From the NCBI GenBank assembly GCA_000990585.1, contig LBQD01000002.1, forward strand, positions 1 to 56,015: 56,015 nt of DNA, given 5' to 3'. A program made the position numbers and the translations under genes. The DNA comes from Candidatus Moranbacteria bacterium GW2011_GWE2_35_2-. Its GTDB lineage: Bacteria > Patescibacteriota > Minisyncoccia > Moranbacterales > UBA9337. Shown piece after piece: positions 1 to 56,015 of the stretch. The notes below the pieces were generated by a model. That model was given only the letters and a program-made list of their open reading frames with translations, searched no databases and was not told where the DNA came from. Positions within the stretch are counted from its first letter, which is position 1, and every line of letters starts with the position of its first letter.

Positions 1-100
1 TTCAGTTTCAAGCCACCACGCACGCGGGGCGTGCGATTAGTCGGAATCAGGATTATCAGCAAAATACATTCGAACTTTGTTTAATACACACCGCCAAAAA

Positions 101-134
101 CAAAAAACCGTCCCGATGTGGAACGGTTTTTTGT
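101..134 (-). terminator. Rho-independent terminator downstream of RNase J
   Basis: caaaaaaccgt..acggttttttg inverted repeat with flanking T/A tracts, just 3' of the minus-strand RNase J gene. Confidence 0.75.
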
Positions 135-149
135 TTTCAGATATAACTT

Positions 150-2036
150 CTACACTTCAATCACTACCGGCAAGACCATAGGCCTTCTTTCAGTTTTTTG
201 AAAAAGAAAAGACCCTACTGATTCACGAATATTTTTCTTTACCAAATCCCAGTTAATACTGGTATCTCGAGAAGTATTTTCTTTAATTACTTTTTTGACC
301 ACATTTTTGGTTGAATTTACTAAATCAAAATTCTCTTTAACATAAATAAACCCTCTAGAAGTAATTTGAATGTTTCCGACAATTTCCTTGGTCTTGCCAT
401 CAACAATTACTGTTATTACAAACATTCCGTCTTCCGCCAAAACTTGACGATCACGCAAAACCACTTGCCCGACATCACCCACTCCCAATCCATCGATAAA
501 AACATAATTCGTATCCACCTTGTTTTTTTCCAATTCGGGAATCTTTCCAACATCAAATTTCAAGACATTTCCATTATCTAGAATAAAAATATTTTTCTCT
601 GGAAATCCTGTTTCCGCCACCACCTTCTTTGCTTCTTTAAGAAAATAATGATTGGCATATACCGGAAGAACATAGGTTGGCTGCACTTGTCGTACTAATT
701 CCTTGATTGCTTGAATATTGTTGTGTCCGCTCACGTGAACATCCATAAGTTCATTATGAATAACATTATCGCATTTGCGATACAGATTGTCCTTAAGCCG
801 TTGAATAGTTCTTTCATTTCCAGGAATCACCGATGATGAAAAAATAATCGTATCGGTTTTTTTCAATTTAACAAAACGATGATTTTCCGTAACAATTCTT
901 GAGAGTACCGCATTAACTTCTCCTTGCGCTCCGGTACAAACTATCAAAACCTTACTATCTGGATAATCATGAATACGATTAATTTCAATCATTGTATCTT
1001 TACTGGCCTTAATATATCCCAACTGTTTAGCAACTTCCACATTCGCTTTCATACTAAATCCATCCAAGGCCACTTTTTTACCTACACTTTCAGCATAATT
1101 GATAATATCCTTAATTCTTTTTACTTGTGAAGAAAAGGTTCCGATAATCAATCTTCCAGGAGCTCCATCGATAATTTTTCTCAAATTAATCCACATATCT
1201 TCGTCGCTCACTATCGGACGATTATTAAGAGCTCCTAAGCTTTCCATCATCAAAATTGACGGTTTTGGCAAATTGCGCAAAAATTCATATGACAATGTTC
1301 CTTCTTTTTTATTTGCTCCTGTATCCATCGTCCAATCCCCCATATGCACCACACTCCCACTCGGAGAAAAAAGAACTACTCCGATCGAATCCATAATCGA
1401 ATGCTCGACATCAAAAAATTTCAATTGAAAATTTCCCAACCGCACTTTTTCTTGTCCGGTTTTTATGGAAACAGTTTTAAGGCGCACGGATGATCCGGGT
1501 TCCTGATCTTCCATTTTTCGCTTAACCAAAGCTAATGTAAGTTCTCTTCCAATTACTGGAGGATAACCCAATTCATTAAGCAATATTGGAGCGGCACCAA
1601 TATGATCCAGATGTCCGTGAGTAAAAACCACAGCACGAATACGCTTTTCTTTCCCTTTCAAATAGCTCACATTTGGAATAATATAATCAATTCCAGGCAT
1701 ATCTTCTTCGGGAAATTGCACACCCATATCCACTAAGACAATATCTTCTCCATACTCAAAAACAGTCATATTGCGTCCGACTTCTTCTTGCCCTCCGAGA
1801 GGAATTATTCTAAGTTTGTTTTCTATTACCGCGGGCGCCGCTTGAGTTTTTCTTCTCGCCGCTCCCTCATGCGAAACCATTTGTCCGACACGACTCGGCA
1901 TCGTTCGTCCATCGGTTTTTCTTCTTCCGCCTTTGCGGGATTTTGCCGAAGACCCATCAGGTCTTCTTTTTTTCGAGCTCGACACGACTCTTCCTTTTTC
2001 AGAAGAACGCTCGCGCTCTTTCTTGTTATCAGTCAT
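150..2036 (-). CDS. rnj: Ribonuclease J family (metallo-beta-lactamase/beta-CASP) with a basic N-terminal extension
   Basis: IIPLGGQEEVGRNM, THGHLDHIGAAP and HMGDWTMD motifs; 628 aa; Lys/Arg-rich first ~70 aa. Confidence 0.93.
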   Translation of the reverse strand: MTDNKKERERSSEKGRVVSSSKKRRPDGSSAKSRKGGRRKTDGRTMPSRVGQMVSHEGAARRKTQAAPAVIENKLRIIPLGGQEEVGRNMTVFEYGEDIVLVDMGVQFPEEDMPGIDYIIPNVSYLKGKEKRIRAVVFTHGHLDHIGAAPILLNELGYPPVIGRELTLALVKRKMEDQEPGSSVRLKTVSIKTGQEKVRLGNFQLKFFDVEHSIMDSIGVVLFSPSGSVVHMGDWTMDTGANKKEGTLSYEFLRNLPKPSILMMESLGALNNRPIVSDEDMWINLRKIIDGAPGRLIIGTFSSQVKRIKDIINYAESVGKKVALDGFSMKANVEVAKQLGYIKASKDTMIEINRIHDYPDSKVLIVCTGAQGEVNAVLSRIVTENHRFVKLKKTDTIIFSSSVIPGNERTIQRLKDNLYRKCDNVIHNELMDVHVSGHNNIQAIKELVRQVQPTYVLPVYANHYFLKEAKKVVAETGFPEKNIFILDNGNVLKFDVGKIPELEKNKVDTNYVFIDGLGVGDVGQVVLRDRQVLAEDGMFVITVIVDGKTKEIVGNIQITSRGFIYVKENFDLVNSTKNVVKKVIKENTSRDTSINWDLVKKNIRESVGSFLFQKTERRPMVLPVVIEV

Positions 2037-2172
2037 TTTTTTGTTGTCCTACAAATTACACATTCTTGTTAATTATGATTTTTTTCAAAATAAAAAAATC
2101 AAACTATAAAGTAAACAAACACAAAGAATGTTTATAGGATATTATTAAGTTATATTTTATATCTAAAAAGAT

Positions 2173-3198
2173 TTAGAGTATTTTTTTCAAATCCTCTACC
2201 AAATCAACCGGCGTCGGATCCTGTCCGTATTCCAGAGCTAGATAATATGACATCCAATCCCCCAGATAAAGAGCGGAGAACATTTTATAAAAAACACTTC
2301 CTTTTTCCATATCAATAATTTCCACCGGAATATTTTTATTTTTCAGAATGTCTGCAGTCACATCGAATCTTTTTTGATTTTGCGAATTATCATCTTTATC
2401 CCTAAGCATCAAAACAATAAAATTTGCTTGCGGATTTGTAAACCCAACCATCTCATTGTGATTAAGTTCCGGAAAAAAATTCCAAAATGCCGGTGTCTTG
2501 GCGTTTTCATTTATCTTTATCTTCCAAATCATCGCTACTGGCTTGTATTTTGTGCTTGAATATACTACCGGCGTCCTTCCCTTTATCTTATTTGCCAAAA
2601 CTTTTCCAATATTTTCAATCTCTTTTGTCTTCTCCCTCAGATTATTTGCCATTTTAAGTAATTCCGCTGATGCGTCTTCAATTAATCCGGCATTAATCAA
2701 AATTTGAAATATTGAAGCAAAAAAATATCCGATTGCCATTCTTGGTTGAAAATTTTCATACGGAATAGGTAATTTCACAAAAGGAACGCCATATTCCTTG
2801 CACATCTGCTCAATTTTTCCTCCGCTGGAAATGCCGACGCATTTAAGGTTATTGCGCAGTGCTTCATCAAAAGAAGCAACAGTTTCTTCTGTGTTACCGG
2901 AAAATGAACAAATAATGTTCAGAGAATTTTCATACGCTTCCGGAGGAAGAGAATAAAAACGATTTTGATATACCGCCAATCTTTCCTTTTCCTCGGAATT
3001 TCTTTTGCACAAATCATTGATAAAAACTCGTAAAATATTTCCCGGCAACGCACTACCGCCCATTCCAGACAAAGTAATTGATTTGAATTCCCCTTCAATT
3101 TTTATATCTTTGGCAATTTTCAGCCCTTCTTCAAATTGATTAGCTTCATCGAGAATAACTTTTCTTAAATTTGATTTGTCAATTTTATTTATTTCCAT
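2173..3198 (-). CDS. Bifunctional phosphoglucose/phosphomannose isomerase-like SIS-domain protein
   Basis: SGMGGSALPGNILR, SFSGNTEETVASFDEA and ELNHNEMVGF motifs. Confidence 0.85.
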   Translation of the reverse strand: MEINKIDKSNLRKVILDEANQFEEGLKIAKDIKIEGEFKSITLSGMGGSALPGNILRVFINDLCKRNSEEKERLAVYQNRFYSLPPEAYENSLNIICSFSGNTEETVASFDEALRNNLKCVGISSGGKIEQMCKEYGVPFVKLPIPYENFQPRMAIGYFFASIFQILINAGLIEDASAELLKMANNLREKTKEIENIGKVLANKIKGRTPVVYSSTKYKPVAMIWKIKINENAKTPAFWNFFPELNHNEMVGFTNPQANFIVLMLRDKDDNSQNQKRFDVTADILKNKNIPVEIIDMEKGSVFYKMFSALYLGDWMSYYLALEYGQDPTPVDLVEDLKKIL

Positions 3199-4846
3199 TG
3201 TTTTTAAAAATTCTTTTTGTTTTTACGTACCACTTATTAATATTAGAAAATCGATATTGAGAACTGCTAATATTTTCAATATCAACCCCTTTAACTTGAT
3301 TTCCTATTGGATAAAGATAATTTCTGCTGTATAAAAACACGGCTGGAACTTCCGCAAGCAAAATCTTATTAAACTCGCGATATTTTTCAATTCTTTTATT
3401 TCTATCAAATTCTTCCCGTATTTCTCCTAAAATCTTGTCAGCTTGCTCATTATCAAATTTTGACAAATTAAGTCCCGGATCGGATTTCTTACTGGAATGC
3501 CAAAAAGAATATATATCAGGATCAAAACTTGTGGCTTGACCAAAAAGCAAAGCGTCATATTCCCTTGGACGAACATAATTTTGCTGTAAATCTGAAATAG
3601 TCAAAATCTGGACATTTACCTTAACTCCGATTTTTCGCCATTGATCAGCAAGAATTTGAGCAGTTTGCGAAAGTTCCGGCCAATCAGTAGTAAAGAGATT
3701 GAATTCAAGTTTGTTTCCATCTTTTTCTCGAATACCATCGTCTTTTATTTCCCAACCGCTATCACTAAGAATTTTATTTCCTTTTTCTAAATCAAAAGTA
3801 TGATACTCTATGCCTTCTCCTTGACTTTCCTGCATTTGAGGCAAGAAAGGAGAATAGAGAATATTAGCCTTGGTAAAAAGAACCTTTTCGATTATTTCAT
3901 TTCTATCAGTCGCAAAATCCAAAGCCTGACGAACTTCATCATTTGCCAATGATACGCTCTTGCTTTGATTAAAAAAAACGGCAAAATAACGCGGCATATT
4001 GAACTCATGCACATTGGTACTTTTTATCAAGCTGATATCTTTCACTTCAGCCGGAGAAATACTGCTAATTCCATTAATCTCCTTCTTTTTATATGCATTC
4101 AACAAAGATGCCTCGTCTAAATAAAAATTGAAAAATACTTTTGAAATATAGGCAGGTCCCTCAAAATATTCAGGAAAAGAAACTAAATTATAGGATAAGA
4201 TATTTCCTCCGGAATCTTTTTGATAATCAGAAAATCGGTATGGTCCCGATCCGATCGGATTCAAATTATATTCAGCCAAAGAAAATTTTTCCGGAGCAAT
4301 ATTTTCCCAAATATGTTTTGGAAGAATTCCCACAGTCAAATTTTCCAAAAAACCGAAGTATGGATTTTCCAAAATAAATTTGATTGAATGTGAATCGATT
4401 TGCTCTATTTTTACTCCTTGCCAATTTTGCCTGATCGGACTTTTATACGCCGCGTCTTGCAAAATATTTATAGTAAAAACGATATCATCCGCCAACAACT
4501 CGTGTCCGTCATGCCACTTGATTCCTTCTTTGAGATAAAAAATATATTCTTTGCGATCTTCGGAAATTTCATAGTTAGAAGCCAAATCATTGGTAATGTT
4601 GCCATTCTTGTCATATTTAAGTAATCCATTATAGATTATTTGCGTCAAACCGGCATCTGCTTCACTGGTTTGCGAAAGCAATGGATTGACATATAAAGGT
4701 TGTCCAACCATCCCTTCTTTATAGCTTCCGCCAAAATCAGCAACAGGATCAGTAAAAGAAATATATACATATCCCGTCCAAAATATCAGAGCGCCGAATG
4801 CAATCAACACCAAAAGAAGCGAGATGAGCTTCTCTTTTAAATTCAA
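3185..4846 (-). CDS. ABC transporter substrate-binding protein, family 5 (peptide-binding type), membrane-anchored
   Basis: N-terminal TM segment; YNGLLKYDKNG, LKEGIKWHDGHELLADDIVFTI and IGSGPYRF are typical of SBP_bac_5. Confidence 0.88.
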   Translation of the reverse strand: MNLKEKLISLLLVLIAFGALIFWTGYVYISFTDPVADFGGSYKEGMVGQPLYVNPLLSQTSEADAGLTQIIYNGLLKYDKNGNITNDLASNYEISEDRKEYIFYLKEGIKWHDGHELLADDIVFTINILQDAAYKSPIRQNWQGVKIEQIDSHSIKFILENPYFGFLENLTVGILPKHIWENIAPEKFSLAEYNLNPIGSGPYRFSDYQKDSGGNILSYNLVSFPEYFEGPAYISKVFFNFYLDEASLLNAYKKKEINGISSISPAEVKDISLIKSTNVHEFNMPRYFAVFFNQSKSVSLANDEVRQALDFATDRNEIIEKVLFTKANILYSPFLPQMQESQGEGIEYHTFDLEKGNKILSDSGWEIKDDGIREKDGNKLEFNLFTTDWPELSQTAQILADQWRKIGVKVNVQILTISDLQQNYVRPREYDALLFGQATSFDPDIYSFWHSSKKSDPGLNLSKFDNEQADKILGEIREEFDRNKRIEKYREFNKILLAEVPAVFLYSRNYLYPIGNQVKGVDIENISSSQYRFSNINKWYVKTKRIFKNNGNK

Positions 4847-4923
4847 AGTTTTATTAATATACTGCCAGTTTCCCGGCAGAATTAATTTTATTTTCTCGAT
4901 ACTAATATTTTTTTATTAACTAC

Positions 4924-5145
4924 TTACTTGGCGCCAATAAAAACATTCAGAGCTGCCAATAGCATAAAAAGAATAGCTAAAGCTACGGAAAAATAAACTA
5001 AAAATTTCTCAAATCCTCTTTTGGCGTAATATCCACCCATATCTCCTCCAAAAGCGGCGCCTAATCCAGAACCTCTATTTTGCAACAAAATAGAAATTAT
5101 CAATAAAATTGACGTTATTATTTGCAAAATACTAATCCATTTCAT
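4924..5145 (-). CDS. secG: Preprotein translocase subunit SecG
   Basis: 73 aa, two TM helices, LLQNRGSGLGAAFGG motif. Confidence 0.9.
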   Translation of the reverse strand: MKWISILQIITSILLIISILLQNRGSGLGAAFGGDMGGYYAKRGFEKFLVYFSVALAILFMLLAALNVFIGAK

Positions 5146-5182
5146 AAATCCTCGAATTTAGTCTTTTTTTCATTACTCAAAC

Positions 5183-5211
5183 ATCCTACACGAAAAACCT
5201 CTAAAAGTCAA
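5183..5211 (-). promoter_or_regulatory. Sigma70-type promoter for secG
   Basis: minus strand TTGACT-N17-TAGGAT. Confidence 0.55.
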
Positions 5212-5242
5212 TGGCATATTTTTTTCTTTAATCCTTAGTCAT

Positions 5243-5271
5243 TTGACAGGAATATCTTACTTTGCTATATT
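5243..5271 (+). promoter_or_regulatory. Sigma70-type promoter for the DHH phosphoesterase
   Basis: TTGACA-N17-TATATT. Confidence 0.65.
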
Positions 5272-5326
5272 TGGGGACTGATTTGTTTATTATACATTAA
5301 CCCCTTTAATCTTAAAATCCACTACT

Positions 5327-6457
5327 ATGGGAACAGAACTTGTTCAGCAGTTAGAAGAAATTCTAAAAAAATCCAAGGATATTCTTATTCTTATCCCCCA
5401 AAACCCGGATGGAGATTCAATTGGAGCCGCTTGGGCTTTTTATTTTTTTCTCACTAAACAAAACTTAAATCCTGCTATCGCCGTAAGTGATCCATTTGAA
5501 AATATTTCTCGTTTTGATTTTCTTCCTCATCCTAAGAATTTATCCGATAATTTATCCGGCGCGCGCGACTTTATCCTTTCATTCAACACCAAGCACAATG
5601 AAATAACGGACGTACGCACTGAAAGAAATGAAAATGAGCTGCGCATCTATATAACTCCTCGCCAAGGATCCATTGATCCGCGGGATTTTTCATTTATTCC
5701 GGCAAAATTCAAATATGATCTTATAATTGCACTCAACTCATCTGACAAAGAAACACTAGGAAAAATATATGAAGAAAATCCGGATATTTTTTATGAAGTT
5801 CCAATTGTAAATATCGATCACCACATCAATAATGATAAATTCGGTCAAATCAATATTATTGATATCACCGCATCTTCGACTTGCGAAATTCTTTCCGGAC
5901 TTATATCTTCGGAAATTGATGAAAATATTTCCAATTGTCTGCTCAGTGGAATAATTAGTGCAACCGAAAGCTTTCAAAACAAACATACTACACCGAAAGC
6001 ACTGCAAATTTCAGCTAATTTAATGGACAAAGGGGCTAACCAACAAAATATTATCCGACATCTGTACAAAACTCAGCCTTTTAATTTATTGAAATTATGG
6101 GGTCGCATTATGGCTCAGCTCAAATGGAACGAAGATCTCAAATTAGCATGGTCATCGGTTTCTATTGAAGATTTCGTACAAAGCCGCAGTAAACCCGAAG
6201 ATATCCCTTTCATTATCAAGAAAATACAAGAGAATTATTCATCCGGAAAAATATTTCTTGTTCTTTACAATGAATCGGAAGAAAAAATCAAAGGTTTGAT
6301 CAAATTTTCCGAGACGGAAAAAATCAAGAATGCTGCACTAATTTTTCCCGGCGGAGAAATTCGAGGTGATATATACGAATTTGTTTCAGAAAATAAAAAT
6401 ATTGGGGATATCGAAAAAGAAATAATTTCCAACTTGCACAAACAATCAATATTTTAA
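5327..6457 (+). CDS. DHH-family phosphoesterase (NrnA/RecJ-like)
   Basis: IPQNPDGDSIGAAWAF and NIDHHINNDKFG motifs. Confidence 0.85.
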   Translation: MGTELVQQLEEILKKSKDILILIPQNPDGDSIGAAWAFYFFLTKQNLNPAIAVSDPFENISRFDFLPHPKNLSDNLSGARDFILSFNTKHNEITDVRTERNENELRIYITPRQGSIDPRDFSFIPAKFKYDLIIALNSSDKETLGKIYEENPDIFYEVPIVNIDHHINNDKFGQINIIDITASSTCEILSGLISSEIDENISNCLLSGIISATESFQNKHTTPKALQISANLMDKGANQQNIIRHLYKTQPFNLLKLWGRIMAQLKWNEDLKLAWSSVSIEDFVQSRSKPEDIPFIIKKIQENYSSGKIFLVLYNESEEKIKGLIKFSETEKIKNAALIFPGGEIRGDIYEFVSENKNIGDIEKEIISNLHKQSIF

Positions 6458-6486
6458 TTACCGGATATAACATTATACAAAAAAAT

Positions 6487-6517
6487 TAACAGATCTTACT
6501 TTTGGTCTGTTTTTTTG
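6487..6517 (+). terminator. Probable intrinsic terminator
   Basis: aacaga..tctgttttttt just downstream of the DHH gene. Confidence 0.5.
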
Positions 6518-6586
6518 CTATTAACCAGAAAATGCGATAAAATAGAGATGTTATCACATATATTAAAATTATTTTTTATAAATTTT

Positions 6587-9500
6587 ATGGTTAAAGTTCT
6601 AAAAAAATCAATAGAAGAAGAAAAAGAAAAAGATTTAGCCACTCAAAAAGTGCTTGACGAAATGAAAAAGAAATCAGAAGAAGACCAGGCCGTACATCAG
6701 GCAAAACAAGTTGGTCTTCCTTATGCCGATCTTAATATTTTTCCTATTGATGAAAATGACATAAGAATAATTCCAGAAGAAGACGCTAAAAAACACCTGA
6801 TTGCTATTTTTAATAAATCAGGGAAAAAAATTCGTATCGGAATGGTTGATCCTAAAAATGATGCCGCTAAAAAATATATAGAAAATTTTAAAAATGATCA
6901 GGATTATTTTATAGAAATATACGTCATATCTCTTTCTTCTGCTAACCGAGTCTGGGAAAAATATAAAAAAATTTCTTTTTTGGAAAATCTGGATCTGCTT
7001 CGCATATCTCTAAATGGAGAAGATTTGGAAAAATTTGAAGAAAATTTTAGCGAACTCTTACAATTAAAAAATAAACTAACAAAAACTTCCACGACCGATA
7101 TTATCGATATAATAATGTCCGGTGCTATAAAAATGAAAGCTAGTGATGTTCACTTTGAACCGCAAGAGGCTGAGGTTCGTTTGCGGTATCGTATTGATGG
7201 AGTACTTCAAGATATTGGAAATTTTCCCCATAAAAACTATCAATCTATCATATCTCGCGTAAAAATGATGGGAGGAATGAAACTAAACATCCGTGATATT
7301 GCCCAAGACGGACATTTTCCTATTGATATCGACAATGGGAAAATAGACATTCGCGTTAATATAATTCCGGGAAATTACGGGGAAAGCATTGTAATGAGAA
7401 TTTTAAACCAAGCAAGTATTCTTTTGAGTATCGAAGACTTGGGGATGCGTGGACTTTCTTTCGAACAACTCAAAAAAGAAATTTCCAAACCCAACGGAAT
7501 GATTCTCACTACTGGACCGACCGGATCGGGAAAAACAACTACACTCTATGCAATTATTAATAAACTCAACAAATCTGACACAAAAATAATCACTATTGAA
7601 GATCCTGTTGAATACGAACTTAAAGGAATTTCTCAAACTCAGGTTGTCAAAAAAAAATACACCTTTGCCGAAGGATTAAGAGCTATCGTCCGTCAAGATC
7701 CGGATATTATTATGGTAGGTGAAATTCGCGATGAAGAAACTGCGGGAATAGCCGTAAACGCCGCTCTTACTGGACATTTGGTCTTATCAACATTGCACAC
7801 CAATAATGCTCCTGCTTCTATTCCAAGACTTGTTGAAATGGGAGTAAAATCATCCCTTATCCCTTCATCTGTAAATATTTTTATTGCGCAGCGTCTTTTG
7901 CGAAAACTGTGCCCTTACTGCAAAGAAAAATACAAGCCGGCAAAAGAAACCTTCGATTCAATAAAAAAAATGTTATCTATAATATCTCCGAAATCCAAGG
8001 TGGAAGCTTCTGTGAATGCGGATTTTCTCTATAGACCCAAAGGATGTCCGAAATGTCATCAGATCGGATATCAAGGAAGAATAGGAATATTTGAAGTGTT
8101 AACTATCAGTAAAAATGTTGAAAAATTAATTTATGAAGGCGCCAGTGAAAACGCTATTACTCAGGCGGCGCTGGAGGACGGCATGATCACAATGACACAA
8201 GATGGGATTCTGAAATCACTGGAAGGAATCGTTTCGATGGAAGAAGTTTGGAGAGTTACCGGACAAACAGATTTCTTGGAACAACTTTATGAAAATTTAA
8301 TGGATCAATCACTTTCCAGATCAATTCCTATTTCTGAAGAAGATTTAATTTTAGTATCAAAAAATAAAAATTCTTTTGAAAAAATCAGTTCTCTTTTGCA
8401 AAAAACCGCCCCGGAAAAACTAGTTGAAGTTATTTTTTCCAGCGCTCTTATCCTGCAAGCAGGAGATATTCATATCGAACCAAAAAAAGATGCTGTGAGT
8501 ATTCGCTTTCGTATAGATGGAATATTGCAAGAAATTGGAAATGTACCTCTTTCAACTTATCCGACATTGTTAGGTCGAATAAAATTACTCAGCGGACTAA
8601 AAACTGGAACAAGAGTCGGAGTAGCCGATAGCCGATTTAGTATTTCATTGGAAAAACCATTTGAAAACATTAGCCAAGAATCCACTGATGTTCGTGTTTC
8701 TATAATCACTGGAGGATTCGGAGAAACAGTTGTAATGAGATTACTGAATAAATCCGCCGTTTCTTTGGATATAGAAAATTTAGGAATCAGAAAAGAAAAT
8801 CTACAAAAAATAATTCACGAAGTCAGTAAGCCTAATGGTTTTTTTATTAACACCGGCCCTACAGGATCAGGAAAAACCACTACGCTCTACAGCATTTTAA
8901 GCAAGCTTAATAAATCTGCGGTAAAAATAATCACAGTTGAAGATCCGATTGAATATCAACTTGAAGGAATTCTACAAACTCAAACTAACAAAGAAGAAAA
9001 TTATGATTTCCCTACAGCGCTCAAATCTCTAATGCGCCAAAATCCGGATATTATTATGGTAGGTGAAATTCGCGACAATGATACAGCGAATATTGCACTG
9101 CAAGCTTCTTTAACGGGACATCTAGTCCTTTCAACATTGCACACAAATGACAGCGCTGGAACAATCACGCGATTACTAAATATGAACATACGTCCCGATG
9201 ATTTAGCTACCGCCTCCAATGCTTTTATGGCGCAAAGATTAGTACGCAAACTTTGTGATTGCAAAGAAGAATCTGCACCGACTGAAAAAGAAAAAAAAGA
9301 AATTGAAAACATTATCAATTCTATTTCAGAAAAATCCGGTATAAATAAGACAGACTATTCTGCTATGAAAATTTATAAACCAAAGGGTTGCGCTAAATGC
9401 AACAACATTGGTTATTCAGGAAGAACAACTGTCAGTGAAGTTCTTGTTATTGACCGCGATATTCAAGATCTTATCAATAAAAATGCTCTTTCCTCGGAAA

Positions 9501-9625
9501 TAAAAGAAAAAGCTATTGAAAATGGTATGATTACTATGCTTCAAGACGGAATATTAACCGCATTAGAAGGAAAAACTTCATTGGAAGAAGTCTGGAGAAC
9601 GATAGGAGAAGATGATGGAAAATAA
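6587..9625 (+). CDS. Tandem-duplicated PilB/GspE type IV pilus/type II secretion ATPase (two complete ATPase modules in one ORF)
   Basis: Two Walker A motifs (GPTGSGKTTTLY), two GEIRD..TA Walker B/Asp-box regions, two TLHTN His boxes and two Cys-rich regions; start likely 6587 (MVKVLKKS) because 6515 overlaps the upstream terminator. Confidence 0.93.
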   Translation: MVKVLKKSIEEEKEKDLATQKVLDEMKKKSEEDQAVHQAKQVGLPYADLNIFPIDENDIRIIPEEDAKKHLIAIFNKSGKKIRIGMVDPKNDAAKKYIENFKNDQDYFIEIYVISLSSANRVWEKYKKISFLENLDLLRISLNGEDLEKFEENFSELLQLKNKLTKTSTTDIIDIIMSGAIKMKASDVHFEPQEAEVRLRYRIDGVLQDIGNFPHKNYQSIISRVKMMGGMKLNIRDIAQDGHFPIDIDNGKIDIRVNIIPGNYGESIVMRILNQASILLSIEDLGMRGLSFEQLKKEISKPNGMILTTGPTGSGKTTTLYAIINKLNKSDTKIITIEDPVEYELKGISQTQVVKKKYTFAEGLRAIVRQDPDIIMVGEIRDEETAGIAVNAALTGHLVLSTLHTNNAPASIPRLVEMGVKSSLIPSSVNIFIAQRLLRKLCPYCKEKYKPAKETFDSIKKMLSIISPKSKVEASVNADFLYRPKGCPKCHQIGYQGRIGIFEVLTISKNVEKLIYEGASENAITQAALEDGMITMTQDGILKSLEGIVSMEEVWRVTGQTDFLEQLYENLMDQSLSRSIPISEEDLILVSKNKNSFEKISSLLQKTAPEKLVEVIFSSALILQAGDIHIEPKKDAVSIRFRIDGILQEIGNVPLSTYPTLLGRIKLLSGLKTGTRVGVADSRFSISLEKPFENISQESTDVRVSIITGGFGETVVMRLLNKSAVSLDIENLGIRKENLQKIIHEVSKPNGFFINTGPTGSGKTTTLYSILSKLNKSAVKIITVEDPIEYQLEGILQTQTNKEENYDFPTALKSLMRQNPDIIMVGEIRDNDTANIALQASLTGHLVLSTLHTNDSAGTITRLLNMNIRPDDLATASNAFMAQRLVRKLCDCKEESAPTEKEKKEIENIINSISEKSGINKTDYSAMKIYKPKGCAKCNNIGYSGRTTVSEVLVIDRDIQDLINKNALSSEIKEKAIENGMITMLQDGILTALEGKTSLEEVWRTIGEDDGK

Positions 9626-9842
9626 AAAAAGTTGTTTTTATTAACCTGCAGACACGCCCGAAACAATAACAATTGATTTGGGAAGAAAGCAGTGCCGAGG
9701 AACGCCACAGCCGAAACCGGTGCGCCCATATCTGGGCAAAAAAGCTTCCATAATTGAGGACAAAAGATAGAAGTCCCCAATCGTCTACAGATTAATAAAA
9801 ACAACCTCACAAAACAGCCTGTCTATTTATCAATTCTCATGA
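9624..9842 (-). ncRNA. Putative structured ncRNA, 6S-like architecture (family unassigned)
   Basis: Closing helix 9631-9653 with 9783-9805 (21 of 23 positions pair), second helix gatt-g-ggga/tccc-a-aatc, internal gcccagatatgggc hairpin, minus-strand U-rich 3' end, and a minus-strand TTGACA-N17-TAACAT promoter just upstream. Confidence 0.5.
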
Positions 9843-9848
9843 AATTCT

Positions 9849-9877
9849 ATGTTAGCATAGCTTTATTTTTTTGTCAA
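9849..9877 (-). promoter_or_regulatory. Sigma70-type promoter for the putative ncRNA
   Basis: minus strand TTGACA-N17-TAACAT. Confidence 0.6.
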
Positions 9878-9881
9878 GTAA

Positions 9882-9890
9882 TGTTATAAT
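9882..9890 (+). promoter_or_regulatory. Extended -10 promoter element upstream of ruvB
   Basis: TGTTATAAT on + strand, divergent from the ncRNA promoter. Confidence 0.45.
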
Positions 9891-9953
9891 CAGATAACAT
9901 AAAGCACACAATATAAAGCATAGAACATAACAATTTTAATTGTTTAATGTTTC

Positions 9954-10976
9954 ATGTTTTATACCTCTTACATAATGGCTATTACAAACTCTAAGGAACA
10001 ATTTGAAGATAAAAAATTAGATATTACTTTACGTCCGCAAAGCTTCAATGATTATATTGGACAAGAAAAGACCAAAAGAAACCTAAAAATTCTCATAGAA
10101 GCCGCACAAAAAAGAAAAGAATCTATTGAACACGTTCTTCTTTATGGTCCGGCAGGACTTGGAAAAACCACCCTTTCACATATTATCGCCAAAGAATTGG
10201 GAGTAGGAATAAAAATTACTTCCGGACCGGCGATTGAACGTGTCGGTGATCTCGGGTCTATTCTCACAAATTTACAAGACGGAGATATTCTTTTTATCGA
10301 TGAAATCCACCGTCTCAACAAACTCATCGAAGAAGTTCTTTATCCAGCTATGGAAGATTACAAATTAGATATTATCGTCGGTAAAGGTCCGTCAGCCAGA
10401 ACACTCCAACTTGACTTACCTAAATTCACTTTGATAGGAGCCACTACCCGCCTCGGGTCAATCTCTAATCCTCTTCGCAACAGGTTCGGCGCAATTCACC
10501 GCTTGGAATTTTATTCTCCCGAAGAAATTAAAAAAATAATCAAGCGTTCGAGTACGATATTAGGAATTCCAATTAATGAAAAAGGATCTGAAATTATAGC
10601 TTCTTGCAGTCGACAGACGCCTCGCATCGCAAATCGAATTCTCAAAAGAGTCCGCGACTTAGCGCAAATACAAGACAAAGAAATTATCTGTGATAGTGTA
10701 GCCAAAGAAACATTACAAATGCTGGAAGTTGATCACGTTGGACTTGAACCGACCGATAGAATAATAATGAAAACAATTATTGAAAAATTCGACGGAGGAC
10801 CGGTTGGAATTGGAACTATTGCTGCTGCCACCTCTGAAGAAATACAAACAATTGAAGATGTCTATGAGCCCTACTTAATTCAACTTGGTTTTCTTGTGCG
10901 TACTCCACGCGGAAGAATGATAACTGAAAGAGGACTGCACCACTTAGGCTATGCACCAAAAAAAATAGATTTGTGA
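9954..10976 (+). CDS. ruvB: Holliday junction branch migration helicase RuvB
   Basis: [39 protein letters not shown] and the C-terminal RTPRGR motif; start may instead be 9975. Confidence 0.96.
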
Positions 10977-11016
10977 TATAATAATATCAATCACTTATTT
11001 TTAAATTTTTGAGAAA

Positions 11017-11268
11017 ATGTTTGCAATAATAAATATTCTTTATTTTATTGTTTTTATTAGCTATCTTTTGGCTTTTTCTTTTATTGTTTTTCATATTCTT
11101 CGCTACTCCATTAATTGGAAAAAATCCGCCATAATGCTTTTGGTTTTTATTCCAATTTTCTTTTTACTTCTTTCCTTCAATGTGGCTTCTTTTTCTTCTA
11201 TCGATTTTAGTGAATTTATAAATATTAATTTTGATGGATTTTCTGGATATAATAGATTTCCTTTATAA
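11017..11268 (+). CDS. Small hypothetical membrane protein
   Basis: 83 aa hydrophobic ORF between ruvB and a PH-domain gene. Confidence 0.45.
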   Translation: MFAIINILYFIVFISYLLAFSFIVFHILRYSINWKKSAIMLLVFIPIFFLLLSFNVASFSSIDFSEFININFDGFSGYNRFPL

Positions 11269-11270
11269 TA

Positions 11271-11810
11271 ATGAAAAGATTTTCAAATTATCATTTCAAT
11301 GGTCAACATAAAAACGAACAAATAATAAAAGTTGTTCGCCGCCATTGGTTCAATATTCTTCAGCAATTTTTGCTTTTTTTCGCTATTATCTTGATCATGT
11401 TCGTATCATTCGCATTGATTCCTTTTTTTTCACAAGATTTCACGAATACAGAATTTTCCGATTTATTTATATTTATTGAAAGTACTGTTGCGATGTTTGT
11501 CTGGCTTTTTATGTTTTTTGTTTGGATCGATTATTACTTTGACGTCTGGATTATTACAAATGAAAGAATTGTCAACATTGAACAAAAAGGCTTATTTTCG
11601 CGCTCCGTGAGTGAATTGGAATTTTCCAAAATCCAAGACGTCTCCACGGATGTAAAAGGAGTTATTCCCACGATACTCAATTTTGGAGAGGTTTATGTTC
11701 AAACAGCAGGAACTGCCGGAAAATTTATTTTCCACAAAATACCCGATCCTTACCACATAAAATCTATCATAATGACTTTACAAAAAAGAACAATACCAAA
11801 ACAAAATTAA
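11271..11810 (+). CDS. PH-domain (bPH2/YdbS-like) membrane protein
   Basis: Two TM helices then WIITNERIVNIEQKGLFSRSVSELEFSKIQDVS. Confidence 0.75.
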   Translation: MKRFSNYHFNGQHKNEQIIKVVRRHWFNILQQFLLFFAIILIMFVSFALIPFFSQDFTNTEFSDLFIFIESTVAMFVWLFMFFVWIDYYFDVWIITNERIVNIEQKGLFSRSVSELEFSKIQDVSTDVKGVIPTILNFGEVYVQTAGTAGKFIFHKIPDPYHIKSIIMTLQKRTIPKQN

Positions 11811-11820
11811 TTATAATTTT

Positions 11821-11852
11821 AAAAAACTCCGGCATTATGCCGGAGTTTTTAT
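11821..11852. terminator. Bidirectional intrinsic terminator between convergent genes
   Basis: aaaaaactccggcattatgccggagttttt. Confidence 0.85.
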
Positions 11853-11887
11853 TTAACAAAACACAAATATGAACACGATCTAAAAAT

Positions 11888-14467
11888 CTAAAAATTCACA
11901 GAAACACTTTTAGACTCCGTATCAATATTGCCATTTTTATCTTCCACTTTTGCCTCAATTTTAATTGTTGTATTGTTTTTTTCTGTTGGAATATTATATA
12001 CAAAACTCAAAGATTTATTACTAGTGGATTTCACTTCACTTCCATCAATATCTATTTTAAGTTTCTTTATTCCATAAGGCACATTGGCAGATACTGATAT
12101 TTTCAATTTAGACATATCCCCTTCGGAAATTGAAAGGCTGATATTTGGAAGATATTTTTCAAAATCATCCTCCTTGCACTCATTTTTGGGAATTTCACCT
12201 ATAATATATTTCTTAGTTTCTTTGTTATTTTCATACCAATTTTTCACTCCTTTTTCCCAGCGATTAAATTGCGGATCATCTTCGGGATTCTTAGGAAAAT
12301 CTCCCTGCGGATCATCACGCTTCACATACCACAAGATACTATGTGCATCGACAAAGTCTTTTTCTTTAATATCGCTATCTTTGCAATATTTATTTGCTAA
12401 ACAATATTCATCCTTTTTTCCTGGAATCTCACAAACTTTCACATTTTTATCCACTTCAATATCTCCCTTCAATATTCCCTTTTTAATATCTTTCAAAAAT
12501 TCCTCAGGTTTATATTCTGGAAATTTTTCAACATTATAATTTCCCAGCACTTGATCCATAAAACTTCTCCAAATCGGAGCCGCCACATAACTTCCATCTG
12601 CTCCTTTTATCATAGGAGAATTATCATTATTTCCCGCCCAAACCCCCACCGCCAAAGATGGCGCATATCCCATTGTCCAACCATCTCGCCATTCATTAGT
12701 GGTTCCGGTTTTTGCCGCTACAGGACGATTATCAAATCGGAGCGGATTATTTTCACCAAAAACTGGTGCCCTGAATTTATTATTTGAAATGACATAATCA
12801 AGCATTGCCACATATTTTTCATCCACCACTTTTTCACCTTCCGTATCTTTATATTCTTCTACAATATTTCCTTTACTATCTTCAATTCGTAAGATTGCAT
12901 TTTTCGATTTGCGAACCCCTCCGTTTGCAAGCGTAGAAAAAGCCGCTGTATGATCCAATAATTTAACCTCTCCTCCACCCAAAACCAAAGAAAGCCCGTA
13001 CCTATCAGGATAATTTAATCCGGTTATTCCTAATTTTTTCGCCATTTCAGTTGCTTCTTTTACTCCAACCAAATAAAGAGTTTTTACCGCAGGAATATTA
13101 AGCGACATTCCCAATGCGTCCTGCATTTGGAGCGGACCTCGAAAATTTCCATCATAATTTTGCGGAGTATATTCTTTATCTGTTCCCGTATCAAAATTAG
13201 TTTCTACATCAAAAAGGGTTGTTTCCGGAAAATATCCCTTAGAGAAAGCAGTCAGATACACATAAGGCTTGAATGATGACCCAGGCTGACGATCACGAAT
13301 AGCCACATTTACATTACCATCAAATTTGCAGGTCTTTCCGGTAATACATCCTTCCGGAAAAGATTTTCCGAAATAATCTTTTGATCCGACCATTGCTAAA
13401 ATTTGACCGGTTTTTGGATCTATCGCCACCAAAGACGCATTCGCCGCACCGTACTTTTCTTGATTACTTTGCGCGCCTTCCGCCACCACCTTCTCGGCTA
13501 TTTGTTGTTTATTCCAGTCTAAAGTTGTATATACCTTCAATCCATCCTGTTCCAATGATTGATCGCCATATTTTGATTCGAGATATTCTTTAATATACAT
13601 CACAAAGTGCGGCGCAGAAATATTTTCCCTATTCGGAGTAAGTTTAGCAAAAACATCCGTTTGTTTTGCTTGACCAGCTTGTTCTGCAGTTATATATCCA
13701 ATCGTAGTCATTCTATCCAATGCCAATTCTTGTCGAGATTTTAAAGCTTCAACATGTGATCCATATGGAGAATAATATGTCGGGGCGTTAGGAAGGGCTG
13801 CAAGCATCGCCGCTTCATCCAAAGAAAGTTCGCGAGCTGATTTTCCGAAAAATGTCTGCGCGGCTGATTCAACCCCATAAGCATTCGAACCGTAAGGAAT
13901 TTCATTAAGATACATTCCTAATATTTCATCTTTGGAAAATTTTTGTTCAATTTCAAGAGATAAAATAACTTCTTTGATTTTTCGCGTATAGGTTTTTTCG
14001 GTTGTCAAAATTGAATTTTTAACAAATTGCTGAGTAATTGTCGATCCTCCTTGCGCTTTTCCACGATGCAAAAAATCTTTGAGAGCACTGCGAGCGATTG
14101 AACTCAATTTTATCCCATAATGAGTATAAAAATCTTGATCCTCAAGAGAAATAGCGGCATATTTAATACTATCGGGCATCTCAGAAAAAGGAATCAGGGT
14201 TCTTTTTTCTTCTCCGTGCACGTCATACAAAAGATGTTCGCCGGTGCGATCATATATTTTTGTTGATTCCGCCACTACTCTTTTGTTTATTTTTCCCGGA
14301 TCCGGCAAATCTTTGGAATAATAAATAAAAACTCCCGCCACAAATAAAATACCGACGACACTAAGGATTAGACCGGTTTTCCAAAAAATTTTCCACCAAT
14401 CACGCCATTTACCGCTTCTTGCGTCAGAATCTTTTTTAAAATTGTTACTTGTAAAGATATTTCTCAT
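11888..14467 (-). CDS. Penicillin-binding protein 1A (GT51 transglycosylase/transpeptidase)
   Basis: SLEDQDFYTHYGI, GGSTITQQFVKN, SSFKPYVY and KTGTTNEWRDGW motifs; C-terminal Ig-like extension. Confidence 0.93.
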   Translation of the reverse strand: MRNIFTSNNFKKDSDARSGKWRDWWKIFWKTGLILSVVGILFVAGVFIYYSKDLPDPGKINKRVVAESTKIYDRTGEHLLYDVHGEEKRTLIPFSEMPDSIKYAAISLEDQDFYTHYGIKLSSIARSALKDFLHRGKAQGGSTITQQFVKNSILTTEKTYTRKIKEVILSLEIEQKFSKDEILGMYLNEIPYGSNAYGVESAAQTFFGKSARELSLDEAAMLAALPNAPTYYSPYGSHVEALKSRQELALDRMTTIGYITAEQAGQAKQTDVFAKLTPNRENISAPHFVMYIKEYLESKYGDQSLEQDGLKVYTTLDWNKQQIAEKVVAEGAQSNQEKYGAANASLVAIDPKTGQILAMVGSKDYFGKSFPEGCITGKTCKFDGNVNVAIRDRQPGSSFKPYVYLTAFSKGYFPETTLFDVETNFDTGTDKEYTPQNYDGNFRGPLQMQDALGMSLNIPAVKTLYLVGVKEATEMAKKLGITGLNYPDRYGLSLVLGGGEVKLLDHTAAFSTLANGGVRKSKNAILRIEDSKGNIVEEYKDTEGEKVVDEKYVAMLDYVISNNKFRAPVFGENNPLRFDNRPVAAKTGTTNEWRDGWTMGYAPSLAVGVWAGNNDNSPMIKGADGSYVAAPIWRSFMDQVLGNYNVEKFPEYKPEEFLKDIKKGILKGDIEVDKNVKVCEIPGKKDEYCLANKYCKDSDIKEKDFVDAHSILWYVKRDDPQGDFPKNPEDDPQFNRWEKGVKNWYENNKETKKYIIGEIPKNECKEDDFEKYLPNISLSISEGDMSKLKISVSANVPYGIKKLKIDIDGSEVKSTSNKSLSFVYNIPTEKNNTTIKIEAKVEDKNGNIDTESKSVSVNF

Positions 14468-14588
14468 TGCCTATTATATACGTATTATTTGCTTTTTATA
14501 ATATCATTAGGTGCCCACAATGATAGCACAAAAAAGCTCTTCCAGCAATAATATCATTTTACCATATTCAAAACCCTTAGTAAAAGCA

Positions 14589-14619
14589 AAAAACAAACTC
14601 GCTATTGAGTCTGTTTTTC
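14589..14619 (-). terminator. Intrinsic terminator of the ATP-grasp cluster
   Basis: aaaaacaaactc-gctatt-gagtctgttttt, downstream of the minus-strand gene ending at 14749. Confidence 0.55.
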
Positions 14620-14748
14620 ATCATTTTCTTTTATTTTATATCCATGCCGAATTTTTCAAAAATCATTTTCTATTAAAAGCTCGGGGATTATTTACGTTAA
14701 AAAAATAAATAAATTATTTAACAATTTTTTAAATTTATTCACAATAAA

Positions 14749-15756
14749 TTAAGAAAAAAGATAATTCATTAAATTTGGAATCAAATAAATTGATTCTCCT
14801 TGAGTCGGATTACCATGAAATTGAACGGAGGGAAATGTTCCGTTTATTTCTATGATAATACCATCATTTTCAGTTAAAGGTTTTCGTATGTCAGGAGATA
14901 TTATATCTATTCCCACTATAGGAAGACCCAGAGTAGAAACAATATCTTTCCCCATTTTTACAAAATAAGGATGAATTTCATTTGTTACATTTATATATTC
15001 TCCGCCATCAAATCCACTAAAACACAGTGGAATTTTTTTATCTTCTTCTAGTACAGAGTCAAGGTTGTAATTTTCGGAAGCCAGTAATCGCTCAGTTTTT
15101 TCTGATATACTGATTTTTTTAAGTCTTCCTCCTTTTTGTCTTTCTTTATTGATTTTATTTTCAGTTTTAATAAGCTCTCTAATTGTTTTTTTCCCGTTTC
15201 CGGTAATATAAGCTGGTAAATTTTTCGTTGCAGCATATGATCCATCTGCTATATAAGTTATTCTATAATAATCTCCGGGAATATATTTTTCTATCAAAAT
15301 TTTTTTATCAAACTTTTTAGCCACCTTAAATGAATCTACTAATAATTTTTTATTATTAATATTTATAGTTATTCCCTCCCCTTCTGCGGAGCCCAGTGGC
15401 TTCACTACAACAGGAAAAGAAATTTTTTTGATTGCATCGACTAACTCTTTTTCACTATAAATTATCATCCCATCCGCCACCGGATATTCAAGTTTTTTCA
15501 GAAATTCCTTCGCTAAATGTTTATTTTTTGCAATACTCACACCAATAGGATTAGTTTTTGATGTTAACGCTCTATTTATCCAAAAATAATTAGATTCTTT
15601 TTTAAATATAAATATATTCTTTTTATCAAAAACTCTGTATATATCTAATTTATTCTCTATCGCATATCGCAATATTTCCCTGGATGTTCCTTGACCCATT
15701 TTTTTAAAATCATCAACTCCCATTTTCTTCAAATTTTTTATTATAGATAATTCCAT
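14749..15756 (-). CDS. ATP-grasp ligase (cyanophycin synthetase/RimK-like)
   Basis: FPVVVKPLGSAEGEGITI, VEKYIPGDYYRI-like region, C-terminal IIEINGTFPSVQFHGNPTQG. Confidence 0.75.
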   Translation of the reverse strand: MELSIIKNLKKMGVDDFKKMGQGTSREILRYAIENKLDIYRVFDKKNIFIFKKESNYFWINRALTSKTNPIGVSIAKNKHLAKEFLKKLEYPVADGMIIYSEKELVDAIKKISFPVVVKPLGSAEGEGITININNKKLLVDSFKVAKKFDKKILIEKYIPGDYYRITYIADGSYAATKNLPAYITGNGKKTIRELIKTENKINKERQKGGRLKKISISEKTERLLASENYNLDSVLEEDKKIPLCFSGFDGGEYINVTNEIHPYFVKMGKDIVSTLGLPIVGIDIISPDIRKPLTENDGIIIEINGTFPSVQFHGNPTQGESIYLIPNLMNYLFS

Positions 15757-15779
15757 CTAAATTATTTTTTTAATATTAA

Positions 15780-17552
15780 TTATTTACCTATATATGGAGA
15801 ACTTGCCATTAGATACAGAACATTTCTATGTTCAGAGCCCGCAAAACTATTTCTAGCATCAGGTGACGTTTTTTTATTTAATGTATCAACAAGAAAATTT
15901 CCATCAAAAGAAAAAGATCTACCCGCCTCTTCAAAAATATTTTTTTCAGAGGAAGCACTATAATTACAAAGCTTGGCACAAACAAGAAACTCAAATTTAT
16001 TATCCAAAGAAATATCATCGTATTTTTCCATTATAAGTTCGTCCATAAAATCTAACATTTTTTTATAGATAGGAATTTCTTCTAAAGGTATTTCATGACT
16101 ATAAAAACCAGAAGCTCCTATTATACAGTGCGTATAGAAATATATCTGCAGGGTTAATGCTTGCTCCCCTCCTTCATCTTGATAAAATTTACCTATTTTA
16201 TAAAGTTTCTTAATATCAATAATACAGGAAGATCCCAAATATTCTCTTACTAAATAGAAATAATTTATGGCATGCGTCGAAAGAATTCTTAACGCTTCGT
16301 CGTCATTTTCCAGATCTGTTTTAAGTTGAAGTAAATCATTATCAGAAACAAGTTTACTAATTTCATTTTTTACGTCTTTCTCATATAAAGAAAGTGCAAA
16401 AAGATATTTGAACAAAATCCCGAGAAAATTTTCTAGTTTATTATATTTTTTAAAAATAACCATGCGCTCCTCTCTGGCCACCATTTTTTCTCCATGTTCA
16501 CGAGTTTTCAAAAAAATATTTCTAAGATTAGACTCTAGTTCATAATCACTTTTCCCAAGATAAAAACTTTTTAGTTTATCCAATCCGGCTCTATAAAATT
16601 CTTCTTTATTCCAAAGATACATCCTGGAAAAATAATGGAATTTTTTATCCCATAAAAATTCTACATTTGAGTTATAAAAATCTAAAACACATTTTCTTGT
16701 GTCATTTTTTCCTCGTTTCATTAACTCTTGACAATGCAATAAAATTTCTTTTGCAACATCAACCCCTGTTGCAGCTTGAAATCCTTTCCACTGAGGAACA
16801 GTATTCACTTCCAAGAAAAAATATCTTTTCTGATTCTCATCATATATTACATCAACACCGCATAACGTAAGCTTAAAAATAGATGCCACAGTAGATCCTA
16901 TATGATGAAGTGGTTTTAAAATATCTGGATCGGTAATGTGCAAAGCGCTTCCTCCTTTAGAAATATTGTTGAGAAATCCCCCATCTTTTGCAATTCTCTT
17001 CATTACGCCAAGAACTTTTCCTCCCATCATAAAAACACGATAATCTCCTGAATTTTTAATAAAATTTTGATATACATTTCCTTTTGTAGAGACTATCTTT
17101 TTTTCAAGCTCATCTTTATTCCCGATAAGCTCCACGCCTTCTCCTTTCGATCCCTTAACTGGTTTCTGTATGAAGGGAAATTTAATTCTTTCATTAATAA
17201 TAGCCCTTAGCAAATCCTCTTTGGTTTCAAATAAAAACGAATCTATAGTATTAACAGTATTGGTACTTTTTCTCACATATTCTTGTTGAAAAAACTTATT
17301 TGTAGCGTTAGGAAAAATTGCCAAGCATTTATTTATAAGAATTCGAGATTTCATAATTTCTTCCATCACAGACTTTCTTTTAGAACCAGATCCGAGAGAT
17401 GAAGATCTCCACAATATTATATCACCTAAATTCTCTATTTCTTTCTTACTTGAAATATCTCTGACTTCCAAATCAAAAGAAAAATCAGCTGCAGCTTCTT
17501 TGAGTTTTTCAACTTGCCATTCAGTTGTTTTACATATAATAGATAGTTTCAT
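15780..17552 (-). CDS. ATP-grasp ligase (RimK-like) with a large C-terminal helical domain of unknown function
   Basis: FPFIQKPVKGSKGEGVELI, GVDVIYDENQKRYFFLEVNTVPQWKGFQ; ~300 aa C-terminal extension not recognised. Confidence 0.7.
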   Translation of the reverse strand: MKLSIICKTTEWQVEKLKEAAADFSFDLEVRDISSKKEIENLGDIILWRSSSLGSGSKRKSVMEEIMKSRILINKCLAIFPNATNKFFQQEYVRKSTNTVNTIDSFLFETKEDLLRAIINERIKFPFIQKPVKGSKGEGVELIGNKDELEKKIVSTKGNVYQNFIKNSGDYRVFMMGGKVLGVMKRIAKDGGFLNNISKGGSALHITDPDILKPLHHIGSTVASIFKLTLCGVDVIYDENQKRYFFLEVNTVPQWKGFQAATGVDVAKEILLHCQELMKRGKNDTRKCVLDFYNSNVEFLWDKKFHYFSRMYLWNKEEFYRAGLDKLKSFYLGKSDYELESNLRNIFLKTREHGEKMVAREERMVIFKKYNKLENFLGILFKYLFALSLYEKDVKNEISKLVSDNDLLQLKTDLENDDEALRILSTHAINYFYLVREYLGSSCIIDIKKLYKIGKFYQDEGGEQALTLQIYFYTHCIIGASGFYSHEIPLEEIPIYKKMLDFMDELIMEKYDDISLDNKFEFLVCAKLCNYSASSEKNIFEEAGRSFSFDGNFLVDTLNKKTSPDARNSFAGSEHRNVLYLMASSPYIGK

Positions 17553-17568
17553 TATTTTTTAAAAATTA

Positions 17569-18975
17569 TTATTTATTAACATCCACCAAAAATCTTCCTA
17601 GATTCCTTTTTCCAATAATAGCTTGAAATTTTAATTCCTCTCTTTTTATTACATTAACACTTGCCGGGATTATTAAACTATCCATAATAAAATTTATTTT
17701 TATTGCTGGTCTTATAGAAACACCGTGAGAAGAATAAACAATATTGATATTGTCTAAATCAGAATGACCTGTTAAATATTTTTTTCGAAGTTCCTTCTCT
17801 ATTTTCGCAGCATCTTCTCGGGAAAAATTCTGTGGAAATTCTATTTTTTCAAAATAATTTAAAGCTTCTTCAAATCCCAGTTCTCTAGCCAGCTCTACAT
17901 CAATCGATGTCGACATAGCCCCGGTATCAATTTTCGCTTCGACTTCGACTTCTTTTCCATTTTTTCCAATGAGTTTTACTTTTTCCACGGTGCCGATCAC
18001 TCTTCGCCCGGAAATTTCTTCCAATTCCTCTTCAATCTCCCCTCCAAACAAATCCATTCCCACGCGTACTCCGCGCTTGATCGTTTTTATTTTAAGCCCC
18101 TCCACTCTTTCCAATCTTCCACGCAATCCCGCCAGATTGGCAATTTGAATGGAAAGTCCGGCGCGCGCATTAATCTCCACAAAAACCGGGCCTTTTTCCT
18201 TGTCAATCGCCACATCCGCGCCCAAAAAACCCAATCCGGAAATTTCTTGCGCTTTTACCGCCAATTCCAAGATATCTTTCCAGTAAGGAATTTTGATTCC
18301 GGAAAGCAAGAGTCTTGTTCCGGGAACATATTCAACAATTTTTGATTTTCCCTGGACGGCAGTAGTGGTGACTCCTGTTGCCAAATCAATTCCCAACCCA
18401 ATTCCTCCTTGTTGCAGATTGGCTTTTCCGCCGGATTCTTTTGTCGGGAGTCTAAGCATTGCCATTACTGGAACCTTGTTAAAAACAATCACGCGAATAT
18501 CGGGAATTCCCTTATAAGCATAAGTTTTAAATAATTTTAATAGCCTCAATCTTTCTTCAAAAAATGCAATGTCTCCTTCTCCGGAAATTGAAAAGTTTCC
18601 ATCCAAGATATTACGAATATGGTTTTTAATATCTTCAATGGTAATAATCGAGCCATCAGCTTTTACCCATGCATCATCCCATCCTTTTTTTCTTCCATAG
18701 ACGACCAGAATTCCTTCCCCCCCTAACCCTCTATTGGGTTTGAGAGCAAACCCAGATGGCAATTTACTCCAATCGAAATTGTCTAATTCTTTATGTGAAG
18801 AAATTTTTGCCAACAAATCAGGCACAGGAATTCCGCCTTTTTTCAAAACTCTTTTACTCAAAATTTTGTCGTCCGCCAATCTAATAGCTTTTTTTCTATT
18901 GTTAGGACGGATGTATTTGAGATTTCGGGAATTCATCCCTAAAATTTTGCGACTATTTTTTATAAATCTAAACAT
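17569..18975 (-). CDS. Fusion of an alpha-L-glutamate ligase-like ATP-grasp domain and a retropepsin-like 'ATP-dependent zinc protease' (RimB/PF05618-like) domain
   Basis: N-terminal FALKPNRGLGGEGILVVYGRKKG...VEINARAGLSIQIANLAGLRGRLE; C-terminal VKLIGKNGKEVEVEAKIDTGAMSTSIDVELARELG...IIGKRNLGRFLVDVNK. Confidence 0.82.
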   Translation of the reverse strand: MFRFIKNSRKILGMNSRNLKYIRPNNRKKAIRLADDKILSKRVLKKGGIPVPDLLAKISSHKELDNFDWSKLPSGFALKPNRGLGGEGILVVYGRKKGWDDAWVKADGSIITIEDIKNHIRNILDGNFSISGEGDIAFFEERLRLLKLFKTYAYKGIPDIRVIVFNKVPVMAMLRLPTKESGGKANLQQGGIGLGIDLATGVTTTAVQGKSKIVEYVPGTRLLLSGIKIPYWKDILELAVKAQEISGLGFLGADVAIDKEKGPVFVEINARAGLSIQIANLAGLRGRLERVEGLKIKTIKRGVRVGMDLFGGEIEEELEEISGRRVIGTVEKVKLIGKNGKEVEVEAKIDTGAMSTSIDVELARELGFEEALNYFEKIEFPQNFSREDAAKIEKELRKKYLTGHSDLDNINIVYSSHGVSIRPAIKINFIMDSLIIPASVNVIKREELKFQAIIGKRNLGRFLVDVNK

Positions 18976-19048
18976 GAATCATTAAGCATAGAACACACGA
19001 CATAAAAACATAAAAAATACGTTTCGTTATGTATTACTATATTGAAAA

Positions 19049-19717
19049 TTACATCCCCTTAAACACTTCTCGAAATCGATAGTACTCGCTAAATCGCAAT
19101 CCAGTCCATTTACCAAGAAAAAAATTAATCGGAATTGTCAAAAGAACTACCCATGGATGATATATAATCATATTGATGATTATATTCAGTCCGACCAAAT
19201 AGAAACAGACCAGGGAAATCATCAATGTTTCCAAGGCTAAAAGCACAGCTGTTCGATTTCCCTTCTCAATCTGCGTTGCCACAAATTTCTCCACAATCGC
19301 AATCATAATTAGAAGTGGAAAAATAGAAACAGAGGCCAATCCTGTTCGTTGCAAAGATCCTCCGAAAACTAAAATTGCCAAAATTGCAAATGAAACGATT
19401 GTAAGTGTTATTGCCACACGAGGAAGATACAATAAGCGCAATTTTTTAAGTAAATAACGCGCAATCATCCCAGCTATAATAACGCTTATAAAAATTATCG
19501 TTCCATATTTTACTCCGGAAAATCCATTATTATTATTGATTCTCATCGCCATAAAAGCCAACGTAACAATCATTGGAGTATAAATTCCAAAAGCTTTTAT
19601 CCCGAAAACCTGGCGAAAAAAAGCAATTATAGTGGCGATTATCGGAAACATCAAAATCAATATAACAGTCTCCAACGGAACGCCTTGATGAACAAAATAG
19701 TTTATTATCGGATGCAT
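19049..19717 (-). CDS. 7TM protein of the type usually fused to inactive transglutaminase (7TM_transglut-like)
   Basis: 222 aa, multiple TM helices, FRQVFGIKAFGIYTPMIVTLAF; located directly upstream of the ligase/protease fusion. Confidence 0.7.
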   Translation of the reverse strand: MHPIINYFVHQGVPLETVILILMFPIIATIIAFFRQVFGIKAFGIYTPMIVTLAFMAMRINNNNGFSGVKYGTIIFISVIIAGMIARYLLKKLRLLYLPRVAITLTIVSFAILAILVFGGSLQRTGLASVSIFPLLIMIAIVEKFVATQIEKGNRTAVLLALETLMISLVCFYLVGLNIIINMIIYHPWVVLLTIPINFFLGKWTGLRFSEYYRFREVFKGM

Positions 19718-19724
19718 GGATTAA

Positions 19725-19752
19725 AATTTCTAATTTATAATTTCTAATTTCT
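19725..19752. repeat. Four tandem 7-nt units (AATTTCT, one AATTTAT variant)
   Basis: Direct reading; 8 nt 5' of the 7TM start codon. Confidence 0.85.
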
Positions 19753-19817
19753 GAACAATATAAAATGATGAAATTTTGAAATTAAAAACTTAGATTTTAT
19801 TTATAAAATTATAAAAT

Positions 19818-20303
19818 TTAAAAATTATTCATTTTTCGACTATTAAGATGGCAGATAGCGATGGCGATAGCATCGGCAGTGTCGTCCGGCTTAGGGATTT
19901 CTTTTAATTTCAAAATACTTTTCACCATAATCTGGATTTGTTTTTTTTCCGCCCGCCCGTATCCCGTGAGCGCCTGTTTTACTTGAAGCGGAGTATATTC
20001 AAAAATTTTCAATCCCATTTTTTCCAATGCTAACAATATTCCTCCACGAGACTGACTCACTTTCATTACCGTTTTAATATTTTTAAAAAAAAACAAATCT
20101 TCTACCACCCCTTCAGTCGGACTATATTTCCGAATAATGTTTTCAATATCATCTGCCACTTCCTTGATTCTTTCAGACGTACTGCGTTTTGGCGAAGTGG
20201 AAATATGACCGTATGCAATCGGAACTATTTTTCCATCATCCTCTTCTAAAATCGCCCATCCAGTTGTTGCCGTCCCAGGATCTATGCCTAAAATGCGTAA
20301 CAT
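19818..20303 (-). CDS. ruvC: Crossover junction endodeoxyribonuclease RuvC
   Basis: ILGIDPGTATTGWAI, VVEDLFFFKNIKT and DDTADAIAIAICH. Confidence 0.95.
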   Translation of the reverse strand: MLRILGIDPGTATTGWAILEEDDGKIVPIAYGHISTSPKRSTSERIKEVADDIENIIRKYSPTEGVVEDLFFFKNIKTVMKVSQSRGGILLALEKMGLKIFEYTPLQVKQALTGYGRAEKKQIQIMVKSILKLKEIPKPDDTADAIAIAICHLNSRKMNNF

Positions 20304-20305
20304 TA

Positions 20306-20333
20306 AATTTCTAATTTCTAATTTCTAATTTCT
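20306..20333. repeat. Four perfect tandem copies of AATTTCT
   Basis: Direct reading; abuts the ruvC start codon. Confidence 0.9.
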
Positions 20334-20390
20334 AAATAATTTCAAAATTAAAAAATCAAAACTTATTTAAAAATTACAAAACTCAAAATT

Positions 20391-21110
20391 TTATGTGATG
20401 TTATCGTATATTTCTTGCACATCATCATTTTCATCCAATTGTTCAAATAATTTTTCATAATCCAATTTTGTGTTTTCATCCAATTCAACTTTTTGCAACG
20501 CGTCATAGACCAATTCGGCGTTTTCCACGGAAATTCCGACTTTTTCCAAATTTTCTTTGACCGCTTTCAATTCAACGGCTTTAGTATAAATCGTCAATAC
20601 GTTGTCCCAATAAATCGTATCTTCTGCTCCGGCCTCAATCGCTTTCATTTCCATTTCATCCAAATTTTCCGAATTGGCGGAAATATTAATATTTCCCACT
20701 AATCTGAAAGAATGCATTACTCCGCCAGCGCTAGCCATTTTTCCGCCGCTTTTTGTGATAATATTTTTTATTTCCCCTAATGTTCGATTTTTGTTGTCAG
20801 TAGCAGTTTTAATCAACATCGCCACTCCGCCCGGACCAAAAGCCTCATATATTATTTCTTCGATTTCCGCTCCGTCCTTAAGCTCTCCGGTTCCCTTTTT
20901 GATTGCCCGTTCAATATTATCTTTGGGCATATTCACCCGCCTTGCCTGTTCAACAGCAAATTTGAGTTTCATATTGGATTCAGAATTGCCACCGCCTTCT
21001 TTAGCGGAAAGGGAAATCAAGCGGCTGATTTTCGTAAAAGCATTTGCCCGCTTGGCATCTTGTGCACCTTTTCGATGTTTTATTCCCGACCATTTGTTGT
21101 GTCCAGACAT
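20391..21110 (-). CDS. YebC/PmpR family protein
   Basis: MSGHNKWSGIKHRKGAQDAKRANAFTKI; start placed at the canonical MSGHNKW. Confidence 0.95.
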   Translation of the reverse strand: MSGHNKWSGIKHRKGAQDAKRANAFTKISRLISLSAKEGGGNSESNMKLKFAVEQARRVNMPKDNIERAIKKGTGELKDGAEIEEIIYEAFGPGGVAMLIKTATDNKNRTLGEIKNIITKSGGKMASAGGVMHSFRLVGNINISANSENLDEMEMKAIEAGAEDTIYWDNVLTIYTKAVELKAVKENLEKVGISVENAELVYDALQKVELDENTKLDYEKLFEQLDENDDVQEIYDNIT

Positions 21111-21207
21111 AAGCATTATGAAACATAAACCTCATAGTATAAACAAAATATCTTCTGCTATGTGTTTGCATTGTATGTTTTATATTTTCATCCTACCATC
21201 TTTGTCT

Positions 21208-21957
21208 TTATTTTTCAAGGCTTTTTCCTTTTTCCCACGCCAATTCGAAAAGCGGTTTCATCGATCGCACCAACTCTTCCGATTCGATCACTACGATAAA
21301 AGGATTATCTTCCAGCGAAGTAATTGCTAATTTATTATCATAAATTGTAAAGTCCATATGCGAATCCTTGAGCTCAGGTAAAATCCGCACCGTTTGATTA
21401 ACCGCCATAAATTTTTTCGCCAATTCAATTTCATACGGGCTATCCGAAATCAAATGGCGGAAACCTGATTTAATGATTCCTTTTCGGGCTTTTTTTATCC
21501 ATTCATCAATTTTTCCCGAAAATCGGTCGTCAATCCTTTGATAAGAAGAAATAAAAAAAGCCTCTTTTGCGTTGTTCATTTCTCCATCCCAAATACGGAG
21601 GATTCCTTCTTTAGTATCATAATACCTGATTTTCGGTTTCTTGCCGCTTTTATTTCCCAAAGTCCGCAAAATCGGCAACATTTCGGAAAAATTCCGAGTA
21701 ATCCCCCGCAACTGCCCCAAAATAACCAAGGGATCGGTGGCTTGATATGTGTTAATTTTTCGCCCCAAAAGCTCACTCACATATCCCCGCTTGATCAATC
21801 CCTCCAAAAGCACATAAATTATCGGCCGCTTCAAATCGGAAATCTTGGCAATCTCCGTTACATTCCCCTGTCCCAATTCAAGCAAAGCCAAATACACCCG
21901 CGCCTCCTTGCCGGTAAATCCCGATTCTTCAAGTAATTTTATCAAATCTAAATCCAT
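21208..21957 (-). CDS. TrmB-family transcriptional regulator
   Basis: N-terminal wHTH (LLEESGFTGKEARVYLALLELG...LKRPIIYVLLEGLIKRGYV) plus C-terminal TrmB-like effector region. Confidence 0.82.
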   Translation of the reverse strand: MDLDLIKLLEESGFTGKEARVYLALLELGQGNVTEIAKISDLKRPIIYVLLEGLIKRGYVSELLGRKINTYQATDPLVILGQLRGITRNFSEMLPILRTLGNKSGKKPKIRYYDTKEGILRIWDGEMNNAKEAFFISSYQRIDDRFSGKIDEWIKKARKGIIKSGFRHLISDSPYEIELAKKFMAVNQTVRILPELKDSHMDFTIYDNKLAITSLEDNPFIVVIESEELVRSMKPLFELAWEKGKSLEK

Positions 21958-21971
21958 ACTCTTTATTTGTC

Positions 21972-21991
21972 ATTCCCGAAAAGGCGGGAAT
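21972..21991. repeat. REP-like palindrome (CATTCCCGAAAAGGCGGGAAT)
   Basis: attcccg/cgggaat inverted repeat. Confidence 0.6.
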
Positions 21992-22013
21992 ATAGTCAAC
22001 ATATCTACTCAAC

Positions 22014-22042
22014 AGTTTAACAATTATTTCTGTTTTTGTCAA
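22014..22042 (-). promoter_or_regulatory. Promoter for the TrmB-like regulator
   Basis: minus strand TTGACA-N17-TAAACT. Confidence 0.5.
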
Positions 22043-22112
22043 TATTTTTGATAAATAATCATTTAAAACCCATAATTTCAGCCAATTTATTGGATTTATT
22101 TATATTTTACGA

Positions 22113-22141
22113 TTGACATTTTGCCATAAAAATCATATCAT
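22113..22141 (+). promoter_or_regulatory. Promoter for the small membrane protein pair
   Basis: TTGACA-N17-TATCAT. Confidence 0.6.
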
Positions 22142-22200
22142 CATCTATTCTAGCAATGGAAGGCTGTTTAAAAATTCAATAAATAAAAAGGAGGAAATCA

Positions 22201-22641
22201 ATGAAAGCTATCGCACGCTGGCTAAAAGAATTTTTTATGGAATATATCTTGCCATCTATTTTGGTGATACTGGCCATATTTCTTTTCTCTTGGATATTGT
22301 CTCATTTTAATCCGGCACTTCCAAAAGAAGAAATAATCAAAAAACAACTTACCTACTTTCAAGGTGGGAGTTACGTTTTTGAAAAATTTCCAGATAACGA
22401 GATTTTTATTATTCGCACGAAACCAATGCCGATTCCGGAGCTGGGGCTTGATTTTTCTTTTGCAGAAAGAACAAGCGATGGAATATTGTTTAATGTTTTA
22501 ATTCCTGTCGGGAGAAATTTGGAGCCAAAAGATGAGGTGCTTTTATTTCGGTTTCAAAGCAGAAGAACCGCCTATGCCCAATTCAATGAATTTTTAATCG
22601 CAATACCTAAAAAGAATAACGAGGTGAAAAATCATGAATGA
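22201..22641 (+). CDS. Hypothetical protein with one N-terminal TM helix
   Basis: 146 aa; strong SD (aaaaaggaggaaatcaATG). Confidence 0.7.
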   Translation: MKAIARWLKEFFMEYILPSILVILAIFLFSWILSHFNPALPKEEIIKKQLTYFQGGSYVFEKFPDNEIFIIRTKPMPIPELGLDFSFAERTSDGILFNVLIPVGRNLEPKDEVLLFRFQSRRTAYAQFNEFLIAIPKKNNEVKNHE

Positions 22642-22918
22642 AGATATATTTATCCCTTGGATGCTTCCCATTGTCACTATGGAGGTTTATCTTGTGTGTC
22701 GGATGATAAGAGGGGAAGAAGGGAGTAGCTACTCCTTTTGGATGTTTAAGGCAATGTTTCTTGCCTCGTGCATGATGGGGTTGCTTGTGACAAATAAGGC
22801 TATTAAAAATATGAGCTTAATATTTGAAAATGATCTACTGATTATCGGCACGAGCAGTTGGCTTCTTGTGGCGCTGATGGGATTGATAAAAATTAATTCT
22901 CGCAATCGCAAAAAATAA
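22634..22918 (+). CDS. Hypothetical small membrane protein
   Basis: 94 aa, three predicted TM helices, overlaps the upstream gene by 8 nt, gaggtg SD. Confidence 0.65.
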   Translation: MNEDIFIPWMLPIVTMEVYLVCRMIRGEEGSSYSFWMFKAMFLASCMMGLLVTNKAIKNMSLIFENDLLIIGTSSWLLVALMGLIKINSRNRKK

Positions 22919-22927
22919 GATCTTTGC

Positions 22928-22967
22928 AAAAACGGACAACCAAAAAAATCCGCTGTCCGTTTTTTAT
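22928..22967 (+). terminator. Intrinsic terminator
   Basis: aaaaacggaca..tgtccgttttttattttt. Confidence 0.75.
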
Positions 22968-22970
22968 TTT

Positions 22971-22996
22971 TCAAAAAAGACACCTTTAAAGGTGTT
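22971..22996 (-). terminator. Intrinsic terminator (minus strand)
   Basis: acacctttaaaggtgt perfect palindrome followed on the minus strand by cttttttga. Confidence 0.55.
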
Positions 22997-23128
22997 TGAG
23001 AAAAAATTAATTGAGTTTTAGTTAAAAAAACTTGTCAAATATACGCATATGCGATTGAAAGACAATTTATTGTTTTAGTGAAATAAAAAAACAGCAGAAA
23101 GGGAAAATGAGATAAGAGAATAGGTATT

Positions 23129-25111
23129 TTAAATGAATAATGAATTCAGGAAAGTGTTTATTTTTTGCAGTAGCTGCTCGAGGAATTTTTTGGCGTAATG
23201 CTCAGAAAAGGCTGTTTTGGCGGTAAAGAAATATTTTCCATTTTCTTGGCGAATGGAAAAATTTTGAATTTTGTCTATATTGAAATCTTCAACCGCTTTT
23301 GAAAGCTTTCGGTGCATCTCCGGACTAATTTCGATTTCGATCGGTTTTTGAGTGATTTTTCCGGCATAAACACTGCTACTGTCTTCATCATTTGTCATTT
23401 TTTGCCCATCATTTTCAGCAATCGGAATTATTGAAACGCTTCCACTACTTTCAGTGGTTTGCGTATTTTTGCTATTTACAGAATTTTTATCATCTTCAAT
23501 TTCATCAACAATCCACTCCCATTTCTTTCCTTTTTCTTTTTGCAAAATACTATTGTTTTTGATGGATTCTTTTTCTTTGTATTTCAAGGAATATGCAACC
23601 TTTCCATCTGGATATCGAAGTTCAATGTAAGCCTCTTTATTTCCAAGAGAAAAATACGAATCTTTTCTTGTGATTCTTCTCTCACCTCCCGATTTTATTT
23701 TAATTGAGTTGTAAATCGGATGATTAACAAGCTTATCCTTTGATGCTCCGCTTGCCACGCTCCATCCTTTCAAATTTACTGTCTTTTTTGAATCATTTTT
23801 CACCGTTATATATTCATTTTCACTGTCCAATCCGGAAGGATTTGGCATAATTTCCACGATTTTCACCTCGCGGCGCGGATATTTTTCAACATTGATTGCA
23901 AAACTTCTTACTATATCCTCGCTTCCGTCAAAAACTTTCACGCTAACAAAATAATTTCCCTCTTTTTCGTATTTGTGCCTAGTTTTTTCCAAATAGCTTT
24001 TGTGTCCATCTCCGAAATCCCAAGCTATTTTCAACTTGTCTTTATCTTTATCTTTTGCCTCCACTTCAAAATCCGCATAAATATTCTTATAAACATCTTC
24101 ATCAATTTTTAATTTTACTTCTGGAAGATTGTTAAATTTATTTTCTTCTCCTGGGGTCAAAAATTTACTCTGCCGCCATTTTTTTCCATCAAAATTCCAT
24201 GAAATGTTTTTATTTGATCCTAAATATTTCATCTTTGAAACTTCTTTTCCATTTGGATTGAAAAGATAAACAGATTCATTTCCAGAATTATTCAATGAAA
24301 ATTTGAAAAATTTTTCGTCATCTTCTTTTTCTTTTTTATAAACAACAAAATAATCGCCAGCTTTTATGATTGAATCATTCGGGAAAACATATTTTCCCGT
24401 TTTTGATTCATCTTTTAATATCCAACCAGAAAGATCCTCATTTTTCTTGGAAAAATTATACAATTCAATATATTCTGTTTTTCCTTTTTCCGGATTAGGA
24501 AAAATCTCGTTAATTTCAATCTCCGAAAAATATTTTTTTGGCTCAGATTTTTTCTCCCCCGGCGTTCCGCCAAGAATCCAACTTTTTTTCCATCTATTAC
24601 CCTTTTCATCCCATTCAATACTATATCCTTTCTCACTATTTTCCGTGCTTTCATATAAAATTTCAGTCTCCCAATTTTTACAACCTTCAAAACTTATCTT
24701 TATCTCTCCATCTTTTTTTAGAGAAAAACTTGAATCTACGATTTTTCCCTCATATTTACATTTTTCCTTTCCTTTGCAAAAATTTTCTTCAAATTGTTTT
24801 TTATCACTAACTACAACAACATATTCATTAGGATCTATTTCCAAATCATCATTGGATTTATGACAAACACCACTGTTTTCAACTATTTTTAAATTTTTCT
24901 TTTCTACTATAATTTTCTTGTCAGAATTATTATAAATTTCAAACCAATCTCCTTTCTGCCCTCCATTAATCGGATCAAACATTATTTCTGTAATAATAAG
25001 TCCTTCATCTTCTGCTTTTATTTTTTGCACACATAAAAAACAAAAAGCGCTAAAAATAAAAATTAGCGCTCCTGTTTTTAAAAATACTTTTTTCTTTTTA
25101 GAAAAAATCAT
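23129..25111 (-). CDS. Secreted/surface protein with lamin-tail (LTD) domains and a PKD domain
   Basis: N-terminal signal/TM; GLIITEIMFDPINGGQKGDWFEIYN, SEIEINEIFPNPEKGKTEYIELYN and VKIVEIMPNPSGLDSENEYITVKN (three LTDs); WDFGDGHKSYLEKTRHKYEKEGNYFVSVKV (PKD). Confidence 0.85.
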   Translation of the reverse strand: MIFSKKKKVFLKTGALIFIFSAFCFLCVQKIKAEDEGLIITEIMFDPINGGQKGDWFEIYNNSDKKIIVEKKNLKIVENSGVCHKSNDDLEIDPNEYVVVVSDKKQFEENFCKGKEKCKYEGKIVDSSFSLKKDGEIKISFEGCKNWETEILYESTENSEKGYSIEWDEKGNRWKKSWILGGTPGEKKSEPKKYFSEIEINEIFPNPEKGKTEYIELYNFSKKNEDLSGWILKDESKTGKYVFPNDSIIKAGDYFVVYKKEKEDDEKFFKFSLNNSGNESVYLFNPNGKEVSKMKYLGSNKNISWNFDGKKWRQSKFLTPGEENKFNNLPEVKLKIDEDVYKNIYADFEVEAKDKDKDKLKIAWDFGDGHKSYLEKTRHKYEKEGNYFVSVKVFDGSEDIVRSFAINVEKYPRREVKIVEIMPNPSGLDSENEYITVKNDSKKTVNLKGWSVASGASKDKLVNHPIYNSIKIKSGGERRITRKDSYFSLGNKEAYIELRYPDGKVAYSLKYKEKESIKNNSILQKEKGKKWEWIVDEIEDDKNSVNSKNTQTTESSGSVSIIPIAENDGQKMTNDEDSSSVYAGKITQKPIEIEISPEMHRKLSKAVEDFNIDKIQNFSIRQENGKYFFTAKTAFSEHYAKKFLEQLLQKINTFLNSLFI

Positions 25112-25124
25112 CTCTCAAAAAAGA

Positions 25125-25535
25125 TTAGACTATTTTTCTTTGGGAAGAAGTTATTCTCAATATCTCGTTAACGACGCCAACCAATTGTTTTGGCGTAATA
25201 TTTGCTTTAACAAAATATTTTTTCGCCCCCAAAGCCAGTGCGGCATCTCTATCACCGTTTTGATTGAGATTGGTCAAAATAATAATCGGAATTTTCGCAT
25301 ATTCATCATTGAAATGAATTTTTTCCAATAAATCAAATCCGTCCATTTTCGGCATTATAATATCCGAAATTATCAAATCAACAGCATTAAAATTATTTTT
25401 AATATGTTGCCACGCCTCTTTTCCATCTTTGGCTATTGCCACATCAAAATTTTCTCTTTTGAAAGCTTGCGTATATATCTCTAAAAGATCATGATCATCT
25501 TCGACAATCAAAATCGTGCGTTTTTTTGTCTGCAT
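25125..25535 (-). CDS. Receiver-only response regulator (CheY-like)
   Basis: TILIVEDDHDLLEIYTQAF, DLIISDIIMPKMDGFDLLEKI and ALGAKKYFVKANITP. Confidence 0.88.
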   Translation of the reverse strand: MQTKKRTILIVEDDHDLLEIYTQAFKRENFDVAIAKDGKEAWQHIKNNFNAVDLIISDIIMPKMDGFDLLEKIHFNDEYAKIPIIILTNLNQNGDRDAALALGAKKYFVKANITPKQLVGVVNEILRITSSQRKIV

Positions 25536-25569
25536 AATTTCTTTTTTATTGAAGTTTTCAGGCAAAATA

Positions 25570-28500
25570 CTACATTCCAATATTACTTGTCCAGCTAAAA
25601 ATATTTTGAAAATTATTAGTAATCACCTGAATAATATTTTTTCGATCCTTGGGTGTAAGAACTCCCCTGTCTTGTTCCAATTTTGTATTTCCGGATTTAT
25701 CCACCGCCTTAGCATTGAAATAATAGGCAGTTCCCTGTTCAAGCGTTGTAATAATAGCAGTATGTTTGACAGTATAATTTTCATCCACAACTACTTCTTT
25801 TTTATTACCTCCGATACCTTGACGATAAATAAACATTGTTTTTGCCGGCTCATCAGTATCCCACGAAAGAATCGTTTGCACTTTTCCATTTTGAGTAAGC
25901 GCCGAAGTAGTACGTAAATTACTAATTACAGGAGGATTTTCATCCTTAGCAGTTGTATATTTGTCAATTTCTTTTTCCGTAGTATTACCCTCCTTATCTC
26001 TAACTTTAACTGACAGTTTATAGGTGGCACCGGAATCCAAATTACCAACTTCCAGAGAGTGTTCGGTTTTCTGCTCTGGTGATCCCTGAAAATGCTGTTC
26101 GTCTTCTTTTTCGGAGTTAGTAAGTGTAATAAACGCATCTGTTTCAATACTAGTTCTAAATGAAACCTTGATATTATGCTCGTCTATTGAATCAACCTTG
26201 AAATCTTGCACCTCCGGAGGAGCAGGAGTAGAAAAAGCATACTCGGACGAAGAATAAATATTCGAAGATGAATCTTCTCCTTTAATACGGAAATAATATT
26301 TCGTCCCAGCATCCAAACTGGTCAAGTTTATCGCGTGTGCCTTAGATCGGTCGCCATCTTTGGTAATTTCTTTGTCCATTTCCCTGCTTTTTCCATATTC
26401 CAATTGTGATGTAGTGTTAGCGGATGTTTCCCATGAAATGGTAGCACTATCATAACTCACATCAATCACTTCTACATTAAAGATGTCTGAAACCGCCGAA
26501 GTTGTGAATGTATCTGTATCCGATTGTCCGGTATTTCCCAATGAATCGACACTTTTTACATAAAAAGTATATTTTGTATTAGGAGACAAATCATTAATTG
26601 TAATCTCATGATTAGTAGTAAGAGTGGTTGTGTCTCCTTGATCCTTATAATTTCCTCCTTCCGGCTTATATACAACAACAGAGGTCGCCTCTTTGTCTGT
26701 TTTCCAAGAAACCGTAACACTATTAGACAATGTTTTAGAAACCGAAGCACTGGCAGAAGAAATATCCGGTGCGGTATATGCCCCCGTAATAAACCCTGCC
26801 AAATCCGTATCTTCCGTTGCCGCTCCTAATGTTTTGAAAGTATAATCCCCCGATTCATCGGAATTAGCGGAAGCATCTTTGGAAACAACTTGGTAATGAT
26901 ATGTCGTTCCAGAATCCAAGTCTTCCAATAACACATTATGATTAGTGACCATATCGGTATTTTCAGTCATAGTGCTGGAATAGTTTTCGGTTTTTCCATA
27001 TCTCACCTTTGAGGTTGAAACTTCATTTGTAGTCCAATTGATCAACGCTTGGTTTTTTCCAATCAATACTGCTTGAATACTAGAAATATCCGGCGCTTGG
27101 CTATCAACTCCCTCTCCAAGAGTCGAACATTCTTCAATATCCGACGCGCTCACTCCACCCTCGACATTTTCAGAAATAATCTGATAATAATATTTCACCT
27201 GTGGCAACAAGCTTCCGATAGTAATACTATGATCTTCTTTTTTCTCATCCTCACCTTTTTTAAAATAATCCGCCAAATCATCATCCTCGGAATAAATCAC
27301 ATAAGCATCCGCATCTTCGTCCGTGTCCCATGAAATCGTCAATTGATTATTTCCGGAAGAACAATCCGGACCGTCAGAAATATTCGGACCGGATACCGTT
27401 TCAAAAGTATAATAAACACCTCCATTGTCATACAAATTATAATTTCCATTTTCATCCTGCAATTTTATTTTAAAATAATAGGTTCTTCCTTGACTCAAAT
27501 TTTTCAAATTTATCGAATGAGTGGTTGTAAAAGATTTACTGGAAGATTTTTCTTCATAGTCATCGGAGATAAAATCATCCGTACTATCAGAATAATAAAT
27601 CGAAACTATTGAGTCACTGTCCGAAACCACAGAAATTTCTGCACTATCAGAAGAAGTATCCGAAACGGAATATGTGCTCAATCCCGGAGCGAACGAATCC
27701 GCCAATGATTCCGTCGTAAATTTTATCATCGAACTGTCAGCGGTGTAAAAATATATATCATTATTAACAGAATCAATCAATTTGATTCGGTAATAATAAA
27801 CTTGGTTGGATTGCAGATTTTCCAAATAAAACACGTGAGTGATTGAAGCAGTGTCGTCATCTTTATAATTATCACAGGTATCCACGTCGCTGATTTGACT
27901 TGTTTCATAACAAAGTTTGGCAGTCGTCTGCGTGTTTCCGGAAAAATAAATCACCGCCTCGGTCTCACTGGTCATCAAAACGTTAGCATTAGTCGGATTA
28001 TCAGGAGCAATCAAATCCGGATGATCTTCTTGCTTTGCCAAAGTAGAAAAAGTGAATTCGTCCGATTCGCTTTGGTTTCCATTAATATCTATGGTTTGGA
28101 TTTTGTAAATATACGTAGTGTTTCGGGAAAGATTATCCAAAACCACTGCTCGTTCCATTGTATATGTCTGACTCCAGCTTGGATCATTATATGAATCACC
28201 GGATTCTTTGTGTAAAACCCGACTCACTGCCTTCTTATCGGTTATCCATTTAATTACCGCCTTAGTGTCGGTTTTTATTATCGGAGCGCCAAAAACAGCA
28301 TCGTTTGGAATAATTATTGGAGCCGCCTGATCATTATCCGTTCGAAAATTAAAATAGCGAATCACTCCGCGCTCAGGATTCTTATCCGTATCATTGTCCG
28401 CTTCAACATAAAAATAATATTTAGTATTAACAGAAAGTCCGGAAATATCCACTCGGCAAATCAAAGTATCACCATCACATTCCGCCGACTGATTATCCGA

Positions 28501-31500
28501 CGAAGAAAAATCCGGAACATCACCACTTATTTGACTTGTATAATAAATTTTTGCCGCAGTCGGATTTTCGCTCACCGCCCATCTGACAACTACTTGAGTG
28601 TTATATATTTCCGGAATTATCACACTACTGATTTGAGCGCCTGAATTGGTCGATTCGATCACATCATCCGTATCGCTATTACCATCAAGATTGGAAGATT
28701 TGGCACGAAAATTATACTCGGCTCCGACATCCAATCCAGTAATCACCACTTCATGATATTCTCCCATTGTCGCCACCGTCACCGACGGACTAGTTCCTTC
28801 ATTAATAATGCCGGTAGAATAATATACTTTTGAATCCGAAGCTACACTACTAGTATTCCAAGTCAATTTAACCCAAGTTGTTCCCTTGTCCGCCACCGAC
28901 AAGTTTGTGATACTAGGAGTAGAGGTAATCCCCGATCCTCCTGATCCGTCAGGAATAGTAGAATCAATCGAACTGTAAGATGAAATATTGGCAATATCGT
29001 CCTCACAAGTCAAGCGGTAATAATATCGATGATTTTCATCAACAGTCATATCGACATAATAGTTAATCAGATTATCAATACTTTCATCATAAACCACCTC
29101 TGCCCAATCGGAAACCGCATCCGAATCATTCACTGTATTGACAGTGCTTCCGCGATACAAATGATACTGAACAAAATCATTATTCAAATCGGCATTGACT
29201 TCCCATGAAACAAAAGTTCTATTTTCAATCGGAGTAATATTATCATTGCTGGCGTCCTGCGCTTTTACTCCATTTGGAGTACCTGGAGAATTAGTATCAT
29301 ATACGATCGCATCAGAAGCAGTAGTTGAAATATTTCCATTGGCATCGCGAAATTGTGCATAGACAGTTTTACTTCCATCACCAATAGTTCCTCCATAAGT
29401 CGCGTCAAGAATATCCCATTGGGTTTTTGAAACGGTATAATCTTCCCAGCTTGTCCAGTCGCTACCATTATTTGAAAACCTCATTTGATACCCGCTCTGA
29501 TTATCTTCAGTTGTACTAATAATCAAATTTTCGGTATTATCATTAGTTTTGTTCGCATTTGTTGTTGATGAATCAACCGAGAAAGAATTGATTGTTGGAT
29601 TTTTCGTATCAATAGGAAATCCTGCCACATTCGATTCTCCGGTTCCGACTTGATTGGCGGCATTTCCGTCATTTGCCGAAATCATTATTCTGGCAGATCC
29701 ATAATATACATTCGGCAAATCGGTTTTAATTGTCCAAGAAACAGTTTTTCCACTTCCATTATCAATTCCCGTACCAACATCTCCGGCAGTAGAAACACCC
29801 TTAAACCAAATTGTTTCTCCACTAAGATGACTTGTTAAGCGAGTACTATTGACACCTCGAGTAATGCCGGTCAAATCATTTCCGGATTTTCCGGCATATT
29901 CAATTTGTTCTTTTTCAATTTGAATCGTTCCACTATTTGGCAAATTTGCTGTATTGGAAACAGTAATCGCCGTCGAATCTCCCGCTATCAAATCTTCCTC
30001 AAGAGCTATTCCCAAATCCGCCAAAACGGAAATAGTTTGCGTAGACGTGTCCGAATCCGCAATATCATAGGAAACATTAACAATGCCGAGAGCGTCTTGC
30101 GAAGCAATCACGCTACCAACCAAAGGCGCGACATTTACCACATACTGCAACTCGGCACTGGTTACTGCTGGCGTTTGGTTTCCATTGTCCGTGCTAAGAA
30201 TTATTTTATATTGCATCCATTGATCATCTGTTCCGTCTCCAATATTTATTTCCGCGGGAATAGCACAGCTTACCATTCTGATTCCAGCGCTTACAGATGA
30301 AGAACAATTTATCTCGTCATTGCTTTGAAAATAGCTCGAAGCGGTTCCATCCGGTCCGACAAATCCGGTAGCCGAGGCAGTTTCCGGTGCGTCATTTCCG
30401 TTATTGGTCGGTGCAGTCTGTGCCTGAAATTTGACATTTGTTCCTTGCGGCAATGTCTCCTGCTCATTCCAAATAATTCCAGTAAGTGCATTGGTTTCAT
30501 CATCCGCATTATACCAAGAACCGGTAAGAGTTTGTATTATCGGACTACCGGAAAATCCGGAGATTCTTTCAAATTGAATTGTCACATCACTGAGCGTCGG
30601 AGTTTGCGTTTGATCGGTTGATGACGTAAGTGTCGCTTGATACTGAACATATCGCTCTCCATCCGTCACACAACTATTTGCAGAAATATCCACTCCACTG
30701 GAAACCGCTTCACAACTTGCCCAATCAGTTGCTCCGCTCATATCCGAATTATCGGAGGTTCGCGCTTTCACAGAAACAGATGAACCGAACGGTGTTATAT
30801 TGGCGGTATATGTCAAATCTCCAAAAGAAATATTTCCCAGAGTATCATAGATTGAAGAAATATAACTTCCTGTCATTTGATAATTACTTATATCGACACT
30901 CACATTTACTTGATCCAGTGTCGGCGTATTAGCGCTATCGGGAGTGGTGAGTGTCGCTTCATACCAAAGATACGAATCATTTGGATTGGCGCAAGTGGAA
31001 TTCAAGGCAATAGGAGACGCGCTTCCATCGCAAGTGTCCGCCGCAAAACTCGGCGGAGTTACGGCACTGCTTCCCGATTTGACCTTCACGGTAATATCCC
31101 CGCCATTTAATGTTTCATTCCAAGCAAAAGAATTCCATGTCCTACCAATAGTGCTTCCGGAGGAAACATATGAAACGTAAGTTCCGGAAGAGTTATATCC
31201 AGAAATAGCAGAACAAGCACATAAAATTTGAAATGAGTTAGTGCAAACAGATGTGCCTACAGCCACCCAATCACCAGTAACACTTGGATTATATCCTCTA
31301 TATCCATTCCCTGTCGTAGAAGAAAAGCCACTACAATTATAAATTGAGCCGATACCGGCCCATGTCGACCCGGACCACCAAGATATAGCAAAACCACCAT
31401 CATCAATATTCCCCTGCGCTTTATTCAAGATTCCCCCATTCAACATCGATGCCCAATCATTATCAATTATTGTAAAAGTATTTGTTCCTTTTTTATACCA

Positions 31501-32418
31501 ATATATAGGGGTACTACTGTTGTATCCGTAGTTACTCGGCATATCCCTCAACTCATCCGTTGTTGAATTTATACTTAAAAAACCATGCTCGGTGCCTGTT
31601 GCGCAATTCGGTTTATTGGCGCTAGCGCTGCACTTTGCATCTACACCACTTCTTCCTCCTACTGCGGCACCCGTATAGCCAGTATAGGGATTTCCTTCCA
31701 AATACACAGATGTTTGATATGGCAAAGGACTTAATTTCACACTCGCAGCACTACCTGTCCCATTTTTTTCCGTGCTGGAATATATTTTTCCGCTCGCATC
31801 CCATCCTCCTTGCGTTCCCGGGGTAGCGACAGTTGCCGTGTCGTCAGTTTGCACAACAGAATAATTTGTCGCAAACGTATCCAATTGAACAAACCCCTCC
31901 GCTTCGCTTCCGCTTACTATTGTTTGACTATTGCTTCCACCAGAAAAATCTACATCTGTGGTTTGCGTCCATGAAACATTTTCCGAAGATAATCTAACTC
32001 CACTATTATCGGCAATAATTCCTCCTTCTTTAGAGTCATATTTATCCCAATTGGAAATCGGAGTGGTTTGGTGTGTCACATATTCATTTGGAAAAGCCCC
32101 ACCCGTCCAACTGTTCTGTTGCCAATTAAAAGTTGCCGCTTGAGATTTGAAAACCGGCAAAATCAACTGAATAATTAAAGTAGAAATCACAATAACTGAA
32201 ACCGCCGAGGACAAACTCAATGTCACTCGGCGCACTTTTTTCTGGTATTTTTTTAGCGCAATATATGAATCAAAATAAATATCACATCTCACTTCCCCAT
32301 CTGGATTCTGATGGCACTGCTGAATACGAAAATGATTATCCTTGGCACTGCGGAAAATCAAATTAAAATAATCTTTAAATTTTATTTTTATTTTCTCTGA
32401 ATTTTGTTTTAATTCCAT
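25570..32418 (-). CDS. Giant (2282 aa) membrane-anchored surface protein with about 11 fibronectin III-like modules
   Basis: N-terminal TM, then repeats of pattern [I/V]xWxT[D/N]xxA..VxYg...H.i.i..L..gt.YyF.i...D..GN...S....F.T. Confidence 0.88.
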   Translation of the reverse strand: MELKQNSEKIKIKFKDYFNLIFRSAKDNHFRIQQCHQNPDGEVRCDIYFDSYIALKKYQKKVRRVTLSLSSAVSVIVISTLIIQLILPVFKSQAATFNWQQNSWTGGAFPNEYVTHQTTPISNWDKYDSKEGGIIADNSGVRLSSENVSWTQTTDVDFSGGSNSQTIVSGSEAEGFVQLDTFATNYSVVQTDDTATVATPGTQGGWDASGKIYSSTEKNGTGSAASVKLSPLPYQTSVYLEGNPYTGYTGAAVGGRSGVDAKCSASANKPNCATGTEHGFLSINSTTDELRDMPSNYGYNSSTPIYWYKKGTNTFTIIDNDWASMLNGGILNKAQGNIDDGGFAISWWSGSTWAGIGSIYNCSGFSSTTGNGYRGYNPSVTGDWVAVGTSVCTNSFQILCACSAISGYNSSGTYVSYVSSGSTIGRTWNSFAWNETLNGGDITVKVKSGSSAVTPPSFAADTCDGSASPIALNSTCANPNDSYLWYEATLTTPDSANTPTLDQVNVSVDISNYQMTGSYISSIYDTLGNISFGDLTYTANITPFGSSVSVKARTSDNSDMSGATDWASCEAVSSGVDISANSCVTDGERYVQYQATLTSSTDQTQTPTLSDVTIQFERISGFSGSPIIQTLTGSWYNADDETNALTGIIWNEQETLPQGTNVKFQAQTAPTNNGNDAPETASATGFVGPDGTASSYFQSNDEINCSSSVSAGIRMVSCAIPAEINIGDGTDDQWMQYKIILSTDNGNQTPAVTSAELQYVVNVAPLVGSVIASQDALGIVNVSYDIADSDTSTQTISVLADLGIALEEDLIAGDSTAITVSNTANLPNSGTIQIEKEQIEYAGKSGNDLTGITRGVNSTRLTSHLSGETIWFKGVSTAGDVGTGIDNGSGKTVSWTIKTDLPNVYYGSARIMISANDGNAANQVGTGESNVAGFPIDTKNPTINSFSVDSSTTNANKTNDNTENLIISTTEDNQSGYQMRFSNNGSDWTSWEDYTVSKTQWDILDATYGGTIGDGSKTVYAQFRDANGNISTTASDAIVYDTNSPGTPNGVKAQDASNDNITPIENRTFVSWEVNADLNNDFVQYHLYRGSTVNTVNDSDAVSDWAEVVYDESIDNLINYYVDMTVDENHRYYYRLTCEDDIANISSYSSIDSTIPDGSGGSGITSTPSITNLSVADKGTTWVKLTWNTSSVASDSKVYYSTGIINEGTSPSVTVATMGEYHEVVITGLDVGAEYNFRAKSSNLDGNSDTDDVIESTNSGAQISSVIIPEIYNTQVVVRWAVSENPTAAKIYYTSQISGDVPDFSSSDNQSAECDGDTLICRVDISGLSVNTKYYFYVEADNDTDKNPERGVIRYFNFRTDNDQAAPIIIPNDAVFGAPIIKTDTKAVIKWITDKKAVSRVLHKESGDSYNDPSWSQTYTMERAVVLDNLSRNTTYIYKIQTIDINGNQSESDEFTFSTLAKQEDHPDLIAPDNPTNANVLMTSETEAVIYFSGNTQTTAKLCYETSQISDVDTCDNYKDDDTASITHVFYLENLQSNQVYYYRIKLIDSVNNDIYFYTADSSMIKFTTESLADSFAPGLSTYSVSDTSSDSAEISVVSDSDSIVSIYYSDSTDDFISDDYEEKSSSKSFTTTHSINLKNLSQGRTYYFKIKLQDENGNYNLYDNGGVYYTFETVSGPNISDGPDCSSGNNQLTISWDTDEDADAYVIYSEDDDLADYFKKGEDEKKEDHSITIGSLLPQVKYYYQIISENVEGGVSASDIEECSTLGEGVDSQAPDISSIQAVLIGKNQALINWTTNEVSTSKVRYGKTENYSSTMTENTDMVTNHNVLLEDLDSGTTYHYQVVSKDASANSDESGDYTFKTLGAATEDTDLAGFITGAYTAPDISSASASVSKTLSNSVTVSWKTDKEATSVVVYKPEGGNYKDQGDTTTLTTNHEITINDLSPNTKYTFYVKSVDSLGNTGQSDTDTFTTSAVSDIFNVEVIDVSYDSATISWETSANTTSQLEYGKSREMDKEITKDGDRSKAHAINLTSLDAGTKYYFRIKGEDSSSNIYSSSEYAFSTPAPPEVQDFKVDSIDEHNIKVSFRTSIETDAFITLTNSEKEDEQHFQGSPEQKTEHSLEVGNLDSGATYKLSVKVRDKEGNTTEKEIDKYTTAKDENPPVISNLRTTSALTQNGKVQTILSWDTDEPAKTMFIYRQGIGGNKKEVVVDENYTVKHTAIITTLEQGTAYYFNAKAVDKSGNTKLEQDRGVLTPKDRKNIIQVITNNFQNIFSWTSNIGM

Positions 32419-32487
32419 TATTGAGTGGAAAATAATTACTCTTGAAAGTATATCATATTTTTTTATTTTACCTAAATTTTCATTCTT

Positions 32488-32778
32488 TTATTTTTTTATC
32501 ACAATCTCAATTATTTCTTTTCCTCCCAATTCCCGGTTTATTTTTTCGGTTATTCTTTTTCTATCCAAAAAAACTTCGCTCGCCCATGCCGAGCTTTGTG
32601 TTTTGACAAACAATTTTCCATTTTTAAAATAATCCGGTCTAACCCTGACACTTCCAATCAAGCCATATTCACTTTTTATAATTTTATCAAAAATATAAAA
32701 AACAGTCTTATCATCCAAAACAATATCCGTAACAACCTTCTTGTTTCTTTTCTTAATAAGACTGCTTAAATCTTTCAT
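32488..32778 (-). CDS. DUF721/DciA-like protein (putative replicative helicase loader)
   Basis: 96 aa; KLFVKTQSSAWASEVFLDRKRITEKINRELGGKEIIEIVIK; adjacent to dnaN-dnaA. Confidence 0.65.
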   Translation of the reverse strand: MKDLSSLIKKRNKKVVTDIVLDDKTVFYIFDKIIKSEYGLIGSVRVRPDYFKNGKLFVKTQSSAWASEVFLDRKRITEKINRELGGKEIIEIVIKK

Positions 32779-32789
32779 TTATATATATA

Positions 32790-33935
32790 CTAATTTTTCA
32801 CCGGCATTACAATATACACATATCCATCTTCAACCGTTCCATCTTTTTCACTAATAGATTTGAGCCCCACGGGAGAATGACTATTATTAATCAAAATCGC
32901 CACCTGAGTGGAGTGTATTGTGCCAAGTCCATCCATAACATAACGTGGGTTCAAGACGATTTCTTGATCGGGACCAACAATATCTTCTTCAAAAATTGCT
33001 TCATTTTCCCCATAACTTTGCGAGTAAGAATTGATCGTAAGTTTTTTTTCATTTATTTTAATTTTCATCTCTCCACTGCGATTATCCGTAAAAATTCCGG
33101 CTATTTTAGTTGCTCTTAAAATATCATTTTTTTTCATCACAACTCTTGTTTCAAAACTTTTTGGAAGAATTTGTCTATAATCTGGATACTTTCCATTAAT
33201 TAATCTTGAAACGAGCTGAATTCCGTCCAATTCAAAAAATATTTGATTTTCCTCTATAAAAATTTTCACTTCTCTTTCTTCATTTCCAATAATTCTCAGC
33301 AATTCAAACATTGTTCCGGAAGGAATAATTATCGAATTTTCTTTTTCAATAAAATCCCGGTACTCATTTCCCAAACCGCTCTCATTTAAAGCAATCACTA
33401 CCTCCGCCAATCGAAAACTATCCGTTGCTGCAAGAGAAATTTCCCTCTCCCCAAAAGACATATTAATCCCTGTAAATTCAAGGCGTGTTTCACCAAACGC
33501 AATACATGATGATACTTTAGAAATCGCTTCTTTTATTTTGGCGGAATTTATTAATAACAAAAAATTACCCTTCGGCTCCGGAATGATAGGAAATTCCTCA
33601 CTGTCAAATCCATTAATTTTTGCTTGATACCGCCCGCTAGAAATAATCAAAATCTGTCCCGACACTTCAAGACTCACACTTTCCGAAGACGCAAGATTAG
33701 CGGCAAAATTGCTCAATATTTTTGCCGGAACAGTAATTTTTCCCTCTCTTTCGATTTTAGCGCCGATACTTGAAAAAACTCCGATTTCCAAATTAGTCGC
33801 CAAAAAACGCAATCGCCCTTTACTTGTTTCAATTAAAATATTATTTAAAATAGGCAATGTCGCTTGTTTACCGGTAACTTTTTCCGTATTGAAAACCGCT
33901 TTTTTGAAATTTTCCTGGGTACAAATAACTTTCAT
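32790..33935 (-). CDS. dnaN: DNA polymerase III beta sliding clamp
   Basis: MKVICTQENFKKAV...LPILNNILIETSKGRLRFLATNLEIG; C-terminal VYIVMPVKN. Confidence 0.96.
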   Translation of the reverse strand: MKVICTQENFKKAVFNTEKVTGKQATLPILNNILIETSKGRLRFLATNLEIGVFSSIGAKIEREGKITVPAKILSNFAANLASSESVSLEVSGQILIISSGRYQAKINGFDSEEFPIIPEPKGNFLLLINSAKIKEAISKVSSCIAFGETRLEFTGINMSFGEREISLAATDSFRLAEVVIALNESGLGNEYRDFIEKENSIIIPSGTMFELLRIIGNEEREVKIFIEENQIFFELDGIQLVSRLINGKYPDYRQILPKSFETRVVMKKNDILRATKIAGIFTDNRSGEMKIKINEKKLTINSYSQSYGENEAIFEEDIVGPDQEIVLNPRYVMDGLGTIHSTQVAILINNSHSPVGLKSISEKDGTVEDGYVYIVMPVKN

Positions 33936-33946
33936 ATTTTTGAAAT

Positions 33947-35341
33947 TTAATTAAAACTGAAAATCTTATTTTTTAATATTTTTATATCTTCTGCCATTTT
34001 TTCATCCTCTTTTAATTGTTTATCGATTTTTTTGAAAGCATGCAGAGCTGTAGTATGATCTCTTCCGCCAAAAAGCTCACCAATTCCAGGATACGATACA
34101 TCCAATTCCGTTCTAATTAAATACATTGCTATTTGCCTAGGAACCGCAATTCTCTTTTTTCTACCCTTATTTGCAATCTCCTTTTCATCTATTCCATAAA
34201 ATTCCGCCACTGTTTTAATAACGTCCGTATGATTAATTCCCTTCTTTTTGCGACTAGAAATAATATCCGACAAAATCTCTTTCACATAACTCATAGAAGG
34301 CGTTTTTTTGTTCAAATCACAACTCGCCATCACCCGATTAAGCGCTCCTTCTAATTCGCGAATATTATTTTTTATATTTTCTGCAATAAATCTTACTACA
34401 TCCTCTTCAAGAAAAAAATTCTTTTCAGAAGATTTTGCCCGCAAAATAGCCATTCTTGTTTCTAAATCAGGACTACACACATCCACAATCATTCCCCCTT
34501 CAAAACGACTGCGCAATCGATCTTCCAAAACCTGTATTTCTCGCGGCGGCCTGTCGCTACTAATTACTATTTGCTTATTCAATTGATAAAGAAAATTGAA
34601 AATATGGAAGAAAATGTCCTGCGTTTTTTCTTTTCCGGAAATAAACTGAATATCGTCTATTATCAACAAGCTTATTTTTTGATATTTCTCCTTAAATTGG
34701 TCAATTTTTTGATTTTTAATTGAATCCACTAATTCCGTTGTAAATCTTTCTGATGAAATATAAATAATATTTTTCTCGGGATTTTTTTTAATCACCTCGT
34801 TTCCAATTGCTTGCAACAAGTGAGTCTTCCCTAATCCAACTCCTCCATAAATAAATAAGGGGTTATAAGTATTTCCCAGTTCTTGAGAAACAGCATAACA
34901 AGCCGCTCTTGCCAACTCATTATTTTCCCCTACAATAAAATTTTCAAACGTATAGCGCTGATTTATTTGATAAAAAGATTGCTTTTGTTGTGTAATATTT
35001 TGAATACTTACCGAATTATTTAAATCAACAGTCTTTGCCATTTGAGAAGGCTTTTTCACCATATCAATACTTTTTCCGGATGTATTTTTTTCCTGAGGAC
35101 CATAAATAGTACAAGTGAGCTCGCGGATATCTTCCTGAAAGTTCCGAATTGCCTTAACAATATTGGCATTAAATTTATTCTCCAACCACTCCTTGGCAAA
35201 TCCATTCGGAACACCAACAACCACCTTGCCATTTTCATTAGAAAGAATAACCGTGTCCTTAAACCACGTAATGAATTGAGCTTTGGATATTGACAATTCT
35301 ATTTCCCCTAAAACAGCTTGCCAAAGTTCTTCATTATTCAT
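33947..35341 (-). CDS. dnaA: Chromosomal replication initiator DnaA
   Basis: NPLFIYGGVGLGKTHLLQAIGN, LLIIDDIQFISGKEKTQ and FGGRDHTTALHAFKKI. Confidence 0.98.
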   Translation of the reverse strand: MNNEELWQAVLGEIELSISKAQFITWFKDTVILSNENGKVVVGVPNGFAKEWLENKFNANIVKAIRNFQEDIRELTCTIYGPQEKNTSGKSIDMVKKPSQMAKTVDLNNSVSIQNITQQKQSFYQINQRYTFENFIVGENNELARAACYAVSQELGNTYNPLFIYGGVGLGKTHLLQAIGNEVIKKNPEKNIIYISSERFTTELVDSIKNQKIDQFKEKYQKISLLIIDDIQFISGKEKTQDIFFHIFNFLYQLNKQIVISSDRPPREIQVLEDRLRSRFEGGMIVDVCSPDLETRMAILRAKSSEKNFFLEEDVVRFIAENIKNNIRELEGALNRVMASCDLNKKTPSMSYVKEILSDIISSRKKKGINHTDVIKTVAEFYGIDEKEIANKGRKKRIAVPRQIAMYLIRTELDVSYPGIGELFGGRDHTTALHAFKKIDKQLKEDEKMAEDIKILKNKIFSFN

Positions 35342-35655
35342 TTTGATTTATAAGATTATATAAAAAAATTATTCCGACATACTCTGTTCAAAAGCCTTCT
35401 TTTATCTCCGGTAGCAAAAATTATATCACAATAGAGTTATCCACACCACATTTTATGTGAATAATTATGTGGATAAATTGTGGGAAACTTTTATCTATCC
35501 CCTATTTTAATACTCAAACTACTATGCTTAGAAAAATATTTTAGTAATATTCATCAGTATATTGACCTTTTTCATTTATATTGATACACTACATATTAGT
35601 CATAAACATAATCCACAGTCATATTGTTAATAGACTGTTTTAATAAATTAAAAAA
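35342..35655. other. oriC: Putative chromosomal replication origin (oriC)
   Basis: dnaA-rpmH intergenic; DnaA boxes TTATCCACA at 35437-35445 (+) and 35468-35476 (-), TTATTCACA at 35456-35464 (-), near-match TAATCCACA around 35610-35618; very AT-rich. Confidence 0.8.
35562..35590 (+). promoter_or_regulatory. Promoter for rpmH-rnpA
   Basis: TTGACC-N17-TACACT. Confidence 0.5.
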
Positions 35656-35796
35656 ATGTCCACAAAAAGAACTTACCAACCAAAAAAACTGCGCCGAAAA
35701 AGAAGACATGGCTTCACAAAAAGAATGTCTACTAAAAACGGGCAGGAAGTAATCAAAAGAAGACGCCAAAAAGGAAGAAAAAAACTTACCGCGTAG
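35656..35796 (+). CDS. rpmH: 50S ribosomal protein L34 (46 aa; not in the ORF track)
   Basis: [46 protein letters not shown]. Confidence 0.97.
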
Positions 35797-35892
35797 ATTT
35801 AATAAGTAATAAATTTTCATCGAATTTACAAAATTATCTATATTTTTAATTTAAAAGAATAAATTGTAAATTGAAAATTGAGAATCCTCAAA

Positions 35893-36243
35893 ATGCTTCC
35901 AAAGAAGAATCGTCTAACAAAAAAAGGGGATTTTGAAAGAGTTTCCTCTAAGGGAAACTATTTTTCTTTTCAAAATATCTCCCTCAAAACGACTTCCAAC
36001 AATTCTTCTTTCCCCCGAATAGGATTCTCGATTGGGAAAAAAATTTCAGTTAAAGCAATAAATCGCAATCAAATCAAAAGAGTACTTCGCGAATCTTTCC
36101 AAGAACACCTACCGAAGATTGCCGAAGGTGTTGATATTGTGGTATATTTCAAAAAAGATAATCAATCTGAAAAATTAATTGATTCAAAAAAAACCGCTGC
36201 GCGAGTAGAAAAATTGCTGAAAAAAGCAAACCTAATACAATAA
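35893..36243 (+). CDS. rnpA: Ribonuclease P protein component
   Basis: MLPKKNRLTKKGDFERV...IGFSIGKKISVKAINRNQIKRVLRESF. Confidence 0.93.
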   Translation: MLPKKNRLTKKGDFERVSSKGNYFSFQNISLKTTSNNSSFPRIGFSIGKKISVKAINRNQIKRVLRESFQEHLPKIAEGVDIVVYFKKDNQSEKLIDSKKTAARVEKLLKKANLIQ

Positions 36244-36252
36244 TAAAAATAA

Positions 36253-36969
36253 ATGACATCCATTTTCAACATTTTTGTTAATGATCCCATATTTAATACT
36301 TTGGTTTTTTTGTACAACGCAATTCCCTTACAAGATTTTGGAATTGCAATTATTCTCACAACCATAATTCTCAAATCAGTTTTACTTCCTATTTCCAAAA
36401 AACAAATCGAATCGCAAAAAAAATTGCAAGATTTACAGCCAAAAATAAAGGAATTGCAAGAAAAACACAAAGACAATAAAGAAAGACAAGCAAAGGAGCT
36501 GATGCAATTTTACAAGGATAATAAAGTCAATCCATTTGGTGGATGTTTACCGCTAATCATACAGTTAATATTCTTGATTGCTATTTACCGCATAATCATT
36601 CAAATTTCCGATGCCGGATTTGTTGTGGAAAGCCAAAAGCTTTATTCTTTTATCACTAATCCCGGAAATATAAATCATTTTTTTATCGGCTTAATAGACT
36701 TAACCAAGCCCAACATTCCACTAGCTATTTTAGCGGCAGCGGCTCAATTTTGGCAAACAAAAATGCTTATGCAAAGCCAACCCAAAGTCGCGTCTCAAAA
36801 AGATGGATCTCCTGATTTTGCCCAGATAATGACCAAACAAATGCTTTTTCTTGGTCCATTGATGACTCTTTTCATTGGAATAAAATTTGCTGCCGGATTA
36901 GCGCTTTATTGGCTTATTTCAACTCTTTTTGCTATATTTCAACAATTATATATCTTTAAGAAAAAATAA
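36253..36969 (+). CDS. yidC: Membrane protein insertase YidC/Oxa1 family (short form)
   Basis: LQDFGIAIILTTIILKSVLLPISKKQIESQKKLQDLQPKIKELQ; NPFGGCLPLIIQ. Confidence 0.93.
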   Translation: MTSIFNIFVNDPIFNTLVFLYNAIPLQDFGIAIILTTIILKSVLLPISKKQIESQKKLQDLQPKIKELQEKHKDNKERQAKELMQFYKDNKVNPFGGCLPLIIQLIFLIAIYRIIIQISDAGFVVESQKLYSFITNPGNINHFFIGLIDLTKPNIPLAILAAAAQFWQTKMLMQSQPKVASQKDGSPDFAQIMTKQMLFLGPLMTLFIGIKFAAGLALYWLISTLFAIFQQLYIFKKK

Positions 36970-36995
36970 ATCAAAATAGCCTAATTGCACATCAT

Positions 36996-37031
36996 AAAAA
37001 GCTTCGGGTATTCCCTTTCCGGAGCTTTTCT
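36996..37031 (+). terminator. Intrinsic terminator-like hairpin
   Basis: aaaaagcttcggg..ccggagcttttc. Confidence 0.5.
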
Positions 37032-37072
37032 GTTATCATACGAAATAGAAATTAACCATTTTTTAAATACCT

Positions 37073-37549
37073 ATGAATAAAACTAACGATCAAATTATCC
37101 ATGATTCAGTAAAAAAAATTCTTCTTTTAATGGGTTTTGATTGCCAAATAGAAGTTAAAATAGAACATATTGATGATCAAGAAAGTATTATTTGCAATAT
37201 ATCGGCAGGAGAAGATTCCAATTTTCTTATTGGACAGCACGGAATAAATCTCCAATCACTTCAACATATCGCACGCCTAGTAGTAAGAAAAAAAATTCAA
37301 GACAAATTGAGGTTCGTTTTAGATGTCAACTCTTATCGTCAACAAAAAAATCAAAACATTATAGAACAAGCGAAAGAAATAGCCAAACAAGCGATAAAAG
37401 AAAAAAAATCAATTATTATGCGTCCGATGTCGGCTTATGAAAGAAGATTGATACATATAGAGCTAGCTTCAAATGAGCAAATAATAACAGAGAGTATTGG
37501 AGAAGGAGAAGAAAAGAAGATTATCGTAAAGCCTTCTTTGGAAATTTAA
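37073..37549 (+). CDS. KhpB/Jag-like RNA-binding protein (KH + R3H)
   Basis: NFLIGQHGINLQSLQHIARLVVRKK (KH); PMSAYERRLIHIELA (R3H). Confidence 0.88.
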   Translation: MNKTNDQIIHDSVKKILLLMGFDCQIEVKIEHIDDQESIICNISAGEDSNFLIGQHGINLQSLQHIARLVVRKKIQDKLRFVLDVNSYRQQKNQNIIEQAKEIAKQAIKEKKSIIMRPMSAYERRLIHIELASNEQIITESIGEGEEKKIIVKPSLEI

Positions 37550-37607
37550 AAAAAATCAGGAATTAAGAATTATAAACTAACATAAGCATGTTATATTAGG
37601 ATTCCTT

Positions 37608-37642
37608 AATTCTTAATTTTTAATTCTTAATTTTTAATTCCA
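37608..37642. repeat. About five tandem 7-nt units (AATTYTT)
   Basis: AATTCTT AATTTTT AATTCTT AATTTTT AATTCCA, ending 5 nt before the TTG start at 37648. Confidence 0.8.
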
Positions 37643-37647
37643 AACAA

Positions 37648-39066
37648 TTGATTGCTAGAAAAATCGCTTATAATGTAGTTTTTAATGCTACAGCCAAAGT
37701 TCTCTCTACGATCTTGGCACTTGTCGGAATTGGCTTTATTACCCGCTATCTAGGACAAGAAGGATTCGGAGAATATGCTACAGCTTTAGCGTTTTTTTCT
37801 TTTTTCGGAGCGCTAGCTGATTTAGGGCTTTATTCTGTTGCCACTCGAGAAATATCACGAGAAGGAGCCAATGAAGAAGAAATCATTGGAAATGTTTTTT
37901 CACTTCGCGTTTTCACCTCTCTCTTGATTTTTATTATTGCACCCTTAATTGTTTATTTTTTTCCCTATCCGCCTGAAGTAAAAAAGGCTATTCTTCTTAC
38001 TGCCGCTGCTTTTGTTTTTTCTTCCAGTTATATGGTTCTCAATGGAGTTTTTCAGAAAAACCTAGCGATGGACAAAGTAGCAATAGTCGAATTAATTGGA
38101 AAAGTCATTCAAACTGCTATTATAATTTTAGCAGCCACTAATGATTGGGGATTTTTGGCAATCATTTCATCGATTTTGTTTTATATGATTTTCAATTTTT
38201 CTCTGATTTTGCTTTTTAGTCGAAAGTATGTCAAATTCCATTTACATTTTAATTTTATTTATTGGAAAAAATTCCTAAAAATGTCCGCTCCAATGGGAAT
38301 TTCAGTTATTATCACATTCTTATATTTCAAAATGGATACGATTTTACTTTCAGTTATCAAAGGAAGCGCGGATGTTGGAATTTATAACGCTGCCTACAAA
38401 ATTATTGAAAATATCACCTTTTTTCCAGCAATGATTGTTGGTCTTACTCTTCCACTCACCTCCCAATTTATTTTTTCCCAAAAAGAAAGATTCCGCGAAA
38501 TATCCGACAAAACCGCCAAAGTTTTTTTTCTGTTAATTATTCCGCTATTTATTGCAGTTATGTTTCTAGCTAATGACATAATGCTCTTAATTGGAGGCAG
38601 TGAATTTGCAGTTTCCGCCAACACTTTGCGCATTCTGATTATAGCGTTGGCCTTTATTTTCTTTGGAAATTTTTTCAATAATATTCTCCTTGCCGGCAAC
38701 TTACAAAAGAAAATGATGCTCGCACTGGGATTTTGTGCTATTTTCAATATTAGCGCTAATCTTGTGATGATTCCGCTCTATTCCTATACCGGAGCCGCCA
38801 TCACTTCCGCCATCACCGAAATGTTGGTTATTGCCATTACTTCTTTTTTAACTTATAAATATTTAGATTATGTTCCTAAAATAGAAAACTGGGCGCGCTT
38901 TGTTTTCTCAGGAATGGCAATGGCATTTTTCCTTTTCATTTTTCAAGGTCAAAATTTTTTCTTCCTCGCCCTCGGCTCCAGCGCCATCTATTTCATCTTC
39001 CTCTGGCTAACCAAAGCCATCACCGCCACCGAACTAAAAAGCATCATGCAAAAAGATGTTGCGTGA
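37648..39066 (+). CDS. Flippase / polysaccharide biosynthesis protein (Wzx-like); TTG start
   Basis: ~12-14 TM; ITRYLGQEGFGEYATALAFFSFFGALADLGLYSVATREISRE. Confidence 0.85.
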   Translation: MIARKIAYNVVFNATAKVLSTILALVGIGFITRYLGQEGFGEYATALAFFSFFGALADLGLYSVATREISREGANEEEIIGNVFSLRVFTSLLIFIIAPLIVYFFPYPPEVKKAILLTAAAFVFSSSYMVLNGVFQKNLAMDKVAIVELIGKVIQTAIIILAATNDWGFLAIISSILFYMIFNFSLILLFSRKYVKFHLHFNFIYWKKFLKMSAPMGISVIITFLYFKMDTILLSVIKGSADVGIYNAAYKIIENITFFPAMIVGLTLPLTSQFIFSQKERFREISDKTAKVFFLLIIPLFIAVMFLANDIMLLIGGSEFAVSANTLRILIIALAFIFFGNFFNNILLAGNLQKKMMLALGFCAIFNISANLVMIPLYSYTGAAITSAITEMLVIAITSFLTYKYLDYVPKIENWARFVFSGMAMAFFLFIFQGQNFFFLALGSSAIYFIFLWLTKAITATELKSIMQKDVA

Positions 39067-39089
39067 AATATACGAAAAAATCAATTTAA

Positions 39090-39119
39090 AAAGCCTAGGA
39101 AAATTTTCCTAGGCTTTTG
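39090..39119. terminator. Bidirectional intrinsic terminator
   Basis: aaaaagcctaggaaaattttcctaggctttt, perfect palindrome between convergent genes. Confidence 0.88.
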
Positions 39120-39137
39120 TATGTCTCACGGCAGTGC

Positions 39138-39416
39138 TTAATTGCGAGTTATTTCGACAAATCTGCTCGTGCATTTTTCAAATTCATCTGAATTCAAATA
39201 TTTACCAAAAATTTTTAACATCTCTGAAATAAAGCTATCCTTGTGCACATCAATTGCAATACTAAAAGCCAAATCTGAACTTCCTGTAAAATTTTTGGCA
39301 CAATGCGCAAAACCAACAGAATAAGCCAAAGCCACACCAACCCTCTCCTTCTGCTGGCAACTCTCAAACATTTCACCCAACACCTTCATCTCTCTCTTAA
39401 ACTTAGACCTAGCCAT
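39138..39416 (-). CDS. Hypothetical protein downstream of a TrmB-like regulator
   Basis: 92 aa; SD aaaaggagatttgtcATG. Confidence 0.6.
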   Translation of the reverse strand: MARSKFKREMKVLGEMFESCQQKERVGVALAYSVGFAHCAKNFTGSSDLAFSIAIDVHKDSFISEMLKIFGKYLNSDEFEKCTSRFVEITRN

Positions 39417-39434
39417 GACAAATCTCCTTTTGTG

Positions 39435-40214
39435 TTATTTTTCCAACATCCCCCACATCATCTCAAAATATTGCCGATGGGTTTCGGCGAAGTCCCTACT
39501 TTCAATTACGACTACAATATTTTCCTCCTTAGTTGAGAACATGGCGATCTTGTTTCCGAAAATTATTTCCGTTGAAGGAAATTGGAATTCTTTTGGAGCA
39601 AAACGCGTTTCTCGGTTATACTTCAAATCTATTCTTTGAAGCTTTTGCGCCGACTGCGAATCTTCATTAATAGCGCGGCTGGAAAAACCCAGACGAACTT
39701 TCTTTTTTTGAATCTCTTCCAAAAAATTTTCACCCGCAAATTCAATGAATGTTTCAATACGAGCCAAACTCAAAAAGTTTTTGTCCTTGGAAGAAAAAAT
39801 TTCATCCCAGACTTTTCTAAAACCGTTTTCGCCTTCATAAACTTTGATTTGAGGCTTAAAATTATCCCTCTGATCGAGAGCCTTAAGAGTGGGGATAATT
39901 TTTTCTGCTATATTTTTCACCTTTTGAAACTTCGCATGTTCATCATCCAGAAAGGAATAAATCCTATTGGTCGGATTTTCCGCAAGCAATTTTCTTTTCT
40001 TGCCTTTTTTAATTTCTGCAATAAAACCTTTTTTCTTAAGCTTTTCAGTGACATCATAAACTGTTCCGCGGCTCAGTCCAGTATTCACAGAAATTGAAGG
40101 AATGGTTGATTCGCCATTTTCCAAGACCGACAAATACACGATGGCTTCTTTATCGCTTAATTCTAATTGTAAAAGACCGCTCATTGCTTCCTCTTTTTGA
40201 ATTCTGTTTAACAT
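39435..40214 (-). CDS. TrmB-family transcriptional regulator
   Basis: wHTH LLQLELSDKEAIVYLSVLENGESTIPSISVNTGLSRGTVYDVTEKLKKKGFI. Confidence 0.8.
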   Translation of the reverse strand: MLNRIQKEEAMSGLLQLELSDKEAIVYLSVLENGESTIPSISVNTGLSRGTVYDVTEKLKKKGFIAEIKKGKKRKLLAENPTNRIYSFLDDEHAKFQKVKNIAEKIIPTLKALDQRDNFKPQIKVYEGENGFRKVWDEIFSSKDKNFLSLARIETFIEFAGENFLEEIQKKKVRLGFSSRAINEDSQSAQKLQRIDLKYNRETRFAPKEFQFPSTEIIFGNKIAMFSTKEENIVVVIESRDFAETHRQYFEMMWGMLEK

Positions 40215-40307
40215 AAAATTATAGCGTTAATTTTTATTAAAATCAATAGCATCCGTCGTAAATCAAACAACTTTTGGAATTTATCCTTATTTTAAAGTAA
40301 AATAGTT

Positions 40308-40338
40308 GCAATAAAAAATGACGACTGCTATCGTCATT
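40308..40338 (-). terminator. Intrinsic terminator downstream of the TrmB-like gene ending at 40436
   Basis: minus strand aatgacga-tagcag-tcgtcattttttatt. Confidence 0.7.
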
Positions 40339-40435
40339 ATACGAGTTACTACAATAAATGCAAGGTAACCGCGCCAAAATAAACAGGCGAGACTTACCAT
40401 GAACCCCGATATTTTTAAATAAAAAACATATACCT

Positions 40436-41176
40436 TTATAATTTTTCCGCCCCTTTCCAAGCCAGTTCAAAAATCGCTTTTTGAGCATTAGCGATTTCTG
40501 TCGATTCAATAATCATTCCAAACATTTCCGCTCCATAACTGGCGATAGCGACTTTGTTGGCATAAATATTAGTTTCGTTTTTTACGGGAAACTCTTTTTT
40601 ACTCAAAACCCTCGCCTCTCTCAACTGCTCTTTATTTTTGCGCATATATCCACCAATACTTTCACTCTCTATATAAATCCCCCTTGTTCTTACTCCCTTT
40701 TCCACTCGGCGCTTCACATAATCTGAAATATAATCAGGAATATTGTTCAGTATATCTTCTCCGACATAAGCCAAGATTTCATCCCCTTTTTTGAGGCTTT
40801 TCAAGCTGTCATCATACATCGCTTTGATACCCTCACTACCTTCGAAATAACGGATAAAAGGTTTGGTTTTAGGAGAATTGTATAAATTTTGGAGACTGGG
40901 CATTATTTGCCGGATATTTACTTCTTTTTGATGCAATTTTCTGATCAACAATTCAGGATCAGCCGGGGAATAATATTTGATATTACCCTTGATCGTCTTG
41001 TGCACCAATCCCTCTTTCATCAATTGATTGATAATATCATAGACCGTCGGGCGTTTGAGTCCGACTTTTTTGGCAATCAAATAGGCCGTCGCCCCGCCCA
41101 TCTCAAGACAAGACAGATACACATCCGCTTTTTTACCAGCTATCCCGATTTGTTCCAATGCTTGTTTTATTTCCAT
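40436..41176 (-). CDS. TrmB-family transcriptional regulator
   Basis: wHTH LEQIGIAGKKADVYLSCLEMGGATAYLIAKKVGLKRPTVYDIINQLMKEGLV. Confidence 0.83.
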   Translation of the reverse strand: MEIKQALEQIGIAGKKADVYLSCLEMGGATAYLIAKKVGLKRPTVYDIINQLMKEGLVHKTIKGNIKYYSPADPELLIRKLHQKEVNIRQIMPSLQNLYNSPKTKPFIRYFEGSEGIKAMYDDSLKSLKKGDEILAYVGEDILNNIPDYISDYVKRRVEKGVRTRGIYIESESIGGYMRKNKEQLREARVLSKKEFPVKNETNIYANKVAIASYGAEMFGMIIESTEIANAQKAIFELAWKGAEKL

Positions 41177-41206
41177 ATTATTCGTAATTTTCCGACTACT
41201 GAATAT

Positions 41207-41234
41207 ATCTTACCAAAAACACTGTATTTGTCAA
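41207..41234 (-). promoter_or_regulatory. Promoter for the TrmB-like regulator
   Basis: minus strand TTGACA-N16-TAAGAT, overlapping a tgaatatat motif. Confidence 0.5.
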
Positions 41235-41285
41235 CAAACAAAGGATTTCTTGGTTTATCGAAAATTTTATATATCCAATTTTAAC

Positions 41286-41307
41286 GGAATATATTGAATA
41301 TATTTCC
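41286..41307. promoter_or_regulatory. Imperfect palindrome, candidate TrmB operator
   Basis: GGAATATATTgAATATATTTCC; the tgaatatat half also occurs at 41200-41208. Confidence 0.4.
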
Positions 41308-41371
41308 AAAAAGCGCATACTGATTTATTACAGTTATTTAACAATAAAATACGAAAACAAGAGGTGAAATT

Positions 41372-41545
41372 ATGAAATATATCGCATTGGGAGTATCGCT
41401 AATGTTTATATTGTTTGCCATTGGAGGAATGCTAGAAATAATAGTCAAGAAGCCACAGGGTGCAGAAAGAAAGAATATCTATATCGCTATTGTTGTATTT
41501 ATTTTGTCAGCACTATGGTATGGATCCGCATACTTCATCCCCTAA
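41372..41545 (+). CDS. Small hypothetical membrane protein (57 aa; not in the ORF track)
   Basis: SD gaggtg; MKYIALGVSLMFILFAIGGMLEIIVKKPQGAERKNIYIAIVVFILSALWYGSAYFIP. Confidence 0.65.
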   Translation: MKYIALGVSLMFILFAIGGMLEIIVKKPQGAERKNIYIAIVVFILSALWYGSAYFIP

Positions 41546-41578
41546 ATTCTTTCCCTATTTCCCTAAAGGAGAAAAATT

Positions 41579-41797
41579 ATGAAACCTATACTAATAGCAG
41601 GATTGATAATTACATGGGGTATAACTATTGGAATTACGTTTTTCATCAACAAGATACTTTTTTCCATACTTGTTATAGGAGAAATAATCGGAGCGCTAAA
41701 TAGATATTCATTCTATGAAAGCCATTCCGTAAGGGAACGCGCCAAGCGATTCTTGTTATTTGCCCTAAGCGTACTGAGCATAATCCTTATTCCTTAA
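41579..41797 (+). CDS. Small hypothetical membrane protein
   Basis: 72 aa, SD aaaggag. Confidence 0.65.
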   Translation: MKPILIAGLIITWGITIGITFFINKILFSILVIGEIIGALNRYSFYESHSVRERAKRFLLFALSVLSIILIP

Positions 41798-41812
41798 TAA
41801 AGGAGAGAAATC

Positions 41813-42466
41813 ATGGAAACACAATTATTCTGGGAACCCCTCTGGCTATCTGTACCACTAGGCATGTTATGTTTAACTGGCATCGCAATTATGTTATTTC
41901 TTATTTTCAATATCAACAAGAAAATACGAAACATGAAGGGGATATATCGCGTCGATGATGATTTTTTCACCAGTAGTCACTGGAATGGATATTACCTTAC
42001 AACAGATCGATACAGAAAAGCCAAACGATTCGGCGCCGAGGTGAAACTTGAGAAGGGCGATAAACTCTTCAAGATCCATATTTCTAGAGATAGGTATCTA
42101 TCCACGCACCATCTTTCATCCATTGACAAATTAATAGAAAAAGAAATGCCACTGTTTAAGGTATCTATCGAGCTAATTTTCGAATTCAGCATTTCCGAAG
42201 AATTTAATCCGCAGATAGCGCTTGAAATTCTAGCCTTGCCAGAAATCACAATCGAAGACTACATGGATATTATCTTAAACGAAGAAATTAGGAGGATAAC
42301 CACCAACCAAGAGCTCTATAATCTCCTGGAAAAACTGACTCACGGAAAGACGAATGAGGTTGGCTTGCGATATCAGATCAGAAGAATGATCAATCTTCCA
42401 GAAATTCCTTTCAAAAATATCCAGCCTGCAGGAATCTCTGTAGGTGCAATAACCCTGACTGTCTGA
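41813..42466 (+). CDS. Hypothetical membrane-anchored protein
   Basis: 217 aa, one N-terminal TM, SD aaaggag. Confidence 0.7.
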   Translation: METQLFWEPLWLSVPLGMLCLTGIAIMLFLIFNINKKIRNMKGIYRVDDDFFTSSHWNGYYLTTDRYRKAKRFGAEVKLEKGDKLFKIHISRDRYLSTHHLSSIDKLIEKEMPLFKVSIELIFEFSISEEFNPQIALEILALPEITIEDYMDIILNEEIRRITTNQELYNLLEKLTHGKTNEVGLRYQIRRMINLPEIPFKNIQPAGISVGAITLTV

Positions 42467-42501
42467 AAAATTTATGCTCCACGTGATTACACCAACAATT
42501 T

Positions 42502-42534
42502 TACCCTGAACCCAGCGCGGTTCAGGGTTTTTTC
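42502..42534 (+). terminator. Intrinsic terminator
   Basis: accctgaacc-cagcg-cggttcagggtttttt. Confidence 0.85.
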
Positions 42535-42704
42535 AAAAAACCACTTTTACCATTTACATACGACCGTTTCTTAATGGCAATTTTTATGCGATTCGGGTAT
42601 ATAAATAAGTTTCGTATGGATTTTTATTTTTAGCAATCGACAACTTAATTCTTCTCGACTTCACAATAGCTGACTTTTTTCTTATTTTTTGCTAGAATTA
42701 GAAT

Positions 42705-43583
42705 ATGGAAAAATATCCCAAGATATTTGTTGTTGTGCTTAATTACAATGGAAAACGAACGCTAATGGAATGCTTGCGGTCGGTTTTTGACTGCGATTAT
42801 TCCAATTTTGAAGTTGTTTTGGTGGATAATAATTCAACTGACGGATCGTTTGAAACCGCCAAAGCAAAATATCCAAAAATTCACTTTATCAAAAACAACA
42901 AGAACATCGGCTTTGGAGCGGGAAATAATATCGGAATCCGCTTTGCTCTAGAAAAAATGGCAGATTTCGTGTTCCTGCTTAACAATGACGCCTACCTAGA
43001 AAAATCAACCCTATCCATATTAACAGAAGAAGCACAAAAAAATCCATCTTCAGGCATCTTAAATCCACTCATCTTAAATAAAAGCGACGACAGTATTTGG
43101 TTTTCTGGAGGAAAAATAAACTGGTTCAAAATGCGCACATACCATCTTCACACGCCACAGGAGACGCTCAGTACGTTTAAAACCGATTGTGCTACTGGAT
43201 GCGCGATGATGATAAAAAAAGACGTACATCGCAAAATAGGACTTTTTGATGAAGACTTTTTTCTATATTACGAAGATGCGGATTTATCCGTTCGAGCGAA
43301 AAGAAATGGATTTGATCTACTAATAGCTCCCACGGCAACAGTTTGGCATGATGAACAAAGTTCCGCCAGTTCGGAAAAACTATATTGGCTAATCCTGTCC
43401 GGAGTTTTATTCTTTAAAAAAAACACTCCTTGCTTTATAAAACCTTGGTTTTATTTTTATCTTTGGCTAAGAAAAATAAAAAATCGTAAAGATTTAAAAA
43501 AAAACAAAAACAATGAATCAGCAAAGCAAATTGCGCGCGCATTTTCCAATTCTAAAAATAGTGTTGCGCAAATGCGAAAATAA
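42705..43583 (+). CDS. Glycosyltransferase family 2
   Basis: FVVVLNYNGKRTLMECLRSVFDCDYSNFEVVLVDNNSTDGS; FDEDFFLYYEDADLSVRAKRNGF. Confidence 0.92.
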   Translation: MEKYPKIFVVVLNYNGKRTLMECLRSVFDCDYSNFEVVLVDNNSTDGSFETAKAKYPKIHFIKNNKNIGFGAGNNIGIRFALEKMADFVFLLNNDAYLEKSTLSILTEEAQKNPSSGILNPLILNKSDDSIWFSGGKINWFKMRTYHLHTPQETLSTFKTDCATGCAMMIKKDVHRKIGLFDEDFFLYYEDADLSVRAKRNGFDLLIAPTATVWHDEQSSASSEKLYWLILSGVLFFKKNTPCFIKPWFYFYLWLRKIKNRKDLKKNKNNESAKQIARAFSNSKNSVAQMRK

Positions 43584-43591
43584 CAAAAAAT

Positions 43592-44863
43592 ATGCTTCAC
43601 AAATTACTCTATATTTTCGCACTATATTTACCCTTCCAAATTGCCATAAACCCCGTTCCGGGGATAGACTTGGCTTCAATAAGAATTTTTTCTTTGATTA
43701 TTTTTTTTATTTGGCTAGCAAGCAGTCTACAAAGTAAATCAATCTACATACCAAATAAGTTTCTAACTTTTTTAATTACTTCTTTTTTATTTTTTTGTTT
43801 TTTTTCAACCCTAACAGCAGAAAATATCTGGTGGTCGGCACGCAAACTACTCTTTTTACTGTCATTTATTCCTCTTTTTCTTGTTATCAATGGCATTTCT
43901 TGGAATAAAAATAAATTACAAACTTTTTGCTCTTATTTAGTTCTGGGAGCGGGTATTTCAGCCTCAATTGGAATATTTCAATTTATTCTCCAATTTTTTA
44001 TAGGAGTTAGAAATACAACAATATTTTGGTTTGACGCAACAATGCCTTTTTTAGGAAAAACATTTTCTATGGCAGTTTTTCAATACAATAGCTGGCTAGT
44101 TGAAATTGGAGACACAACTCTTATGCGCGCAATCTCTTTTTTTCCCGATCCGCATATGTTTTCCTTTTATTTAAGCATGATTTTTCCAGTTTCTTTGGCT
44201 CTATACTTCCTAACCTACAAAAAGCAATATTTTTTTATTTCTATACTTATACTAATCGCCAACTTTCTTTCATTTTCTCGTGGAGGTTATCTTGGATTTT
44301 TATCCGGATTATTATTTTTTTTAATATTAATTTCTACAAAAAAGATGGAAAAATTTCAAAACCTGAAATATTATGTTGGAATATTTTCCACTTTATTATT
44401 ATTGATAATTTTTATTCCAAATCCAATCAATCAAAGATTTCTTTCCAGTTTTAATATCAACGAAGGCTCTAATTCGGAAAGAATTCAAATTTGGTCTCAA
44501 GCTCTACACATAATCAAAGAAAATCCGTTTTTTGGTGTTGGAATTGGAAATTATTCCTCAGCAACTAACTCAAACTCGGACTATCGCACGCCAATATATG
44601 CCCACAACACATACCTTGACATTGCTGTTGAAACTGGGATTATCAGTGCCATAATATGGATCACTCTTATCTTATGGTCAATAATAAAATTAGCCCGCAA
44701 TAAATCAAATATTCTTTTTTTTGGATTTAGTGCGGGAATTATCGCTTTTTCAGTTCATTCATTTTTCGATACGGCAATTTTTTCTGTCCATATTCTGCCT
44801 GTTTTGATATTTTTTTCTTCTTTTGCAATAATTAAATATGACTCAAATACTTCAATTTTATAA
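43592..44863 (+). CDS. O-antigen ligase/polymerase (Wzy/WaaL-like) family protein
   Basis: Multi-TM; NPFFGVGIGNYSSATN...YAHNTYLDIAVETGII. Confidence 0.82.
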   Translation: MLHKLLYIFALYLPFQIAINPVPGIDLASIRIFSLIIFFIWLASSLQSKSIYIPNKFLTFLITSFLFFCFFSTLTAENIWWSARKLLFLLSFIPLFLVINGISWNKNKLQTFCSYLVLGAGISASIGIFQFILQFFIGVRNTTIFWFDATMPFLGKTFSMAVFQYNSWLVEIGDTTLMRAISFFPDPHMFSFYLSMIFPVSLALYFLTYKKQYFFISILILIANFLSFSRGGYLGFLSGLLFFLILISTKKMEKFQNLKYYVGIFSTLLLLIIFIPNPINQRFLSSFNINEGSNSERIQIWSQALHIIKENPFFGVGIGNYSSATNSNSDYRTPIYAHNTYLDIAVETGIISAIIWITLILWSIIKLARNKSNILFFGFSAGIIAFSVHSFFDTAIFSVHILPVLIFFSSFAIIKYDSNTSIL

Positions 44864-46052
44864 AAAATACTCCGATTATAATAACTTCCTTGCTATAATC
44901 ATCTTTCTGGCTCCATTATATTTGCTTCGTTTTTCTATTTTTAATATTCCCACAAATTTTCTTGAAATTTCAATTTTAATTGTCTTGTTTTTTTATTTAA
45001 TTTTCAGCCAAAACAACAAAACGAAAATACAAATTGAAAAAAAATATCTCATTCTAATCGCATTTCTTTTTTTAGGCTTAATTTCTTCTGCTTTCTATAA
45101 TCAAAACTTAATGCAAGAATTTGGAATTATCAAAAGTTGGTTTGTTTTTCCCCTTATCTTTTCTTTTTTACTAATCAAAAATGTAAAAAACATACAAAAT
45201 GCGGACAAAATACTAAAAGCTTATTTTTTCTCAGCATCAATAATATCCTTACTTGGATTATTTTTCATCGCAACTAATCGTCTTACTTTTGACGGAAGAC
45301 TAGAAATTTTCTATACTTCTCCGAATTATCTGGCAATGTTTCTTGCTTCGGCTGTTTTAATCGGATTTTATTTTTTGCACAGCAAACCCGCTTCAAAAAC
45401 ACTCTTGATTATTCAGATAATAATTTTAATAAATTTATATTTTACCTATTCATATTCAGCTTGGATAGCAATTATATTTAGCACAATTTTATTTTTTCTT
45501 ATCATAAATAAAAATATATTTGATAAGAAAAAAATTATTTTTTTCTCGCTTTTAATCCTTCTGCTCACTGCTTTTCAAATTAATAATCAAAAAATACAAG
45601 ATATATTTAATCCAAAAAATCACTCCTCATTAGAATCTCGCTTTGTCATTTGGCATTCAACAACTAAAATAATCACAGATAATTTTTGGCTAGGAATCGG
45701 ACCAGGAAATTTTCAAGAAAAATATTTGGAATATCAGAAATATTTTCCTCCTTATCCAGAATGGGCAGTCCCTCATCCGCATAATATTTTTCTAGCTTTT
45801 TGGCTACAATCCGGACTAATTGGATTAGTGTCTTTTGTTTTGCTGATTATATTTTGGCTACAGTCTGTTTTTTCAAAAACATCCAAACAAAAAAACGCTT
45901 CACAAAAAAGACTAGGAGCGTTTCTTATTATAGTTATATTGTATTTTTTAATACATGGAATGATTGACACTACTTATTGGAAAAATGATCTATCGCTTTA
46001 CTTTTGGATCTTTTTTTCACTTGGAATATTTTTCACCAACATTAAAGATTAA
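44838..46052 (+). CDS. O-antigen ligase/polymerase family protein (second copy)
   Basis: Multi-TM; NFWLGIGPGNFQEKYLEYQKYF...VPHPHNIFLAFWLQSGLIG; overlaps the preceding gene by 26 nt. Confidence 0.82.
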   Translation: MTQILQFYKKYSDYNNFLAIIIFLAPLYLLRFSIFNIPTNFLEISILIVLFFYLIFSQNNKTKIQIEKKYLILIAFLFLGLISSAFYNQNLMQEFGIIKSWFVFPLIFSFLLIKNVKNIQNADKILKAYFFSASIISLLGLFFIATNRLTFDGRLEIFYTSPNYLAMFLASAVLIGFYFLHSKPASKTLLIIQIIILINLYFTYSYSAWIAIIFSTILFFLIINKNIFDKKKIIFFSLLILLLTAFQINNQKIQDIFNPKNHSSLESRFVIWHSTTKIITDNFWLGIGPGNFQEKYLEYQKYFPPYPEWAVPHPHNIFLAFWLQSGLIGLVSFVLLIIFWLQSVFSKTSKQKNASQKRLGAFLIIVILYFLIHGMIDTTYWKNDLSLYFWIFFSLGIFFTNIKD

Positions 46053-47199
46053 TTCGATATAGCCTATTATCAATTCTATTTGTAAAAAACAACGCATCTT
46101 CCGATGGAGAAAGAAATAATTTATCCGCATCATAATCCTCCTTTATATCATTTAATTCAACCAGCCGAACTCTTTCACCTGTCTGAGTATTTACCTTCCA
46201 GAAGATATCTTTTGTGAAAAATTTACCTGTCCGATAATCATTTGGCATCACCACGCTGGGCTCAATAGCAGTCGGTACAGCACAAAAAATAAAAGAATCA
46301 TCTTTTGACCACACGCATTTAGAAACGAGAGTTGGAATATTCAGGTCCTCATATTTTTCACCGTGCTCATTTGAAATTCCCAGCTTCATTCCGCTGCCAT
46401 TTGCATCAGAAACAGAGCTAATTAAAATTCTACTTCCATCATTTGACCAAAGATAATCCGCTCCATAGCGCTCAGTTTCTTTACTAATAATTTCTGCTTC
46501 ATTAGCGCTGTTTCCGGAAATACCGATAACGGACGCTTTTTTCAGCTGTGTTTTTTCATTTGCCACTGGAAGATTCCAAAAAAAGATACTGTTTTTATTT
46601 TTAACTGAAGCAATTGATATCATTTTCCATGGAATATCGGCAATTTTTCTTTCATTTTTTCCATCCGCTTGGGCAATCATAAGTGAACGCGTTCCATCCG
46701 CTTGATTATATTTTTTATATACAATACGACTATCTGATCCTGCCCAAACCGCATAATCCATTAGTTGTTCATATTCTTTTATCTCCCCTTTTTTATACTC
46801 ATACAAAACATATCTTTTATTTTTGTTTTCATCTTCCAATAACACAATTGCCTTATCTCTTTCTGGAGACCAATCAAAATCTTTGATTATTGTAATCGCA
46901 CTTCTATTGAAATTCTTTTTTAATGTTCCAAGAAATGAAATGGAAAATAATTCCCCTTTTTCGGAAAAATAAATCAGTTTTTCATTATTTTGATCAATTT
47001 GAGAAAAAAACATTTTTTCATTCCCGATTGAAAAAATTTTTTTATCTTCCTCCTCCTTGTTTTTTATCTTAGAATTTTCATCCTCAATAACTGCAACATC
47101 ATCTTTTTCCATAGGAGAACGAAAAGATATATTATAAGCGACAAAAAAAATAAAAACAAAAACAAGCGCTGATAGAGAAAATGCAAATACTTTTTTCAT
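46042..47199 (-). CDS. Beta-propeller (TolB-like) membrane-anchored protein
   Basis: N-terminal TM; blade-like repeats DFDWSPERDKAIVLL, DYLWSNDGSRILIS, KCVWSKDDSFIFCA. Confidence 0.6.
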   Translation of the reverse strand: MKKVFAFSLSALVFVFIFFVAYNISFRSPMEKDDVAVIEDENSKIKNKEEEDKKIFSIGNEKMFFSQIDQNNEKLIYFSEKGELFSISFLGTLKKNFNRSAITIIKDFDWSPERDKAIVLLEDENKNKRYVLYEYKKGEIKEYEQLMDYAVWAGSDSRIVYKKYNQADGTRSLMIAQADGKNERKIADIPWKMISIASVKNKNSIFFWNLPVANEKTQLKKASVIGISGNSANEAEIISKETERYGADYLWSNDGSRILISSVSDANGSGMKLGISNEHGEKYEDLNIPTLVSKCVWSKDDSFIFCAVPTAIEPSVVMPNDYRTGKFFTKDIFWKVNTQTGERVRLVELNDIKEDYDADKLFLSPSEDALFFTNRIDNRLYRINL

Positions 47200-47211
47200 G
47201 TTTTTAAAATT

Positions 47212-50022
47212 TTAGTTCTTTTTTTTCATTTCACTCGGATAAAATCCAAACACAATACCCGCGGTTGCAATCAAGACAAAGCCGGTTAATATTATTCTTA
47301 ATAAAAATACAAATTCTCCAGATAAATTAGCAGCAAGAGTGGCGAATACACCTTTTACGCCTTCTTTTTTTGCCATAACATCACCATCTTCAATTTCAAT
47401 CTGAACAGACTCACTTATTATTTCCTCGATGGTTTTTTCTTGTTGTACCCCCCAAAACTCCTGCAAAGCCTTTCTTACAGCTATTGGTTGAGAATATGCA
47501 GCCTCGATTGAAACATTGTACACACTTCCTATTGACTTATTGGCTGTAAAAAATATTCGCTCAGTAGAAACATCGGCCTGCTCAATACCATCTATAAACC
47601 ATTTTATCGTTGAATCGCTCTCAATAAACTCCGGATGAAATTCCCCAAGAATTGAGATTCCACTTCCAGGAGTACTTATAAACAAATTTTCACTATAATT
47701 AACCAAATCTTCTGGAGGAGTATTACCAGTTATATCAACATAACTTCCTAAAACCTTTCTTTCGGATCCCGCTTCTGGAATAAGTTTTAAATATGGGTTA
47801 ACAATCTCAAATCTTCTCATAAGATTAATTCCCATGCTACCCTCTCTCGAACTTCCATCAATGTCATTTGCAACCAAACTAAGATCAAATGTCTTTCCCG
47901 CCTCTCCGACAACGGGAAAAAATGTAATATTTGTTTGCTTTGTATCTTGACAACTTGCGCTCATATTCTGATTACATTGCAAATCTGATCCATCTACTTC
48001 CCATGAATAATTCGACAAATCATCCGACTCAATTCTCGCACCGATAATTTGACCGGTAGCCACATAACAAGTTTTATCTTCTGCGCATATCTCGTCATTT
48101 AAAGACATTTCCAATGTATTCGGATTTACGTCGACATTATATAGGCTAATGCGGTCAGAGCTTGAGGTAACTCGAATGATTACATCTGAACGTCCCGCCC
48201 TAGTTAAACCAGAATCAAAAACTTCTTCAACTTCAACATAAATTCTCAAGTACCCAACACCTCTATTATTAAATATTGCATTATAATTATTACTATTATT
48301 TGCAACATTCAAGTTAAACTTAAGCTCAGAGATATTATTACCCTCAAGCAAGCTCATTTCCGTTTCTTGACGAAAACTCGATAAAACGGAAATACTTTCC
48401 CAATCATCCAGATCCAAGCTCATTCTTTTATTTGGAGTATTTAGTCTTTTCACATCCCATCTATAATAAGTTTGACTGGTATCATGATCCCCGTTCATAG
48501 AAACAGCCTGAACAAAAACCATATCTCCCATTTTTCTTCCACTGGCATCATTATTAGGAGAGTCTGGTCCATATTCCAATGAAACTTCAAGATTGGTTGG
48601 CTGTCCACCCTCAACAGGATCAACTAAATTATCCTCGAGGCAATCGTTTATATCCATAGTTGCAGTAGGAATAGTTACAGGATATCCCTTGATTGTTTTT
48701 TGATAACTTCCTATGTTTTGTACGTCGCATTTATTTTTTGGAAGTGCCCACATAATCATCATCGAAGCATTATCATGTTTAGTTGGAATAATAGATTTTC
48801 CCTCTACCACAACACCCACCTTATCTCCGGGCATATAATTCCATGTGAATCCATCAACTCCCAGTCCGGCAATTGTTGCTTCGTCATTCTGTCCTCTATC
48901 TGCAGTATCAGGATCTCTAGGATTTGTTCCCCAAAATTCTTCCTCGGTTGTACCAAAACTATTATTGCCCGTTATATTACTATCTGAATTTGGAAATAAA
49001 TGCTCACAAGCGCTTGTTATCGTTGAACTAGCTAATTGATCCGCCCTACAATAAGTTATCGGGGTTCCCGAAGCTGAACAAGATAAAGATCCACCCTCAA
49101 GATCAGTACAACTCGGATCTAAAAAAGTATCAGAAATACAATAAGGCTGCGTTCCTAATGGACAGCTCGCGGTACAAATATCTTCCCCGGGATTGCTCGG
49201 ATCAGAATAGCATTGCGAAAGATTGCAATAAGCATCAAATCCCGAATCGGTACAAGCATCATATTCAGTAAATAATCCACTAATTATACCTCCCGAAAAT
49301 TCTCCGTCGCTGGAACACGTTTCAACATAATCTTTAACACACGCCACATTTTGAGAAGGACAACTACTAAGTGTATTTGGCGCTATTGCTCCAGTAAGAA
49401 AGCTCGTGTCTTCATCATTTCCCCCGCTATCTACCAATTCATAATTATCTCCATTTGAAAAACTATGCACATAACAATATGCCGGAGATAAATTATTATC
49501 CCCACCAAAACGAGCGCGATATCCATCCTTATCCCACGATCCTCGCGTATTTATCCGATCATCAAATCCATTTTGAGCAATAATTCTACTTGCCTCAACT
49601 TTCCAATCCTCTTCATTTACCCTATTGTCATCATTAACATCACAAGATGATTGATAGTCAGAACTTCCTTGTGAAGCAATTTCACATCCTTCATGCTTTA
49701 TATACCAAGTAAAATACAATGATTCCTTTTGATTGCTAAAATAAGATGGCAATGCTTTGGCAATTATCTTTTCTCCGGGCTTAGGATTGGATGGTGAAAA
49801 TGATAACATGACTTCTGGCGGAGTTGTTTTCCCATCTGCGACATTTAAACCTTCTCCTATGCTTTGAACGGAAGCACTGTTTATATGATATCTTTGCTCC
49901 AAATCAGCCGCAACCTCATTGGCTGATGGAATATGCAGAGCCATAACAGGATATGAACTAAAAAGAAAAAGCTCAATGACTACCCACAATAAAACAATAT
50001 TATTTTTTTTATGTTTTTTCAT
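47212..50022 (-). CDS. Large surface protein linked to the T4SS-like locus, Cys-rich with EF-hand/TSP3-like Ca-binding segments and a C-terminal TM
   Basis: N-terminal signal; DVNDDNRVNEEDW; EEEFWGTNPRDPDTADRGQNDE; C-terminal FVFLLRIILTGFVLIATAGIVFGFYPSEMKKKN. Confidence 0.65.
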   Translation of the reverse strand: MKKHKKNNIVLLWVVIELFLFSSYPVMALHIPSANEVAADLEQRYHINSASVQSIGEGLNVADGKTTPPEVMLSFSPSNPKPGEKIIAKALPSYFSNQKESLYFTWYIKHEGCEIASQGSSDYQSSCDVNDDNRVNEEDWKVEASRIIAQNGFDDRINTRGSWDKDGYRARFGGDNNLSPAYCYVHSFSNGDNYELVDSGGNDEDTSFLTGAIAPNTLSSCPSQNVACVKDYVETCSSDGEFSGGIISGLFTEYDACTDSGFDAYCNLSQCYSDPSNPGEDICTASCPLGTQPYCISDTFLDPSCTDLEGGSLSCSASGTPITYCRADQLASSTITSACEHLFPNSDSNITGNNSFGTTEEEFWGTNPRDPDTADRGQNDEATIAGLGVDGFTWNYMPGDKVGVVVEGKSIIPTKHDNASMMIMWALPKNKCDVQNIGSYQKTIKGYPVTIPTATMDINDCLEDNLVDPVEGGQPTNLEVSLEYGPDSPNNDASGRKMGDMVFVQAVSMNGDHDTSQTYYRWDVKRLNTPNKRMSLDLDDWESISVLSSFRQETEMSLLEGNNISELKFNLNVANNSNNYNAIFNNRGVGYLRIYVEVEEVFDSGLTRAGRSDVIIRVTSSSDRISLYNVDVNPNTLEMSLNDEICAEDKTCYVATGQIIGARIESDDLSNYSWEVDGSDLQCNQNMSASCQDTKQTNITFFPVVGEAGKTFDLSLVANDIDGSSREGSMGINLMRRFEIVNPYLKLIPEAGSERKVLGSYVDITGNTPPEDLVNYSENLFISTPGSGISILGEFHPEFIESDSTIKWFIDGIEQADVSTERIFFTANKSIGSVYNVSIEAAYSQPIAVRKALQEFWGVQQEKTIEEIISESVQIEIEDGDVMAKKEGVKGVFATLAANLSGEFVFLLRIILTGFVLIATAGIVFGFYPSEMKKKN

Positions 50023-50063
50023 ATTTTTAAAATTTCTTTAAAAAGTTTATTTCAAATATTTAT

Positions 50064-50711
50064 CTACATTTTTGTTATTCTAAGAAAGATCATATCCAGT
50101 AAAATAATAGCTATCCAGCCAAAAGTAAATGAATACCAAATCGATCGACTCTTATAAACAATCCACCCTCCAAGTAAATTTATTATCATATATGGGAAAA
50201 AATTCCAATTAAAATTACTCGTTAAGACTAAAAATACAACGAAAACAATAAATTGAAATATAACAGAAAATATTCCGAAATATCTCCTAAGAAAACCCAT
50301 TATCCATCCATGAAAAAAGAATTCATACAAAAAAAGAAAAAAGCCGACCAAAAAGAATTCGTAACCAACAAATATCCAAAAATTTTCCCTGACTATTTTT
50401 AATAATACATAATTACTAAAAAAATCAAAATATCGATAGGAAAAATAAATAGTCAAAAGAAAGAAAAAGAAAGAAAAAATCATCCAAAAAAATCCCTCTG
50501 CTTTTCTCCCTAATTGAACTCCATAATCTTTTATAGATTCATCTAATACTATTCTAATATATAACCATGGAACAATAAGAAAGAAAAATGCCCCTAAAAT
50601 GAAAACTTGAAAACCATCCTCTCTGGGAAAGGTTCCCGCCAAAAACAAACAAGCTACTGCAATAATCACACTCACTATAAATTCTTTTTCAAAAAAAAAT
50701 TTTTTCATCAT
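50064..50711 (-). CDS. Multi-TM protein, possibly CPBP-like
   Basis: 215 aa; GYEFFFLV/YEFFFHGWIMGFLRRYFG resembles a degenerate CPBP motif 1. Confidence 0.4.
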   Translation of the reverse strand: MMKKFFFEKEFIVSVIIAVACLFLAGTFPREDGFQVFILGAFFFLIVPWLYIRIVLDESIKDYGVQLGRKAEGFFWMIFSFFFFLLTIYFSYRYFDFFSNYVLLKIVRENFWIFVGYEFFLVGFFLFLYEFFFHGWIMGFLRRYFGIFSVIFQFIVFVVFLVLTSNFNWNFFPYMIINLLGGWIVYKSRSIWYSFTFGWIAIILLDMIFLRITKM

Positions 50712-50753
50712 TTTTTCATTTTAATAATATTCCACAGCATAATAATATTCCAT

Positions 50754-51188
50754 TTAATATCTTTTTTCCGCTGCAAGTAATCGCATCTCTGCTATTTTTT
50801 CTTTTCTTATAATACGATACAAAACAATTACAGTAACCGTTTCAATGGGCAAAAAATTCAAACCAAACAATAAACTTTCCACTACCGTTCCGCCGCCAAG
50901 AGTTACTAACTTTTTTGTCAAACTTTTAACCCTGTTTCTTTTTTTATTCCCTGATCCGGCGATAAAAACCATCAAACCTATAACAAATGAAATACAAATT
51001 GTTACAATATATCCGATAGCAGGCAATGAACCTATCCCGGCAAAATCCAACAAATCTTTTAACATCGCCACTATTAAAGCAATTAACATTGCCACTCTCC
51101 ACATATTTTTATATTTTAAACTATCCCCTTTTAATTCAATTTTTCTTTCAGAGATTATTTTCTGCCAGTTCTTTTTTGGCGTTTTCAA
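50754..51188 (-). CDS. Hypothetical membrane protein in the T4SS-like locus
   Basis: 144 aa, several TM helices, overlaps the VirB4 gene by 41 nt. Confidence 0.55.
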   Translation of the reverse strand: MKTPKKNWQKIISERKIELKGDSLKYKNMWRVAMLIALIVAMLKDLLDFAGIGSLPAIGYIVTICISFVIGLMVFIAGSGNKKRNRVKSLTKKLVTLGGGTVVESLLFGLNFLPIETVTVIVLYRIIRKEKIAEMRLLAAEKRY

Positions 51189-52953
51189 TTTCTAATAACT
51201 GTCGAGGATCAGAGGTAATAATCTGATCTTCGCTATATGATGCAATCACCCGAATTGCCACATGTTTATTTCCGGCAAAAAATATTCCTTCTCCGACATT
51301 ACTTTCCAAAAGTAAAAATTTTTCTTGATCTGTTAAATAAAAAGTTTCCGCAATAGTGTTAATTGAAGCTGGAGATTGCTTGAGCAAAAGCTGAATAGAT
51401 GAGTTAGTAATGATAGGTTTTCCATACTGCGAAGAAATAAAATCATTAATATCCTGAGTTATTGTTGTAAGTCCAGTGTAATATTTTCGACAACGTTTAG
51501 CAATTCCAAACAAAAACGACGCCGCATCTTCGTTTTTCATCATTATCCACGCCTCATCCACCACTACCAATCTCTTTTTGAGATTACTTCTCATTTCATT
51601 CCAAATAAAATGCAGCACGATATACATTGCAATCGGGCGCAATTCTTCTTCTAAATCTCTAATATTAAATACCACTAATTGGCTATCTATTTTGATATTT
51701 GTCGGTTTATTTAAAAATCCGGAAAAAAGACCAATGGTATACTTTTCCATCCTCATCACTAGCGACTCAGCTCCCTCCATATTTCTCAAAACTTCATATA
51801 AATCAGAAAGAACCGGAAAATCATCGGGAGTAAGTATTGAAAAATCGCTTTGCGGAGTAATGTCTCTTATAGCATATGTTTCATGAATACCTCTCTCTAG
51901 AATCGAGTCTTCTTCCGGGGTAATATCTTTCAACATCAAGTGCAGTAATCCCATTAAATTAGCCGCATTACTCCTCATTACTTCCTCAGGATCTTCGTCT
52001 TGCCCTATTTTTGGAATATCAAAAGGGTTTATATGCGACTTTGAGTTAAGGGATATTGAAACAAAAGATCCCCCTACGGTCTCACATAAGTGTTTATATT
52101 CATTTTCCGGATCAATTACAATCACATCCGCATCCATCATCAATGATCTCAATATCTCCAACTTTATCGTATAGCTTTTTCCTGCTCCAGATTTAGCAAA
52201 AACCGTCATATTAGCATTTTCCATTTCAAAACGATCAAAAAGAATTAAGCTATTATTATGCCTATTTATACCATAAAGAATTCCCTTATTAGAAGTTAGA
52301 TCAGAAGAAACAAATGGAAAACTGGTTGATAAAGGTGACGTATTTAAATTATTCGCAACATCTAGCTCGTCATTTGCCAATGGAATGGTTGAGGAGATTC
52401 CTTGTTCCATCCTAAAAATAGCTGGTTTTACATAAACCAATTGAGCTTCTAATATAGCTTCAATGCTGTCACTTATTTTATTCACTTCATCAACACTCGC
52501 TCCATAGACTGTCATATATACACTAAAACGAAAAAATTTCTCACTGCCTTCTTGTAATTTATTGCGCAATTCTTCAATATTTTCCAGAGCTGACTCTAAT
52601 ATTGGATCTCTGATTTTACCCTTTTCGCTTTCTATTGAAATTTCCGACATTACCTGTGTTGCTTTTTTCCTCAAATTTTTAAGCACATCCGCTGTATCCA
52701 TTGGATGAATAAATATGCTTGTATCCATTGAAAAATCAGCATTTATAATAGGTGAAAACCAGTTTGTACTGAGAAATTTCGGGAAAGCAAATACAAAAAG
52801 AGTTTTTGCATAGACATCTCCGATTTCAATATAACTAGGACTTACCTTGAGTGCAGAAGGGGCAATCAAATCTTTTACTGTTGCTAATCCCTCTTGATAT
52901 ATATACTCGTCACCTAACTCAGTTTTATTGTTTTTTTTATTAATTCCAAACAT
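51148..52953 (-). CDS. VirB4/TraC-family conjugal transfer ATPase
   Basis: MTVFAKSGAGKSYTIKLEILRS (Walker A), DVIVIDPENEY, RLVVVDEAWIMMKNEDAASFLFGIAKRCRKYYTGLTTITQD. Confidence 0.93.
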   Translation of the reverse strand: MFGINKKNNKTELGDEYIYQEGLATVKDLIAPSALKVSPSYIEIGDVYAKTLFVFAFPKFLSTNWFSPIINADFSMDTSIFIHPMDTADVLKNLRKKATQVMSEISIESEKGKIRDPILESALENIEELRNKLQEGSEKFFRFSVYMTVYGASVDEVNKISDSIEAILEAQLVYVKPAIFRMEQGISSTIPLANDELDVANNLNTSPLSTSFPFVSSDLTSNKGILYGINRHNNSLILFDRFEMENANMTVFAKSGAGKSYTIKLEILRSLMMDADVIVIDPENEYKHLCETVGGSFVSISLNSKSHINPFDIPKIGQDEDPEEVMRSNAANLMGLLHLMLKDITPEEDSILERGIHETYAIRDITPQSDFSILTPDDFPVLSDLYEVLRNMEGAESLVMRMEKYTIGLFSGFLNKPTNIKIDSQLVVFNIRDLEEELRPIAMYIVLHFIWNEMRSNLKKRLVVVDEAWIMMKNEDAASFLFGIAKRCRKYYTGLTTITQDINDFISSQYGKPIITNSSIQLLLKQSPASINTIAETFYLTDQEKFLLLESNVGEGIFFAGNKHVAIRVIASYSEDQIITSDPRQLLEIENAKKELAENNL

Positions 52954-52959
52954 ATTTTT

Positions 52960-53640
52960 TTATTCCAATTCCAAACTTTCAACTTCTTTTATTATAGTAT
53001 TAACATTTAAACTGGGGTTATATGAATTATAAAATAGCTCTATAAGCTCTTGTGTTCCCAAAGGTGTCATTTTCAACCCCGCCCCGCTGAGTGCTGCCTC
53101 AACTTGTCGCGCCCGTTGCCACAATTGACTTATTTGCGCTTCAAGAAACTCTTTTCTAACCGCCATTTGTTGATTGGGATTAAACGTATTCATCATTTTT
53201 GCAAAAAATCCTTCTTTCTTACTTTCAATTGGAGAAAATGGTACTACTATGTAGAAAAACTTAGACATTATCTTAGTTGAATCCGTAAGTCTTTTTATAA
53301 AATTACTATATTCCGCTATTTGCATTCGAAGCAATTCATTTTTTTGCACTTTTTCTTTTTCTTTTATTATTTCCAAATAAGGATTGATGTTAAATTTTCT
53401 TGAACTAACTACTATTTGTACGGGAAAATCAAGAGAATTGAGAAAATTCTGATATTGAGAAATGATAGCATCTTGTTCATCAGTAGACTTGAGATCAAAA
53501 TTTATCGATGACACCAAAAGTACTGTTCGCAAAGATCCGTTTTTCATAACAATAACGCCGTTTTTTATCTCTTTGATATCAACGTATTTTTGCGAACTAT
53601 TATCGCTTTTGTTTTTCTTTTTTTCATGCAGTAGCTCCAT
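52960..53640 (-). CDS. TraC-like N-terminal-domain protein without ATPase domain
   Basis: YVDIKEIKNGVIVMKNGSLRTVLLVSSINFDLKSTDEQDAIISQYQNFLNSLDFPVQIVVSSR; upstream of virB4. Confidence 0.7.
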   Translation of the reverse strand: MELLHEKKKNKSDNSSQKYVDIKEIKNGVIVMKNGSLRTVLLVSSINFDLKSTDEQDAIISQYQNFLNSLDFPVQIVVSSRKFNINPYLEIIKEKEKVQKNELLRMQIAEYSNFIKRLTDSTKIMSKFFYIVVPFSPIESKKEGFFAKMMNTFNPNQQMAVRKEFLEAQISQLWQRARQVEAALSGAGLKMTPLGTQELIELFYNSYNPSLNVNTIIKEVESLELE

Positions 53641-53650
53641 TTTGTTTTTT

Positions 53651-54049
53651 TTAGTTTCTCTTATCTAATATCTCAGCCAACTTTTTTATTTTTTCCTGAT
53701 TTATTTCTTTTTTTTCTTTCGGTGCTTTTGTTTTTAAGATATCCTCTTGAACACTCCTCTTAATAATTCTACCTTCTTTTTTCCAAATATATACCTTCGG
53801 ACGAAAGAAAAAAAATCCAGCCGAAAGAATAAAATTCGCAAATGGCTGATTATATGGACGGTAAAAAGCCAGCGCCAGAAAAAATAATCCAAGAGGAATC
53901 GCGACGACGAAAAAAACCCCCGTACTTACAATATTCCATAAAATCAAAAGAATAGCTCCTAATATAAACATCCAAAGCAGGGCCTTTCCTGTAAAAGGTC
54001 CGACAATTTTATCTTCAACATCAATAAATTGCGGGGTTCCAAATAACAT
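53651..54049 (-). CDS. PrgI-family T4SS membrane protein
   Basis: PQFIDVEDKIVGPFTGKALLWMFILGAILL...FYRPYNQPFANFI. Confidence 0.82.
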   Translation of the reverse strand: MLFGTPQFIDVEDKIVGPFTGKALLWMFILGAILLILWNIVSTGVFFVVAIPLGLFFLALAFYRPYNQPFANFILSAGFFFFRPKVYIWKKEGRIIKRSVQEDILKTKAPKEKKEINQEKIKKLAEILDKRN

Positions 54050-55267
54050 TTATTTTCTCAAATCAATTACATTGGACGAAATATCAAAATCAGATCTTCT
54101 TTTCTTATTTGATTCCATGCTTAGCGGTTTTATTATATATGGACTTTCTTTTTCCTCGTCTTTTTGTTTTTTTTGTATTTTATTTTCATTATTATTCATT
54201 GTTTCCATTTGATTAAACACCACATTCTTCTTAGGCGCTTCTACCTTATCTATTTCTATTTTTTTTACCTCCATTTGCCTTTTTATTACCTCTTGTGGTT
54301 TGTTTTCTTTTTTTTGTAAAAAATATCCACTAGAAACAGTTGCTTCTTCTTGAATCTTTTTATTTATTTTCTCCATTCCACTTTTGCTATTTTTCCGATC
54401 TTCTTCTTTTTTTTCTTCTTCAACAAGGGTAATTTCTTTTTTTTGTAAAAAATTAAAGAGGGGTTTTTTATGAAAATTATCCTTAAAACTAGATTTTATA
54501 TCAACTTTTTGAGACTCTTTATATGCATCAAATACAATTTCTTTTTGTTGTTCATCTATTTTCAGCAACGTTCCATCTTCTAATGATTTTATAATTGTCA
54601 TTAATTTTTGACGCTCCACTTCGCTCACTCCTTTGGTATTTTTGCTGTGATATAAATAATCCCCTCTTTGCATCAAATCATGCTTTCCTGTGCCCATTTC
54701 TTGATAGTAATCTTTAATCCAATTTCTAATTGTCGGACGAAGCATATCAGAAAATCCCCCACCTTTTAATGAAACCCTTGAAATAATTTGCTCGCCAATC
54801 TCCGGAAACTTTTTCAATGCATCTTCCAATTTCAGCTCAATAATTGACACATTAACCCCCAAACTCTTATCATCAATAATCGTCCGCAACACAATTTCAA
54901 CTATTTTTCCCGCATCATTCTCATTTATCCCCGTCTCTTTTGCTAAAACTTTTACAAAATCTTCTTTTTTCACTTCGCCGAAATAATAATTGCGAACCAT
55001 TCGCGCAATTGAAGCAGTTTTTTGCAAATCAAGCCCAAAATTCTGCCCGATTTTAAAAATCTTCTCCCCTGTTTTATGCGAAGCCAATTTATCCTTCACA
55101 TCCTCCGGCAACCTCAAAAACTTTTCCTGCCTCTCAATTATTTGCTCGTCTGTTTCATCTTCATTTTTCAGAGTAACCGAAACTAATTGAGGAATAGTAT
55201 TTCTATTTTTTATTAACTTATCCTCCATTTTCTTTTTTTCCAAATTATTATATCTTTCTTTACTCAC
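54050..55267 (-). CDS. Hypothetical protein of the T4SS-like locus with a low-complexity Lys/Glu-rich C-terminal half
   Basis: 405 aa; folded N-terminal helical segment RLPEDVKDKLASHKTGEKIFKI..., then K/E-rich tail. Confidence 0.6.
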   Translation of the reverse strand: MSKERYNNLEKKKMEDKLIKNRNTIPQLVSVTLKNEDETDEQIIERQEKFLRLPEDVKDKLASHKTGEKIFKIGQNFGLDLQKTASIARMVRNYYFGEVKKEDFVKVLAKETGINENDAGKIVEIVLRTIIDDKSLGVNVSIIELKLEDALKKFPEIGEQIISRVSLKGGGFSDMLRPTIRNWIKDYYQEMGTGKHDLMQRGDYLYHSKNTKGVSEVERQKLMTIIKSLEDGTLLKIDEQQKEIVFDAYKESQKVDIKSSFKDNFHKKPLFNFLQKKEITLVEEEKKEEDRKNSKSGMEKINKKIQEEATVSSGYFLQKKENKPQEVIKRQMEVKKIEIDKVEAPKKNVVFNQMETMNNNENKIQKKQKDEEKESPYIIKPLSMESNKKRRSDFDISSNVIDLRK

Positions 55268-56015
55268 CTACCACATTCTATTATTTTTTCCAGCTTTCAA
55301 ATTCGTTCCACTCATTCCTTTTCGTATATTTGCTTGCCCTTCATCCCCATGTTCAAGATATGCCGCCATAGCTCCTGTTGTAATATCAGCATCACTTAAA
55401 ACATTTTCCAAATCCAATTTCTTCCAATCATCTGTTTTTATATTCATAAATTCTTTTTGTGCAACATTTTTTCTTTCCGAAGAAATTGCGGCTAAATTAG
55501 ATGGAGCAATTCCCTTATTCTTTATATTTTCTCCTGCTTTTTGATTAATAATCAAATCAATTCTCTTTTCCTTAACCTTTGAATTAAGAATTTCTTTCAG
55601 AGCATTATCCCCCTTAACTGCAACAGTTGCAGCATCAAATTGCATTTGAGCTGTAATTTTATTTCCTTTTTCATCAATATAATCCCTAAATCCTTTATTT
55701 TCAGCCAATTCCATTGCAGCTGCTTTTTTCTCAATACTACTTCCAGTTTGAAGACTTTTCCTGACTTCACTATCGGAAACTTTGTCTTCTTTCCACTCTT
55801 TTCGTAAAGTAGCAACTTTCTTTCTTTCATAATCTCTTTGCGCTTCATCACCCGCACTCCATTTACCTCTTGACATCCTTGCTCCCATTTTTTCCTCCCT
55901 TAATGCCTTTGCTTCAGATCCGCTATATAGAGGAATTGGTTTCTTACCAAAAATAGTTCCTGTTTTCTTAAATTCATCCGTAGCTTTTTTCACTCCACCG
56001 GAAACACCCGCAACT
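55268..56015 (-). CDS. C-terminal part of a larger T4SS-locus protein (5' end outside the window)
   Basis: Frame stays open to the window edge (VAGVSGGVKKATDEFKK...); the ORF-track start at 55993 is an internal GTG. Confidence 0.55.
   Translation of the reverse strand, partial: VAGVSGGVKKATDEFKKTGTIFGKKPIPLYSGSEAKALREEKMGARMSRGKWSAGDEAQRDYERKKVATLRKEWKEDKVSDSEVRKSLQTGSSIEKKAAAMELAENKGFRDYIDEKGNKITAQMQFDAATVAVKGDNALKEILNSKVKEKRIDLIINQKAGENIKNKGIAPSNLAAISSERKNVAQKEFMNIKTDDWKKLDLENVLSDADITTGAMAAYLEHGDEGQANIRKGMSGTNLKAGKNNRMW

Follow-up and report, generated by a model that had tools for sequence, protein, structure and literature searches.

Four consecutive genes in a reduced Patescibacteria genome probably encode this phylum's counterpart of the RloABC system, one that would ligate and trim an acidic peptide tail. 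The genome, that of a Moranbacteria member, measures 0.92 Mb at 96.55% completeness and is therefore regarded as reduced. The cluster combines a 7TM membrane protein, a single polypeptide that joins an ATP-grasp ligase to a retropepsin, and two further ATP-grasp ligases. In the window, i.e., the whole 56,015-nucleotide stretch of DNA that was analysed, the locus is laid out as follows:

19818..20303, minus strand: RuvC, conserved upstream neighbour (domain scan and synteny)
19049..19717, minus strand: 7TM membrane protein, RloB core (PF14402) with no outer domain; 222 aa, ATG start
17569..18975, minus strand: fusion of an RloC-type ATP-grasp ligase and an RloA-type retropepsin; 468 aa, ATG start
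15780..17552, minus strand: slot ligase 1, in which a RimK-like ATP-grasp is followed by a C-terminal region similar to DUF3541; 590 aa, ATG start
14749..15756, minus strand: slot ligase 2, a free-standing ATP-grasp protein similar to the cyanophycin synthetase ligase domain; 335 aa, ATG start
14587..14620, minus strand: terminator-like hairpin ending the unit
11888..14467, minus strand: PBP1A, past the hairpin; conserved neighbour downstream of the slot in the order (Pfam and synteny)

The earlier note had described four consecutive minus-strand genes closed by a terminator, with PBP1A just downstream, and this layout was recovered in full. All four ORFs are present with ATG starts and are separated by only 16-73 bases, and Pfam places PBP1A at 11888-14467 (Transgly 5e-60, Transpeptidase 5.1e-23). 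The hairpin at 14620-14587 is weak evidence when taken alone, since six such sites were found in the whole stretch against 2.9 expected. RuvC is not thought to be part of the system and is attributed to genome order.

The 468-aa protein carries both enzymatic halves on one ORF, as had been proposed. Its ligase half covers approximately residues 8-293 and matches PF14397 ATPgrasp_ST (2.1e-69), whereas the retropepsin half covers approximately residues 326-468, with the catalytic stretch D350-T351-G352-A353. The top NCBIfam model was TIGR02291 rimK_rel_E_lig (1.1e-87; 294.0 bits, under the curated line of 314.2), and the RimK family itself was matched at only 2e-16. In the Moranbacteria genome, a PF14397 search returned the fusion as its sole match. 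The AF2 model of the fusion (pLDDT 78) was built, like the others here, from a shallow alignment of window and related-locus proteins only, and its best Foldseek matches were ArgX and RimK, enzymes that extend a protein's C-terminal glutamate. No signal peptide was seen on the fusion, whose N-terminus is the ligase. The C-terminal part matches the NCBIfam models RloA3 and RloA1 under their cut-offs and PF05618 at 27.3 bits, just over the cut-off of 27. This marginal score is backed by a family profile of 16 relatives, in which the retropepsin half matches two crystal structures of RloA, 9g58 (5.4e-6) and 9g59 (4.4e-5). The C-terminal half thus proved PF05618-like, as the earlier note had put up for testing; its label "zinc protease" has to be dropped, as the members of PF05618, despite the family name "Zn_protease", are aspartic proteases (PMC12239564).

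The residues retained in the retropepsin half suggest that its substrate is acidic. In Pseudomonas, RloA cuts stretches of at least eight glutamates, which it contacts via K46, R114, and R137, with D48 as the catalytic residue (PMC12239564); counted along the alignment, these correspond to K348, R422, R445, and D350 in the fusion. Among 132 aligned fusion proteins, 113 have an intact DTG or DSG and 19 do not. The equivalents of K348, R422, and R445 are kept in 97/113, 109/113, and 104/113 of the DTG/DSG-bearing proteins, respectively, and both arginines in 41/41 fusions of the order to which this genome belongs. For the flap lysines and arginines that contact polyglutamate in RloA, no conservation was seen in the fusions.

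The 222-aa protein matches only PF14402 7TM_transglut in Pfam (2.2e-26), in line with the earlier description of a 7TM gene that lacks the transglutaminase part, and it matches the NCBIfam RloB model NF052267 (2.3e-20) over that model's C-terminal 7TM part. Its AF2 model is all-helical (pLDDT 81), and a fold search against the PDB gave no significant match, the best being NqrD at E 0.9. In other Patescibacteria, the 7TM proteins begin with a signal-peptide-like sequence and carry PKD where the transglutaminase would be, or nothing at all; the core may thus be able to dispense with the transglutaminase of RloB. At L166:7306-8808 and L178:9653-11203, RloB-type 7TM proteins carry PKD plus a further region at the position of the inactive transglutaminase of Proteobacteria.

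Judged from sequence and gene order, the 7TM protein and the fusion are the conserved core of the system. The fusion was matched in 55 of the 57 nearest genomes, in 70/286 genomes of the class, and, with a divergent relative as query, in 115/380 genomes of the phylum (~30%); the 7TM family was found in 87/287 phylum genomes. The 7TM gene lies immediately upstream of the fusion in nearly all loci examined, and both proteins are well conserved order-wide relative to those of the present locus (fusion 58-73%, 7TM 58-71%). Co-occurrence of all four genes, which the earlier note had set as a test, therefore holds in part: order and spacing of the 7TM-fusion pair are kept across ~90 loci, but the 590-aa gene recurs at full length in a single further locus of those sampled, and the 335-aa type is exchangeable. 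The unit is thus best described as a two-gene core with a changing ligase slot.

This slot is the region downstream of the fusion, bounded by PBP1A in most loci of the order, and its genes vary in kind and number. An ATP-grasp gene directly follows the fusion in 38/41 order loci, and 97 slot proteins taken from the order include 58 RimK, 25 TTL (tubulin-tyrosine ligase), and 8 MATCAP matches, besides 8 group 1 glycosyltransferases, 5 YdjC, and 3 Mur ligases. Both additional enzymes in the present locus are ATP-grasp proteins, as was noted before, and they are the sole matches to the RimK family in the Moranbacteria genome. The 590-aa protein matches RimK ATP-grasp at 4.8e-25 and DUF3541 weakly at 0.0039 (Pfam); among the sampled loci, a full-length counterpart occurs in L110 only, where DUF3541 scores 31.3 bits against a cut-off of 28.2. 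Its residues ~290-590 form a DUF3541-like helical region joined to the RimK-like ligase. The 335-aa protein matches several ATP-grasp families in Pfam, as well as TIGR02068 cyanophycin synthetase (1.3e-70, positions 155-471 of 862), and this ligase type is one among several exchangeable slot ligases. The two extra ligases here are, on this comparison, one draw from a variable slot and no fixed set.

In distant relatives, the retropepsin has decayed, and this is read as its replacement by an unrelated MATCAP metallocarboxypeptidase. DTG is lost in 19/132 fusions, in which the equivalents of K348, R422, and R445 remain in only 3/19, 1/19, and 0/19, whereas the ligase residues K79, E140, R161, E267, and N269 remain in 19/19. 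A MATCAP-like domain accompanies all 19, fused behind the decayed retropepsin in 17 and encoded by the next gene in 2; among DTG-bearing fusions, it is fused or in the operon in 21/113 (Fisher p 3e-12, uncorrected for kinship). PF08014 (MATCAP) was matched, e.g., at 3.6e-56 in L166, whose fusion is 794 aa long, and 1.3e-29 in L170, and at 8.4e-12 in L142, but there with the motif HEVIH. HExxxH together with EEG or QEG is found in 16/17 fused MATCAP domains, the exception being L191, which has a shorter frame. A further fusion, that of L209, retains the letters DTG but lacks the flap as well as the two arginines, and it groups among the decayed fusions. In a tree of the ligase half, the losses fall in ~3 clades; a phylogenetic paired sign test of the peptidase swap was consistent in direction, with ~3 independent losses being too few for significance, and the probability that all three loss clades carry MATCAP given the 21/113 background was roughly estimated at ~0.006. 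A PF08014 search gave no match in the Moranbacteria genome, but none in the control genomes either, so that its absence there is tentative. MATCAP enzymes remove C-terminal residues, glutamate included, from tubulin tails (PMC10499314), and the change to such an enzyme suggests that the substrate is a tail whose C-terminus is free. The replacement thus predicts a free, probably acidic, C-terminal end, and the trimmers, retropepsin or MATCAP, are read as interchangeable.

The similarity of the ligase half to ArgX and RimK, the basic residues of the retropepsin, and the carboxypeptidase swap together support a single protein that both lengthens and shortens an acidic tail. The ligase half would use ATP to extend the free carboxyl terminus of a cytosolic acceptor by acidic residues, probably glutamate, and the tethered retropepsin half, presumably as a dimer, would trim the resulting tail, so that one chain with opposing halves could govern tail length. 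The 7TM protein may anchor the reaction at the membrane or export the product, and the ligases of the slot may place lineage-specific residues onto the same acceptor or tail. The peptide ligation and trimming system suggested in the earlier note is in this respect supported. The fusion also implies one substrate and one compartment, a question that is open for Pseudomonas RloABC. The reading also provides a candidate function for a locus retained through genome reduction. In Pseudomonas, loss of RloB or RloC rescues the loss of RloA (PMC12239564). However, RloA is secreted there, whereas the protease here is tethered to the ligase and lacks a signal peptide, and the Pseudomonas physiology can therefore not be transferred. 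More speculatively, and in our view rather doubtfully, the system might constitute a writer-eraser code on acidic tails similar to the tubulin code, with a constant ligase and tethered eraser, changing TTL/RimK-like writers, and interchangeable erasers, retained almost as a core trait in reduced genomes.

A possible alternative, which we hold less probable than not, is envelope decoration, in which slot ligases, glycosyltransferases, YdjC deacetylases, and Mur-type ligases would assemble a peptide of varying composition on a glycan linked to the wall or to a lipid, PBP1A being the neighbouring gene. It is compatible with ligation and trimming of a tail and differs in that it names the acceptor. 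The presence of glycosyltransferases (8), YdjC (5), and Mur ligases (3) beside the ATP-grasp proteins fits it, as do PBP1A being next after the slot in most order loci, the shape, osmotic, and cell-wall antibiotic phenotypes of Pseudomonas rlo mutants (PMC12239564), and the rapid turnover of slot genes, which suits a surface trait. However, the synteny of PBP1A, RuvC, and YebC may reflect no more than genome order, PBP1A is separated from the slot by the terminator-like hairpin and is more distant or not seen in many relatives of the class, and no constant wall-acceptor enzyme accompanies the core.

It is unlikely that the fusion serves as a cytosolic polyglutamylation switch similar to RimK-RimB, modifying and de-modifying a ribosomal or other cytosolic protein with the 7TM protein as a tether only. 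Such a switch would agree with both halves sharing one compartment, with RimK being among the best structural matches of the ligase half, and with the in vitro substrates shared by RimB and RloA (PMC12239564). Yet almost every locus retains the 7TM gene alongside the fusion, whereas RimK-RimB has no such partner, and the ligase half is of the TIGR02291/PF14397 (RloC) type and not RimK. Ribosomal protein S6, the RimK substrate, was considered as the acceptor. In the order, S6 (L236-L265; e.g., L262, from the Moranbacteria genome itself, C4:33056-33352) is extended at its C-terminus by a long charged stretch, and the last residues form a strongly conserved, hydrophobic motif similar to DIDKKLDEILNI, often ...DEILNI, with no glutamate at the end, which makes S6 no obvious acceptor and also speaks against the cytosolic switch.

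A peptide natural product, i.e., graspetide-like or cyanophycin-like peptides made by the slot ATP-grasp enzymes and processed by the fusion, is very unlikely: graspetide clusters have been reported in CPR bacteria (PMC8939145), L128 contains a full cyanophycin-synthetase-like protein, and the 14749-15756 protein resembles the ligase domain of cyanophycin synthetase, but gaps of 16-73 bases leave no space for a precursor peptide gene between the cluster genes, and natural-product clusters, unlike this core, are not spread almost throughout an order. Least likely is that the retropepsin half lacks protease activity and persists as a relic or regulatory domain, for although its Pfam score barely exceeds the cut-off, DTG/DSG is kept in 113/132 fusions, mostly together with the binding residues, and decay is found only where MATCAP is present.

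The preferred reading, a ligase and trimmer acting on an acidic tail, places the system close to the RloABC of Pseudomonas aeruginosa (PA14_41690-41730; PMC12239564), which comprises the same three families, namely, a retropepsin, the 7TM RloB, and the ATP-grasp RloC. The components are thus not new in kind, and the description of an uncharacterised system is superseded, the family now being named, with genetics (RloABC, mBio 2025). The main polyglutamate-binding residues K46, R114, and R137 are kept here as K348, R422, and R445. In Pseudomonas, however, RloC and RloA are separate, RloA is secreted by means of a signal peptide, and the RloB 7TM region is fused to an inactive transglutaminase, whereas in Moranbacteria RloC and RloA are fused with the retropepsin as the C-terminal domain of a ligase-led protein, the 7TM protein stands alone with 222 aa, and exchangeable ligases are added. 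Since a secreted protease and the RloB transglutaminase are both lacking, the system is called an RloABC variant. It occurs in Patescibacteria, whereas 96% of RloB matches are from Proteobacteria (PMC12239564).

RimK-RimB (PMC11957791) likewise pairs a glutamate ligase with a retropepsin that reverses its work, both cytosolic, but it consists of separate genes without a 7TM partner and acts on S6, whose tails in Moranbacteria are unlike the RimK target. The peptidase of the relatives shares HExxxH and EEG/QEG with the MATCAP/TMCP tubulin carboxypeptidases (PMC10499314) and the TIGR02421 QEGLA proteins, and unlike the tubulin carboxypeptidases it is bacterial and fused to an ATP-grasp ligase. 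As far as the openly accessible literature shows, the RloC-RloA fusion and its near-universal occurrence in Moranbacteria appear to be new. The same holds for the slot of exchangeable ligases, for 7TM forms that are bare or carry PKD, and for fused proteins in which MATCAP has replaced the retropepsin. Some of these architectures may have been noticed before, for example by Iyer and colleagues in their 2009 survey of amidoligases.

Compared with cyanophycin synthetase, the 14749-15756 protein matches the ATP-grasp part and lacks the N-terminal and Mur-ligase parts, so that on its domain content it should not make cyanophycin alone. At L128:5964-8525, by contrast, the ligase slot holds a cyanophycin-synthetase-like protein of full length, with both ATP-grasp and Mur ligase. 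Lastly, triple fusions of an ATP-grasp ligase, a retropepsin with intact DTGA, and a MATCAP-like peptidase are found at L142:11165-13999 and L153:11660-14530, and both loci also contain extra MATCAP-like and L-amino-acid-ligase-like genes.
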